DNA of 64,000 nt from Brachionus manjavacas (Eukaryota > Rotifera > Eurotatoria > Ploima > Brachionidae), in assembly GCA_019054805.1 (NCBI GenBank), contig JAHQIY010000014.1:2170001-2234000 (forward strand). The letters are read 5' to 3'. Below are positions 1 through 64,000 of this stretch, piece after piece. The notes below the pieces were generated by a model. The model saw only the letters and a list, made by a program, of their open reading frames with translations, searched no databases and was not told the origin of the DNA. Every line of letters starts with the position of its first letter. Position 1 is the stretch's first letter. A program made the position numbers and the translations under genes.

Positions 1-77
1 TTTGAGTTTTGAAAAGAAAAGAAATAATTGTAAAATAAAAAATATTAAATTGTGTTAAATATGGTGCTTTTTTTAAG

Positions 78-1306
78 CTGGAGCATCATCAAGTACAGAA
101 CTTTTCATATCTTTAATGGGTGTATTTTTTGCCAGAAATGACATAGCACTAAATTCAATAATTGGCGCGGCATCCTACAATCTATTGGTGATAACAAGTA
201 TTTGCTGCTTTTGCGTCTACAATATACCAACTCGACTCAAAGCAGTTCGTATTTTGAGAGATTTTCTATTCTACGCTGCAAATCTTTTATTAATTTTGTT
301 ATTTTTGTATAAAAATAACATGACAGGTCTGTATTGGTATGAGAGTTTGAGCAGCGTTGCAATATACGGCATATTTATACTTGTAAACACATACGATTCG
401 GATATCAAAAATTTTTTCAAACATTGTTGTCAAAAGCATTTTTCTGCTCGTAAACGAAAAAAAAACCTCAAAGTTTCGTTTTACGATGACATCAGTGCCT
501 TGGATGTGGAAGCAGTGCCAAAAACAAATGAAATGTATCGCGTCATCAATCGAAACAAAGTAATTGACATAAACATCGATCACTTAAGTAATGACTACAA
601 TGAGCCTTATGATGTGTTTCAGCCCTACAAACAGTTAAAACCCCTTAATTTTTCTACTAAATTCAAATTGTTGTTTGTATTTCCAGCTAGATTGTTCGCT
701 CATTTCACCATTGTCGATTTTAGGCGCTTTGAAGATCACAGGGATAGATTTTTGTTGGTCACAATTGTGACCAGTTTATTCCAAATAGGACTTTGTTCAT
801 ACTTTTTGCTGTTTATTCTTGTTAAATTATGTGTCACTTTTAGCTTGCCTGAGAACATAGTTGGTTTTTCTTTTCTGTCCGTAGCCTCAAGTATAGATGA
901 GACTTTGGCTGCCATTTCAATGTGCAAGAGAGAGGTGAAACGAATTTTGTCCAAGAAAGACTCAGCCCAAAGGTTAAATTCAGCGTTGTCAAATTGTATT
1001 GCCAGCAATATATTTGGTGTCACAGTCGGAATTGGTCTGCCTTATTTTTTAAAATCGGTTTTTTCTGATTCACCGACCAGGTTTTTTACGCCAGTTTATA
1101 GCAAAAATATCGGAGTTATGCTAGCTGCTTTAATGTGCATATTTGCTTTGTACTTATTTATTTTAATTTTGTTGAATTGGAAGTTTAGTAAGATTTTTGG
1201 CTTCATTAGCTTACTAATATGGCTATTGTATTCAATTTTTATTGTTCTCATTGAGCTTAACTTTATTGAATATGATTTTTTGAATTTTTTAATAAGAAAA
1301 TGCTAG
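78..1306 (+). CDS. NCKX/SLC24-type sodium/calcium exchanger, 3' exon (5' end outside window)
   Basis: Last exon of a cation exchanger that would move Ca2+ against Na+ (and usually K+) across a membrane. The exon opens after an AG acceptor at 76-77, in phase 1, and reads straight into the alpha-1 repeat (GASSSTELFISLMGVFFAR, then GAASYNLL). After a charged cytoplasmic loop comes the block FPARLFAHFTIVDFR, which matches the NCKX segment before the second membrane cluster. The alpha-2 repeat follows (VASSIDETLAAI and SNIFGVTVGIGLPYFL). Hydrophobic helices flank both repeats and the chain ends in a hydrophobic tail. Compared with family consensus as I know it, the alpha-1 Glu is kept, but alpha-2 has D-E where P-D is usual and SNIFG where SNIFD is usual. 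About 408 residues are visible; N-terminal exons lie left of the window. AATAAA at 1357-1362. Family call is firm; the exact subfamily is not. Confidence 0.85.
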
Positions 1307-1999
1307 TTTTTTTGCTCCCTAAAATAGTATAATGTGATTAGAATTTTGTTTTTTTAAATAAAAAATTTTAAATTATTTTTTTAATTATTTTTTAAATTTT
1401 TTTTCGAGGAATTTGAAAATATCAAAATTCAATGAATGTTTCGCGATAATTTGTTTATATTTTTTTACCTAAATTTAGAGAATAAGAACGAAAAAAAATT
1501 ATATTGATTTTTTGACATAAATTTTGTGAGAAAGATGTTCTAGGTTTTTTTTCTCTCATCGAAAAGATATTCATTAGCATACCAAATTTAAAAGTGACAT
1601 AATTATTTATGGAATTGATTTTCAGACTCGTAAAATATCTGAAGAAAAATTTGTGTTAAACTTTTTGAGAGGCATATTCATTTTTAAATAGTCATTTGTT
1701 TATAATAACAAAACTTATAAAAAAGATAATGGCATCATATTTTATTTTTTAGCCCATATAAAACTAACAACTTTAATAGTTTGATCAAGAATACTCCCAT
1801 TGAATAAATAAACCATTCTTAAATATTTTCATTTAGTTAGATTTTTCCAACTATATTTAATTAATCCGTAATTAAAAACTTAGCCACCGCACGCTAAGTA
1901 AAAAAATTGATATAAACAGTTGGCAAAATTTTTTTTTACCTACGAGTTTGATTAAATAAAAAGATTAAATTTACAATTTTTTTTTCCCAGAAGACCAAC
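1307..1999. other. intergenic spacer between exchanger and DUF229 gene
   Basis: Extremely AT-rich. It holds the exchanger polyadenylation signal at 1357-1362 and, at its right end, a T-rich tract closing in CCCAG at 1986-1990, which is a splice-acceptor sequence 9 nt before the next ATG. No other coding or RNA feature is visible. Confidence 0.6.
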
Positions 2000-4900
2000 A
2001 TGATCAAACGATTAATTAAGGCTAAAAAATTGATAGGTACATTCATTGGAACATTTTAATTAATAAAATATTTAATTAAATTTAATCTATAGGTGTTATA
2101 GGTCTTTTGACAATATTTTCGCTTTTAAATTTTGGTACAAAAATCTCAAATGATTTTCAAGACGAAAATATTTGTGTTCTGGCTCAACTAAACTTTGACA
2201 TTGGTTTAAAAAACTTAAAGCCTAGGCCCGAATGCTTGGTCAAACAAAACTGGGGCTTTGTTGATCGAATAAGCCATGTCTGGAATTTGAACAAAAACAT
2301 TCTATCAACCATCGAATCTATTACATGTAAATACAGAAAAGTAATTAGAGTCGATGATTTTCGTGTTCAATTTGGACATTTTAGAGATTTATTAGAAGGA
2401 GACACGATTTTGGATGATGTTTTAGAAGTCGAATGTAATGGAGTAAGAAAAATAGATAATTCATCAGTAAAATTTGAAAATCTGTATGTTCAAGTGGTAG
2501 ATACAGAAATAGGAAAAACAAGTGAGACAGAAAATATGGTTAATAAACATGGATGTATCCCATATGATGTAATGTTAATAAGCTATGATTCTGTCTCAAG
2601 AGTTTCTTTTATAAATCGACTCAAAAGAACATTTGATTTTATTAACAAAAGCCAGAATTTTTTTGTCTTGAACGGGTATAACATTGTCGGAGACGGAACA
2701 CCTGCTGGTTAAATTACCTATTAGCAAAAAAAATTAAAATTTTAATTATTTCTTTTAGCGTTGATTCCTATTTTTACGGGACAAACTGAAGAAGAACTTC
2801 CGAGTGGTCTGAAAAATGATCCGAATGGAAAATATGTTGATGAGATTTATCCATTTATTTGGAAGGATTTGCACAAAAAAAGTAATTTTTTTAACTTTTA
2901 AAATTTAATGAATTATCGAATCTTTGAATTTGAAACTTTATCTATTTTGGAAAATTTTAGAGATATGATCATCATTATTTTTTTCCTAAGCGCTAAACAA
3001 TTCTCTTAGAAGCCATGTTTTTATTAAAACGATGATAGAATACATCCATTATTTGTTTATTCTTTAATTTTTCAGAATAAAAATCAATAGAAATAAATAA
3101 AAATTAATTCTTTAGAATTTCATCAATTGTTCCTCAGCACTTGGCTGCAATTTTTTGAAAATTTATCTTGAATTTTAATTTTTCAAAAAATGAATTATTT
3201 TTGCTAAATTTCACAAGGGTTAACATAAATGAAATGAAGATTTTTATATAAAAATTTTGAATTTAATAGAAAAGGAAAATTCCTTAAAAAAATTGAGACT
3301 AAAATTTTTGTTTCGATATTAAAATTAGTTTTTTTAAGAAAAAGTTCTTTAAGCATTAAAAATTTTTAAGATCGAAAAATTTTTCGCTTTCACAAATAAA
3401 AATCAGATATTCTCATAAATTAAATTTTAATTTTTAAATAAATAATCTCTTGATGACTTGGCTAAAAACAAATCTTTTTTTTTTAAATAGACCATTAAGT
3501 TGAAGAATTGTTTCAAACAAATAAAATTATGAAAACATTCAAAATTTAAATAAAATTTTTAATTTTAATTTTCTATTAAATAGAATAGTGATAATTAAAA
3601 AAAAATTTGATTGAATTTTGTGACAAAAATTGACGTAAATTTCGGTAAATTTTTGTAAAAAAAGGTAAAAAATGGTAAAAATTCAACAAAAAAGGAAAAA
3701 TGGATTTTTTATTAATTCATTCAATTTTTTTTTTAAACAAATTATGAAAATTAATATTTAAACATTATTTACAAAATAAATTTTATTTTCCAGCTTTTTT
3801 TGCTTTCAAGCTGTTGGCTGCCTTGTACCAAGCTTCTTTGAATGTGGATCCTTATAGAAAAAATTTTACAATTTTTTGTTTTCTCAAATCAGTAAATAAT
3901 GTTTAAATGTCACAAAATTCAATCAAATTTTTTTTTTCCTTTTTCCAAAAATTCAAAAAAAAAAATTTTTTTTCATGAAAATCGTTTTTTTTCGAGAAAT
4001 TTTGGAAATTTTTTTTTCACTGAATTTACAATAATTATCGTTATTTTACGAAAAATATCCTTTTTTTGATTACCATATTTTACGGTAAATATGGTAAAAT
4101 GTCGTGAATTTACCATAATTTACGAAAAATATGGTGAATTCAAGGTATCGTAGCAGTACTGTATTTATTAATTTCATTTAGCGCCAATTCTGGCGATCTA
4201 TTAATATTAAAAAATAATGTTCAATCAAAATGTAAGACAAAAATAATGAAACAAATTGGAAATAAAAACGAAATATAGATTTTTTTTGTTAATTTAGATA
4301 TTATTCTGCAGTATTATTATTACTTTTTAGCTCTTATCAGAAATAATTCTAAAAATGTTCCGAATAAAAGAGTAAAGAAGAGTTTACAGTATTATGATTC
4401 TATTTTTCTCGAAATTTTAAAATTCTGGACCAAATAATTTTATTTTTCTATTTTTTATTTTAAAAAAAATTGGAAACAAAAATTTTAAAACTAAAATTTT
4501 CATTTTGGATTAAATTGCTTGATTAATTAAAGTTTAGCTAAAATTATTTTTTTTTGATTTTACATCAATTTACTTGGACGATTGGCCACATGTCGGAGCG
4601 TTCACATATCGAATGAGAGGTTTTAAAGATCATACAGCTAAACATTATCCCAAACATTATCAACTGAGATTAAAACAAAAAGTTTGGCAAGCTCGAAAAA
4701 ACGATTACTGTAATGGTGACACAAAGCGACATAAAATTCTTGTCGATCTATTGCTGGATTTTAAACGTTTGTATCATAAAAAACAATCTAATATAGCATT
4801 GATGCACTATGTTGAGAATTCTCATGATTCTAATGATCATTTACATTGGCTGGATGATGATATACTTTATTTTCTAAATACCGGAATTAATGAAAATCTT

Positions 4901-5632
4901 TTTGATAACACTATTTTATTTTTATATTCAGATCACGGATCCCGGTTCAACAAAAAACGCTCTTCCCAGAGATATCTCGAAGAGAGACTGCCTTTTTTCT
5001 CTGTCTATTTGCCAGAAAAATTTATTAAAAACAATCAGGATAAAATTGAAAACTTTAAAAATAATTTAAATAAGCTTACTTCCCCATTTGACGTCTACGA
5101 CACAGTCCGGGATGTAACTTGTCTAGAGAGAGCTAGAAAAGATGGCCGAAAAAGATCGATCAGCCTTTTTGATAGTATATCAAAATTTAGATCATGTGAA
5201 GACATTGGAATAGCGGAACATTTTTGTTCGTGTGTCAAAAAATGGAAATTTCAAGATTTCAATTCGGAAATTATTTCAAAATCAATTAAGTTTGCAATTG
5301 AATCAATAAATAAAATAACAAGTCAGAATAGAAATTTGTGTCGAGAGCTAAGTCTAAAGGATACAATATCAGCGGAAAAATTGTCCAAATCAAGCGGTAG
5401 CTTGTACCGAGTGTCATTTACCACTGCGCCCAATAATGGTATCTATGAAACCATTGTCTATGAAAATAAACATGATAATTTCGAATTTTCATCTGACATG
5501 TTCAGTATAAAGTCAAAAATGGACATCAGTCGCATTGATTCATATGGAGAACAACCTTGGTGCGTGGCAAAGTTCGGGTCGAATCCGGGTTTACTTCTTG
5601 ACCTTAGAAAGTTTTGCTACTGTTATTCATAA
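2000..5632 (+). CDS. DUF229 (alkaline-phosphatase/sulfatase-fold) type II membrane protein
   Basis: Exons: 2000-2036, 2093-2707, 2759-2881 and 4557-5632, summing to 617 in-frame codons (616 aa). A short N-terminus (MIKRLIKAKKLI) leads into one hydrophobic segment (residues about 11-27), predicted to be a signal anchor. The rest would be extracytoplasmic. DUF229 landmarks in order are NWGFVDR, MLISYDSVSRVSF (the usual nucleophile region), NGYNIVGDGTP, LIPIFTG, EIYPFIWKD, GAFTYRMRGF, YSDHGSRF and EERLPFFSVYLP. The C-terminal quarter is cysteine-containing and lysine-rich. Exons 1-3 have ordinary GT-AG junctions. The exon 3/4 junction that restores the ungapped family alignment (WKDLHKK-NFTSIYLDDW) uses GT at 2882 but ends in TG at 4555-4556; the nearest upstream AG (4536-4537) gives the wrong phase. 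So the gene is either spliced at a rare acceptor or freshly disabled. AATAAA at 5662-5667. Substrate unknown. Confidence 0.82.
2882..4556 (+). other. large GT...TG intron of the DUF229 gene
   Basis: 1675 nt, about 30 times longer than the other introns of this gene (56 and 51 nt). It carries a perfect 22-bp inverted repeat (3603-3624 and 3909-3930) and a stretch rich in GTAAA/TTTACG units (about 3630-3700 and 3990-4150), so it appears inflated by repeat insertion. The donor is a normal GT. The phase-compatible acceptor reads poly-T then TG. Confidence 0.6.
3603..3930. repeat. inverted-repeat (foldback) element inside the DUF229 intron
   Basis: AAATTTGATTGAATTTTGTG at 3603-3622 (followed by AC) recurs as its exact reverse complement at 3909-3930, giving 22-bp perfect arms around a roughly 280-bp centre that is partly made of short GTAAA-type units. 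No transposase is visible, so it would be a non-autonomous element. No target duplication was identified. Confidence 0.55.
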
Positions 5633-7203
5633 TTGTTATTTTAAACATTATTATTTTTTTAAATAAAAAAAATAAAAAATTTACTTTAAAATTCAAGCAT
5701 TAAGGAGTTGAAGGCGAGGACTCTCAGATAATTCTAAAACTGACACGATTCTCCAATTTATCATTAGAAATTATTTAAAATGGAAAACTTGGAAATATTC
5801 AGTCAAAACATTATTTAATTATTGATGGGAAATTGTTTTATTATATTTAAATCTATTGAGCTTTTATTAAATCAGAGGAAACGAATTATACAGCCATTAT
5901 TGGGAAAATTTAAATTAATATTTGAACATTTAATTTCAAAAATCTTTCCGTTTTTTAAAATAACTAAATTTATAAGACTAATTTGAACATATGGATTTTG
6001 CATTTTATGCAAATTGAAGTTTATGATCAAATTTTCATGATCTTGCTCAAAAATTGTGTTTTTAAGATATATTTGTCTTTAAAATTTACCGCAAAAGTAA
6101 ATTTTCAAAGTAAACTTACAATGTTAAACTGAATATTACACATCATCAAATCTCTGTAAAAATAATATGAAAATTTAACTCTGGATTTTTTTATTAATGT
6201 TTTTTTATTTATAATATTTTAAGACAATTTTCGATTATGACCATGAGAATTTAATCATTATAAACTCAATTTGCCTAAATTTATCCATTTTCTTACCGAA
6301 AATTTCTTCAAATTTACTGTTAATGGGTTTAATTATTTCATTCATTTTTTCATTTTTCAAAAGGTAAAAAATGAATATGCATTTTAATATCTTATTCAAA
6401 AAATAAAATATGATATAGTTTAAACTTTATAATTTTGAAATTAAATAAATTTGTAATTTTTTTTAAATCACCTAGCGTCATGGGCGATGAAATGAAAAGT
6501 TATCTTAATTAAAATAAATTTGATTTTAATAAACAACAAAATTTCGAATAAAGTTTTGTTTTTAGATTGAAAAAAGGCTCCGGTCGCATCAATTTTGAAC
6601 AAAATAATTTATTTGAGCTGATTTGTAAATTAATTTAATTATTTTTAAGTCAGTATCAAAAAAGTTTATTGGAAATGAATTTTGAGAATACTTGACTGAA
6701 ATTAAAATGAAGTGTATGCTGAATTTGCTTAATTTTTTGGTCATGTTAATCAGAACAAAAGCGCCAAAATTTTGGCTCTCAATTATAATCTGTTTTGGGA
6801 ACGGAAGAGTATTTTTTTTTGGAAACAACAAAAAACTAAAATTAATGATGGTCTTTTAAATAGATCATTTCCTAGTTTACTTTAATTCTGAGTTACTCTA
6901 AATTGAATTCAAAAAGTCATTCTTGTCTCTCATTCAGATTGACTCACACTTGATTTTGTTTAATCTATCACCAAACTCGCGATTTATTTGTTTATTTTTT
7001 TGGTCGAAAATAAATCACCTTCTCTTCATATTTACTTGCAATTTCCTCTTTATTTATCATTCTAATCAATCAATTAGCTAATTAGTAGAATTTAATCTAT
7101 TTAGAGCTCACGTAAGACTCTTGCACCAAATAGTATAAATATTCTGAATTAAGTTTGAAGCAGTATTCCACAACAACCAAGAATAATCCAAAAATAAATC
7201 AAA
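5633..7203. other. intergenic region with RA-gene promoter at right end
   Basis: AT-rich with no convincing coding sequence. A segment near 6008-6050 (AATTGAAGTTTATGATCAAA) resembles part of the long-arm MITE found at 30884-31285. The last 70 bp form the promoter and 5'UTR of the RA-domain gene. Confidence 0.5.
7134..7140 (+). promoter_or_regulatory. TATA box of the RA-domain gene
   Basis: TATAAAT lies 64-70 bp before the ATG at 7204. No splice acceptor lies between it and the ATG, and the leader is A/C-rich. Transcription would start near 7165. Confidence 0.5.
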
Positions 7204-7938
7204 ATGAGCCAAATAAACAAAGTTTGCATTCCGGTAAGAATGGGAAGCAAGAAGCTTCAAATTAATTATGGATTCACATTGAACAATTTCTATCTAAACG
7301 ACAGTTCACTGATTGAAATAGTGATCAAAAAATTGTTTTCAAAAAATGTGAGAATAAATGAACTAAAGAAGACTTATCGTTTGTATGAAAATGCTTTTGG
7401 TGTTGAGAGATTGATTGGCAAGGATGAGAACATTTTGAATCTGATTTCAAATCAAACCGAGTTGAAGTCCGATGTTTATTTTATCATTCGAAAGAGAGAT
7501 CAATTAATGAGACCAAAACAAGCTTTGAATGCCAAGAAATGTTTTGCCAAATTAAAATCACAAAAGCAAAATTTTGATTCAAGACCAAAAGAAACTGGTG
7601 TCGACAAGTGGCCAAGTGAACTAATGATGGATATGATGGGTGGTTTAGATGAAAAAAAAAATGTTTTCTTGGAAAAGATATTTCAAAATGAAATAATATT
7701 AAATGAACAAATTGAAAAATTGGACTCATTAGACAGAAAAATTAATCAAGAAAAAAATTCCAAATGTAATCAAAATTTATTTCAGTCAATTTATAACAAA
7801 TTGAGACATCATCACAAAAAGCCACAAACAAATCACATGAACCAATCTTTAATTCACTTGATAGATTCAGCTGGTGAATGTTCAAGTACTTCATCAAGTC
7901 GAAACTCAAGTTCATCTAAATTGGACACCCTTTTTTAA
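7204..7938 (+). CDS. small Ras-association (RA) domain protein, RASSF7-10-like
   Basis: Single exon, 244 aa. Residues about 5-100 read as an RA/ubiquitin-like domain: a beta-rich start (VCIPVRMGSKKLQINYGF), then TYRLYENAFGVERLIGKDEN and a closing strand VYFIIRKRD. This is the same order as the N-terminal RA domain of RASSF7-10 (YxLxExxxxxER ... DEN ... LRK). Residues about 145-185 are Glu/Lys/Leu-rich and could form a short coiled coil; the C-terminus is Ser-rich and low-complexity. By family analogy it would bind a Ras-type GTPase or act as a scaffold, but the domain is divergent and the protein is short for a RASSF. The start is the first ATG after a TATA-driven leader. Downstream AATAAA near 8053. 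Confidence 0.6.
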   Translation: MSQINKVCIPVRMGSKKLQINYGFTLNNFYLNDSSLIEIVIKKLFSKNVRINELKKTYRLYENAFGVERLIGKDENILNLISNQTELKSDVYFIIRKRDQLMRPKQALNAKKCFAKLKSQKQNFDSRPKETGVDKWPSELMMDMMGGLDEKKNVFLEKIFQNEIILNEQIEKLDSLDRKINQEKNSKCNQNLFQSIYNKLRHHHKKPQTNHMNQSLIHLIDSAGECSSTSSSRNSSSSKLDTLF

Positions 7939-10591
7939 ATTATCTAATTTTTTTCCTTCTTTGATCAATTGTAAAAAATTTAATATTTATTTATTTTTTA
8001 GGACCAAAAATTATTTATTTTTGAATTTATTTTCTCTAATATTTTGACTCAAATAAAATATTAAAATTGACAGAAAAAAGTCTTTTAACCGTTCATTATT
8101 AACAATTGAACTAAAATTTTTATGATTTTGTTTTATTATTTATTTTATTTTGAAATTAATTAACCTCCTTGCATACATCAAAGAACATTCGTAATAAATT
8201 TAATTTCAAAAAAGGGTTAGTTCTATTATTTTCACGATTCTTCGAATGGACTGAGACAAGGGCCGAGATTTCATGATTTATTATAGAAAGACAGCTTGTG
8301 AAAAACTGTGAACAACGTCATAACTTTTTTGTTAACAGAGTGTCAAGTGCCTGGAATCGTCTTCCTAAAGAGATAATAGACTGAAATACTGTTAATCAAT
8401 TTAAAAATAAACTAAATAAATCAGATTTAGCAAGCTATTAAAATTATATTAACAATATAAATAAGTAAACAAAACATTTAAATCAAGGAAGCAAATATCA
8501 AAATTTTTTATTTTTTTTTAATTATAAATTTTTTTTAAAAATATAAATGAAATATTTTTAACTACATATAAATTTTTGTTAAAACAAAATAAATTGCCTA
8601 ATCAGCTTTTAGGAATGAAGATAAACTAATTGCCATTTTATTCCAGACCGTTTTGATTTTCAAAAAATTTACCATGACATTCACTATTGCTTTTGTTTGG
8701 CAAATATTTTTGGATAAACACAATAAATCATTTCGAATTTTAAAGCAATTTGGATTAACCCTAATTATATCTTTTTAAGAATACATTCAAATTTAAACAT
8801 TTTAAAGATTTTTAATTTTGTAATGTTGCAAAATATCGTATTTAAAAAATGGAAAATTTAGTTGAATTTTAAATTTAATTAAGCTTTTTATTCTTTGATC
8901 AGCAATTCAAAAATTTAATTATTTGACTCTTATTTATGAAATAAAAAAACTTTTCTTTTACAGTAGTAATTGATTCACAGGCAATCGGTCTCTCTTTGTC
9001 AGTTGCTAGAATGGCCTTCTTATTAAAGAACCAAAATCAAAAGTTAACAAATCCTAGATTCAATAACATGGTATCTTTATGAGCATGCTTATTACAGAAG
9101 GGCTATTGATCTTTTCAAAGGATTTGGAAAGATAAGCTGAATTAATGATTGAAAAAAAATCCGGGCTTTGACTTGGTTTGAGACTTGTGACTATTAAACA
9201 ACTCCGCTTTTTTGCTTTAAAGGTTTAAAATTTCTCTGCAAGTTAAACAACGTAAATTACCTTTTGAAAAAATGTTTTTCTAAAATTTGACAAAGAAAAT
9301 TTAATAACAAAAAGAAAAAATAGACTAAAAACTAGATTTAGTCGAATTTTTCTTTTTTGAAATTTAAAATTAAAGAAATAAAAAATAAAATTTACAAACA
9401 AACAACAATTATTTATTATTCTTTTAGAAAAAAAATTGATTTTCAGATAAAAAAATTTCAAGTATGATTTTAAATTAAAAAATTAAAAAATTGTTCAGTT
9501 CTTCAAATGTTTTAAATCATCAGATCTCTAAATAGTTAATAAAGCGGTGCACTTAAAAAATCTGTTCAGTTTTTTTCTAATATTTGGTAAAATTTTTGCT
9601 ATTTTAGAGCATTTGATTTTATAAATCATGTGCTGAATAAGTCTTCATAATAAGAAAAAATTGAATAATCGAATTTTAAAATATTGGAATTCAGGCCTGG
9701 AAATAAACTATTTAGTTAAAAGAATTATGAATTATTTTAATTTCAAAAGAAAAAAAGCAATTTAATAGTAGATTTTAGTATAGTTGCTTTAAAACAACTG
9801 GAAATTTTATTTCCATAAATTAAATTGTCTTTTTGAATCTCCGCACTTTAGGGACACGTTAAATGTTAATCTAGTTTACAAAAATAATTCAATTTTGAGT
9901 ATTTAAAATAGGTTTTAACCTCCAACGCAACAAAAAACAAAAAAAATCATCAATAAATGAGCTTTTAGTAAAATCAACCTTTTTAGAAAGGAAAAATTAA
10001 AGTACTTTCATCTTTTGGCCATTAAATCACTGTAAGATTGTGATCCATTAAGTTATGCTTTTTACAAGACTACTACTCTATGAACCAATTTTTAATGGCG
10101 GCATTTTTGAGAACATTCGAGTACATTTTGGTTTTGTCTAAATTCACCTCTATTTAGCCCAGATAATTTTTTCTAAAATTAAACTTGAAATATATTTTTA
10201 TTAAAATTTAACAAAGAAAAAATCTTTGCTTTTTAGTTCAAATAAACAAAAATAAAAATTAATTTTGCAACAACTCTCAATAAATAAGTGATCATCGAGC
10301 CAATTTTTACTGATTCCGAAGCTAGTCAAAAAATCCAAAATCAATAAACTCGGTCATAGAGATTCTTAATTTAGTCGGCTTGGTTCCGTTTGCAAATCAA
10401 AGATGAATATTGAAATAGTGCGGCCATTTGCGGCCATTTTCAAAAGACTAAATTAAAAACTTGCCTTTAAATTTTATTTATTTTAGACTTTGGAGATCTT
10501 TAGCCACAGCACTAAGTCAAATATTTGCCAAAAAAAGTCGAGTTGATCTACTTTTGTGAAATGCTAAGAAAAGATTGTTGACGGATCAGGG
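7939..10591. other. gene-poor AT-rich region with one LINE remnant
   Basis: Apart from the LINE 3' fragment at 8250-8441, only low-complexity A/T sequence is seen. The open frame on the minus strand at 9243-9461 is a Lys/Phe-rich product of base composition. Confidence 0.55.
8250..8441 (+). mobile_element. non-LTR retrotransposon (LINE), 3' end of reverse transcriptase ORF, decayed
   Basis: Frame from 8289 reads RQLVKNCEQRHNFFVNRV, then SSAWNRLPKEIID, an in-frame stop, and NQFKNKLNKSDLASY before the terminal stop at 8439-8441. The pattern (K)NC.QRHNFF.NR....W..L ... FK.KLD is typical of the extreme C-terminus of LINE ORF2. A sister copy at 49502-49784 shares RHNFF and flanking residues, so both belong to one family. 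It is 5'-truncated and dead. Confidence 0.75.
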
Positions 10592-11155
10592 TCAACGAAA
10601 TTGGTGATATTTACAAAAGTAATAAGAGTCGTTGTGAGAGCTGTCTATGAATTTATAAAAACATGTTATTAGACCAAGAGATACGAGAACTATGAGAAAT
10701 ATACTGCCAAGAATTACTAGGAAGTCTCGATTTATCTTTATTAAATAGAAAGATTGGTTGGACTCCATTAAATAGTTGAACTGGACTAGTTTGTTCAGGT
10801 CGAAATTGTCCAGCTTGAGGATGGAGCTGGAGCCGTTCGAGCTAGCTTTGTTGCCCATGTGAGGGTTAGTCTTGTAGTAGATTTTTATGTCCCTATTCTT
10901 CACCTGCTTGATCAGCCTAGTACTCGAGACCACTGCATCTGGCCTCTTTTCTATCAGGTCTATTTTAAAATCGTATTTTGATTTAACAGTTCTGTTCGGT
11001 GCCGGCACTGCTTCTACCTTGCCGGCTCTATCGATTTTTGGATCAATATTTATGAAAATATCATTCAAAATTTTGGTTGATAATTTCCAACAGGTTGTAA
11101 AATTTTTTATTTCAAACAAAAATACTGCTATACTCAAAATCCCTTTCAAAATCAT
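10592..11155 (-). CDS. unrecognised single-pass type I membrane protein
   Basis: 187 aa in one exon. I do not recognise the family. Visible features are a cleavable-type signal peptide (MILKGILSIAVFLFEI), an ectodomain of about 120 residues with possible N-glycosylation sites (NRT, NGS, NQS), one transmembrane helix (FLVILGSIFLIVLVSLGLIT) and a 25-residue cytoplasmic tail rich in Tyr/His/Ser. I start at the second in-frame Met. A T/A-rich tract ending in TTTCAG lies 6 nt before it (acceptor dinucleotide at 11162-11163), so the first Met would be intronic or outron. Local base composition is clearly less AT-rich than the flanks, which supports a real gene. It is divergent to plastin. Confidence 0.55.
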   Translation of the reverse strand: MILKGILSIAVFLFEIKNFTTCWKLSTKILNDIFINIDPKIDRAGKVEAVPAPNRTVKSKYDFKIDLIEKRPDAVVSSTRLIKQVKNRDIKIYYKTNPHMGNKASSNGSSSILKLDNFDLNKLVQFNYLMESNQSFYLIKINRDFLVILGSIFLIVLVSLGLITCFYKFIDSSHNDSYYFCKYHQFR

Positions 11156-12425
11156 TTTGATCTGAAATTTTAATTTTTTTTTTATAATTTTGAGAAGCAA
11201 TTAAAAATTTATTGCGGTAATTTTATTTAAAAGACACTTGGATACACTTTAAATTGGTTGATTAAAAGCTGATCTTGGCCTAGAATCGACTAGCTCGATT
11301 GTCCCTTAATAAAAGGAAATAGATAAGGTGGATACCGGATTAAATTCTTAATTTTTTTTTCACAAGCTTTTAGGGGCAGTGAGTTTTGTTTTATTTTTGT
11401 TCACAGATTTGCGATAGCCATGTTGACATTTGTTAAATTAGATATTAAATTTAGCGAAAAGATAAGAGTTATCTTTGCTGGCTCATGTGATTTTATTTCT
11501 AATAAAATAGAATAGCTACATTTTAGAAATATTTTGTTTAGAAAATGTTTTTCACTTTTTGTAAAAGAATAGAACTCGAATTCCTGTTCATTCTCAATTA
11601 CATAATTGTTGGCGCAGGCTGATTGAGCAAATTGCTAAAAATCGATAAAATTTATTTTCATCAAACAATATCAGAGATCTACTCAGGTGGCATTCCAGCC
11701 ATTTTTCAAACACTCACATCTCATAAAACAAGCTGCTTGGAGCAATCATTTGTTCGCAACTAATACAAACATTTAGTTTGTATCAAATTCGAAGATTTCT
11801 TAAAACTGGTCGCTAAATTTAGCGTGAATTTGACCGCTAGATAAGACTGGTGGGAATTTCCGTCAAGCAAAAAGTTTGACTCATTCGGACAATCTGTGAC
11901 AGCCTAGCTAAACATTTTATTAGTCACAGCAACGTTTGTCTTTCGAGTGATTAATAGACTAGTATAAATTCTCTTAGAGCAAGCTTTGTTTAAAGTTTTT
12001 AACAAGAAAAATAACTTTTTTTTTTTTTTTTTATTTTAGAAAATTTGTTTTCAAAAAAGATTAGTTTGAGAGAAGATAAATTTGGAATGTATGCTTTTGA
12101 AAATAGTGAACATGTTCGTAGCATCGAAATTCAAGCATATTATGACAAAAAAATCTTTTAAAATTTCGCATAAACCCAATTTCTATTTGGCAAAATAAAA
12201 CATTCAAATTCTATTTAAGTTTTTGAATTAAAATTTAAACTTTTGAAATTTAATTATCATAATTAAAGTAAATAGATATATTCTCGTAATGAATCATGTT
12301 CAAGTCACTCCAAATAGGTAGAGCTAATAATTCCATATAAGGCAACATCTATTCACCTATGCCTAGCTTGGCATATTTTAATCGATGCTTTTGATTTTAA
12401 AACTTTCTAATTTAGATACTTTAAA
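11156..12425. other. divergent intergenic/5' region between membrane protein gene and plastin
   Basis: Contains a TATA-like TATAAAT at 11963-11969 that could start a plastin transcript. A splice acceptor (TTTCTAATTTAG, AG at 12414-12415) sits 10 nt before the plastin ATG, implying a 5'UTR intron or a trans-splice site. The remainder is moderately complex but has no sustained frame. Confidence 0.5.
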
Positions 12426-15200
12426 ATGACTTTACGCAACCCGGGCAGTCTTGGTGCATTGGACAATAGAAACAGTGTTCTGCTTGCCAACGATCAAGTC
12501 GATGAGCTGAGAGAAAAATTTTTAAAAGTAAAAACCAAAATGCCAAAAGCCTTGAGCATTGGAATAGGTTAGAATTCTTAAGAGATTTATTTTTTGTTCA
12601 TTTTCTATAACAACTGTATCTTTGGTAAACTTTAAACAACTGATTAAGTTTTGAGCTTAAATATTTGCCACTTATTGTATGCGTATAAATTCTTGTGTGA
12701 AATCAGCGAGTCTTAAAATGGAAAATAATTTCATCCAAAAATCTTTGGCTTCCAGTCTGATGGTCAAATCGAACAGCTCGGTGAAAAATTGCCGCAGTTT
12801 TCTCAGTGTTTCTAGTCGCACTAGTCTGCACAGCAGCTCGAGCACCACTCTGGCCAAAAAATTTACCATCCAAGACCTAAAAATTAACATTAACGAGGCC
12901 CAGCTAGAAGAGTTTAGATGCATAATGCTCGAGGCTTTTAATAAAGTACGAATAGTCCGAGATTAAATTCCGGATATTCAAAAATTCTATCAAAAAAATA
13001 ATTTTTTTTTGCCTTTCTTTCTCCTTTAGTCTGACATTAATGGCAATGGCTACATTGAATTGACTGAGTTGAGAGAAGCTCTAAAGACAGTGGGTATTGA
13101 TATACCGGGCTATCAGGCAAGAACCATTGAGGATGAGTTCAAAAAAGGCGACAAGGGCCAAGACGGCAAGCTTAGTTTGGACGAATTTGAAAATTTGTAT
13201 TCAAGACTCAAGAGTGAAAAAGAAGAACGAACCTTTAAGACAAAAGTAAAGCCCATAAGCGGCACCACTGAAATCCGAAACAAGGAAAACGACTCAATTG
13301 TACACACAGTGAGACATTCAGAACAGTTGGCTTTTTCCAAATGGATCAATCAGTAAATTTAAACTGAATAAAATTTGAAAGTGAGAAAAAAAATATTAAA
13401 TTCAAATTTTTTCTAAAGAAATTTGGCTTTGGACTCGGACTTAAGCTTGTCAACAAATCCGATAAACCCGGAGACCAAAGATTTGTACACACGCTGCAAC
13501 GATGGTCTTGTGCTGTGCAAATTGATCAACTTTTCAGTGCCTAAGACAATTGATGAGCGGACCATAAACCGCGGCAAAAGTATCACCATTTATCAACAAT
13601 TGGAAAATTTGGAATTGGCTTTGAGAAGTGCCGAGGCTATCGGTTGTCATGTGATCAACATTCGACCAAAAGACATACGCGATGAAAAAGAACATCTTAT
13701 TCTGGGTCTGTTGTGGCAAATAATTCAAATTGGTCTCTTTTCCGAAATCAATTTGACTCATCATCCCGGTTTGGTCATGCTATTGAAAGACGGCGAGACC
13801 AAGGAAGATTTGCTCAAGCTTACCAAAGAAGAACTCTTACTTAGATGGTTCAACTACCATTTGGCTCGCTCTGGCTATTCGGGCCGTGAGGTAAAAAATT
13901 TCAGCGGTGACATTAAAGACTCGGTCGCCTACAGCCACCTTTTAAAACAAATATGTCCAGCTAATCATCAGCCCACAGTTACTCTAGCTCCATTGAATGT
14001 ATAAATACTATCTATCTTTGCTTTTCTATTAAGATTATTATTTTTTCTTTAGGAAAACGACTTGAACCGAAGAGCTGAGGCAATGCTGAACGAAGCTGAA
14101 AAGCTTAAGGCCAGAGATTTTGTCACTGCCAACGATGTGGTCTCGGGCAACCAAAAATTAAACATGGCGTATTTAAAATCATTATTTTTAATATAATTTA
14201 GACTTAAATAAAACCTATTAAGTTTTGTGGCTAATTTGTTTAACACATATCCGGCTTTGGATGTGCCCGAAGATGTTACCATTCAAGATGAGGATTTAAT
14301 TGAGGAGACTAGAGAGGAAAAAACTTACAGAAATTGGATGAATTCAATGGGAGTTAATCCTTATGTGAACTATTTGTACACTGATCTACAAGATTGTCTT
14401 GTCATATTCCAAGTAAATTACTTGAATCTATAGTTAACAAAAAAATTACTTTTATTTGAAGCTTTATGATATGATTAAGCCGGGCTCAGTTGAATGGAAC
14501 CGAGTTGTCAAGAAGTTTGTTCCTATCAAGATTAAATTTCAAAAGCTGGACAATTGTAACTATGCAATTGACATTGGCAAAAAAGTGATGAATTTTAAAC
14601 TAGTTGGTATACAGGGCTCGAATTTGTTAGATGGAGACAAAACATTTACTTTAGGTAATTTAAAAAAAAAATTTAAATTCATCTTTATTTTTTAAAAATA
14701 AAAATAAATCAAAAGCAAATTAATTAATTTTAAATTAAAAATTAATTTAAATTCAAATTAATTCAAATTAATTTAAAGCTTTGGTCTGGCAATTGATGAG
14801 AGCTTACACTTTGGCAATGTTGGCAAAAATTGCCGGTCAGGGTCATCCCATTGTGGAGAACGGCATAATAGAATGGACTAATAATAAGCTTAAATCGGCC
14901 GATAAAAAAACATTCATACAAAATTTTCAAGATCCAGCTATTTCGGACTCAAGAGTTATTTGTGATTTGATCGATGCCATTAAGCCGGGCTCAGTACAGT
15001 ACGATTTGCTTAAAAGCGAAAATTCCTATGAAGCCAAAATGGAAAATGCCCGATATGCTGTTTCAATTGCGCGTAAAATTGGAGCTCGTGTGTTCGCCTT
15101 GCCTGAAGATATTGTAGAAGTCAAACAGAAATTGGTAATGACCATATTTGCTACTCTAATGATCCAGGATTATCAGCCACAACAAATTTCTCTGGAATAA
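12426..15200 (+). CDS. PLS: plastin/fimbrin, actin-bundling protein
   Basis: Eight exons: 12426-12567, 12707-12945, 13030-13352, 13419-13998, 14053-14168, 14223-14412, 14462-14654 and 14779-15200. All junctions are GT-AG in matching phase, giving 734 aa. Two EF-hands ([12 protein letters not shown] and [12 protein letters not shown], residues about 130-200) confer Ca2+ control. Four calponin-homology domains follow (about 228-345, 376-490, 498-610 and 625-734), in which IDERTIN, ADVVSG-like [30 protein letters not shown] and [14 protein letters not shown] are plastin signatures. Two actin-binding domains let one molecule cross-link filaments in microvilli, stereocilia or cell cortex. Vertebrate plastins are about 630 aa; the excess is a roughly 120-residue Ser-rich N-terminal extension from exons 1-2. 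AATAAA at 15412-15417. Confidence 0.95.
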
Positions 15201-16820
15201 TAAATGTGAATGCCATTAATTTTAGATTTGAGAAAAAAATTTAAAAACTATTTTAAAATTTTTAAGCTTTTGTTCTGCTTTATTAGATAACTTTATTTAA
15301 TAGGTTTTAGACTATTTTGGTAATGTATTTTTAATATTATCCACCGACACAGTTCGAGATTATTTTTTTTTCCAATTTGCTTTGTTTTTTTTTTATATTA
15401 CATTTTTTTGTAATAAAGTGCATTTGAGCGTAATAATTTTATCTATGATGATTAATTAATTTTTAATTTTTTCAAAAGTAAATAGTTTGATTAATATGAA
15501 ATTTTTGTTCAGAATAAAATTAGAAGTATGCAAAATATTTTCTGATTGAGTAAACAAAAAACTTGATGTTCAAACATCAAAAGTTGTTTACCTTTTCTGC
15601 AATATTTGGTAGAAAACTTTTAAGAAAAAAATGGGCGATTTTCCATAAAATAGAAAATATTTTTATTATATTTTTTAAAAGTTTTTTAGTCTCATTTCTT
15701 AGCATGCCTCTTGAAAATTACATTCTGAAAAGTGAATTTAAATCTTTGTATTATATAAATGTTTATATTCTGATGAAGTCTAAAAATAATAAAAGATAAT
15801 TATTGTTTTCGTCTTTTTTTACTAGTCAAAATGATTTTCCATTAATAAAATTATATAAATAAATATTTTTTTGAATATTTTTAATAAATCAATCAAAATT
15901 GCATTGCTTCTTTTATTTGAACCAGAGAACTCTGATCACTGTAGAAATCGCCGCTGGGTTTTTTTTAAAGTCATTTTTCAGCCTCAAAAAGATAAGCACA
16001 TATCAAACAAAAAAAAGTTTTTTTTTTTCTACGAACTCTCTATTATTTAATTATTTTTATAAAATTTAAGACATCTAATGCTAAAGAGGAAAAAAAAAAA
16101 CTTTTCAAAAGTTGTCACCCGTTTTAAACATAAAATAATATCCCCATCTTACAATATATGATTTAATTTAATTGAAATTTTTGTATCAATTTTTTAGCAA
16201 TCGTTTAAATACAGAGTGAATTTTGTTTCTTACAAAAATAAAATAAAAAATTATAAATCAAAACGGATTGCTAAGTTAGATAAAGCAATATAAATCTAAG
16301 CCATAAGGCAATTTAATGGTGATTTTTTTTTTTTTTTTTTTAAATGAAATTCATTTTTTCAAAATTGAAACTTTTTTGAAAAATTTTAAAAAATAGACTC
16401 CAAAACTGTAAAGTTAACCTTTTTATTTCATTTTTGATTTTTGCTTCCAAATCATCATTAATGGTTTAAAGAACTTATTTTAAATATTTTTTTACTCTTA
16501 GATCAATAAAATTTTGAATAAAAAGCTATTTTTTAACATTTTTAAATCCTACTTTTTTCACTTTTACTACTCCTGGCCGCTCGGTTTTAATGCTTCGGTC
16601 TTCATTCGTTCGAAGGTTAGTCTGAATGTATTTGAAAGGCAACCAAAACTTAAAATACAAATAATTTATATTACCATAAAAATAATTTAAAAGATTTTTT
16701 GACTTAAATTTTATTTTTGCATGAAATCATTAGAATAAAATTGACACTAAATTTTTTTAACGCTCAGAAAAAAATTTAATTACCTTGAGTTTAAAATAAA
16801 AGAATTGAAGTCATGTTTCT

Positions 16821-17464
16821 CATACATAGACAATGAACAAAGAACCCAATAGTTATTATAGATTCTTTTTTAAAAAAAAAATTTTTTTGTTATTTTTTGT
16901 TCTTTTTGGTTCTTTTTGGTTCTTTTTGGTTCTTTTTGGTTCTTTTTGGTTCTTTTTGGTTCTTTTTGGTTCTTTTTGGTTCTTTTTGGTTCTTTTTGGT
17001 TCTTTTTGGTTCTTTTTGGTTCTTTTTGGTTCTTTTTGGTTCTTTTTAGGTTTTTTTTGGTTCTTTTGAAGTTCTTTCAGGTTTTTTTTGGTTAGTCTTG
17101 GTTTTGGCGGATTGCGGGGAAGGTAAATGGGGTCCGGGGCGGAGCCCTGGTTTAGGGCTTCGGTTAATAAGACGATAAGGGAAGTCCTAGATTTCAATTG
17201 AGGCTTTCAAAAAGAACCATAAAGGTTCTTTTAAAAAAAGGAAAAAGAACCGATGATCATAAGTATAAAAAGTACAACGAACCAAAAAGAACCAAAAACA
17301 CCAAAAAAGAACCAAAAAGAACCTGAAAAAATCTGAAAGAATCAAAAATATTCATTTAGAAAATTTAAAAAGAACCTTACTTTTTTATTCGAATTGATTT
17401 ATACTGAAGTTTTGTTCTTTTTTTTAAGAGCACCTTAAAGAACCAACAAGTTCATTGTCTATGG
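16821..17464. mobile_element. foldback-type non-autonomous transposon with 10-bp tandem repeats
   Basis: The ends are inverted repeats: CATAGACAATGAAC at about 16825-16838 and GTTCATTGTCTATG at 17450-17463. The 11-bp word GTCATGTTTCT occurs directly outside both ends (16810-16820 and 17465-17475), as expected of a target-site duplication. The left arm is a tandem array of TCTTTTTGGT; the right arm carries the reverse complement (AACCAAAAAGAACC) in degenerate copies at about 17275-17330. The centre (about 17095-17180) is GC-rich and non-repetitive. This architecture, inverted arms built of short tandem repeats, matches the foldback (FB) class of DNA elements. No transposase. Confidence 0.7.
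16901..17040 (+). repeat. 10-bp minisatellite, 14 exact copies
   Basis: TCTTTTTGGT is repeated 14 times without error, followed by degenerate copies to about 17090. Both strands are open across it (Phe/Gly/Ser/Leu/Trp one way, Lys/Glu/Pro the other). Those frames are repeat artefacts, not genes. Confidence 0.95.
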
Positions 17465-19570
17465 GTCATGTTTCTATAGATAATGATAGAAATAGAATTT
17501 GAAAAAAAAAGATTTTTCTGAGTATTTTTAAATTATATATAAAATATACAGTGCCGGTATTATGTTTGTAAGAGTCCTCAGCTGTCATGTGATATGATAT
17601 CAGATTATATTAGCTGACAGCAAATGATATCAGGTATCAGATGATATCATTTTGTACCAATTTTTTTTTCCAAAACCGATATCAGCAGATATAAACTAAT
17701 AGCAAAGTCTTTCATTTTTTATTATTTTATTTTCGAAAATATTTCAAGTTTTTTTAAGAAGCAGAAGTAATAAGATTAGTTTTTTTTAGTTTGAATCTCA
17801 ATTTGGTATAAAACATCTCTTTTAATTTATACAATATATCATGACAGCTAGCTAAGATGGCCTTTTTGGTTTTTGTGATCTTCATGATATTTAAATATTC
17901 TTTTGGTGGTGGTACCTGATTTTAAATGACTGATCTTTTACTATCATGATTAAACCTTCCATCTCTTGTTCAAAATCAAAACTGCGAAGCCACTGCATAG
18001 ACGCCTGCTTTCGAACAAATGTTCTGTCATTTTTTCAAAATTATCATTATTATTTAATTGACAACACATCATTTTATATTTAAAATATATTAGTTAAGGA
18101 GAATAAATCAAAACAAATAAAAAATTGCAAAAAATAATATTTTCAAAAAATGATTTAAAAAATAGAATAAAGAGAAATTAATAAAAAAAATCAATCAGAT
18201 TATCAATTTAAATCTATCAATTTTCTATTTTTCTATTATTTTTAAAAATTTTTCTATGATTTGGCTTTCTACAATTTTTTTCTATTTCAATTGATTTTCT
18301 ACGTAGAAATATTTATTTTTAATATTTATTTTTTTTTTAATTGTCTAAGAGGCTTAAATCAGTAAGATCAAGCATGATATGAAAAGTTTTTTCGACAACC
18401 TTTTTTTAACGTTTCGAGTTTAAGTTCTAAAAAAATAAAAAGCATTAAATAAAAATAATAATTGAAAGTAAAAAGTGTTTTTTTTTTAATTTTTTAGTTT
18501 TACAAATTTTTCTTTGTCCATTTGCTTTGCTTGACTGTAGATGAAATTAAATTCAATTTTAAATGATTTTAAAATATTTGAATTAAAATAATAATTTAAA
18601 TGTTAAATTCGAATAAGATCTTTTTAATTCGATTTTTATATTCAAATTTGTAATTAATTTACATTTAAAAAAAATTTACTAAAATCTAAACCTCAATTAG
18701 AAAAAAATTTTTTGACCACTACCTTTCAAAGTCTTCATATTTGAGTGCATGATGCTTGTACTCTGAAGGAAATATCTAAGACAAAAATAAATAGATCTAA
18801 TAAAGTGTGCATATATTCTGAAAGCGGGGAAGATAATCGACAAAGCGGTGTGTTGAGTTTATATAAATTTGGTTTAGTTCATGTTTTACTATAAGAAAAA
18901 ACATCAAAAAAAGGTAATTTTTTAATAAAAACGAAACTAGTCCTCCAAAACACCATTTAGCCCATTTTTTTGTTTCAGATTCTGAAACTAGAGAAAAATC
19001 TGTACAATTCTTCGGGAGTATTTTTTCATATATTCTTTTTGTTTTTCTAATTTTTGAAGCAAAAATTCACCTATGTCTTGCTAGTTTAGTTTTTCACATT
19101 ATATTTTCCATTAAATCAAGACAAATATTAAAAAGTTTTGAAATTTTCAATTTTATTTTTTAAATTTAGCTTAGTATTATGTATTTATATTTGTATTTTT
19201 CATTTATTTATAAATATAAAATACAAATATTTTGAGTGTTAATGGTCTCGATTTTATTTTTTAAAATTAAATTTTTTTAAATACGGTTTAAAGGGATTTT
19301 CGAATTTGAGGTCGAACATCGATTCGGAAGATAGAAAAAATTATACTGCAGATTTCCCTACTACGACTATTTATTCTCTTATTAAAGCAAAAAAAAAAAC
19401 AAAGAAATAAAAGTTATTTTTTTTATTTAAATTTTAAAAAATTAAAAAAAATTGTTTCAATATTTTTTATTTTATTCAAAAATAATTAGAAGCAAAAAAA
19501 TTCAGGAAGCAAGAAGGGCATTGATGGTTACAATGAAAAATTGGCATGTTTAATAGAAAAATTTTTTTAG

Positions 19571-19648
19571 TTAAAGTTTGAACCTGGCCTGAATTTGATC
19601 CAGATCTTTGACACGTGTCCGTCCCAATCCAAAAGAAAGACATTGAGG
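19571..19648. other. exon-like GC-richer island of unknown nature
   Basis: About 78 bp preceded by TTTTTTTTAG and followed by GGTAAAA, i.e. flanked by acceptor and donor on the plus strand, with one open frame (LKFEPGLNLIQIFDTCPSQS, continuing). The minus strand also has an open frame ending in RTRVKDLDQIQARFKL and a stop. Neither is recognised and there are no partner exons nearby. It could be an orphan exon, a processed fragment or an ncRNA exon. Confidence 0.25.
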
Positions 19649-20002
19649 TAAAAATTGAACTTTTTTTTGAAGTATTTAATAATTCATTTCAAAAAGAAGA
19701 ATAGGTAAAAAAATCACTAAATTAAATTACCAAATTTTATTCAAGACAAACAAAAGTATAAATTAAGAGTTTGGCTTCGAAGAAATAAATCACTTATGAA
19801 TAAAAGCTAAGAAACAAATATTTTTTTCTAAAGAAGAGTATAAAAAAATTCTCATAAAAAAAAAAGATTTAGAATACGAATTAGAAAATTATTAGAGCCA
19901 AACGAAATACCAATTTTTTTGATTTTATTTATCATAGCAAGTTTTTATACAAGTTCACTAAATAGTAAAAAAGACACACTCTAAAATTTTCTAAGAAATT
20001 CT

Positions 20003-21259
20003 CTAAAACTCTTCTTCATCGTTGACCTCGAGCTCAGCCTGATGCTCGCTTTGGATCAAATCAGCAGTGTCAACACCTTCATCAGGCGCCACAAATCCAT
20101 CCGCAGTTGCATACAAAACATCCAGTATTCTCTTCAGCACAACCAAATTGTCGGCCTCGTACTCCTGACACAGCACTTCGATGTCCCTCAATTTGCCAAA
20201 ATAGAAATCTCTCTCCTTTTCCAGGCCCTCCAAGGTTATTTTCATCTCGTTATTTTCAGTCAACAGGCGCAGGTTGTCCTGCTGCAGCTCAACGTTAATG
20301 GCATTGTTGTTCTGGTTGATGCTTCCGTTCGACGTGTTATGCAATGATGATTTGGAGGTGTTGGCTACTGGCTTAGTGGGTTTTTGAATTACCTTGGCGG
20401 CCGGGACCGGCTTGGCCACCATCGGCTTGGCTTTGGCGGCCATGGCCGCGTGCATCTTTGTCTCGCTGGCAACCAGAGGCAGGCCGTCGCGCGCTGCCAG
20501 CGGGTCATAGTCCTTGCCGTCAAAATTGGCATCGAAAAATTTCTTAAACCACTGGACGAACTCAAAATTGTCCTGGAATCTTCCCTTGACCAGCTTTTCG
20601 ACAGGAATTATCTTTATTTGAGAAAAAAAAGGGAAAAAATTAGTCAGGTTTTCTGCTAGATTTAAAAGTTTCTCATGCAGTTAATAAGTTAAATGTTAAT
20701 TGATTAGTTTGTGTGTACCTTATCAACGCCGCATTTTTTAAAACAATTTTGCAGCATTTTAAAATTTTGAATAAACTCGTGCTCCAGTTTAGCATCGATT
20801 TTAGCTCTCTTTATGGCAATTGAGCCTTAAAGTGGAATTGAAAAAAAGATTATTAGTCGCCCTAAAGACCCTACAGGACAAATCAACCAAGCTAGAAATC
20901 TAGACGCCAAAATTCATACAAACCTTGTCAATGCTGACTTTTTTAAATCCTTCTTGAAGACATTTATAGTTATTTATGTACTCGTGCTCGAGCTTAGTGT
21001 CCCATTTAACTTTTTTCATTCGAATCGAGCCTAGAGGAAAACAATTAAATGATTGATTTGTCGATTGCTGCTGGATCGGTTCTTGGTGCATTCACTTACC
21101 TGGAAAGAGCATGTCCATGAATTGACAATAGGCGCTGCCCGTGCACAACTCCTCCACTTTGGTCAGATTGGTCCTGAGCGTGTCATTGATCCAGTTGAGT
21201 ATTTCGTGTCTGCTCAGGTTTTCTGAAGTCACGCTGGTGCTGTATACGTTGACGGCCAT
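20003..21259 (-). CDS. MAPRE: EB1/MAPRE microtubule plus-end-tracking protein, two alternative CH exons
   Basis: Exon 1 is 21100-21259, then either exon 2A (20924-21030) or exon 2B (20719-20825), then exon 3 (20003-20611). Each isoform is 291 aa (human EB1 268). The start [19 protein letters not shown] is the family start. Residues 1-130 form the calponin-homology domain that binds the growing microtubule end. A low-complexity Ala/Lys/Pro linker follows, then the dimeric EB-homology coiled coil with [17 protein letters not shown]. The tail ends in EEEF, the acidic-aromatic motif read by CAP-Gly proteins. Exons 2A and 2B are each 107 nt with identical phases (1 in, 0 out), so using both would break the frame. 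Exon 1 ends at FPG, as in other EBs. TTTATT (AATAAA on the minus strand) at 19924-19929. Identification is firm; alternative use is inferred from sequence alone. Confidence 0.93.
20719..20825 (-). other. MAPRE: EB1 alternative exon 2B
   Basis: Encodes [20 protein letters not shown], then [15 protein letters not shown], aligning without gaps to exon 2A and to the same segment of other EBs. Acceptor TTAAG at 20826-20830, donor GTACAC from 20718. Separated from 2A by 98 nt. It carries two extra cysteines and KR in place of KK. Confidence 0.85.
20924..21030 (-). other. MAPRE: EB1 alternative exon 2A
   Basis: Encodes [20 protein letters not shown], then [15 protein letters not shown], the fourth and fifth helices of the CH domain. 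Acceptor CTAG at 21031-21034, donor GTTTGT from 20923. Retains the KK pair equivalent to microtubule-contacting lysines of human EB1. Confidence 0.85.
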
Positions 21260-22451
21260 GTTTGTCTAAGCTTAGCTTATGGAGTGACGAAAGTCTAAAG
21301 TTAAGGAATGAATTAAAATCAAAAAAGGCTAATGACTGACAACAGTTTAAATGAGATGTGTGTGTGTGTGTATTTTGGATGAAAAATTTAGTCATCAAAG
21401 TAATATTTTTAAGTTGGTTAGTCTAAGCTGAGTTAAAATCGACATGCGCGTTCGCTTATATACTTGGCTTTTATGCATAGATTTTGAATATTATTATTTG
21501 AAGAGAGAGAGAGAGAAAGAGTGAGTGAGCGAGAGAGATCGAGATAAATTTTGAATATGCGGAGCCTAGAACATATGCATTCATTAGTAAATACATCGAA
21601 TATTCTACCATTTACGACGATATACTCGATCTATATTTTAGCTGTGGCCATCCATTGATTTATTAAACTCGCATTGATCTCAAATCACCTTCGTTATCCT
21701 AGTTTCTCATTCGATATTCCCCAAGTAATTTTTTTTGTCTTCTTGGCTTATGTTGCAAAATTAACTTAACAATGATTTAGCTGATTTTTTAAATTAAATT
21801 TTCGGCGCTGATAAATTCAAATTTGGTTAAATTTTTTGTTTTTTTTGTGTTAAGAAAAAAATTTTTGATCAAATTATTTTATAAAAAATTATAATTAATC
21901 AAGAGTCTCCTTTTTTAAACTAAAAATTTAATAATCGCGTATAAAATATTAAAAAAACAAAAATAATATTTTCTAGAACATAAATACTGATGATAGTGTC
22001 AATAATTTATTGATAGTACAATTAAATTAAATAATTTCAAATATGATTGAGTTAGTGACTATTTTATTTCTTTGAGAGCTAATTTGATTTAATTTGAAAC
22101 AAATATATATCTAAAAAAACTTTTTATTTCAATGATTAATTAAAGATCTTCTAAAGCTGATTCGGACAAGATGAGTTAATTGAAGTTATGCATAAAGAAA
22201 ATTATAGAGCTAGACAATATTCACTGTTCAAAAAATGTCTTTTATTGAAAAAATCCCAAACAACTTAAGCCAAGATGAGTCCATTGAACTTTTTTCCCTG
22301 AACAATCAATTTTTTTAAAATATGAATCCTTTAACTCTCTAGTTCAATTTCATTAATTTTCCTCTATTTTAAACCATTTTTTACATTTTATTTTTTTTAA
22401 ATTTTAATTCTATCTTATTTAACTTTATTTTATTTTGATTTTTTTTTTTAA

Positions 22452-22505
22452 TCTGAAGGAGCTTTTGCTCGGTACAGAAAACAAATAAATAAATAAAATA
22501 AATTG
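22452..22505 (+). repeat. hairpin-plus-(AAATA)n repeat (copy a)
   Basis: TCTGAAGGAGCTTTTGCTC followed by GGTACAGAAAAC and (AAATA)n. GAGC/GCTC form a stem with a TTTT loop. It looks like the 3' terminus of a LINE or SINE. Confidence 0.55.
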
Positions 22506-25085
22506 AACCAGAACAAGTGATAAAAACTAGAAGAAAGGGAAAAGTTTAGCTTCCTTTTCTTTAGTTTTCGTAACATAGAATCAGCTCAAGGACATTTAGC
22601 TATGATAACATCTAGTTCCTTAGTTCAGTAATTTTGTTTTTATTTCAATATTAATAACATAAAAAAAAATTAACTTAGAAATAATTTTTTTTTATTAATT
22701 TCTAACTTGACTTTTATTTTATTTATTTTTAATTTGCTTTTTTGTTTCGCCTATTACGGCTTCATTTCTGAAGAAAAAACTTTTCAAAAAAAGTTTCTGG
22801 TTACAAAATTGAACAGGTCTAAATTTTTGAAAAAAAGTCAATAAAGCATATATTTGAATTTTGGTAAAGCTAGTAAATGTAATATTTTTTTTATAAATTC
22901 GATTCCTATGAGAGTTTCTTTTGAGTCAAGGCTTCATATTTAGTTACAAAAATTCTAATTAATTCAGTGTAATTCTTATTAAATTCAGTATAAACATATT
23001 CTTTCTAATAGCTGATTTTGATCGCAATTTATGGTTTTTTAAAAGAAAAGATCTATTCAGAGAATTTTTCATTCTCTAAGTTTTTAATTTTTACAAAACC
23101 ACATATCTTGACTTCTTTAGTTATTTTAATAAGCCTTTAAAAAAAAGAAATTCCTTTAAACGAACTTTTTTAATTAAATACGATCTAGAACGATTTTAAA
23201 GTAAATATCATCGATTTATTTACATTTATAACCTTTATATTTTTTCTTAAAAGAACAAAAATCAAATTCGATTTTTAATCTTAAGAAAATGTTATCAAAA
23301 GATAAAGCAAAACTATTGCTAGTATTATTTGAAATAAGAATTTCAAATTTATTTCTTTTTTAGTTATTACCATCGAAACCGTTTTATAAATTTTTTTAAT
23401 TTTTAACTTTAGAAACAATAAACTTAAATTTAGCTTATCTTCCCTTAATAATGTCAAATTATTGACTTATTTAGTCTAGCTAAATTTACATTTAATACTA
23501 GAAAAATTAAAAAATTGACTTTGTTTTAACTTTTAATTAATTCTGAAATTTTAATTTTTGGTTAACATTAAGCCGAAAATTGGACATTTTTTTTCCTAAG
23601 TAAAAACAAAAAAAATTATGACATGGTTTCGATGGTAATAGTTACAAATGAAATGGATTTTATTTCCACCTTAATTCTAAGTGATTTAGGAAAAATTTTA
23701 TTTATTTTTAAAATAAAACTTAAATACAACAATAAATTTTAAATACAATGCAATTTAAAAAAAAAACTAAACATCAAAAAAATTAAATTCTTTAAAAAAA
23801 AGCCCAAAATCTATTTTTTGTAAATCTTTTTAATTAGTCGATATCATTATATTAGACGATAGTTAATTCAAATTAAAATTCTAAATTAAATCCTCCTTTT
23901 TATACCGAAAAGACTTATTACTATTAATATTTGTTATTTATCATTTTTTATTAAAAAAAAGAAATTTAAAACAGGTTTTTAACTACAAATAAATAATAAC
24001 CTCTCATTTGCGTGATAAATTCTAAAATTTATTTCATACTCTCTTTGAAAAATTAATTCCAAGTGAAGATTACTTTTATTAATTAAAAATAAATTTTTTG
24101 ATTAATTAAAAAAAATATTCATTTTTTTAAATTATAAATCGAGTATAAAAAGACCCTGAAGAATCGACTTTGTTTCAATTCTGAATGAATTCCAGATTAA
24201 ACTAAAATTAAAAAATTTAAAATTTAACAGAATTTAAAATTAAATTTATTTAATTGATATCCTTTTTATTTTTAAAAACCAAAGTTAAAATTATTTTTAT
24301 CAATTCAATCATAGTACATTTTATTTTTCTAAATTTTGTTCCTTGATTAAAATTTTTGAAGGGATTCATTAAATTAAAAATTAATTTGAATAATTCCAAA
24401 AAAAATTCTAAAGCCTTTTTTTAAATAGAAATTAATCACTTCATGTGCAGTGCTTAACTGACGAGAGTAGGGCGCCTTTATGCCAAAATTTAAATACTTT
24501 CAAAGTTTTTTTTTTTGTCTTAGATTAAAAATCCATTTAAGGCAGACAAAAATGACGGTTGCCATACGTTACCAATTTTTAATATTTTAAGTTTTATTTT
24601 TCTATTTTTTATTTTCAAATCAAAATAGTTGAAGGATACACAAACTCAAAGTATTTTACATATTTCTTGAATTAGTATAAAAAAAAATCTTTTTTCTTTC
24701 TTTTCGCTGCATTTTACGATATTAATACATCAAAGTTGAGATTTTACTTAGATACGAAAATTAGTAAATTATCCAGCAACTTGAGCATGACTAGGATTCT
24801 TAATTGAAAACAAAATTAAGGAATAATTTCAAATATCACTAAAATAACAAAAAGAGGATTTTATCAAGGGTTCATCACAGCTCATTTTGAATGAGTTCGT
24901 AATTGCCATTTAGGATGATGACAAATTTTAGGTTCTAAAATATTAGCAATTTATGCAGCAACACTCAAGTCAGCTGACTAAATATTTGTTCTTCACAAGT
25001 AGAGGATTTCTAATTTAATTTTATAATAACTAATGATGAAAAAATATATGGGACAAAAACTCCATAACAACATAAGGGTAGCAAC

Positions 25086-25099
25086 GTTGCCTAGGCAAC
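25086..25099 (+). promoter_or_regulatory. RFX-type X-box upstream of CFAP20
   Basis: GTTGCCTAGGCAAC is a perfect palindrome fitting the X-box pattern of two half-sites (GTTGCC and GGCAAC) bound by RFX factors, 271 bp before the CFAP20 ATG. A weaker half-site-like GGTAAC follows at about 25213-25218. RFX control of ciliary genes is well established in animals, and CFAP20 is a ciliary gene. Confidence 0.7.
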
Positions 25100-25369
25100 C
25101 AACATTTGTAATAATTATTTAATAGTATAGAGCAAAGGAAAAATTCAAAAATTTCAAATTATTATTATTAAAAGCAAAACGAGCACAAAATAACATAAAA
25201 ATTGTAACATTGGTAACCATTTGCCAATAAACAAATATATTTCTACTAATTAATTAAAATAATGATCATCATTATTTATTAAGAATATTTCATTTATTTT
25301 TATTTTTATTTTTTGCATTTAGATAAGCCTCGACTGCAAAGAATAAGGCTAAATTAGATCCTCGGCATC

Positions 25370-25996
25370 ATGTTTAAAAACACATTTCAATCGGGTTTTT
25401 TGTCCATTTTGTACAGTATCGGTTCCAAGCCGCTACAAATATGGGATAAAAAAGTGCGCAATGGTCACATAAAACGCATCACTGACAACGACATTCAGTC
25501 GCTGGTGCTGGAAATAGTTGGCACAAATGTGAGCACTACGTACATCACCTGTCCTGCTGATCCTAAGAAAACGCTCGGAATCAAACTACCGTTTTTAGTT
25601 ATGATCATAAAAAACCTTAAAAAATATTTCACATTTGAAGTACAAGTGTTGGACGATAAAAATGTTCGTCGTCGATTCCGAGCCAGCAATTACCAGAGTA
25701 CCACGAGAGTGAAGCCGTTTATTTGCACCATGCCCATGAGACTTGACGATGGATGGAATCAAATTCAATTCAATTTGTCTGATTTTACTCGACGTGCCTA
25801 CGGTACCAACTACATTGAGACCCTGCGAGTTCAAGTAAGTGCTGTGTTTTCTTGGACGCCCTTTTGCTCAATTTGTTTTCCAATTTAGATTCATGCCAAC
25901 TGTAGAATCCGTCGTGTGTACTTCTCAGATCGTTTGTACTCAGAGGATGAGCTGCCACCAGAGTTTAAATTGTATCTACCTGTTCAAAAGAAATAG
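25370..25996 (+). CDS. CFAP20: CFAP20 (BUG22/GTL3), axonemal doublet-microtubule protein
   Basis: Two exons, 25370-25834 and 25889-25996, GT-AG, phase 0, 190 aa (human 193). CFAP20 is an inner-junction protein of ciliary doublet microtubules and controls tubulin modification and ciliary beating. It begins [20 protein letters not shown] and carries [38 protein letters not shown] and [18 protein letters not shown]. By eye it differs from the vertebrate protein at only a handful of positions and in the last few residues, as expected for one of the most conserved ciliary proteins. The 47-nt leader starts after a strong acceptor (TTTTTTGCATTTAG, AG at 25321-25322). AATAAA at 26053-26058. It is convergent with MPG, whose stop lies only 266 bp away. 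Confidence 0.98.
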
Positions 25997-26261
25997 ACAC
26001 GAATGATGAACATTTTTCTAATCAATTATTAAGCTATTAAAAATTTTTTTTCAATAAAATAAAGTTATTAATTAAATAAATAATTGTAGTAGAAATTCAA
26101 TCGTAAACTAAAACAAGCCAAGTTTACACACTTTTTATGTTCATTCCTTAGAAAAAAATAAAAAAAAAACAATATCCAATATTAAGGTAAATACTCTTTG
26201 TTTATTTAGTAATTTTTTACAAAAAATAAATAAAATATACTGAAATGAGTGAGATCTTAGT

Positions 26262-27005
26262 TCAATTGGATTCTTTGGCTAGAATGCTGACATGCTTGTT
26301 GTCTTTGATGTAAAATCTCCATAGTTTGTTGACGGCGTCTTCACCAGCGTAATCTATACCAATTCTTTTGGCACACACAATTTTCATAGTTGATTGTTCT
26401 AAGGCTATTTTATCCTGGAGCCACAAGTTTTCACAGTCAACTAGATCAACTTGGTCAAAAAGCTTTTTAGTTATATCAAAACTCATGCACAGCTTTGACG
26501 GGCCATTTGTCAAATTTTTGTCACTGTAAGGCTTTTTTTTTGCCTTGGATACTAAATTTTTGTTCCTGTTCATCTGATCGTGGCCATATACCGGCTCCAA
26601 GGCTCTGATTAGAACTGCTGCACCGGGCTCTCTACTTGAAATGTTAATGCAACAATAGCAGCCATAAATGTTGTAAACATAAGCTGTGCCAGGCTTCATA
26701 AACATGGCTTTGTTTCGGTCGGTTTGTTTTTTGAATGAATGCGAAGCAGGGTCGTCAGCACCCGTGTAGGCTTCCACTTCAACTATTCTTCCTACAATGC
26801 AATTTTTTTCATCAGCATTTTTTCTAATTAAATATTTTCCAATTAAATGTTTGCACAAGTCCAGGCATTCTTTGTCAAAAAAATCTCTTTTTAAACGATA
26901 CATGGAATCTGGTCTTATTTCTGAAAGATCGATTTCTGTATCTTGATCGTTTTTTTTTGATTTTTTTAGGCAAATCGCACCAGAATCTTCATTATTTCGC
27001 TTCAT
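26262..27005 (-). CDS. MPG: 3-methyladenine/alkyladenine DNA glycosylase (AAG family)
   Basis: 247 aa, single exon. Removes alkylated and deaminated purines (3-meA, 7-meG, hypoxanthine) by flipping the base and cleaving the N-glycosidic bond, starting base-excision repair in the nucleus. Motifs in order: FFDKECLDLCKHLIGKYLIR, IVGRIVEVEAYTGADDPASH (with the catalytic Glu of the E-A-Y motif and a conserved His), NKAMFMKPGTAYVYNIYGCY (DNA-intercalating Tyr region), CINISS, VLIRALEP and NGPSKLCMSFDI. The N-terminal 30 residues are Lys-rich and may act as a nuclear signal. Length fits eukaryotic AAGs. TTTATT at 26201-26206 gives the polyadenylation signal. No acceptor precedes the ATG. Confidence 0.96.
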   Translation of the reverse strand: MKRNNEDSGAICLKKSKKNDQDTEIDLSEIRPDSMYRLKRDFFDKECLDLCKHLIGKYLIRKNADEKNCIVGRIVEVEAYTGADDPASHSFKKQTDRNKAMFMKPGTAYVYNIYGCYCCINISSREPGAAVLIRALEPVYGHDQMNRNKNLVSKAKKKPYSDKNLTNGPSKLCMSFDITKKLFDQVDLVDCENLWLQDKIALEQSTMKIVCAKRIGIDYAGEDAVNKLWRFYIKDNKHVSILAKESN

Positions 27006-27884
27006 TTTGAAATTATTTTTTTAATTTTATAAAATTATTGAAATAATTAGCATACTTTTTCAATCAAAAGTAAAGACTCAAATTTCAAGTATTTGCATGT
27101 TCTAAATTTCAAGAATAGAAATAATTTATTTAATTAAGTAATTTAAAAAAATTAAATTTTAAAAATAATCGCTAATTGTTTTTGTTGAACGATGCTTCTT
27201 TTATTAAATGATTTGTTTCCGAAAGGAATTCGGCGTTGATAAAATATTGATAACAAGCTTTTTTTAGCTTCTTAGCAACTAAATTATGCATTTAATTTTT
27301 TTAAATATTTTTTTAGAAAATAAACAAAAAGTTGAAAAATTATAATCTAGATTTGGTTTTTTATTCTACTGTTGAGAATTATTTTATTAAACATTAGTTT
27401 AAGGTCTTCTTTAAAAAAATTTCTATTTAATTTTTTTAAATTCAAAAAATCATTATTTTTACTTACATCATATAATAAAAATTTTATATCAAGTATTTTA
27501 TTAGATTCAACTTTTGAGTATGTTGGCGTTGATTTTAATAAAATATGTAACTTTCTTTCATACGTATTATGAAATTATATTCTAGTTGATAGAGAAACTG
27601 CTAAGTATAATATCATTTATTTTCCCTAATAGAACGATTGAAGAACAATTCAAAAAATTAGTTAATTTTTTTTAAAGATGTGATTTAAGAATTTTGAAAA
27701 CTAAGTTAATTAATAAATAACACAATACCTAAAAATAAATTTATAATTTTAGGTTTAAATGCCGCAAGATTTGATCAGGTAAAAAAAGTACATACCTTAA
27801 CTTATATTTGATAAATTTGAAAACAAAACAAAAAACAGACTTTCGCAGAATTTGTTATTGGGTTTATTAGATAAAAAATGGGAC

Positions 27885-27962
27885 ATTTTAAAGTTTATGA
27901 TCAACCCTAGTTTTAATTATTTCTAAATAGAATTAATTCAGAGGTATATTTTTATTGTTAAT
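27885..27962 (+). repeat. partial copy of the long-arm MITE
   Basis: Matches, with two internal gaps, the reverse complement of the right arm of the element at 30884-31285. Shared words include AAGTTTAT, AGTTTTAATTA, TTTCTAAATAGA and CAGAGGTATATTTTT. Confidence 0.6.
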
Positions 27963-29084
27963 TTTGGTAGTGCTTGGCAATCTAATTATACAAAAATTCA
28001 TTTTGTTTAAAAAAACTAAAAAACTTAACATTTAGTACTGTTTCTATCAATATTCGCGCTTTTCTCTAAATTAAAAATTATTAATTTTTTTGTTTTTATA
28101 AACTTAACAAATTTCATTTTTAAATAATTTAAATAAAACTAGGATACAATCTAATAAAATATATTTTGCAACAGTTTTTGCTCAAAACTAAACTTCAAAA
28201 CTTTACCATTGCCAATTTATTCATCACTAAAACTAGAATTGATCAAAGACATCAAACATTGCAAAAAAATGATATTAATTTTATAAATGTAGATTTTTTG
28301 CTGGCCTTTTTTTAAATAGTAGACAATTTATAATTATATGTAAATAAAATGAGCATAAAAATTTGATTTAAATATGATTTAGAATATTCCTTCAAATTTT
28401 TGAATTCAAATGAATTTTTTTTTCGATTAAAAAAATTAATTTTTAGAAATTTTTCATCTTAACACTTTTGACTAGAGCAATTGATTCATTTTATAAAATC
28501 TAAAATTAGTTATATTAAGAAAATATCGTGACAAATTTGTTCTTAATTAACATTTTAATAATTTTAATTTCTTAATAAAACAAATGATTTTTCTAATATT
28601 ACTTTATTTGTTTTCATTAGTAAATATGCATTGTGAATTAATTTTTCATTTGTTTAATTTCAAATTTAAAATATTAGTTTATAATTCTGTTACCTTTATT
28701 TTTCAATTAAGAATTTTTAATTTAATTAAGAAGCTTTTTATATGTTATAACTGAGAACTATTTTATTAAAAATTTTCAAACACCGCGTTCAAAAATGTAA
28801 ACATTAACATTATTATTAAAATAATAAATTTTATTAAAATATTGTTAAAATAATGTAAAATAATATAATATATATAATATGTAAACATTTGATTATTAAA
28901 AATTTTTAATTTTTTTAATTTAATGTTTAACGATTCTTAACGTAAATTAAAAAGAAAAGTGTCGAGTGTTGATGCATAATTAATTTTTTTAAATATTATT
29001 TTAAATTCTTGTTTGAATTTCAAATTTAAATTATTTGAATAATTTTAAATTGAAATAAAGAAAATATTAAATATTTTGAATTCA

Positions 29085-29340
29085 TAAGTGGAGCAGAAAT
29101 AGCTATTCGCTCGTTTTTCGTAGGCCAGAAACAGCTAGTTGTAATTTGAAATGTCATCTTTGAGAGGATATCAGTCACAAGCGGAATTCTTCCAAGATCC
29201 GCTCTCGTCACTCTATAATAAGTCCATTTTTAATTAGCACTTTGAAGCAAACCTTTGATTACAAAATGAATGGTCACCAACAAAAGTTCTCGAGCTCAAG
29301 CTAAAATCGAAATTGGAGAAGCTCTCTCCTGGAACACTCT
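29085..29340. other. less AT-rich block, unidentified
   Basis: Stands out from its surroundings by composition. The minus strand holds a 61-codon frame with RADLGRIPLVTDILSKM, vaguely like the C-terminal region of LINE polyproteins but not assignable. Probably a relic. Confidence 0.25.
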
Positions 29341-29840
29341 TGAATATAGACGCGTAGAAATCCTATTCAGCTAAATTTGTGATTTGAAAGTCAAATCTGA
29401 ACTAATGATAAAAAAATTAGCTGATAAAGAATTTTTTTTGATTGATGAAAAAAAAACTTATTATGTATTTATATCTGAAAATTGATAATAGAAAAATATT
29501 CCACTTAATCGATAAAAAAAAAGTCAAAGACATAAATTTAATTAAACTAAATTTTTTTTGGATTACTTTACTATTTTTTTTAATTCAAGGTTAATCAACA
29601 GACTAGGGCTTATGTAAAAAATGATCGACTAAGAGTTTTTTTATTTTATTTATAAAAAAATGTGCAAATTGAATAATAATTTTGAAAAATAATTTAAAAT
29701 TTGAAAATTTGAAATATTATAACAAAACTTTTTGAATTTTTTCCAATATTTGTAAATATTAAGTGTTTATGGTATTGTTGTATACACAATGCTATTATGT
29801 ATAAAGAATCTATTATTAAGATCTATTATTTTCATTTTTG

Positions 29841-29890
29841 ATCTGAAAGTGCTTTAGTTCGAACCAGATAAGAAAAAAAAGGAAATAAAA
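29841..29890 (+). repeat. hairpin-plus-A-rich-tail repeat (copy b)
   Basis: ATCTGAAAGTGCTTTAGTTC, then GAACCAGATAAG and an A-rich tail. Same family as copies at 22452, 39231, 46035, 46570 and 54311. Confidence 0.5.
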
Positions 29891-30169
29891 CTCCCAGCAT
29901 TCAAATTTCTGGTAATGTGAATTTTGGTATAAAAACAAAAAAACATAAAAAACCTCTGAGCTTAAATTCTGATGGAAAAAAAAATGCTCTATAGATTAAT
30001 TCCTAGAATTAATCAGTTTCAAATTGAATTAATCTTTTAAATTCCAAATTAACAATTTAAATTTAAAAGATTTATTGTACACTGTCAGTTAGATATATAA
30101 CTTACTATTAAGAAATAATAAAAACATATTTGACACCTTTATTTCTACACGTCTAGCTAATAGTGTAGA

Positions 30170-30411
30170 GTTGGAAATCGATTTTCAATAATCGACTTAC
30201 TTCAAAAATCGAAAAATTTTCTTAAATCAATTCAAGTCGATTTCAAGATTTATTATTTTTTTTTTTAATAAATATGAATTCTTAAAATTTGTTTATCTTT
30301 AAATAAATACCCCGAATAAAATTATTCGCCTAATTTTGACTTTTTAAATTTTCGATTTTAAAATCATTTAAGAAAAATTTCTCTATCAATCGATTAAAAT
30401 CGATTTCCAAC
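30170..30411. mobile_element. MITE with 16-bp perfect terminal inverted repeats
   Basis: GTTGGAAATCGATTTT at 30170-30185 and AAAATCGATTTCCAAC at 30396-30411. The interior is rich in further ATCGA words, so the arms extend imperfectly. 242 bp, no coding capacity. Terminal sequence is reminiscent of hAT-type MITEs, but no convincing 8-bp target duplication was seen, so class is uncertain. Confidence 0.65.
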
Positions 30412-30883
30412 AAAATTTATTGTGATGGGTAGCGGAGAGACGTATAAGTTAAGTGAAATTTTTTTAAAAATAAATAATGTAAATTTAAGTAATCTGTAGG
30501 TGACGCCAACAATTCCATCTTCACTCCATTTGTCAACTTACAGATTATGTTTTGTTCCATTAAAACTTAAGCTTAGGCATTTTAATATTTTAATTATAAG
30601 CACTGTTAGTTTTCGCATCTGAAATAACTTGTTTCAGTTTTTTTAAATAAATTATTTTATTTGCCTCCATTTATTAATATTAAGATTCAATTTAATAGTG
30701 CTTTGATAAATATGATCCTGAGATTGAGAATTTTTATCATTTGACTCAGTTCTATTAACGAAAACCTTATTTTTTTTTTTTTGAATGATCAATCAAATAT
30801 GTATAATGTTGCATTTTTTCAGGAGAAAAAAAAGTATTTTTATTTTTAGTTTAATTTCTTAATAGTCCAAAACTTTGATAATT

Positions 30884-31285
30884 TTGAATTGGCAATTTGA
30901 AGTTTTCAAAAATCATTTTTAATCATCTGATCAATTTTTGATGCTCAAAGTGATCAAATAAATTTTTAATTAGTATACAATTTGTTATTATTTAAAAGAA
31001 CTAATGAAGAGGTATATCCTTGGATTATACTTTGTTAAGTAAAACGGTAGATCCTGCAATTTCAAAATGCACAATGGAGAGTGCACACCATCTATTTTAA
31101 TATAATTTTTAGTTTCAGAATTTTGTAGAGTTTACCTTGAGATTCGACAAAGAATGTTTAATCCAAAAATATACCTCTGCATTAGCTCTATTTAGAAATA
31201 ACATTCATTTTATAATTAAAACTTGGTTTGATCATTTTGAGTATCAAAAATTGATAATAAACTTCAAAATGCCTTTTGAATTCAA
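30884..31285. mobile_element. about 400-bp long-inverted-repeat element (hairpin MITE)
   Basis: The two halves are imperfect reverse complements over roughly 140 bp each. The left arm reads TTGAATTGGCAATTTGAAG ... TCAATTTTTGATGCTCAAAG ... AACTAATGAAGAGGTATATC ... TTGGATTATACTTTGT. The reverse complement of the right arm reads TTGAATTCAAAAGGCATTTT ... TCAATTTTTGATACTCAAAA ... AGCTAATGCAGAGGTATATT ... TTGGATTAAACATTCTTTGT. The loop is at about 31055-31120. No open frame. A further partial copy lies at 27885-27962. Confidence 0.7.
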
Positions 31286-31969
31286 GTATTAAACATAAAT
31301 TTATATAATTTTGAATTTAAAAAAAACAAAAACAAAGCCAAATTTCGTTACGTTTTAAACAAATCTTAATCAAAAAATTCTCCAAAGATAAGATTTTTAC
31401 TTTCATTGTAAAAATATAATGAAAGTGAAATTAAAATGAAGTGTTTTTTAAAATATTTATTATAGTATTTTAAACAACCCTTTTCAAAGCTTTTTAATAA
31501 GGTTAGAAAGTTGGCTTTTTTTACGAATTCGGAATTTTTTTTAATTTTAAGACAATTGCAGAAAGAAAAGCAGACAAACACTATAATAAAAAATAATCTA
31601 TTTTAATCTTAGAATAAATAGTCTTTAACCATTACTATTAAAAAATCTAAAATAAAAATTTACATTCTAAATATAAATGCATAAAAACTAAATTCCTAGC
31701 TACTAAGGCATCGTTTCTAAAGATATGGGAACTCTAGTTTTATTTAAAATTTTTGTCATTGACCGATTTATATGTTTTTTGGTCAAATTCATTAATTGTT
31801 TCAGCAAAAATTTCAATAATATATGTACTAAAGTTGCATTTAATTTTTCAAATTAAAAAATTCCAAAATACAGATCAATTTTTGTCAAAATATTTTTAGA
31901 ATTCAATTTTAAATTAAAGTAGCACAAAATTTTCAATCAAAAAAGTATTAAATTTGATGCATATTGTTA

Positions 31970-32729
31970 CAGTCGAGTCTTGTTATAACTATGCTGATTA
32001 ATACGATAAGTTTATTCAGAAAAAAAAACAAATCAGTTCTAATTCATCGTTTTTAATACGATATTGATCTTTTAAACAAAAAAACTTGAAATTTCGATTC
32101 ATTTTAATAAAAATAATCTCGCTGTCACAGAACTTGTGAAAAAATATAATAGACCTCAGAGTATTGTTTCTTCTATTCTTAAGACAGAGAATCAGGAAAA
32201 GATAAAAAACTTTTATGAAAATAATTTAATCAATCCCAGCTCTAAAAGAATGAGAGGTTCCAATTATGTTAAAATTTAAGAGGCCCTTGATCACTGGTTC
32301 AAATAAGTTATGCCATATAATGCCATATAAAAATATTACTCTTAACGGTTCATTGATTCAAGCCCAGGCTATTAAATATGCAACTATGTTAAATCAAACT
32401 GATTTTAAAGCTAGCAATGGATAATATTACCTTTAAAACTATTGCATAGATAAACTACGATTGTATTTTGCCCAAAAGTACGAAGACAGTTCTTTATTCA
32501 TTGATCAGTTGTCTAAAATGGATCAATTTTGTAGCTTCGATCAGTCTTTTCAAAGTAAAATTGATAAATATTTTTCTTTTTAATCTATTTTTAATAAACA
32601 ATTATTCCTTAAAAAAAATTTATTTTCATTTTTTTTTCTTTCCATCCTTTTACATGCAAATTTGATTAATACGATATTTGTTAACATGATGCCCATTTTT
32701 AAACACATCGTATTATCCAGACTCGACTG
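31970..32729 (+). mobile_element. pogo/Tigger-type DNA transposon, internally deleted
   Basis: 760-bp element with terminal inverted repeats CAGTCGAGTCT / AGACTCGACTG, flanked by TA on both sides (31968-31969 and 32730-32731), the target duplication of the Tc1/mariner-pogo superfamily. Inside, the plus strand keeps pieces of a CENP-B-like N-terminal DNA-binding region: NNLAVTELVKKYNRPQSIVS, SILKTENQEKIKNF, then after a stop ITLNGSLIQAQAIKYA and TDFKASNG, the hallmark of the CENP-B HTH. The DDE catalytic core is missing and several stops interrupt it, so it is a dead derivative. Confidence 0.85.
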
Positions 32730-32819
32730 TAGTTTTTTTCCGAAAAAATTTTTTTTTAAATCAATAAATATTTTCTTTAAGTAGAGTATTAATTTGAGGA
32801 TAAATCCAATAAAAGTGAC

Positions 32820-32890
32820 TCGACTGATAAAAGCTTGCTTTGGATCGATGAAGATCCCGATGAGAACATTTTTGCCTAAATTTTTACTAA
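32820..32890 (+). other. short coding-like tail, unidentified
   Basis: A frame reads DKSNKSDSTDKSLLWIDEDP, then DENIFA and stop, preceded by TTTGAG that could serve as an acceptor. Acidic C-terminal look and base composition hint at a last exon, but no upstream exon was found. Could be chance or a gene fragment. Confidence 0.2.
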
Positions 32891-33184
32891 ATTCAATGGG
32901 GATAGACTGAATGTGTGAGTGAAATTTAAATGAGCCATGAAAATGATAAAAATGTTGTTTAATTAATAATTTTTTATTTTGTTTTATTTTTTAAATTAAT
33001 TTAATACCTTTTTTGTTTTTGTTCAAGTATTCGAAAGACGAATTGAAAAATTTTTTGAGAGAGTATAATTTACAACAGTGAATTAAAAAAATCAAAAAAT
33101 CAAAGTAAAAATACAATTAGAAATGAGAGATAATAAAAGAGAGAGAGAGAGAGATAGAAGAGAGAAAAATAAACTTTGTATCTA

Positions 33185-33290
33185 AAAAATAGAGGCGAAT
33201 ATCTGAGGCGCGTACCACGCCGCTTATGAGTCCGATCTCGCCACTGAATCAATCAGCCCTAACCGCGCGTATCTGACAAACCCTAAAAAA
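33185..33290. other. GC-rich conserved-looking block 3' of BCL9
   Basis: Roughly 100 bp with high GC in an otherwise A/T-only region, containing a possible stem GGCGCGTACCACGCC and an imperfect palindrome CTGAATCAATCAG. It would lie in or just past the BCL9 3'UTR. It could be a UTR structural element or a small RNA; no known family is recognised. Confidence 0.35.
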
Positions 33291-33772
33291 ATTCACGTTT
33301 TAATTTACAATAAATAGTAAAAAATGCAATTCGAAATTTCCAACATATCTTTGTATAAAACAAATCTTAAAAATAAAATATAAAGAAAAAAAAAACGAAC
33401 TAAATATCGGCTTAATACGATTCCTTTCAAACACGCAGCTTATCTCTTTCTCTCGTCTGACACAATTTACAAAAAATCTTTTTAAAAAAATAATTCTTAA
33501 ACTTGTTACACACTCAACCAAAGACACTATGTATGTAAAATTGACGATAGATAAAAAAAAATCTAAAAAAAAAATTAAAAAAAACACAACAAAGAAATTT
33601 GCTTTTTTTATAAAAAAATAAAACAACCCTTCAAGTCGAAAAAATAAAAATATCAAAGAAAGAGAAAAAAAGAGAAAGAGAAAGAGAAAGAGAGAAGAAA
33701 AATTTTATAAATTTACTATGCACCATGGATGAAGAGCCGCCTATTGCAACAATTGCGCACACCGCCGTCTTT

Positions 33773-36700
33773 TTAGTCTCCGAATTGGAGTATGGGATCA
33801 GATAGATCGGGAAAGCCGAGACTGTCGCCACCAGGACCAGGACCTAGGCCCATTTGCTGCTGCAGCGAGTTGATCTCTTGATGTGACTGCTGCTGCTGCT
33901 GATGTTGTTGTTGTTGTTGTTGTTGTTGCTGCTGCTGTTGCTGTTGATGATGCTGCGATTGCTGATTGCCAGAATTCTGCAACATTTGAGGTAAAACCTG
34001 ATTTTGCTGATCGCCAGGATTGTAGTTGTTGTTGTCGTAGTTTTGCTGAGCATTTTGAGAGTGTTGATTGTGGATGGCGGCCTGGTTGGCATATTGTAGG
34101 TGGTGAGGCGGCGGTGGCGGCATGTCAAACGGCTGATTCGGGTGCATAGGCCGCATCATAGCCATGCCATTGGGCATCATACCGGGCGGCATCATGCCCG
34201 GCTCCATGGGCGGCCTGGGGCCCATGTGCATTGGATGCATGGGCCTGGGTGGACCGTTGCCGAACTCGTTGTGGTGTGGCGGCGGCGGACCCTGTGCATA
34301 CATTTGCTGTTGTTGCTGGTCGATTGGATACTTTGGGTTGTTGATCATTTGCATCATGTTGTGAGGCGGTGGCGGCGCCGGTCCGTTCATCATGATTCCG
34401 TTGGGCATCATTTCGTTTTGCCGCGACTTGCTCCTGTGTTTGGGGTAGTCGGCAGGCATGAATTCGCCAGGCGGCTGCGGCGGCGGTGGCAGTCCATTTT
34501 GGAACATAGGGTCGGAGTCGGCGGGGGCGCGCATCGGCCTGAAATTGGGCGCGTTTTGAGGCGGAAAGCGCGGGCCCATTAGACGCGGATCGGCCATGCC
34601 CGCATGATGGTGATGGTTGAGCATGTGCGGCGGTGGCGGTATCATGTGCGGTGGCGGCGCTCCTCGATGCATGCCGTGAGGCGGCGGTGGACCCATTCCC
34701 TCCATCATCATGCCCCGCTGCATCATCTCCTGCTGCTGCTGCTGCTGCTGCATTTGTTGCTGCTGTTTTTTGCTCATTTTGCCATTTTTAATCGGTCCCA
34801 TTGGCGGCATGCCTACTTGCTGCTGCTGCTGTTGTTGTTGTTGCTGTTGTTGTTGCATGAGAATGTGTGGTGGTATGCCCGGAGGCGCCTGTTGTATTAT
34901 GGCCGATGGAGACGAGGACATTTGGGGATGAGAGGCGACGCTGAATTGAGGATGATTGAGAGCGGCCGGCGATTTGGCGTTCGAGTACGGCGATGCCTTC
35001 GGTATCGAGTTGGTCATTTGGAGCATTTGATTTAGAGGTCCGCTGGCGCCGTTCATTGCTGGCGATTGACTGTTCGTGTTGTGGTTGTTGCTGTTGTGGT
35101 TGCTGTTGTGGTTGTTGTTGTGATTGTTGTTGTGAGGCGAGTTGACACTTTGGCTGTAGTAGTCCAATTGACTGTTGGATAGAGATTTGTTGATGCCGGG
35201 CGTTTTGCGCGATTGTTCGCCTGTGCACGTGTCCGATGCGGACGCCGACTGATGATGAAATTGATCGGCGTCGTTGTTATTGTTGCTGCTGTTGTTGTTG
35301 CTGTTTGACTTGTGGTGTTTGGTGTTGTTGTTGTCCGAGGTGTCGTCGTTTGGCGACGATCCATTCAAACAATTGATGATATTTGAGTTTTGAGCGGACG
35401 GTGGTCGAGCCAAGTGCTTTTCTTCGTCGCCAACACCGCCGCCTCCACCACCAGCACCACCACTCGACTTAAAGCTCAAATTAAGCTGTTTGGTAATGGT
35501 AAGCTCTTGGCCCTCGAGTTCAAAATAGTTCATTAGCTGAGGACTGGGCGTTGTTTGTAGACCGGTGTTTAGAGAGTCGACTGCCGGCGACTGACCGCCG
35601 CTCTTCACTTTATCGGTGTACTTTTCGGGCATGCCGGCTTTGTGCATCTTGGGCTTGAGGGCATAGGGCGGCGGTGGTCCCTGCTGCTGCTGCTGAAGCG
35701 GCTGTGACACATAGTTCATCATTGAGGGATTAAATTGGTCGATGGGATAGATGTCGCCGTTGGCAGTGAAGGGCGATGGAGCGCCGCTGCCCGGCACTTG
35801 ACCTGGCGTGTTGGAAGAGCGAGCGCGTTTTGCGCCAGGCTCTGGCGGCATTTGACCACCGCCGCCGCCACCACCAGCGCCACCGCCAACACCAACACCG
35901 CCGCCACCAATGCCAATGATAGACGAGAGATTTTTGAGCTTGCCCAGCTTTTCAGTGCGAGTCTTGAGCTGTTCGACAGTCAAGTGTTCGTTGGGCACTG
36001 GCAACGGCACGCCCGCAGCCCCGTTCGGCCGCATCGATTGCTGCTGCTGTTGTTGTTGTTGTTGTTGTTGCTGTAGCTGCTGTTGCTGCTGCAGCTGATG
36101 GTGATGATGATGATGATGAAAATTGCGCATGAAGTCGATGGTGGCGGGCATGTTGCGATGAAAATCGATTATGGATCTGTGGTGTTGGCGTGTGACTGAT
36201 TGAGCGGCCTCGTTGGCTATTTGAGTGGTAAATACGTGAACAAAAATGGGCTGTTGTTGTTGGTGTTGTGGCGGCAGCGGCGGCGGTAGCGCGTGCTGCT
36301 GGTGCTGCTGGTGCTGCTGCTGCTGCTGGTGCTGCGGATGATGAGGTGGTACGCCCTGCAAGTTGGCGGCCTCGTTCGCCTCGAATTGACGGTGATAGTG
36401 GAGCGCGGCCGGCGACTGATTGGCGTGTGGAGTCGGCGGCTTGGCTTGCATCGGCGACTGAATCGGCTGATGGGTCATGGGCGACGCCTGCTGCACCACG
36501 CCGCCACAGCCGGGGCTTTGGGTCTGACCGGCGCCGTTCTGATGCTGCTGCGGCTGCATCATGTAGGGCGATTGCAGCTGATGGTTGAAGGCCGGCGACG
36601 CGACTCGGTTAGGCGTCGGCTGACGGTTCGACATCGGCTGCTGCTGCTGCTGCTGGTAGGCTATTTGCTCGTTCGAGTTTGTTTGATCGGCAGTGTCGAC

Positions 36701-37258
36701 ATTGTGTTGGTCTTGGTCTTGGTTTTTGTCGGTGTCGAGCAGAGAGGAGGCGGCCGCCGCGTCAAAAAAGTCCTCGTTAAAATCGGCGCTGCTCGCGTAC
36801 TTCATGTCCTTGGCTTTGGACTCTTTGGACGAGGTGGAGCCGGCCGACTCCGAATCGGATATGTTCTCGAAGGCGAGCTCGTCCAGCTTGCGCTTTTTGG
36901 ACGAGGTTTTTTTGGGCGAGCCCACTGAGGCCTTCAAGTTGGCGTCGGCCAACGGAAAGTTTATGTTTATTGAGCCGAGGTCCAGCGAACCATTCGAATT
37001 GTTCAAGTTAATGGTCGAGTCGTTCAGGTCGTTTAGATTTATGTTCACTTGGTTTAGAGTCGAGTGGTCGAGGTCAGGCGCTGAAAATTGGTCGAGCAGG
37101 TCCGTCGACTGGCTTGTCGAGGACGTGCTCGACGTTGTGGTGACCGACGGTGCCGTCGTCGCAGTCGTCGTCGTCGTCGTAGTCGTAGCCTGTTGCGCGT
37201 TCGAGCCCGACTCCAATTGATTTGGCTGATTGTGCCCGTTCTCCATTATGTCATTCAT
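33773..37258 (-). CDS. BCL9: BCL9/Legless-like Wnt coactivator, single large exon
   Basis: 1161 aa without an intron. BCL9/Legless links beta-catenin to Pygopus on Wnt target genes in the nucleus. HD1 (Pygopus PHD binding) is at residues about 337-370: IFVHVFTTQIANEAAQSV and IIDFH. HD2 (beta-catenin binding helix) is at about 424-447: LTVEQLKTRTEKLGKLKNL. A GPPPPY motif follows at about 526-531, as in BCL9, then FELEGQELTITKQLN at about 578-592. A nuclear signal SSKKRKLDE is near residue 120. The rest is low-complexity: polyQ blocks (about residues 200, 310, 385-407 and C-terminal), polyH, polyG, polyT and Pro/Met-rich repeats. HD2 is diverged from the vertebrate sequence, so orthology rests on HD1-HD2 order and context. 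Start is the first Met after a GT-microsatellite-rich leader. Frames on the opposite strand are repeat shadows. Confidence 0.8.
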   Translation of the reverse strand: MNDIMENGHNQPNQLESGSNAQQATTTTTTTTATTAPSVTTTSSTSSTSQSTDLLDQFSAPDLDHSTLNQVNINLNDLNDSTINLNNSNGSLDLGSININFPLADANLKASVGSPKKTSSKKRKLDELAFENISDSESAGSTSSKESKAKDMKYASSADFNEDFFDAAAASSLLDTDKNQDQDQHNVDTADQTNSNEQIAYQQQQQQPMSNRQPTPNRVASPAFNHQLQSPYMMQPQQHQNGAGQTQSPGCGGVVQQASPMTHQPIQSPMQAKPPTPHANQSPAALHYHRQFEANEAANLQGVPPHHPQHQQQQQHQQHQQHALPPPLPPQHQQQQPIFVHVFTTQIANEAAQSVTRQHHRSIIDFHRNMPATIDFMRNFHHHHHHHQLQQQQQLQQQQQQQQQQQQSMRPNGAAGVPLPVPNEHLTVEQLKTRTEKLGKLKNLSSIIGIGGGGVGVGGGAGGGGGGGQMPPEPGAKRARSSNTPGQVPGSGAPSPFTANGDIYPIDQFNPSMMNYVSQPLQQQQQGPPPPYALKPKMHKAGMPEKYTDKVKSGGQSPAVDSLNTGLQTTPSPQLMNYFELEGQELTITKQLNLSFKSSGGAGGGGGGVGDEEKHLARPPSAQNSNIINCLNGSSPNDDTSDNNNTKHHKSNSNNNSSNNNNDADQFHHQSASASDTCTGEQSRKTPGINKSLSNSQLDYYSQSVNSPHNNNHNNNHNSNHNSNNHNTNSQSPAMNGASGPLNQMLQMTNSIPKASPYSNAKSPAALNHPQFSVASHPQMSSSPSAIIQQAPPGIPPHILMQQQQQQQQQQQQQVGMPPMGPIKNGKMSKKQQQQMQQQQQQQEMMQRGMMMEGMGPPPPHGMHRGAPPPHMIPPPPHMLNHHHHAGMADPRLMGPRFPPQNAPNFRPMRAPADSDPMFQNGLPPPPQPPGEFMPADYPKHRSKSRQNEMMPNGIMMNGPAPPPPHNMMQMINNPKYPIDQQQQQMYAQGPPPPHHNEFGNGPPRPMHPMHMGPRPPMEPGMMPPGMMPNGMAMMRPMHPNQPFDMPPPPPHHLQYANQAAIHNQHSQNAQQNYDNNNYNPGDQQNQVLPQMLQNSGNQQSQHHQQQQQQQQQQQQQQHQQQQQSHQEINSLQQQMGLGPGPGGDSLGFPDLSDPILQFGD

Positions 37259-40200
37259 TGTGTCAATGTGTTTGTCTGCGTGTGTTTGTATGCGTGTGTG
37301 TGTGTGTGTCAGGGTGCGTGCTTCTCAACTACAAGAGGCTATATCTCATTTTTTGTGTTGCCTTCAGATTTTAATTAATTGGCCATTTAAGTACAACATT
37401 TTGGTATTTTTTTATTATTGTCTAAAACAAAACAAAAAAAAGAAGGAAATAAAATTAGCTGTCAATCAAAACAAAACACAAACGAGAAAGGTTGCTGTGT
37501 GTATGCATGTGTATGCATGTGTGTGTGTGTCTGTGTGTATCTGCTATGTGGATGAGATTAGTTTGGGTCATTCGAATTAAAGATTTCAATGTGTGTGTGT
37601 GTGTGTAAATGTGAGTGGATGTGTGTGAGTATAAGTGTGAGTGAGTGTGTGCATGTGTGTGTGTGAGGGAAAGAGGAGATTCATTTTTAGATTTTTTTTC
37701 TTAATTAATAATAAAATCATAATTTAGCTTTATCGATTTATTTAAGACTTGGAGAGATTTGTCGAGAGAGTTCAAAAAATTATAATTAATTATTCTGTGT
37801 GGAGAGATGATGCGCTAAGGGCCAAAATCGAACAAGAGAAAGAGAGAAAGAAAGAGACAGTGAGAGAGAGAGAAATGGAGAGTGAGGGGTGGGGGTACTA
37901 CGGGTGGAGTAAAGAACAAGTTGTATGGCTTGTGTGTATACACTGATAAATAATCAATGTGTGATCGATATCACAAATTAATTGATCCATTTTGAGAATA
38001 AATTATAATAATATATGATTGAAGTGCACTGCTCTAGACACCTTTTTTCGATTTTTATTTCCCACTGCATTCACCGAGCATTCATACACACACATACACA
38101 CAAAATCTGTTCTATTCAGTCAAACATCGAACTAGATGTTACGATTCAAATTGGTGCAAGTGTACGCGTTTGAAAAAACGGTTTTCCAACTATCACACTG
38201 ACACACTTTTTGTCTTAAGAATCACTTCTTTGTGTCAATTTGTATTTTTTGTTGAAAATAACATTAATGATGAAAATCGACACACAAATAAGTTGAAATA
38301 ATAAAAAATCAATGGAATGGGACATTATGGGACAAAAATAAATAAAATTAAAATAGAAGCAAAAATTCTTTAATTGAATAATATTAGTAAGAAAAGTCGT
38401 TTTCAGAACTGATTTTTAAATTTATTTTGCTAGATAAATAACAAAAAAATGAATAAAATAAAAAGTTAAACTCCTTAAAATTAATTTTATATCATTTGCT
38501 GTAGGTTTTTATTAATATTTAAAATATATCGTCTGAGAAAAATTAACTGAGATTGTTATTCTAAAGTAAAAAAATTCTAAAAATAAATTTTCTTTCAAAT
38601 TAGTTCACTCACAAAATTAATATTATTCTTGAATACAAAATTGATCGCCAAAATAAAAATAGAAAATTAAATTATTAGTTTATTGTAAATATTTTTTTGA
38701 ATCAAAAATACACGCTATTGACATATATCTATTACAATATTACAAAATTTAGATACAGAAAAAAAAATTGAAATTTTTCTAAAAATCGAAGCGGTTTACT
38801 CACTTGATTTTATACTAGAAATATTCTTGATAAATCTAATTCTAATGCAATCTTTTTAATTTTTCAGTCGATAAAAATAATTTTTATAAGACAAAAAAAG
38901 CGACACTGGTCTTCTATTCAGTTGTTAGTAAAAAAAAAATTCACTCACTCATTTAGATCATAAGAAAAAGTGATTTTTACCTGCGATTCATTAAAATAAA
39001 TAATGTTATAAATAAGATCTTCAATCCCGCTGCATCAATCTTCCAACTCTGCCTTGTAATTGTAGAAGACTTTTTGAAGATTATTTCATGGTGTAATATT
39101 AATCTTCCGTCACCAAACTCTTATATTCTTTTTTTCTCTTTTTTTCCTTCGACTCAAAGACAAAAAATTTCAACTTTTCCTTTATTTACATAAATAATTT
39201 TTCTTATTTTTATTTTTGAATATAATTTTTTCTGAAGGAGCTCGAACAGAAATAAAAAAAAAATTTAAATCTCTTTCGAACTGAAGTGATCTTTTGAATT
39301 TAAAAAATAAATAAAAAAAGTAAATTAAAGTTTAGGGTAAGGTTTCCTAAAGTACACGATAGATTCGACAAAAAAGAGGGTAATATCTTGAAATACAAAA
39401 GTTAAATTGATACAAAAAACGTATTTAACATGGAGTTACATTTAAATATAGCATTTCATCAAATTTATCTAAATTTGTTTAATTTTTACGAATAAATTTT
39501 TTTACCTTGATTTTGGAATGAAATAAGTGCTTAAATCAACAAAAAAAAGCTTGATTAATTTTCCAAAACAAATTATTCTAATTCTTAATTTTTTGACAAT
39601 TAACATTTTTGCATTGATCTGCATTCAAAAAAGTTAATCAAATTTAAAATTGTATGCATTTTTTTTAGAATATTTTTTTAATATAAATAGAAATAAAAAA
39701 CAGTTTAAGTTGAACAGTTTAATCCATTGTTAAATAGAATCTATAAATTAGATATCTTACAAAAATTAAACACTTCTTTATTTATTTTTTAAATAATAAT
39801 CAAAAAATTAATTCAATCAAAAATACTCGCTTTTCAAATCGCAAATTAAATAAAATCAATAATTTTAATTTTTAATTTCTGGCCTAAATGAATTATGCAG
39901 CTTAGGTGGTAAAATTTAATTTAAAAAAAATCAAAAAAGTTTATTTCATAGCGAATGTTTCTTATCTAAAAAAAATCAAAGGCCACAAGGCAACAATTAT
40001 TAGTTGATTTTTTTAAAATTAAATTGTTCTCAAATTTATTTTGAAACTTAATAACAAAACTTTTTTTTCTAAATGAAAATAAAAATGAAAAGACACACAG
40101 AATTTCAGAAAAATTCGCGTATGTTACTTTTTAAAATTGATATTATCAATCACCCTCGCAATAATAGAAACCATTGTTGAAATTCTCAAAATATTTCATT

Positions 40201-43200
40201 GAAAAATATCTACTATGTATATTAATTAAATAAGAAATAAAATTATAGTTTGGTTAAGGTGTATAAACGATTCTCTAAATTAAACTAAGCTGAAATAACT
40301 AATCACGTTTAAAATCCATATTTATGATTTTCTTTCAAGACCCAAAATTATGTTTTAGTAAAAATACTTAACTGTTGATACATATAAATTTTAAATAATA
40401 ATAAAACTAAACAATAATTTAGTCAACCTAATGATCGAATCTAATGGCATAGAGTAAAGGGCATAGATTGTCTTTTTAAAACTAAATACCCAAACTGATA
40501 TAGGAAAAAAAATTTTTTTAGATAAATATGGATTCTAACATGATCCGAATATATTCTACTAGAAGATATATTTGGTCATAATATAAAGCAAACAAAAAAA
40601 AACTAGTAATCCAGTTAAAAAGTTAAGTTACTTTTGACATAAGTTGATTGAATTTTTTTGTCTTGTTTTTTTTTACTAAAAGTCTACATTTTATTTTATT
40701 TTAATTTTGACATGGATCTAAAAATATCTAATCTTATCATATTTTTTTTCAAAATTGAATTTGCTATAATGTACAATTATTTTGAATTTAGCATTTTCGT
40801 GTAAAAAAAATGTGAAATTTTTTGAGTTTAGAGAATAAATTTTTTTTATAGATTTAAATCAAACGAAAAATAAAAAATTAAATTTAATAAATTATACGGG
40901 AAATTATTTTTTATTGAGACATACTTTTTTTTTGTCAACAACAATAATGTTAGCTTAAACAATTAAATAAAAATAAAAATACTTTCTAATCAGATCACAT
41001 GGTCTAAATAAATATTCTAAATGTCATAATTTACTTAATAACCATAATTTAGAATAAAATAAGATAGACGTGGATTTGATCAAATTTTGTTGATCTATTC
41101 AGCTCAAAAAATGACAGTGGTCATTTAAGCTCTGAAAAATTTATAGGAAATCGTTCAATACAAGTGCATAACGCTAAGAGGACATTTGCTTACAAGAAAA
41201 CGAACTTTAATTAAAAAACAAAAAAATATTTTATTTATGATATAAAATTTCTTTCTTTAAGCAGTGAACAAACATAAAAAAATTCAAATTTTCAGCTTCA
41301 AAACTTCATTAAAGTTTAAACTAAATTTAAAGTGAAAAAAAGCTTAAAAACTAGGAAGCTTGCTTTATTTTTCGCTAGAGCTAAAATTATTCTGTCTGTA
41401 CAGATAACTTTTTTCAAAATTTTTCTTTCTAACTGTCTCTCGATCTTTCTACACATTCGAATTTAAAAATGATTTTTTTCTACTTTTCGATGACAACAAA
41501 TCCTTTCAAACTTTGAGTAGTTTGTTTTAGTGTATTTGATCTACATTTCTTGACCTAAACTATAAAAAAATTCTAATCAAAATACGAATAAAATAAAAGC
41601 TCTTTTTGTACCGTCAGAAACTTAACTTTAAACTAGAACATAGATTGATTAGTCAAATGCCAATCTACGCCAATTCACTAAGTCTCAATGCATTCAGCAG
41701 TCCAGCATTTTAAAAAACTAACAAAACTAGGAAATGCGGCAGCCCACATCCAAAGCCAAAAACACAACGTGCCTAAGTTCCCATTTACAAATTTCTTAAC
41801 ATCAAATATTTATAAAATTTCAAATTTCTTTTCTGTTTATGCTCTTAAGCTCAAGCTTTTTGAAACGAAATTTACCTGAGACAAATTTTTGTTCAGCAGT
41901 GTTCCGAGTATGTCTTTGAAGAGAAAAAAACTCAACTGCTGCGTTTTAATTTAATTTAAAAACCGAGGGAGCTCAGACAAAGGTGGCAGAGACTCGAACA
42001 TACTTATAATAAATTATTGAAATATTTATTGATTATTTGCAAGAGACCTTTGCTTTACTGCTGATCAAATTCAGCACTCGATGCATTTTCATTCTAAAAG
42101 AGAGTTTTGCTCAGCAAAGCTCGCTTATCTTCGCAATTCTAATATTTTACTTGGTGCCTAGTTGAAATTTAGGCTTTAGTTCAATATTTGTTTCTCTTAA
42201 TATTTTATTTCGTTCCATTTTAACTCCACGAATAACTAGGCTCAAGAAAAACTAGACTAAAAATATAATGAAAACTAAACACAAAATCGAATCTTTGAAG
42301 GTGAAACAAGCAAAATGATTTTGTTTTTTTTTTCATTTTCGTTTTGTTTACTATAGCAAGCGATGCCCAAAGTACGCCCATAAAAAATTGCCGCTATCTC
42401 TTCTTCTCTTTATGTGCTTGGAAAAAGAAAAAAACTGACGGAAAATTCCTGTTTTAAAATTATAATAAAATTTGCATTTATTTATCTGCTTTGAAGAAAA
42501 AGATAGATTGAAAAAATCACTGGAATAAGTAAAAATTCATATCAAATAGCGCATTTTTAAATAGAAAATAAATGCGACATTAATTCAGCATTGTTTATTT
42601 CTTAAAAAGAAAAAAAATCAAGAAAAAATTTCAAGAGTCGATTGAACACCAGAAGTTGATAGAGAGATCGTTTCAGGTCGGAGTGATTAAATTTTATTTA
42701 GATTTTTTAAGACTAAATGAACAAAAAAGGTTGGACAACAAAAAATTTTTGTTCAAATAATTAATTTGATTTTTATGCCATTTGAAAAACACAAATAATT
42801 GATCAAAATTTTCTAAATTGTTCAATAAACACAAATGATTCAGATATGGCTCATCTTTTTGTCAATTAATTTCTAGAGTGAATGCAGCGATTTGGTCAAA
42901 ATTTATTTAGCTAAGTAGCTAAAAGAAAAATAATAACCAAGAGAGTGATGACAATGACAAAAAATGCCCCTTAGTTACCGATTTTTAATTAAAAAGCCAA
43001 CAACGAAAAGTTCTCATGCTAAAGAAAACAAAAAAATAAATATTTGAATTTGGACTCGATTAAGAAAAAAACATATTTAAGAAGTTAAAAATCTATTTTA
43101 TTAAAGACTCTGCATTATTAATGCATGATTGAACTAAAGTGCTGGTTTATTGTGTCTACTTGTAGACTTTTTGAACGCCAACAATTCAAGGTAAAAATTT

Positions 43201-43428
43201 TTATTTTATTTTTTCTTGTATTTTATATTTTATTCAAAATTTTGATTGTGCACATAAAAAAAAAACAAATGAAATAAAACGACAAAGACACTTGATTGTT
43301 GATTGAGAAAAAAAATGAAAAATTAAATCGAACTTGTTTAATTTAGAAATTTATTTTCAAAATTTTAATAAAACACTTAAAATAAATAAATGATTTTTTG
43401 TCACACTCTTAAATTTTACATCTAATTT
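37259..43428. other. 6.2-kb region: BCL9 5' flank and DMRT 3' flank
   Basis: Next to BCL9 lie several TG/GT microsatellites (about 37290-37310, 37500-37545 and 37590-37665) and GA-rich tracts (about 37840-37885), probably 5'UTR or promoter. The remainder is A/T-rich with a hairpin repeat at 39231-39262 and no recognised gene. The DMRT 3'UTR would end near 43350 (TTTATT, AATAAA on the minus strand). Confidence 0.5.
39231..39262 (+). repeat. hairpin-plus-A-rich-tail repeat (copy c)
   Basis: TTCTGAAGGAGCTCGAACAG then AAATAAAAA; same family, with the loop deleted. Confidence 0.5.
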
Positions 43429-46400
43429 TTATAAGGCATCAGAGGCGATTGACGGCGGCGATGCCTTGCACGAAACAGGAGATAGAGAAGACTTGCTGGC
43501 AGTTTTGACCGAGAGCGAATCGTTCGAGACCGAACAAGACGACGAAGCTGACATGTTCACATTTTCGTAGAAGCTCACATCATAACTGTTCGGCTCGTTG
43601 TCGTTTTTGGCCGAAAATTTGTTGCCAAACGCAGCAAATTGGTTGAAGTAGGGAAAGTGGTTTCCTAGCGGCATCAAGTGAGCCGGCAAGCGGTTGTAAG
43701 AGTTTGGCTGCGAGGAGGAAGCCGCCGCGACCGCTGCCGCCAGGTTTGAGTTTAGATGAAAGGCTGCTGCGGCGGCCAAAGCAGCGTGCTCGTGATTTGG
43801 CATGAAGTGAGAGTTGGACATGTATTTTGCATGGCTGCTGCCATAACCAGGCATGTACAAGGCTGACTGATTTAGATGGTGGGTGAAAACGCTGTGGCCT
43901 GGCATTTGATTGTTGCACTGCGAGCTGAACAAGCTGTTGTATCTGTGTTGCAACTTATCCGGATTGTGCTCGTTGGGCGACACAATCGGCGAAATGTAGT
44001 GAGAATTTTTGTGGCCAGATTTGCTCTCCACGTCCTCACTCTGGTAATAAGCCTTGGTTTGCGGCTTGCTCGGTGACAATCGTTGTCGTTTGGACTCGTG
44101 TTCTAGTTGCGCCGAGGAGTCAGATGACGTGGGCGAGCTAGAAAAATAGGCTTCCGATGCACTTTCTTGACAAAAGAAAAAAATTTTAATAAAAAAAATC
44201 AAAAAGCAAACTATTCTATTCAAATATTAATCTCTGCTGAAAAGCCTGTTGAAATTCTTAAAATCTTAAATTTCAATATTTATTTCTTTGTTGTTTTTTG
44301 TATCAGTTGAAATTTTATGAGTGAAAAAAAAATTTCTTCAAATTTTCCCAATGTAATCAATGCCTAATCTAATATTTAATTTTGTTACAAGAGTAAATAA
44401 AACCTGAAATTTTTGACTCACTTTCAAAATTAAATATTTTAATCTCAACTCAAACTCTAGAACCAAATTAGTTAATTTTTAATATAAACTTTTCTCTCAG
44501 TTTGTTATTAGACCTAATAAAGCCATTCCACATCTGTCCGTCGCTTTTTTTCAAGCTATTTTTTTTAAATTCAAGCATTTATTTGCCACCCTTTAATAGC
44601 ATAGTATTTTATTAATATTTTAAAACTCGTCTAATTAAATTGATATTAATAAAATAAAAAATAAAAAATTTTCCATCAAATTATCTTATATAATGAGTCA
44701 AACTTATTTAAAAAAAATAAAATTGAACAGTTTGTTCATTCGTGTACATTAATCTTTATTCTTATTGTTTGAGTATGCCCTGATGTTTGTTTCGTAGCAA
44801 AGTTTCCAAATTTACATCTAATAAATGTCATAGAACATATTTGTCAACAAAAAATGTTTTTAAATAATCAAACGATTTTAGGCCTGTGCCAACTCTATTT
44901 TATTTTCCAAATAAGTCAGGTAAAACTTTCAGGACAGAATTCGGATGATTGCGCCTTCTTTTAACACATCATGTTGGTATTTTTGTTTAAAAGTGAAAAT
45001 TATTTTACAAATTGTTTAAAATTTATATTTAAATTTAATTGAGATTTTTTTGAAAAAAATATTATACAAATCGAGTTTTGATCCAGATAGTCTATGATTA
45101 ATTCATGATTTTTTGGTTATGAAAAATTCAGATTTTTTATAATGCAAAAGAACAGAACTAAATGATAAAAAATCTAATAACTCTTTTTTTTTTAATTCAA
45201 AATTAGTTAATTTAATGCAACATGGTGCAAAGTTGCATTTACTTTTTAAGTTTGCTAGTGTAGATTGCTTCACAATGGAAATACATAGGAGGGTTTAGCA
45301 GACTTACATATCAAATGCAACCTTGTATGCTGCATCATGTTGCAATAAATTTAGAAAATAGCCTATTTTGCCTGTCCAAGGCGACCAAGTCGATTCTTAA
45401 ATCGCTGTGCACTGTTTTGATTCTTTTTTTGAATTGTAAAATATTCTATAACTTTCAAGGCATGATTTTACATTTTTTGGATTTATCTTCTGGATACCTT
45501 ATTAGAGTATTATGAAACAGTGAATGGAACAATGATCGTAAGAGTGAAACATACAGAATTCTATTGATTTTTATCAATGATCTCCACTTAAAAATTAAGC
45601 TTATTTTTGTTTGTAATCTAATCTAACTACTTCAGTGACAAATGCTTTGATGTTGAATTTCTAAAAAATTAGAATTGAACAGCAACAAAAACAAGACTAT
45701 TTATCTACTTAAAATTTAATTTTGTGTTAAAAATATTTTGATCCTTTTTATTCAAGAGGATAAAAGACAAGGCGCTAATCTTCTTTTTCAGTGCGTTGTT
45801 GAGCGATCTGACACGTCAATGCTGCAATCATTACCCTGTCCAAACCAGTCAAGATTTTTAACTTAGTTTTTGGTTACGAGGTCTGACAAGTCTTCTGTTT
45901 AAAATCACAAAATAATAAGAAATAATTAATTAACTTTGTTAGGCACTAACCGCCCTTTTTTAACCGAAACAAATAATAAAGAAAAAATAACAAAAACAGA
46001 AAAAGAAACTAAAAAAACGACTTTAATTATTATTTAATATTTATTTGTTTTTCTTTTCGAGCATAAGCTTCTTCAGATAAAAAAAATAAAATAATTAAAA
46101 CAATTTTAAAATATTTCTAATTTGAAGTGAGTTATTTTTCATTTATTAATGAATGGATGAGAGACAAAAATAATAATTAAAGAACTGTTTAATAAATGGA
46201 TAAAAATAACATGAGAATCAGGAAAAAAAAACATAGATAAGATCCTAAGAGTCAGAAAATTTTTGAATATTTTGGTAGCAGCTGCATAGAGGAGTGGGAT
46301 TCGCAATAAATCTAGAATCGAAGCCTCTTTGATACTCCAAAACAAGTCTATTAGTCAATCGCGTTTATAGCACTGAATAATCAAAAGCGTTTACAAAGGT

Positions 46401-48212
46401 CATTTTCTAAGAGATTGCCTAATCAGTGGTCAATTTTACAAATATTTAATTTTTTTTGCTTCATAGAGCAATGATTCAGAGTAGGTTCTGAGAGGAAGTT
46501 TTAGAATGCATCTAACAGCAGTATTTTGAATAACTTGTAACTTTTGTAAACCTGATCCGGAGACTATTTTAATTTATTAATTAAATTCTGTTCGAGCCAA
46601 GGCTCCTTTATTTATTTATTTAAAAAATGGTTTGGGAGTAAATCCCGGGAGCGTCCGAATGGCACTTAGCCTTCGTTTGAGCCTTTTTTTTTGAGTAAAT
46701 TATAATTAAAAAAAAAAAATTTTTGATAAAAAAAAGTGATTTAAAAAATGTTGTCCAGAGGAGTTTTGAAACGTTTGTGTTCTATTGAACTATCGTTTAA
46801 AGAAAAAAAAAAAAAGTTTCTGTGAGTTAAATATATTTTGAATAGATGGTCAGTTAACGAATGTTAATAATAAGTTCAATGTAAGGAAAAAATTCATCAA
46901 TCAGGGGGTATAGACCACACAATGGATTTGCAAAATTGCATATTTCTTTAGGGCTAATTACAGCTTTATATTCTTTTGCTAGTCTAGTTACCGGAGGTAC
47001 TGAGTTTTGATATGGTTCTCACTGAGATCAAAAATACGATTGTCTATCCTATGAGTTTTTAGTTTATCCAAGGCTAGATGGTCAAGTTGTTCTAGGAAAG
47101 TGTCCATTTTTAGTTTTAATATTGAACGTATAGCTGTATTTTGAATAACTTGAAGTTTCCTATCAGACTCATTTGAAAGTAGATTTAAGCATGGAAATGA
47201 GTAGTCAATGATTGATCCGATTAGGGCTTTATAAAGTGTACTTAGGGTGAATTGACTACGTCCCCATCTTTTGTTAGGTAATATTATAATTAAGTTTAAT
47301 CTTGAGTTACATTTCTTTACTATTGCTTTAGATTCTAGAGATCAGAGTATTGCACAGTGAAACTATGGACATTCAAGTTGACTGGAGTCGAACATGCAGC
47401 TATTAAGAAATCTACAATGTTGGGGTTTTAGCGCAAGTTAAGTGCGACCGGCGGATAGGCCAGTCTTTTGTTTGAATTTTTTAGAAAGTTGAGTTGGATT
47501 TTTAAAAAAATTTTGTGTTAGATGTTCTACAGCAGACGGCTTAGGCCAAAGCGAACTAGAATCCGATTAAGCACGGAAATATTCCAGTTAATCAATGACA
47601 GAATTAACAAAAAAAACAACAACATCAAGCAAACACTTATCGAATTAATCCGAGTAAAAATTCGGCAACATGAGCCGTGCACACTGGAATGAAAAGGAAT
47701 GCAATGCAAATAAAACACTTACCAGAAGTTTTTTGGATTTTGACACATGGCTTTTGGTGCGCTTTGAGCACACAGCGATCAAAGCTTGTTTCGTCCTCGT
47801 TAGTCTCATTGTCCTCGGAGTCGTCGGGCTTGTTGTCGGGCTGGAGCGTGCGCTTGAGCGCCATTATGGCCTCGCACGACGTGCCGTACAGAACACTCAG
47901 TTCCTTGGCCTCGTTCTCCTCCTGGGCCTGTTGTCTTCTGAGCGCGACCTGCGCCGCCATCACCCGTTGTCTCTCGGCAATGAGAGTGCACTTGGCACAG
48001 TTGCAGTCCTTCCACTTGCAGTAGCGTTTGTGGCCTTTTAGAGTGGACACGACGCCGTGGTTTCGGCAGCGGGCGCACTTGGGCGTGCGCTGGTACTTTT
48101 CGGAGGCGCGCATGAACAGCGCCTGTGGCAGCGCAGGAAACGACTGCGCCATTGGAGCTGGATCGGCGTCCACGTGACCATTCTTTCCCACATGCATGCT
48201 TTTCGATTCCAT
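43429..48212 (-). CDS. DMRTA-like (Dmrt4/5, dmrt99B type) DM-domain transcription factor
   Basis: Two exons, 47723-48212 and 43429-44165, joined in phase 1 (408 aa). The DM domain (residues about 43-92) has [20 protein letters not shown] and [20 protein letters not shown], the intertwined CCHC/HCCC zinc sites plus the recognition helix; the continuation [20 protein letters not shown] matches DMRTA1/A2 best. DM factors bind DNA in the minor groove and control sex, neural and germ-line programmes. I start at ATG 48210-48212; the upstream frame begins only with TTG. Exon 2 encodes a Ser/Asn/Ala-rich tail with polyalanine ([19 protein letters not shown]) and no recognisable DMA domain, which DMRTA proteins normally carry. 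It may be lost or reside in an unseen exon in the 3.56-kb intron. TTTATT near 43351 for polyadenylation. Confidence 0.9.
45216..45345. repeat. 130-bp inverted-repeat element
   Basis: TGCAACATGGTGCAAAGTTG at the left end mirrors TGCAACATGATGCAGCATAC (reverse complement of the right end); both arms finish in GTTGCATTT. Short MITE-like element with about 25-30-bp imperfect arms. Confidence 0.5.
46035..46080 (-). repeat. hairpin-plus-A-rich-tail repeat (copy e)
   Basis: On the minus strand ATCTGAAGAAGCTTATGCTC then GAAAAGAAAAACAAATAAAT. Confidence 0.5.
46440..46565 (-). mobile_element. LINE reverse-transcriptase fragment
   Basis: Minus strand reads [20 protein letters not shown] then [14 protein letters not shown], the LQ.IQN.A.R.IL motif of the LINE RT C-terminal region. 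5'-truncated; adjacent to hairpin copy f. Confidence 0.7.
46570..46612 (-). repeat. hairpin-plus-tail repeat (copy f)
   Basis: Minus strand AAATAAAGGAGCCTTGGCTC then GAACAGAATTTAATTAATAAA. The stem here is GAGCC/GGCTC, longer than in copy a. Confidence 0.5.
46988..47341 (-). mobile_element. LINE reverse-transcriptase C-terminal fragment
   Basis: About 118 codons without interruption: [17 protein letters not shown], then [50 protein letters not shown] and a stop at 46988-46990. LYK.LI.S..DYS.P and LQ.IQN.A.R.IL.L are diagnostic of the thumb/linker of non-LTR RTs. Same family as the 46440-46565 fragment by shared [12 protein letters not shown]. Confidence 0.8.
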
Positions 48213-49501
48213 AGTCGTGGCCAAATTCAAATAGTTTCAAAACGAAATTTGGTTTCTTTTCAAATTCTTCGAACACAAAGAGAGTGAGAGAATTAAAAAA
48301 ACTTTGAAAAAAAAAAAAAGAAAAAATTTTAAATATATTTAAATTGGCTGAGTAAAGAAAGAGTTGCGCACAAATAAAACAAAAAGGTGAATGGAAATGG
48401 ACTGGCGCGGTTTGCTTTGCCAGTTTGTGACGATTATTAAATTTTTAAAACAGTTTTTGCAAATGAAAAAGAAAGAGAGAGAAAGAGAATTTTTTATTGT
48501 AAGTTGAGCAGGAATTAAAAGAATAACTAAAACGAGAAAGGATACGAGAATAATAATAAAAAAAAGAAAAGAGAAAAACAAAAAAGAGAGAGAGAGAGAG
48601 AAAGAGAAAGAAAAAAATACTTATTTGAATATCAAATTAGATTTTAGAGTAGCTATTTTATTTATTTGCTCAGTTGGATTTTGAGTACGGCGAATAGAAT
48701 TTGGAATAAATTTTGCTATGTTTCGAGTTCTAATTTGGATTGGCTTTGTTAATTGGATTTTAAATGAGGATTTTGTGTTTTTTCCTCTCGTCTACTAACC
48801 AATTATAAAAAAGATATATTGGGGAGAAAAAAATTGGATTTTAGTGTTCAATTTCAGTACAAGTGCGGCACACAATCGAATGGCACTAGAGATCGCCTCA
48901 ATTAAATATGTCAATTGCACTATGCACTAGTTAGATAACTAATTTTATAATAAAATATTTAGTCTTAAAATATTGTGCCACAAAATTGAGCAAAACGTTA
49001 TTCTAGACTAATTTGTCAATCAAATCATTTGTTCAAGTTGGAGAATTATTCAGAGGAAAAAAAGCACCACTCTTGGATTAGATTGAGGCTTGTCAAGAGC
49101 ACACGTTCAGCACCACAAGTTTCTTCCCAGACACAATCTTTAAGTGGTTTGATCTTTTTTTTTCTAATTCAGCTAGGCACGTCTCTTTTTGGCGTTGTTG
49201 TTGAATCTTAAAAAATGATCAATTTACATCATTTAGACTTGAACAAAGTTGCGACCACATCTTGACACAAAGCCAAATAAAGGCCATTCAAAATATGCTG
49301 TGTTAAAATAGCAGATAGAAATTGAATTCATAAATTTTTCCAAAAATTAAATTTATCTTTGACTTTAAATGAGAAAAAATTTTTTGAGCAACTAATAAAA
49401 ATAATTGGCTTTATTCATTGCTAATTCAATAATGTCTTTTATATTCCGACTGTGGAATTTTATTCAACCTAAACTATGTTGAACGTTGCAAAAAGCTGTG
49501 T

Positions 49502-49980
49502 TTGACCAATCTAAAGGCAAGGCGATTGAGGGGCGATCTGATACAGCAGTTTAAAATTGCAAAATGAATAGAGCATGTTGAATTTGCCGCACCGACTTCC
49601 ATTTCTGCACCAAGAGGCAATAGGAGGGCGAGATTGAGACGAGAATTGGTGAAGAACTGTAATCAACGACATAACTTTTTCTGCAACCGAATTGTCAATG
49701 ACTGGAACGATCTTAACGACTCCATCATCATCGCCAAAAGTACCAACGACTTCAAAAGCAAGCTTGACAAAACAGCAACTTAATTACGGCAAGTAGCTAC
49801 CACACAGGGTGTCGTCACCCATCGCGTTATGCATCATTCTGCATGCAAATCGCGACTTGTAGCCTACCCCTTAATACTACTACTACTACTATTTAGAAAA
49901 AAAATATTTTCTGAGGGGTATTCCACTAGGAGTCTCCCGAACGGCCTAGTGTCTTCTCTTTAGTCCTCATTTGATCAAAC
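49502..49980 (+). mobile_element. non-LTR retrotransposon 3' end (RT C-terminus plus 3'UTR and microsatellite tail)
   Basis: Frame from 49502 reads LTNLKARRLRGDLIQQFKIA, one stop, then RARLRRELVKNCNQRHNFFC and NRIVNDWNDLNDSI, closing with FKSKLDKTAT and TAA at 49782-49784. A 3'UTR with a CATTCTGCATG word follows, then TACTACTACTACTAC (about 49878-49893) and a stem-rich tail. Same family as 8250-8441. 5'-truncated. Confidence 0.8.
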
Positions 49981-52900
49981 AATAGAATAGAAAAATTTAA
50001 AATAAATTAAAATTACTAGAAGAAGTTATGTGATAAAAATTAATGCGATATAATATCTGTGCAGTACGCGACAAATGATACAATTCTTTTCGTCATAAAC
50101 AGGGGCACCGGTTACAATAGCGGTGTAGATGATCAACTTATTGATGCTGAATTTTTTTGCAAACAAAATAAAATAAAATTTTTTGCCATTTTTTTTTTAA
50201 ATTAATTTTGTCACTCAAAGTTTTTCAGAAATTTTCCCTATTCGACTTGTGATAATAATTTATTTGTCTTTATTATATCCAAAACAGCATAGTGTGGTAG
50301 GGTGTTGATCTTCTTTTGTGTAGCTTTTAAGCCACAACTTCCATCTGATATACAAGCTAGTGCACCGAATCTTCGGCACCACAAATTGAATTGGACTTTA
50401 TTCTGTTTAGACGTGTTAGACAAAAAAAGTCAACAAAATAAGATTGTATTTATTTGAGACTAATTTTGAAGATATTTTATTCTCCTTGATGTGAACAGCT
50501 AAAAGAAGAGTAAAGAACCCAAGAGCTATATTCAATTTTAATTCTCTAAAAGTGTCAAAAATGCATTTCGCCAAATTAGTCTTACTGGGCCAAGAGGAAT
50601 ATTCAATATGATTCAATTTTTTGCCATGATCAAGTCTAGTGTTAATTTATTTTAATAATTTTCAATAATAAAATTGTATAGAATAAAATTTAAATTTAAG
50701 AATTTTAAAAATATTTTTATAGAATGCTAGATCACGAAAAAGAGGAATAGAGAATCGACTCCAGCTAAAGTTGATAGGCGTTGATAAATTAATGCTCAAA
50801 AGACTTTATTAATGACATTCTAAATGTGGCAACTTTATTTATTTTTTATTAAAATAAAAGTCAGGGGTAGTTTGGAATGATAATTAACCTCTCCTTTTAT
50901 TCAAATGATTTATTTTTATTTATTTATTTTAGAAATTTAAAGCCTCATAGACACATTGAAAAAGAAACACAAAAATACAAATTACTTTTAAAAAAAAATA
51001 TGATTTACAAATCAAGTAGTTTTGATAATTAAAAAAATTGAACAAAATTTTGAAATTTTTTTAAAAAAACAAAAAAAAAATTAAATAAAATTTCTATTAA
51101 TATTATTAAATAAAATAAAATTTTAAAATTAAAATTCATTTAAACAAAATTCAAATTTAATCATTAACTTTTAAATGCAATCAATCTTGACATAATATGT
51201 GACTATCTTTTAGCTTTAACATTTGGAAAAAAATTAAACACCTCGACCAAGCTTGATATTTTCTAAATATTTTTGTTGTGGTCAAAATTATCAATTTGTT
51301 TAGTAGACAAACAGTATTTATTGATAATAAGATATAAATTTTCAATATCAACAATCAAATTCTTGAATTAGGAGTAAAAGTTACAATACTCAAGATTCGG
51401 GGCCGTACAAAGTATTTGTCTTGGGCAAAGAAAACACTTGAAATATGATCAATTCTAAAGCATTAGACTATTTTTGTTTAATTTTAATTTAAGATCTTAA
51501 TTACAGTTTAAAAGTAGAAAAAATTGTTCAAGTGAGAATGAGAACGAGATTGAGTGTAGACTAGGCAAATTGGACAAATATTCTTCCAAATAAGATTTAA
51601 TATATTTTTGTTTATCAATGTATAAATATTTACGTTAAACAAAATGAATATAGGCCTTAGGTGACCGACCACACTTAATTCACTGTGGTTTATCAAGCTA
51701 TATTAGCCCGGAATAAAAAAATAAAAACTAATTTCGACTGGCTTTACCTTTTTTGTTCTAAATACACTGAATAACTAATGTAATTGATCAATTGGTTTTG
51801 TTTATTGTTGGTCAGTGAATGCGCCTAGAGTTTAGCTTATCGCTTATGAGCGTGTAACACGAGAAGCAATTGTCTATCATTTCTTGCTGCGATAAGCTTT
51901 TAGTTTGATTGAGTAAACAAGTGTTTCTCAATTTAAAAATTAAACAAAAGTTTGTTTGTTTAATTTTTAAACTATGTTAAATCAAATTGAGTATCTCCTA
52001 ATAGGTTTAGTTTAGGTACGCTTTTACCTTATACAATTAATTTAGAGTAAAATAAACAAAAATAGCAGGAAAACTTTTTTATTCATAAATAAATAACAAA
52101 AAATTCAATAATTCAATATTTCTAAATTAAATCTTAGGAAACTTGAAGTGTGGCTTTGCAAATTGAGATTGAGCTTGGCGCCTTAAAATAAAGTGGCTAT
52201 GGCTTGTGTTTGTGAAAATGATTTTTTTTGAATTAGGATGAAAATTCAGAAGAATGAAAATAAAATATTGTGAACATATAATTTTAATAGAGTTTTGAAT
52301 TTTTGAATCCAAGACGAAAGAAAAACAAGAAAAAATCATACTACCTTTAATCGAGGCTTTCTGAGCAAAAACTCAAGAATTTATTTAGAATTTAAATTTA
52401 AATATATATTTTAAATTTATTTAGAAAGAAACAAAACTTTACTTTATTTTGTTTTATTTTTTTTACGTCACCCTCGCGGTGTTTATTGAATAAGTTAATT
52501 TATTTAGTAATACTAAAAATAGCACTAGACCATTTAAAAAAAATCGCACAATACTAAAAATTAACTTAAAAAATCGTGGTCATAACAGAAATTAGAAAAA
52601 AATATTTTTCAAAAATTTTATTAAAAATTAAACTTGATCGAAAATAGATCAAATACAGTAGCGTTTTGGATCTCATTCAAAAAATTGTGTTGAAAATTTT
52701 ATTTTAGCTAAATAAATTAAAAAATTCAAATTTAAATTAAAAAATAATATATTAACCATTATCTCAATAAAAAAAAAGCAAAACTGATTTTAAAACCCAT
52801 GTATTTTGTTTGATTTGCTTTACTTTAAAAGACTATTCAGGGATATTTTAATACTTGAAGAATAAATCAAAATGAAAATAATCGACCTTTTTGTGCGTTG

Positions 52901-54310
52901 GAATAATTTTGGTCACAGTATAAAGCTTAATCAAAAGTAATTTTTAAAGGAAATCATGAATTTCATATGAGTACATCATATTTTTATTTATATTTTTAGA
53001 TTTCTGCAAATTCTAAAATTTCACACAATTTTTATAACTTATAAAAATTGAATGAAATTTTAGAATTGTATTTTTGTTTGCTGTAAAATGAGAAGACGAT
53101 TGAAACGAAGTATAACTTTAACTAAATGATGAGAAAAAAAACATAAAGAATGAAAATAAAAAGTAAATTTTTAATCGGTTTCAATTTTTTGTCTTATATT
53201 TTTAACTATTTCATTTTATTTATTTTTGTTTTCTTTTAAGCACGAACTAAAAACATTTGGCTTAAAGAAAATACTAAGATCCATTCCAAACTGCCAAGGT
53301 ATGACCCGAACTATATTTTTAATTATAATTATTATTTGGAAAGTTGTGTCTTTTAAAACTAAATTGAATATTCTTAAAGACATAAATTTTTATTAAATTT
53401 ATGAGATATCTATGAGTAATTAAAAAATTTTCAAACACAAAGATGTTTTAAATATCATATTAATAACGTTCAAATATTCATTGTTAAATATTTTTTTTAT
53501 TATTTTAATAACTTAAGTTGACCCTTTTTGAATTTCTAAATTTTCTAAAACTTTCAAGTGTTTTATGAGTTATAGCTTTGTCTTAAGAGCTAACTATTCA
53601 AAATTTATTTTTATTTAACTATAATATTTAAAAAAGACTAAGAGTCATCATTAAGACTTATTTTTTGAAAAATGAATCATTTAATATTTCTTATAAATGA
53701 TTAATTATAAATTAAAAAAAAATAGCAAAAATTGTTTTAAATTAAGCTTCTGAATTTTTAAGCCTGTTTATTCTAGATAATTTTAAATAGATTTTTTAAA
53801 AGAAAATCCAAAAGTAAATAAGGGACAACATAGAATGCAACTTAGCACTATTTTGCAATTTTTTGTTATTTATTATTTTTAGATTCATTAAATTGATGAC
53901 CAAAAGCTCATCGCATAATGAAAAAAAAATTCACGAAATGTTTGAAAAAATTCAAAATCATTTGTTTATAATTCTTGAATAATTGTAAAAATTCTTTTTT
54001 TTTTCACTTAACTAAACAAAAAAATTAATACTTTTAAAATTTTTAAAAATAAAATTTAAATAAAAATAAAGCAATTGATATATTAAAATTGATTAAGTGA
54101 AAATAGAAAGAAAGATAAAGATTGAAAACTTTAAACTTTTGACTTTATTTTGGTTTTTTAAAGAGTTTTTAAAACCTAACCAATTTGTCTCTTTTGATTT
54201 TCTTTCATATTTAATTTTAACTAATTTTACTTTTAGTTAATTTTAATTAATTTTTAAAGTTATAATCAAATAGATAAAATAAATTCAAAAAATTTGATTT
54301 TATTATTTTT

Positions 54311-54355
54311 TTCTGAAAGATCTTTAGCTCTAAGCATAAAAACAAATAAATAATA
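54311..54355 (+). repeat. hairpin-plus-A-rich-tail repeat (copy d)
   Basis: TTCTGAAAGATCTTTAGCTC then TAAGCATAAAAACAAATAAATAA; same family, diverged stem. Confidence 0.5.
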
Positions 54356-54548
54356 ATTATTAATTCATGTGAAAATATATTGTCTATAATAATATCAGGA
54401 TTAAATTAGCCGTGAAAGTCTAATGGTTATAATCGTCATTCTTATCGGCTTAAGTAAAAAAAAATCGCTATTTTAATTAAAAATTATATAATTTTAATTA
54501 CAAGTTAAAATTTAAAACTTTATTAATAATTTAAATTGAAATCTACAT

Positions 54549-55996
54549 TTAAAATTTTTGATAAGAAATATTTTCTAATTTAAAAATCCAGGCCCATTTT
54601 GAAATGAGAGAACTAGCATCAACACTGTGCAAGTCAATGACTACACCACCTTCGGGTGATTCAATCCATTGTAATTTTTCATCATTACCAAGAATATTAA
54701 TTTGAGTTGCTTCAGTTATTTGCACCGAACCAAGTTCTACTTTTAGACTAGACTGAGGATACTTAAGCAAAATGGCATAAACCAAATCTCCATTAGTTGT
54801 GTACCACACATCTGGATTTTTAGTGTCATTCTGATATTTCCACGGCTTAGATTCATAAATAGCTTCACCATTAATGGACAACCATTCACCTAGTTGTCTT
54901 AAGCGCTCTTCAAAAATAGGTGCTATAGTTCCTTCTTTAGTAGGCCCAATATTTATCAAAATATTTCCTCCACAACTAACTGTTTCAGCTAAGCTTTTGA
55001 TTACTTCTTCAATTGTCAAAATATCACTTAGCTTCAAATTGCGTCTATAGCCCCAAGAATTATTGTCCAAAGGCATACAGTTTTCCCATTTGTGTTCCAA
55101 AAGTTTTCCTGGATTATAATTGTCTTGACAAGTATAAAAATCACCATGCTGGCATAGAACACCAGAGCCCCAGCGATCGTTAACCACTACTGAGTCTTTT
55201 ACAGGACTTTCATTATAGAGCCAGGCAATAAATGCTGTACTATTCCAATATGAGTCATGAGCTTCCCAATCACCATCGGACCAAACAACTTCTGGTTCAT
55301 ATTTGTTCACTATTTCGTACAAAGACGGTAATGCCTTTTCCTAAAATTAATAAATATTTATTTAAAAAATTAATTTTTATTTTCACTTAATCTAAAAAAT
55401 CCATTTACTTTTACGTATGTTTGAGTTTTGAAAGATTGATTTTTATCACTTAAATAAAGAGGGTTAAACCATTCGAAAAGACTGTGATAAAGCCCAAAGC
55501 GTAATGAAGAATTGGTTCGGATCGCTTGAGCTAAGTCTCCGACCAAGTCTCTGTGAGGCCCGACATCGTTTGAATTCCAGTTCCATGAGTAAGCTGATGG
55601 CCAAAGTGTAAAGCCTTCATGGTGTTTTGAAGTCAAGACAACATATTTGGCACCCGAAGCATTTAACAAAGATACCCACTGCAATGGATCGAAAAATTCG
55701 GCCTTAAATTCCGGACCAAAGTCTGCATATTCAAAATTAGGCGGATAATTATTTTTCATAAAGTCAACTACATCCGATGTTGGTTTATCGCCTTGCCAAT
55801 CCCACCAAAACCATTCAGATCGAAAACCCGGAACAGAAAAAACACCCCAATGAATAAATATTCCTACTTTGGCATCATCGTACCATTTTGGTAGTGGTCG
55901 TGTGTCCAATGAAGACCAGTCTGGCTCGTACTTCAAATTTTCGGCTTTATTTATCAATTTGAAGATTAATAAACTTAGAAATATTTTCTCTATCAT
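54549..55996 (-). CDS. FUCA: alpha-L-fucosidase, GH29, secreted/lysosomal
   Basis: Two exons, 55409-55996 and 54549-55340, phase 0, 459 aa (human FUCA1 466). Hydrolyses alpha-L-fucose from glycoproteins and glycolipids with retention, in lysosomes or secreted. A signal peptide ([20 protein letters not shown]) precedes the mature start. Family motifs are [68 protein letters not shown] (nucleophile Asp at about residue 218), NDRWG, WENC, SWGYRR and [14 protein letters not shown]. The C-terminal beta-sandwich ends in [11 protein letters not shown]. Possible N-glycosylation sites (NAS, NSS, NQS, NST). Intron of 68 nt. Complete and apparently functional. Confidence 0.96.
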
Positions 55997-57042
55997 CTTT
56001 AGGTTAATAGAAATTTTTTTTTGATAATTTTTGCTTGAAAAATAGAATTTGAAAAAATGATAAAAATCATGTGACTTGTATTTTTTTTTCTACTTACTTG
56101 ATGTTAATTTTAAACAAATTTCAACTAATTGACAGATAAGATTAACTGGACACAAAAGAAAATATTTATCATTAATAAAATAAGCCTAGTCATTAATAAA
56201 ATAGATAAGATCCGTCATTTGCTCACCAACAAAAAAAAGTTAATTTATTCAGCACGGTAATAATTTTATCGATCAATTAGTTCTAAAATTGAGAGAGGAT
56301 TTGAAAACTATAAACAGCTTTGGAGGGCATTTGTCACAAATAATATTTTATGATCAAAATTCAGAAATCAATTCTATAAAACTAAAAATTTGAAAAATTA
56401 ATTAAAAAAAGTTGGACATTTTTATAGAAACGATTACTTAAAATTAAAAAAAAAAAAATTTTAATACTTTAAGTCAGGTGGACGCCTTTTACTCTAAGTT
56501 AATGGGCAATGCCAGAATAAAAATATTTATCACACTCATTATATTTTAAAGTGTTCAAAAAATCATTTCTAAGGCGTTTACTTTTTCGTATAATAACTTT
56601 TTCAATCTGCCAAAATTGATCAACAATTTCTTTTCAAAAAGAAGACTTATGGTAATTTAATCCAAATATTCAAAATTGTGAAACCTTTTAATGGAGTGGA
56701 TTGGAATTAAGTTTATTAATTAAAATTTTGCTCAAATACATAAATCCTGCAATTAAGTTCTATCATTTTTTTGTTCTTAAAAAAAGTCACTAAACAATAA
56801 AAAATTTTATTTTGAAAATGAAACACTGTTGTCTTGGTCCAAAAAATTAAACCAAACAACGAAAGATAAGACGCTTTAATTTAAAAATCTTAAATTTTTC
56901 TAAAAAAATTTGACATCAATAGATGCTAAACTCTATTACAATAAAAAGAAAAAAAATATCTAAAAATACTTTATTCAAAAATTTAAGTTTAAACAAATTT
57001 TTTAAATGAAATTTCTAAAAAAAAATTATCTTAATTTTATAA
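55997..57042. other. spacer between progranulin and fucosidase
   Basis: A/T-rich; contains the progranulin 3' end and fucosidase upstream region (same strand, tandem). No other signal seen. Confidence 0.5.
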
Positions 57043-60000
57043 TTAATTTAACTGAGTCAAATTTATTGATTTTTTTTCGCAAATAACTGTCGAATTTTTG
57101 GCACAAATGTATCCTTGTGGACAGCTAAAATCAAAATAAAGTTCAATTATTGTTATTAGACTTTTTTTAGTAAAAATTACCAGTTAATTCCATCATCACA
57201 ACAAACAGCATTTTCTATTGCACAGCAACCATATGAGTCTTGGGTCTTGCAACAAGTCGATGAATCAGGACACGAATGAATTTTGTCATCACATTTAATT
57301 GATTTTGAACTTTGTAAATCTTGGTCGGTTTGTTTGGCAGGCAAAATCGGCTTAGAAACATCTGGATCAATCATTTGACACGTCTCATCTTGAAAATTAC
57401 AATTGTATCCATTAGGACAACAGAAACCATGACCACCACAGCAAGTTCCGTTTCTATACGGACAGCAGATGCTCTGTCCAGCTTGATTTTTGCAAACTGT
57501 TCCATCACAATCGCTATTTTCTTTAATTTCTGGCGCTAAAGCTTCAATTTCTTTCATGGCATATTTTTTTTTAAGACATTCTCCAGTTGTTTTACCGCAA
57601 ACAGAATCGCCTGGGCAACAGAAAGACAAATCAGTACAACAAACTCCATCAGTGTAAGGACAGCATCCGTATGATCCATCGGCCATTTTGCAGCACGTAT
57701 CAAAAGGATCACATGTAGTCAAATTGTCATCACAAACAATCGGGTCATTTTTTTCTTTGGGCTTGTTTTTGTGAAAGATTAATTTGGATGGAATCTTTTG
57801 CATCCAAGACATTATGCTCTTTCCATTGCTTTCACAGGTTTTTTCTTTTAAGTTGCAATGCGAATTTTGGGGACAACTGAAAGAAATTTTGCAATTTTTT
57901 TTTCATTTTTTTTAATTTGTTTAGTTACCAGTGCAAATGATCCTCACAGCATACCGCGTTTGGCAAAGGACAGCATCCAAACGAGCCATCGTTCATTTTA
58001 CAACAAGAGTATCCATTTGGACAGAAACTGCATCCATCCGGACAAACTATTGAATTTATTTCGAATTTGTAATCTCCTTTTGGGAAACTTTTTTGCATTT
58101 GGTTGTCTTTGGGAGTTTTTTGAAATTTGGCCAAAATTTTTTTGTAAAACGGTACCGATGATTCACCTTTGTTGCATCTACCAGCTTTAATGTCACATGT
58201 GTAACCACTTGGACAGCTAAAAAAATTTGAAAAATTAATTCTTTGATCTTTTTACACCAAAATAAACCTACCAGTGCAAATGGTCTTGGCAACACACTGC
58301 ATTCGGAATAGGACTTAATTATTTTTTGAAATAGTTTTATTTCATTGACTAAATTAAACATTACCAGCAGCCCCAATCTCCAGACTCTAATTGGCAACAC
58401 GTTGATCCAGATGGACATTCAGCTTCACCACCAGGACACACTATTTTAGCATTTACTTCCACCGGAACAGCCTTTACTTTTGATAAAAATGGAATAGACG
58501 TATCTCCTTTATTGCATCGTCCTTCCTTTTCGTCACAAGTAAATCCTTGTGGACAGCTATGTAATATAATTATTTAAGGAAAGAAAATTATTTTTTAGAC
58601 TAAAAAATAAATTACCAATGTTCATGGTCTTTACAGCATATTGCATCAGGAATCGGACTTTTAAATATTTAATTAAAATTTTATTTAAAAATAAAATTCT
58701 TGTTCCCTACCAACATCCCCAAGCTCCAGATTTTAGTTGACAGCATGTTGAATCACTCGGACACTGTGCAGCACCTCCTGGGCAAACTGGATTAGGCTTT
58801 GGTTTGATTGCGGAAATTTTTTCTACAAATGCAATCGAAATGTCTCCCTTATTACATCTGCCACCTTTTACATCGCATATATAGCCATGCGGACAACTTA
58901 TTAGTAATTTAAAAAATGAAATTTTACATCAATCTAAAGTAAAATTTGTTACCAATGTAAATTATCAGAACAGCATACAGCGTTAGGCAAGGGACTGAAA
59001 ATTAAACTATTAATCCTTGTTTTAATAATGTTGAAATTAAAAGATACCAGCATCCCCAGTCACCTGATTTGAGTTGACAACATGTTGTACCTGAGGGACA
59101 CTCAGAGGATTGATCGGGACAAGTGTTTGAAAAATTTTCATTTAGTTTAATGGCTTGAGTCTTTTTGAATAAAGGAGATGAGAGTTCACCTTTGAGACAT
59201 CTGCCATCTTTAACGTCACATTTATAACCATTGGGACAGCTAATGTTACAAGTTTATTTGAAAAAAAAAATCAACTATAAAAATAATTTACCAATGTAGA
59301 TGATCTTCACAGCAAACAGCTTCTGGGAGAGGACTTGAACAAAATTTCAAAAATTTTCATTTTAACTGTTTTTAACCTACCAGCATCCCCAGTCACCTGA
59401 CTCAAGTTCACAGCAAGTCGAAGCCGCGGGACATTGAGATTTTTGGTCAGGACAAAGGTTATCTTTCTTTAGCTTGTTACCTGGCTGCTTTTTAAACCAT
59501 TTTATTGAGAAAATTTCGCCTGAGTTAGAATCTAATCTGTCACATTTACCCATTGAGGGATTACATTTGTAATTCTTAGGGCAGCTTTTAAAAAAATTTA
59601 AAATTTTTTTTTTTGAGAAATTTTTTTTACCAATGAATTTTGTCATCACAACACAAAGCCTAATGAAAATTATTTTTTTATTTTTAAATAATTTCTTAGA
59701 TAAAAATTACATGTCGAAGAGGACAGCTAATTAAAAATTTATCAATTAGTTAAATGATTTTTTTTAACAATATTTACCATCCATAGTCATTGTCACCAAA
59801 AAGACAACAAGTCTGAGTTTCTTTGCATGAAGTCTGATTATCAGGACACAATATGTCCTTTCCTAATTTGAAATTTTTGCCTAAAACTTGTGTTCTCAAA
59901 TGGTAAGGCATGTACAGGTCATCCGCAGCACATCTATTGTTTTTAGTGTCACAATGAAAACCTTACACACAAATTTTCTTATTTTTAAATGATTTATTTG

Positions 60001-60193
60001 TTGTAATTTTACCTTTTGGACAGCAGTAGTTTACATCTGAACAGCATGTGCCGTCTTTAATGGGACAACAGGTGTTTGTGCCATTTAGGAATGAACAAAC
60101 GGTTGAGTGTTCCAAGTCACAAGAGTTTAATTCAGATGAGCTGGTATCGACTAGAAAAGCGATAAGAATAATTACGAATGTGCTTTTTTTCAT
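57043..60193 (-). CDS. GRN: progranulin, ten granulin modules, 15 exons
   Basis: Exons: 60013-60193, 59778-59961, 59711-59726, 59631-59659, 59381-59584, 59292-59333, 59048-59239, 58953-58994, 58711-58896, 58616-58657, 58365-58556, 58272-58313, 57929-58216, 57181-57876 and 57043-57124. All are GT-AG and in phase, giving 805 aa. Signal peptide MKKSTFVIILIAFLVDTSSS. Progranulin is a secreted and lysosomal growth factor cleaved into granulins. Eight modules are full 12-cysteine type (e.g. [20 protein letters not shown] then HCCPHGYICD). The first and ninth are short, lacking an inner cysteine pair. Introns interrupt the middle modules at the same two sites (GC|C and HC|C), always phase 2, so a 14-codon exon recurs four times. 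Modules 7-9 have lost introns. The leader is 4 nt, after TTTCAG at 60198-60199. Confidence 0.96.
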
Positions 60194-62053
60194 TATTCTG
60201 AAATTTTGTTAAAATGATTAAATTTTTTTCGTCTTAAATATTTTAGTTTAGGCAGCTGAAAAAAAGAAATTTGAATTTCTAAACATTTTACATTCATACG
60301 CTTAAAGAATGCAAGAATTTGAATTTTTTCAAACTATTTGAAACTAGAAAATCATGTGATCCCAACTCTAATGTGACTTGGGTTTGATAAAAATGTCATT
60401 GTATAAAAATGAGACGATGAGCAATATTTAACTCATGAGACTCGACTGTCTTTTGACACTAATTATGTTCCTTTATATTTAAATTAGCTAAGTTTATTTT
60501 TGTTTAGTCGAATTTTAGGTTTTTGGTAAAATTCTTTGGATCAGGTTTGCGTTGGTTATTTTTGGACAAATTTTATTTTGATAGTTTTTCAAAAATTTAC
60601 ATGCATTCTTTTATAAAAAATATAAAAATAAAAATTTATCTGTTCTATTCTTTTTCTAAATCTTTAATTTTTGTCCTTTTGATTTGAGCATTCATTTGCT
60701 TAATCATGAAATCAAAAATTAAATATTTCTGACAAATACTTATCTTGTCTATAAGACAACGACGTATTGAAAAAAAATCGAGCTGTTAGATAATTATTTT
60801 TTAAAAATAAATGAAAATATAAAAAAATATTATGGTAATGGTAAAGCAAATTTTTTAAGTCTAAATTCAAAAACTTTTCTGGAATTTATATTCCAGAAAA
60901 AAAGTCAATGATAAAAACCAAAACCGTCCGCAGCCAAGTTACCCTTTATGCAAGCATTTTTCAATTGGTAACTGATTTTGTCTTGTCGTAAAATAATCCA
61001 AAATGTTGAATATTAAAATGAGATGGAATTTTTTAAAAATTAAAAAAATTTTAGAAAAAAATCTATTAATGGTATTAACGATTTTTTTTAAAAATTATTA
61101 ATAAATATTTTTTTAGAACAAAAAACATAAATTTATAAAATTTAAAATAAAAATTAAACAAAATATAACAAAATAACTCAATTTAAGATCTTTAATTAGA
61201 AAGATACGTTCAAAACTCTTTTTATTTATTGTAAAATTAAAATAAAAATACAACAAACTGTAAAATTACTCAGTTTTAAAAATCAATTCTATTTTGAAAA
61301 CTTATTTTGACATTTTTATTTATTTTTTTACTCATTTTTATTGCAACCCATCAAAGTTAAGTTTTCTTTTTTCCCTAATACTTAATTATCCCTTCCGGAT
61401 GTTTTTCTCGCATTCTCCTTTATTTTTAGCCCATACTGCCATGTCAGTAATTAGGAAAGATTTAACCTGATAAAATTTTGAAAATTTGCTGTCTAAGAGG
61501 TAAAAAAATTATTCGCTGTATGCAGTATTAATTAGTTTAAAATTTTGAAAATTTGAATTTAAAAGAATAAAATAATATTTATTTTTTTTTAATATCAAAA
61601 AATAATTTTAAGGCTTATAATTGTTCTAAATTTATATTTTATTCAAGGCTTTATTAGCTCAATAGATAATTCAAAATCATCACATGAAATTGAAAAAAAA
61701 CTCTGCTTTTATTAATTTTACGATTTGTCAAAAAATGATGAATTTCAAAATTTGGTTTTAAAAGTTAAGTTAATACCCATAAGAAAAAAATAAAGAGACT
61801 CTCAAGAGATCTCATTTAGAAATATAACGAGAAAAAACATAGATCGTGAAAATGTTCTTCTAAGATTCTAAGGAGATAATTGTTACGTTTTTCTCTTAGA
61901 TATCTCTTCATTTTTAATTGTAGATTCTCGAATAAATTTTTTTTTAATTATTATTTTAAATAAAACCAAATGAATTTGTATGCATTAAAAGATTTGAATT
62001 AATTTTATCATTTTATTCAGTTTTTAAATAAAATTTTGAAATAAAAAATTGTT

Positions 62054-62075
62054 CTGCTTAAGTATACTTAAGCAG
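62054..62075. repeat. 22-bp perfect palindrome
   Basis: CTGCTTAAGTATACTTAAGC plus AG is its own reverse complement. It lies just beyond the 3' side of the minus-strand RTE-like relic and may be that element's terminal hairpin. Confidence 0.7.
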
Positions 62076-62094
62076 TTTTAATTTTTTTATTAGA

Positions 62095-62350
62095 TTGTTA
62101 GTATTTCTTTTTCCTGATTTACACTTTGTGGAGCAAAAGGCAATTACTTTTGATTTCCACTCAAGTCGATCTTTTGGCTTTACCTTTGCTTCTTGTGTTT
62201 ATTTTAGCGTTAGACAATATATCAGAATAATCAGGCCAGTGTGTTCTGAGAATCCTCCTCAGGCTTCCAATGTGGAAGTTGTTCGGACTTTTTTGCCAGA
62301 ATCAGACATTGTCCAACATTCGCTTCTGTGCATCAGTGTTGTAGAATTTA
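62095..62350 (-). mobile_element. RTE-like LINE, C-terminal ORF relic with frameshifts
   Basis: Minus-strand pieces in different frames: TLMHRSECWTMSDSGKK, LRRILRTHWPDYSD, and KDRLEWKSKVIAFCSTK near the end. The succession ECW ... LRRIL...W.D ... DR..W......LCS resembles the C-terminus of RTE-clade reverse transcriptases. Frames change at least twice, so it is dead. Weaker lysine-rich traces continue to about 62780. Confidence 0.7.
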
Positions 62351-62811
62351 AGTTTTGTTTCCTTGCCGTGGCTAGTTGACTTTTATGCTGCTCGTAATCA
62401 AGAAAAGGCTTATAAGTCTATTCTATATGATTTTATCAATTTTTGCAAATTCGCTAAGATTTTTCTTGAAGCATATTTGCTTTGGCTTATCTTCTTTCAG
62501 CTATCAGTGTCTTATATCTCGTCGTAAATTTATTTTTTTCTTCACAAATCCTAGAACCTCTTTTTCTGTTTTGCTTTAGACTTCTTCACTTCCTAACCAT
62601 CTATTCTGTGTATCCGATTTCTCTCGGTGTTCAAGTTTTTAGAGGCTCTTTTTAGCTTTTTATTGTATTCTTTTTTTATCAGCTAGTTTTACGACATCGT
62701 TTTTCCTTTCAACATTTACCTGATAGGCTTTTCTCAATTTCAGCTTTACACACTCTCGACAAATTTAATTTTGAAATCATTTAGAGCTACAAAATGTTAG
62801 ATTATATTTAT

Positions 62812-62812
<1 letters not shown>

Positions 62813-62847
<35 letters not shown>
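62813..62847 (+). repeat. (ATT)n microsatellite
   Basis: About eleven uninterrupted ATT/TTA units. Confidence 0.95.
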
Positions 62848-62943
62848 TTTAAACTTGCTGTGGAGAAGTAAATGTAAAAAAAAATAAAAAAATTGACAAT
62901 AAAAGAATTAATAGAGGAGCTTAGAAAAAAGTGAAAGGTTTCA

Positions 62944-63399
62944 TCAACTTTTTGAAAATTCATTTAAAATATTTCTAAAGTGCTTAGACCTCAAGTTACA
63001 CAAGCAAAGTCTTAATGAGTCACAGATCCTGGCTTCTGTTTTATTCATTTCTTTGAGTTGAATTTTGAGTTTGGAAGAATTATTTATGATTGCTGACAAG
63101 TTTAAGTTAAAAAATTTGGAGATCAGTTGAAAATGAATTCTTTGATGGTGATTCCTCGTACATCGAATGAAAGATAAGAGTTGAAAGATTTTTAAATCTA
63201 ATTGAGTTTGAAAAAGCTTTGAGAAGACAAAAAGTTCTTTAAAGTTAAACATCTTCAATACTTTGAGCACCCTGGACATGTGACATGTCGGTGGAAGGTC
63301 AAACATTTGTCTGATGGGATTGTTTTGTGAGAGATTAAGAGAGGCTTTAGTCCCACAGTTGAGAGCTAGGTTTTCAAGACCGTAGGCAATGTTAATCTG
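62944..63399 (-). mobile_element. LINE reverse-transcriptase C-terminal fragment, open
   Basis: About 150 codons open: QINIAYGLENLALNCGTKAS, LNLSQNNPIRQMFDLPPTCH, VLKVLKMFNFKELFVFSKLF and so on to a stop at 62944. The YGLENLALN ... QNN.IR.M...P...H ... VLK...F...EL..F.K pattern is that of the C-terminal part of a non-LTR RT. Different family from the RHNFF copies. Not framed by a start; a truncated insertion. Confidence 0.7.
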
Positions 63400-63409
63400 T
63401 TATTAAGAA

Positions 63410-64000
63410 AATTTAACGTATTTTTTCGAAATTTTACGTGATATTTCGTAATTTTACGTAAAATTACTAAAGTAAAAAAAAAGTAAATTTCCCAAAAATT
63501 ACGAAATTTTACGCAATTTTACGAAAAATTTAGTAAATTTTAGTAAATATACTAAAATTAAAGCAAAAAAAAACTGGCGATTTTTAAGAATTTTTCTCTT
63601 TTTTTCGAAAATTAAAATGAAAATTGGAAAAAAAAATTACGAAATTTTACGTAATTTTACGTAAATTTTTATTATAAAAAACTGGAAAAATAAATCGTTA
63701 AAAAAAACACAACTACAATGCAATTATTAATGATCCGACCATTCACCGTTTTTCTCAATGACTATTTTAATTAACTAAGAATCAATAACTTTTAAAGGAA
63801 TATAAAATGAATATATTTTTATTAAATAATACCTTTTTTAAGTGATCAATATATCTTTTACATTTAAATGGTGAAATTGTTTTTTTTAAATTCTCTAATA
63901 GCTGTCATGGGATCACAATCGGAACATTTATATTTACTCAAATTTACTAAAATTTTGGTAAAATTGCGTAAAAATTTGTAATTTATCGGAAATTTACTAT
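63410..64000. repeat. TTTACG-rich quasi-palindromic repeat tract
   Basis: Dense succession of ATTTTACG, TTTACGTAAA, CGAAATTTTACG and TAGTAAATTT words, many self-complementary. Similar words occur in the DUF229 intron (3630-3700 and 3990-4150), so it is an interspersed family. The tract runs off the window. Confidence 0.55.

Follow-up and report, generated by a model that had tools for sequence, protein, structure and literature searches.

The EB1 gene of the rotifer Brachionus manjavacas appears to carry a tandem duplication of one internal exon, such that each mRNA would take either copy A or copy B and the gene would encode two EB1 proteins of 291 residues that differ at 15 of 35 positions within the CH domain, the choice between the copies being one that may be steered by a helix formed between two introns; we give this reading a probability of roughly 0.8. 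The gene lies on the minus strand of a 64,000-nt stretch of DNA, referred to below as the window (G+C content 28.9%), which was placed on contig C14 of a 114-Mb assembly of 61 contigs, and its four coding exons follow one another in the order exon 1, A, B, and exon 3 (Table 1). EB1 travels on the tips of growing microtubules, where EB proteins serve as a hub for the loading of other factors. If the reading is true, two natural CH-domain variants that are otherwise identical would offer a clean test of those 15 positions, and exon duplication would do here the job that is done by gene duplication in vertebrates.

Table 1. Features of the EB1 gene and of its proposed intron helix, in window coordinates
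Feature	Position	Strand	Description
EB1 exon 1, coding part	21100..21259	-	Residues 1-53 and first base of codon 54; human EB1 match starts at residue 1
Intron 1	21031..21099	-	69 nt, GTAAGT...CTCTAG
Intron-1 arm GACAAATCAATCA	21050..21062	-	Probable branch-site region of exon A; one arm of the 13-bp helix
Alternative exon A	20924..21030	-	107 nt, CH-domain residues 54-89
Intron 2	20826..20923	-	98 nt, separates exons A and B
Intron-2 arm TGGTTGATTTGTC	20877..20889	-	Second arm of the 13-bp helix; proposed docking site
Intron-2 segment CGACTAATAATCTTTT	20844..20859	-	Probable exon B branch site; resembles the intron-1 segment, possible duplicated flank
Alternative exon B	20719..20825	-	107 nt, CH-domain residues 54-89
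Intron 3	20612..20718	-	107 nt
EB1 exon 3	20003..20611	-	Remaining CH domain, linker, EB1 C-terminal motif, acidic-aromatic EEEF end, stop codon

The coordinates given in the original prediction proved exact to the base: two 107-nt exons of equal phase, each with its own GT/AG signals, lie 98 nt apart. Within both of them two bases finish the codon begun in exon 1 and are followed by 35 whole codons, which makes 36 residues when the shared glycine is included, and the three introns (69, 98, and 107 nt) are GT...AG in 3/3 cases. The combinations exon 1-A-exon 3 and exon 1-B-exon 3 are each open and encode 291 amino acids. Double inclusion, which had been expected to shift the frame, does so: it brings in a stop at codon 94, located 92 nt ahead of the last coding junction, and the skipping of both copies leads to a stop at codon 70, within exon 3. 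Only the single inclusion of A or B yields a full EB1 protein, and both or neither breaks the frame.

Judged by its sequence, the gene is an EB1 gene of the MAPRE type. Human EB1 heads the PDB matches, covering residues 1-269, with bit scores of 336 for isoform B and 334.5 for isoform A, followed by EB3 and, lower, by Bim1 and Mal3. The CH domain (PF00307) is recognized at E values of 1e-12 in isoform A and 1.5e-12 in isoform B, and the EB1 C-terminal motif, or EBH (PF03271, residues 219-257), at 1.7e-16 and 1.4e-16, respectively. Members of the EB1/MAPRE family typically end in an acidic-aromatic C-terminus, EEY/F, and the protein encoded here ends in NDEEEF. With the family at large (human EB1 and EB3, yeast Bim1 and Mal3) it thus has in common the CH domain, the linker, the EB1 C-terminal motif, and the acidic-aromatic tail, whereas it departs from that family in possessing, within one gene, two versions of the exon for residues 54-89.

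This gene is also apparently the sole EB gene of the genome. A six-frame search of the assembly with the EB1 C-terminal family returned one match, and the isoform-B protein, searched against the 114-Mb genome in six frames, gave 4 listed matches at E values up to 1, all of which belong to this gene (exon 3, exon 1, B, and A). No second EB locus was found by these six-frame searches, in which the best candidates were scored (8/8) and which a very diverged paralogue could escape. In contrast to mammals, which have three EB proteins (PMC6398475), no paralogue was listed here among the best candidates of the six-frame searches. Scans of viral and prokaryote contigs, one each, gave 10 and 38 pattern matches, with 0 relatives by tblastn; no Rfam family was matched in the window, and a spliced-leader sequence of bdelloid rotifers is absent at up to 2 mismatches.

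The two copies are alike beyond chance, since the isoform-B query finds exon A at E = 8.3e-6 in a search of the whole 114-Mb genome. They share 72/107 bases and 20/35 residues, and over the alternative exon A is identical to human EB1 at 22/35 residues and B at 24/35. At the 15 positions where they differ, the human residue is present in A alone at 4 (60, 61, 71, and 81), in B alone at 6 (57, 65, 73, 75, 86, and 87), and in neither at 5 (58, 63, 77, 80, and 85). The changes between the copies fall on 17/36 third positions vs 18/71 of the others (Fisher P 0.030), and the ratio dN/dS is 0.25 by NG86 and 0.43 by maximum likelihood, each figure resting on 35 codons only. The pair has accumulated ~1.1-1.4 synonymous changes per site, yet there is no stop and no length change in 107 nt. 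To this we added a simulation of a neutral relic, in which one copy drifts freely and the other keeps its protein, run 4000 times in each of 16 settings (either copy as the ancestor, at eight divergence levels), a run being counted when it was free of stops, kept 20 or more identical residues, and had 17 or more third-position changes; the unchanged length and the preserved splice sites lie outside these criteria and count on top of them. In none of the settings did the fraction of runs that reproduced the A/B pair by neutral decay exceed 0.0025, and long neutral decay of one copy is rejected. The arrangement of the exons and the constraint on their coding sequence are observations, from which we infer that the splicing of A and B is very likely mutually exclusive. 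Of the proposal that the gene makes two proteins, the analysis supports the EB1 identity, the tandem exon duplication, and the single-inclusion architecture, with the use of both exons a probable further step.

One might still suppose that the gene makes one EB1 and that A or B is a dead copy which enters the mRNA seldom if at all, a view that the splice signals of exon A favor to some degree. Its AG-exclusion zone contains a single yUnAy match, TTAAT, at a distance of 14 nt from the 3' splice site, so that its 3' end looks weaker than those of exons B and 3, where CTAAT stands 27 and 28 nt away; the 5' splice site of A, GTTTGT, has no A at +3, where the other five introns read have one; and human EB1, when aligned to the locus with splicing allowed, took exon B over A. 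Set against these signals are the intact 107 nt, the near-equal scores of the two isoforms against human EB1, and a neutral drift that gives such a pair in at most 0.25% of runs, and we regard a dead duplicate as quite improbable, with a copy out of use since recently only being a possible variant of it. It is also conceivable, if unlikely, that the locus undergoes ordinary alternative splicing, in which both, one, or neither of the exons is used and the out-of-frame forms lower EB1 output in the manner of a poison exon. The 98-nt intron is of spliceable length, the neighboring introns in the plastin and fucosidase genes being 54, 54, and 68 nt as inferred by spliced alignment; the stop after double inclusion precedes the last coding junction by 92 nt; and the branch candidate of exon B, CTAAT, lies 71 nt from the 5' splice site of exon A, above the threshold of ~50 nt cited for that distance (PMC7969005). 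A poison exon, however, needs no two copies that both keep their protein sequence, and it is the mutually exclusive use of A and B that we prefer.

As for what might enforce such exclusion, crowding of the splice sites was judged an unlikely cause, because introns of 54-69 nt are read here and the 98-nt intron is longer than the three read in the neighboring genes. The AG at position 61 of intron 2 likewise speaks against a more distant branch point for exon B, as it would intervene before the 3' splice site. Incompatibility involving the minor spliceosome was judged unlikely by eye, the three introns being GT-AG and lacking motifs of the U12 type.

A further candidate is a helix between introns 1 and 2, which would pair positions 38-50 of the former with positions 35-47 of the latter in 13 consecutive pairs, one of them G-U. 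Among 2000 dinucleotide shuffles a fraction of 0.005 attain its energy (0.015 once three tests are allowed for), as do 28/2000 equally spaced segments of real window sequence (0.014); neither of the other intron pairs stands out (P 0.76 and 0.76), with no counterpart helix between introns 2 and 3 (P 0.76). When whole duplexes are tested, the pair formed by introns 1 and 2 has P 0.026, the lowest of ten segment pairs. The intron-1 arm falls within a stretch that is like the branch-site segment of exon B (CGACAAATCAATCATTT vs CGACTAAT-AATCTTTT; local alignment score 17, a score reached by 0.052 of 500 shuffles), whereas no such likeness links the flanks 3' of the two exons (0.302 of shuffles score as high), which suggests that the duplicated block took in the upstream flank and that the helix covers the branch site of A. 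The total pairing between introns 1 and 2 is matched by 9/300 sets of shuffled introns, and the pairing of the branch segment by 0/300 shuffles, this segment having been chosen after the helix was seen. In models of transcripts of growing length, the central-pair probability is 0.91-1.0 at seven 3' ends, from 20876 to 20696, and takes values of 0.68, 0.20, 0.62, and 0.001 in the four longest (last end 20576). In the fold of the full 581-nt region the helix has a pair probability of 0.001-0.002, and that region folds no better than its shuffles (z -0.78, with 18/100 at least as stable). Taken as a model, a helix that covers the branch site of exon A and loops A out is suggestive.

There is about an even chance that the helix is fortuitous and that exclusion is set by splice-site strength, by proteins, and by the decay of wrong products alone. 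Its near-absence from the full-region fold, together with the examination of three intron pairs and ten segment pairs, speaks in favor of chance, whereas the rarity of such an energy in both shuffled and real sequence, and the position of the helix over a segment that resembles the branch site of exon B, speak against it.

On the reading in which A and B are exclusive, we envisage that tandem duplication copied an ancestral internal exon and, probably, some of the flank upstream of it, and that a single mRNA would carry A or B and so give rise to two EB1 proteins identical outside the middle of the CH domain. A product containing both A and B would have an early stop well placed for nonsense-mediated decay, and one lacking both would have a broken CH domain, so that the frame rule by itself could clear the wrong products. 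Where the helix forms, A would be hidden and B used; where it opens, A would become available. Such an arrangement invites comparison with the docker-selector RNA structures, which have been proposed to arise by exon duplication (Ivanov and Pervouchine, PMC6071210). Features in common with those structures are complementary intron segments around the exons and an intron-1 arm that resembles a second copy near exon B. In the present gene, however, it is the middle intron that holds the common arm, and a second pairing, between that intron-2 arm and the branch segment of exon B, is weak (-5.3 vs -15.4 kcal/mol for the helix), which leads us to picture a one-sided switch. The locus resembles the docker-selector origin proposed there, with the switch at most a candidate for the class.

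Tandem mutually exclusive exons are in themselves well known (Dscam, muscle myosin, alpha-actinin, and U2AF1, among others), and A and B are likewise adjacent, of equal length and phase, homologous, and equipped with their own splice sites. Equal length, phase, and homology of neighboring exons are the criteria of Pillmann et al. (PMC3228551), and tandem-duplicated exclusive exons are known in cytoskeletal genes, for example the actinins (PMC9741552). As far as we have seen, what is new is their presence in an EB CH domain, in a genome with one EB gene found. No EB gene with mutually exclusive or duplicated exons was present among the best-ranked literature matches in open-access main texts, an absence that is weak, and no such gene appeared among the best-ranked matches, again in open-access main texts, for rotifers with EB1 or mutually exclusive exons; the earlier statement that the arrangement is not described in animals accordingly holds within those texts and matches, and no wider. 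Alternative splicing in an EB1 gene is shared with zebrafish mapre1a, for which sex-biased splicing has been reported (PMC9501657); the forward RT-PCR primer given there, which we translated as KLVKGKF, falls 3' of residues 54-89, and the report probably concerns another part of the gene.

With regard to what the two isoforms might do differently, the original prediction had pointed to cysteine content and to the KK/KR microtubule contacts as a source of unequal end affinity. The differences themselves are there, with 1 cysteine in A and 2 in B, and K59-K60 of A standing as K59-R60 in B. An affinity difference at these contacts, on the other hand, is on weak footing, because the net charge (K and R less D and E) is +4 in A and in B, the residues H69, K76, and K89 are identical, and K60R is a conservative change. 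The three residues are of interest from work on Mal3, in which charge reversal at K63 or K76, or the substitution Y56A, weakens microtubule binding and Q89A raises lattice binding (PMC3368265). At an inferred offset of 13, Mal3 K63, K76, Y56, and Q89 correspond to EB1 K76, K89, H69, and Q102; the alignment of the Mal3 chain 5mjs_D begins with an offset of 12 and finishes with one of 13, so that a gap falls somewhere in between, and the larger value is preferred because lysine then falls on lysine twice. On this mapping H69, K76, and K89 are the same in both isoforms and Q102 lies in the constant exon 3, and the variants are therefore alike at the mutation-tested contacts. Both isoforms are expected to retain the CH fold and to bind the ends of microtubules.

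Any functional difference would perhaps come through small packing changes or through the hydroxyl residues that we find in A only (T65, Y71, Y75, and S86). In mammalian EBs, small CH-domain substitutions that preserve charge shift the zone of binding, and I90V, K100R, F105L, and E106D are implicated in setting mammalian EB2 apart from EB1 and EB3 (PMC6398475), which makes subtle tuning of the CH domain a reasonable expectation; the constant part of the present protein has I90, R100, F105, and E106, with the EB2-type residue at 100 only. Residue 71 is Y in isoform A and F in isoform B, and since Y71 is listed among the modified residues of human EB1 (PMC10470552), a difference in modification between the isoforms can be put forward as a guess. 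An AlphaFold model in which isoform A was aligned with B (pLDDT 36, pTM 0.23) was set aside. The broader idea that a lone EB gene supplies an animal with two plus-end trackers through an RNA switch born of exon duplication, as a splicing substitute for the EB1/EB2/EB3 gene family, is one that we hold as tentative and rather doubtful.

Several other observations were made in the neighborhood of the gene. A plastin/fimbrin gene, which encodes another CH-domain protein, lies near EB1 at window positions 13423-15200 on the + strand, with plastin-3 as its PDB match and two inferred introns of 54 nt. At 17000-17470, ~2.5-3 kb past the 3' end of the EB1 gene, short units resembling AGAACC/GGTTCT are repeated, as judged by eye. 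Two open frames on the - strand lie farther off: one of 1161 codons at 33773-37258, very rich in runs of glutamine, asparagine, histidine, and proline, and one of a DM-domain (DMRT-type) transcription factor (PF00751) at 47637-48230. The DM domain, together with a granulin, marks the organism as an animal. Elsewhere in the same assembly, a 1.22-Mb contig (G000:C21) contains at 119055-123401 a 667-aa open frame of the COX1 family, the one family tested there and its single hit, beside frames of 300 and 217 aa that by eye resemble oxidase subunits II and III, so the contig looks bacterial, from a symbiont or a contaminant.
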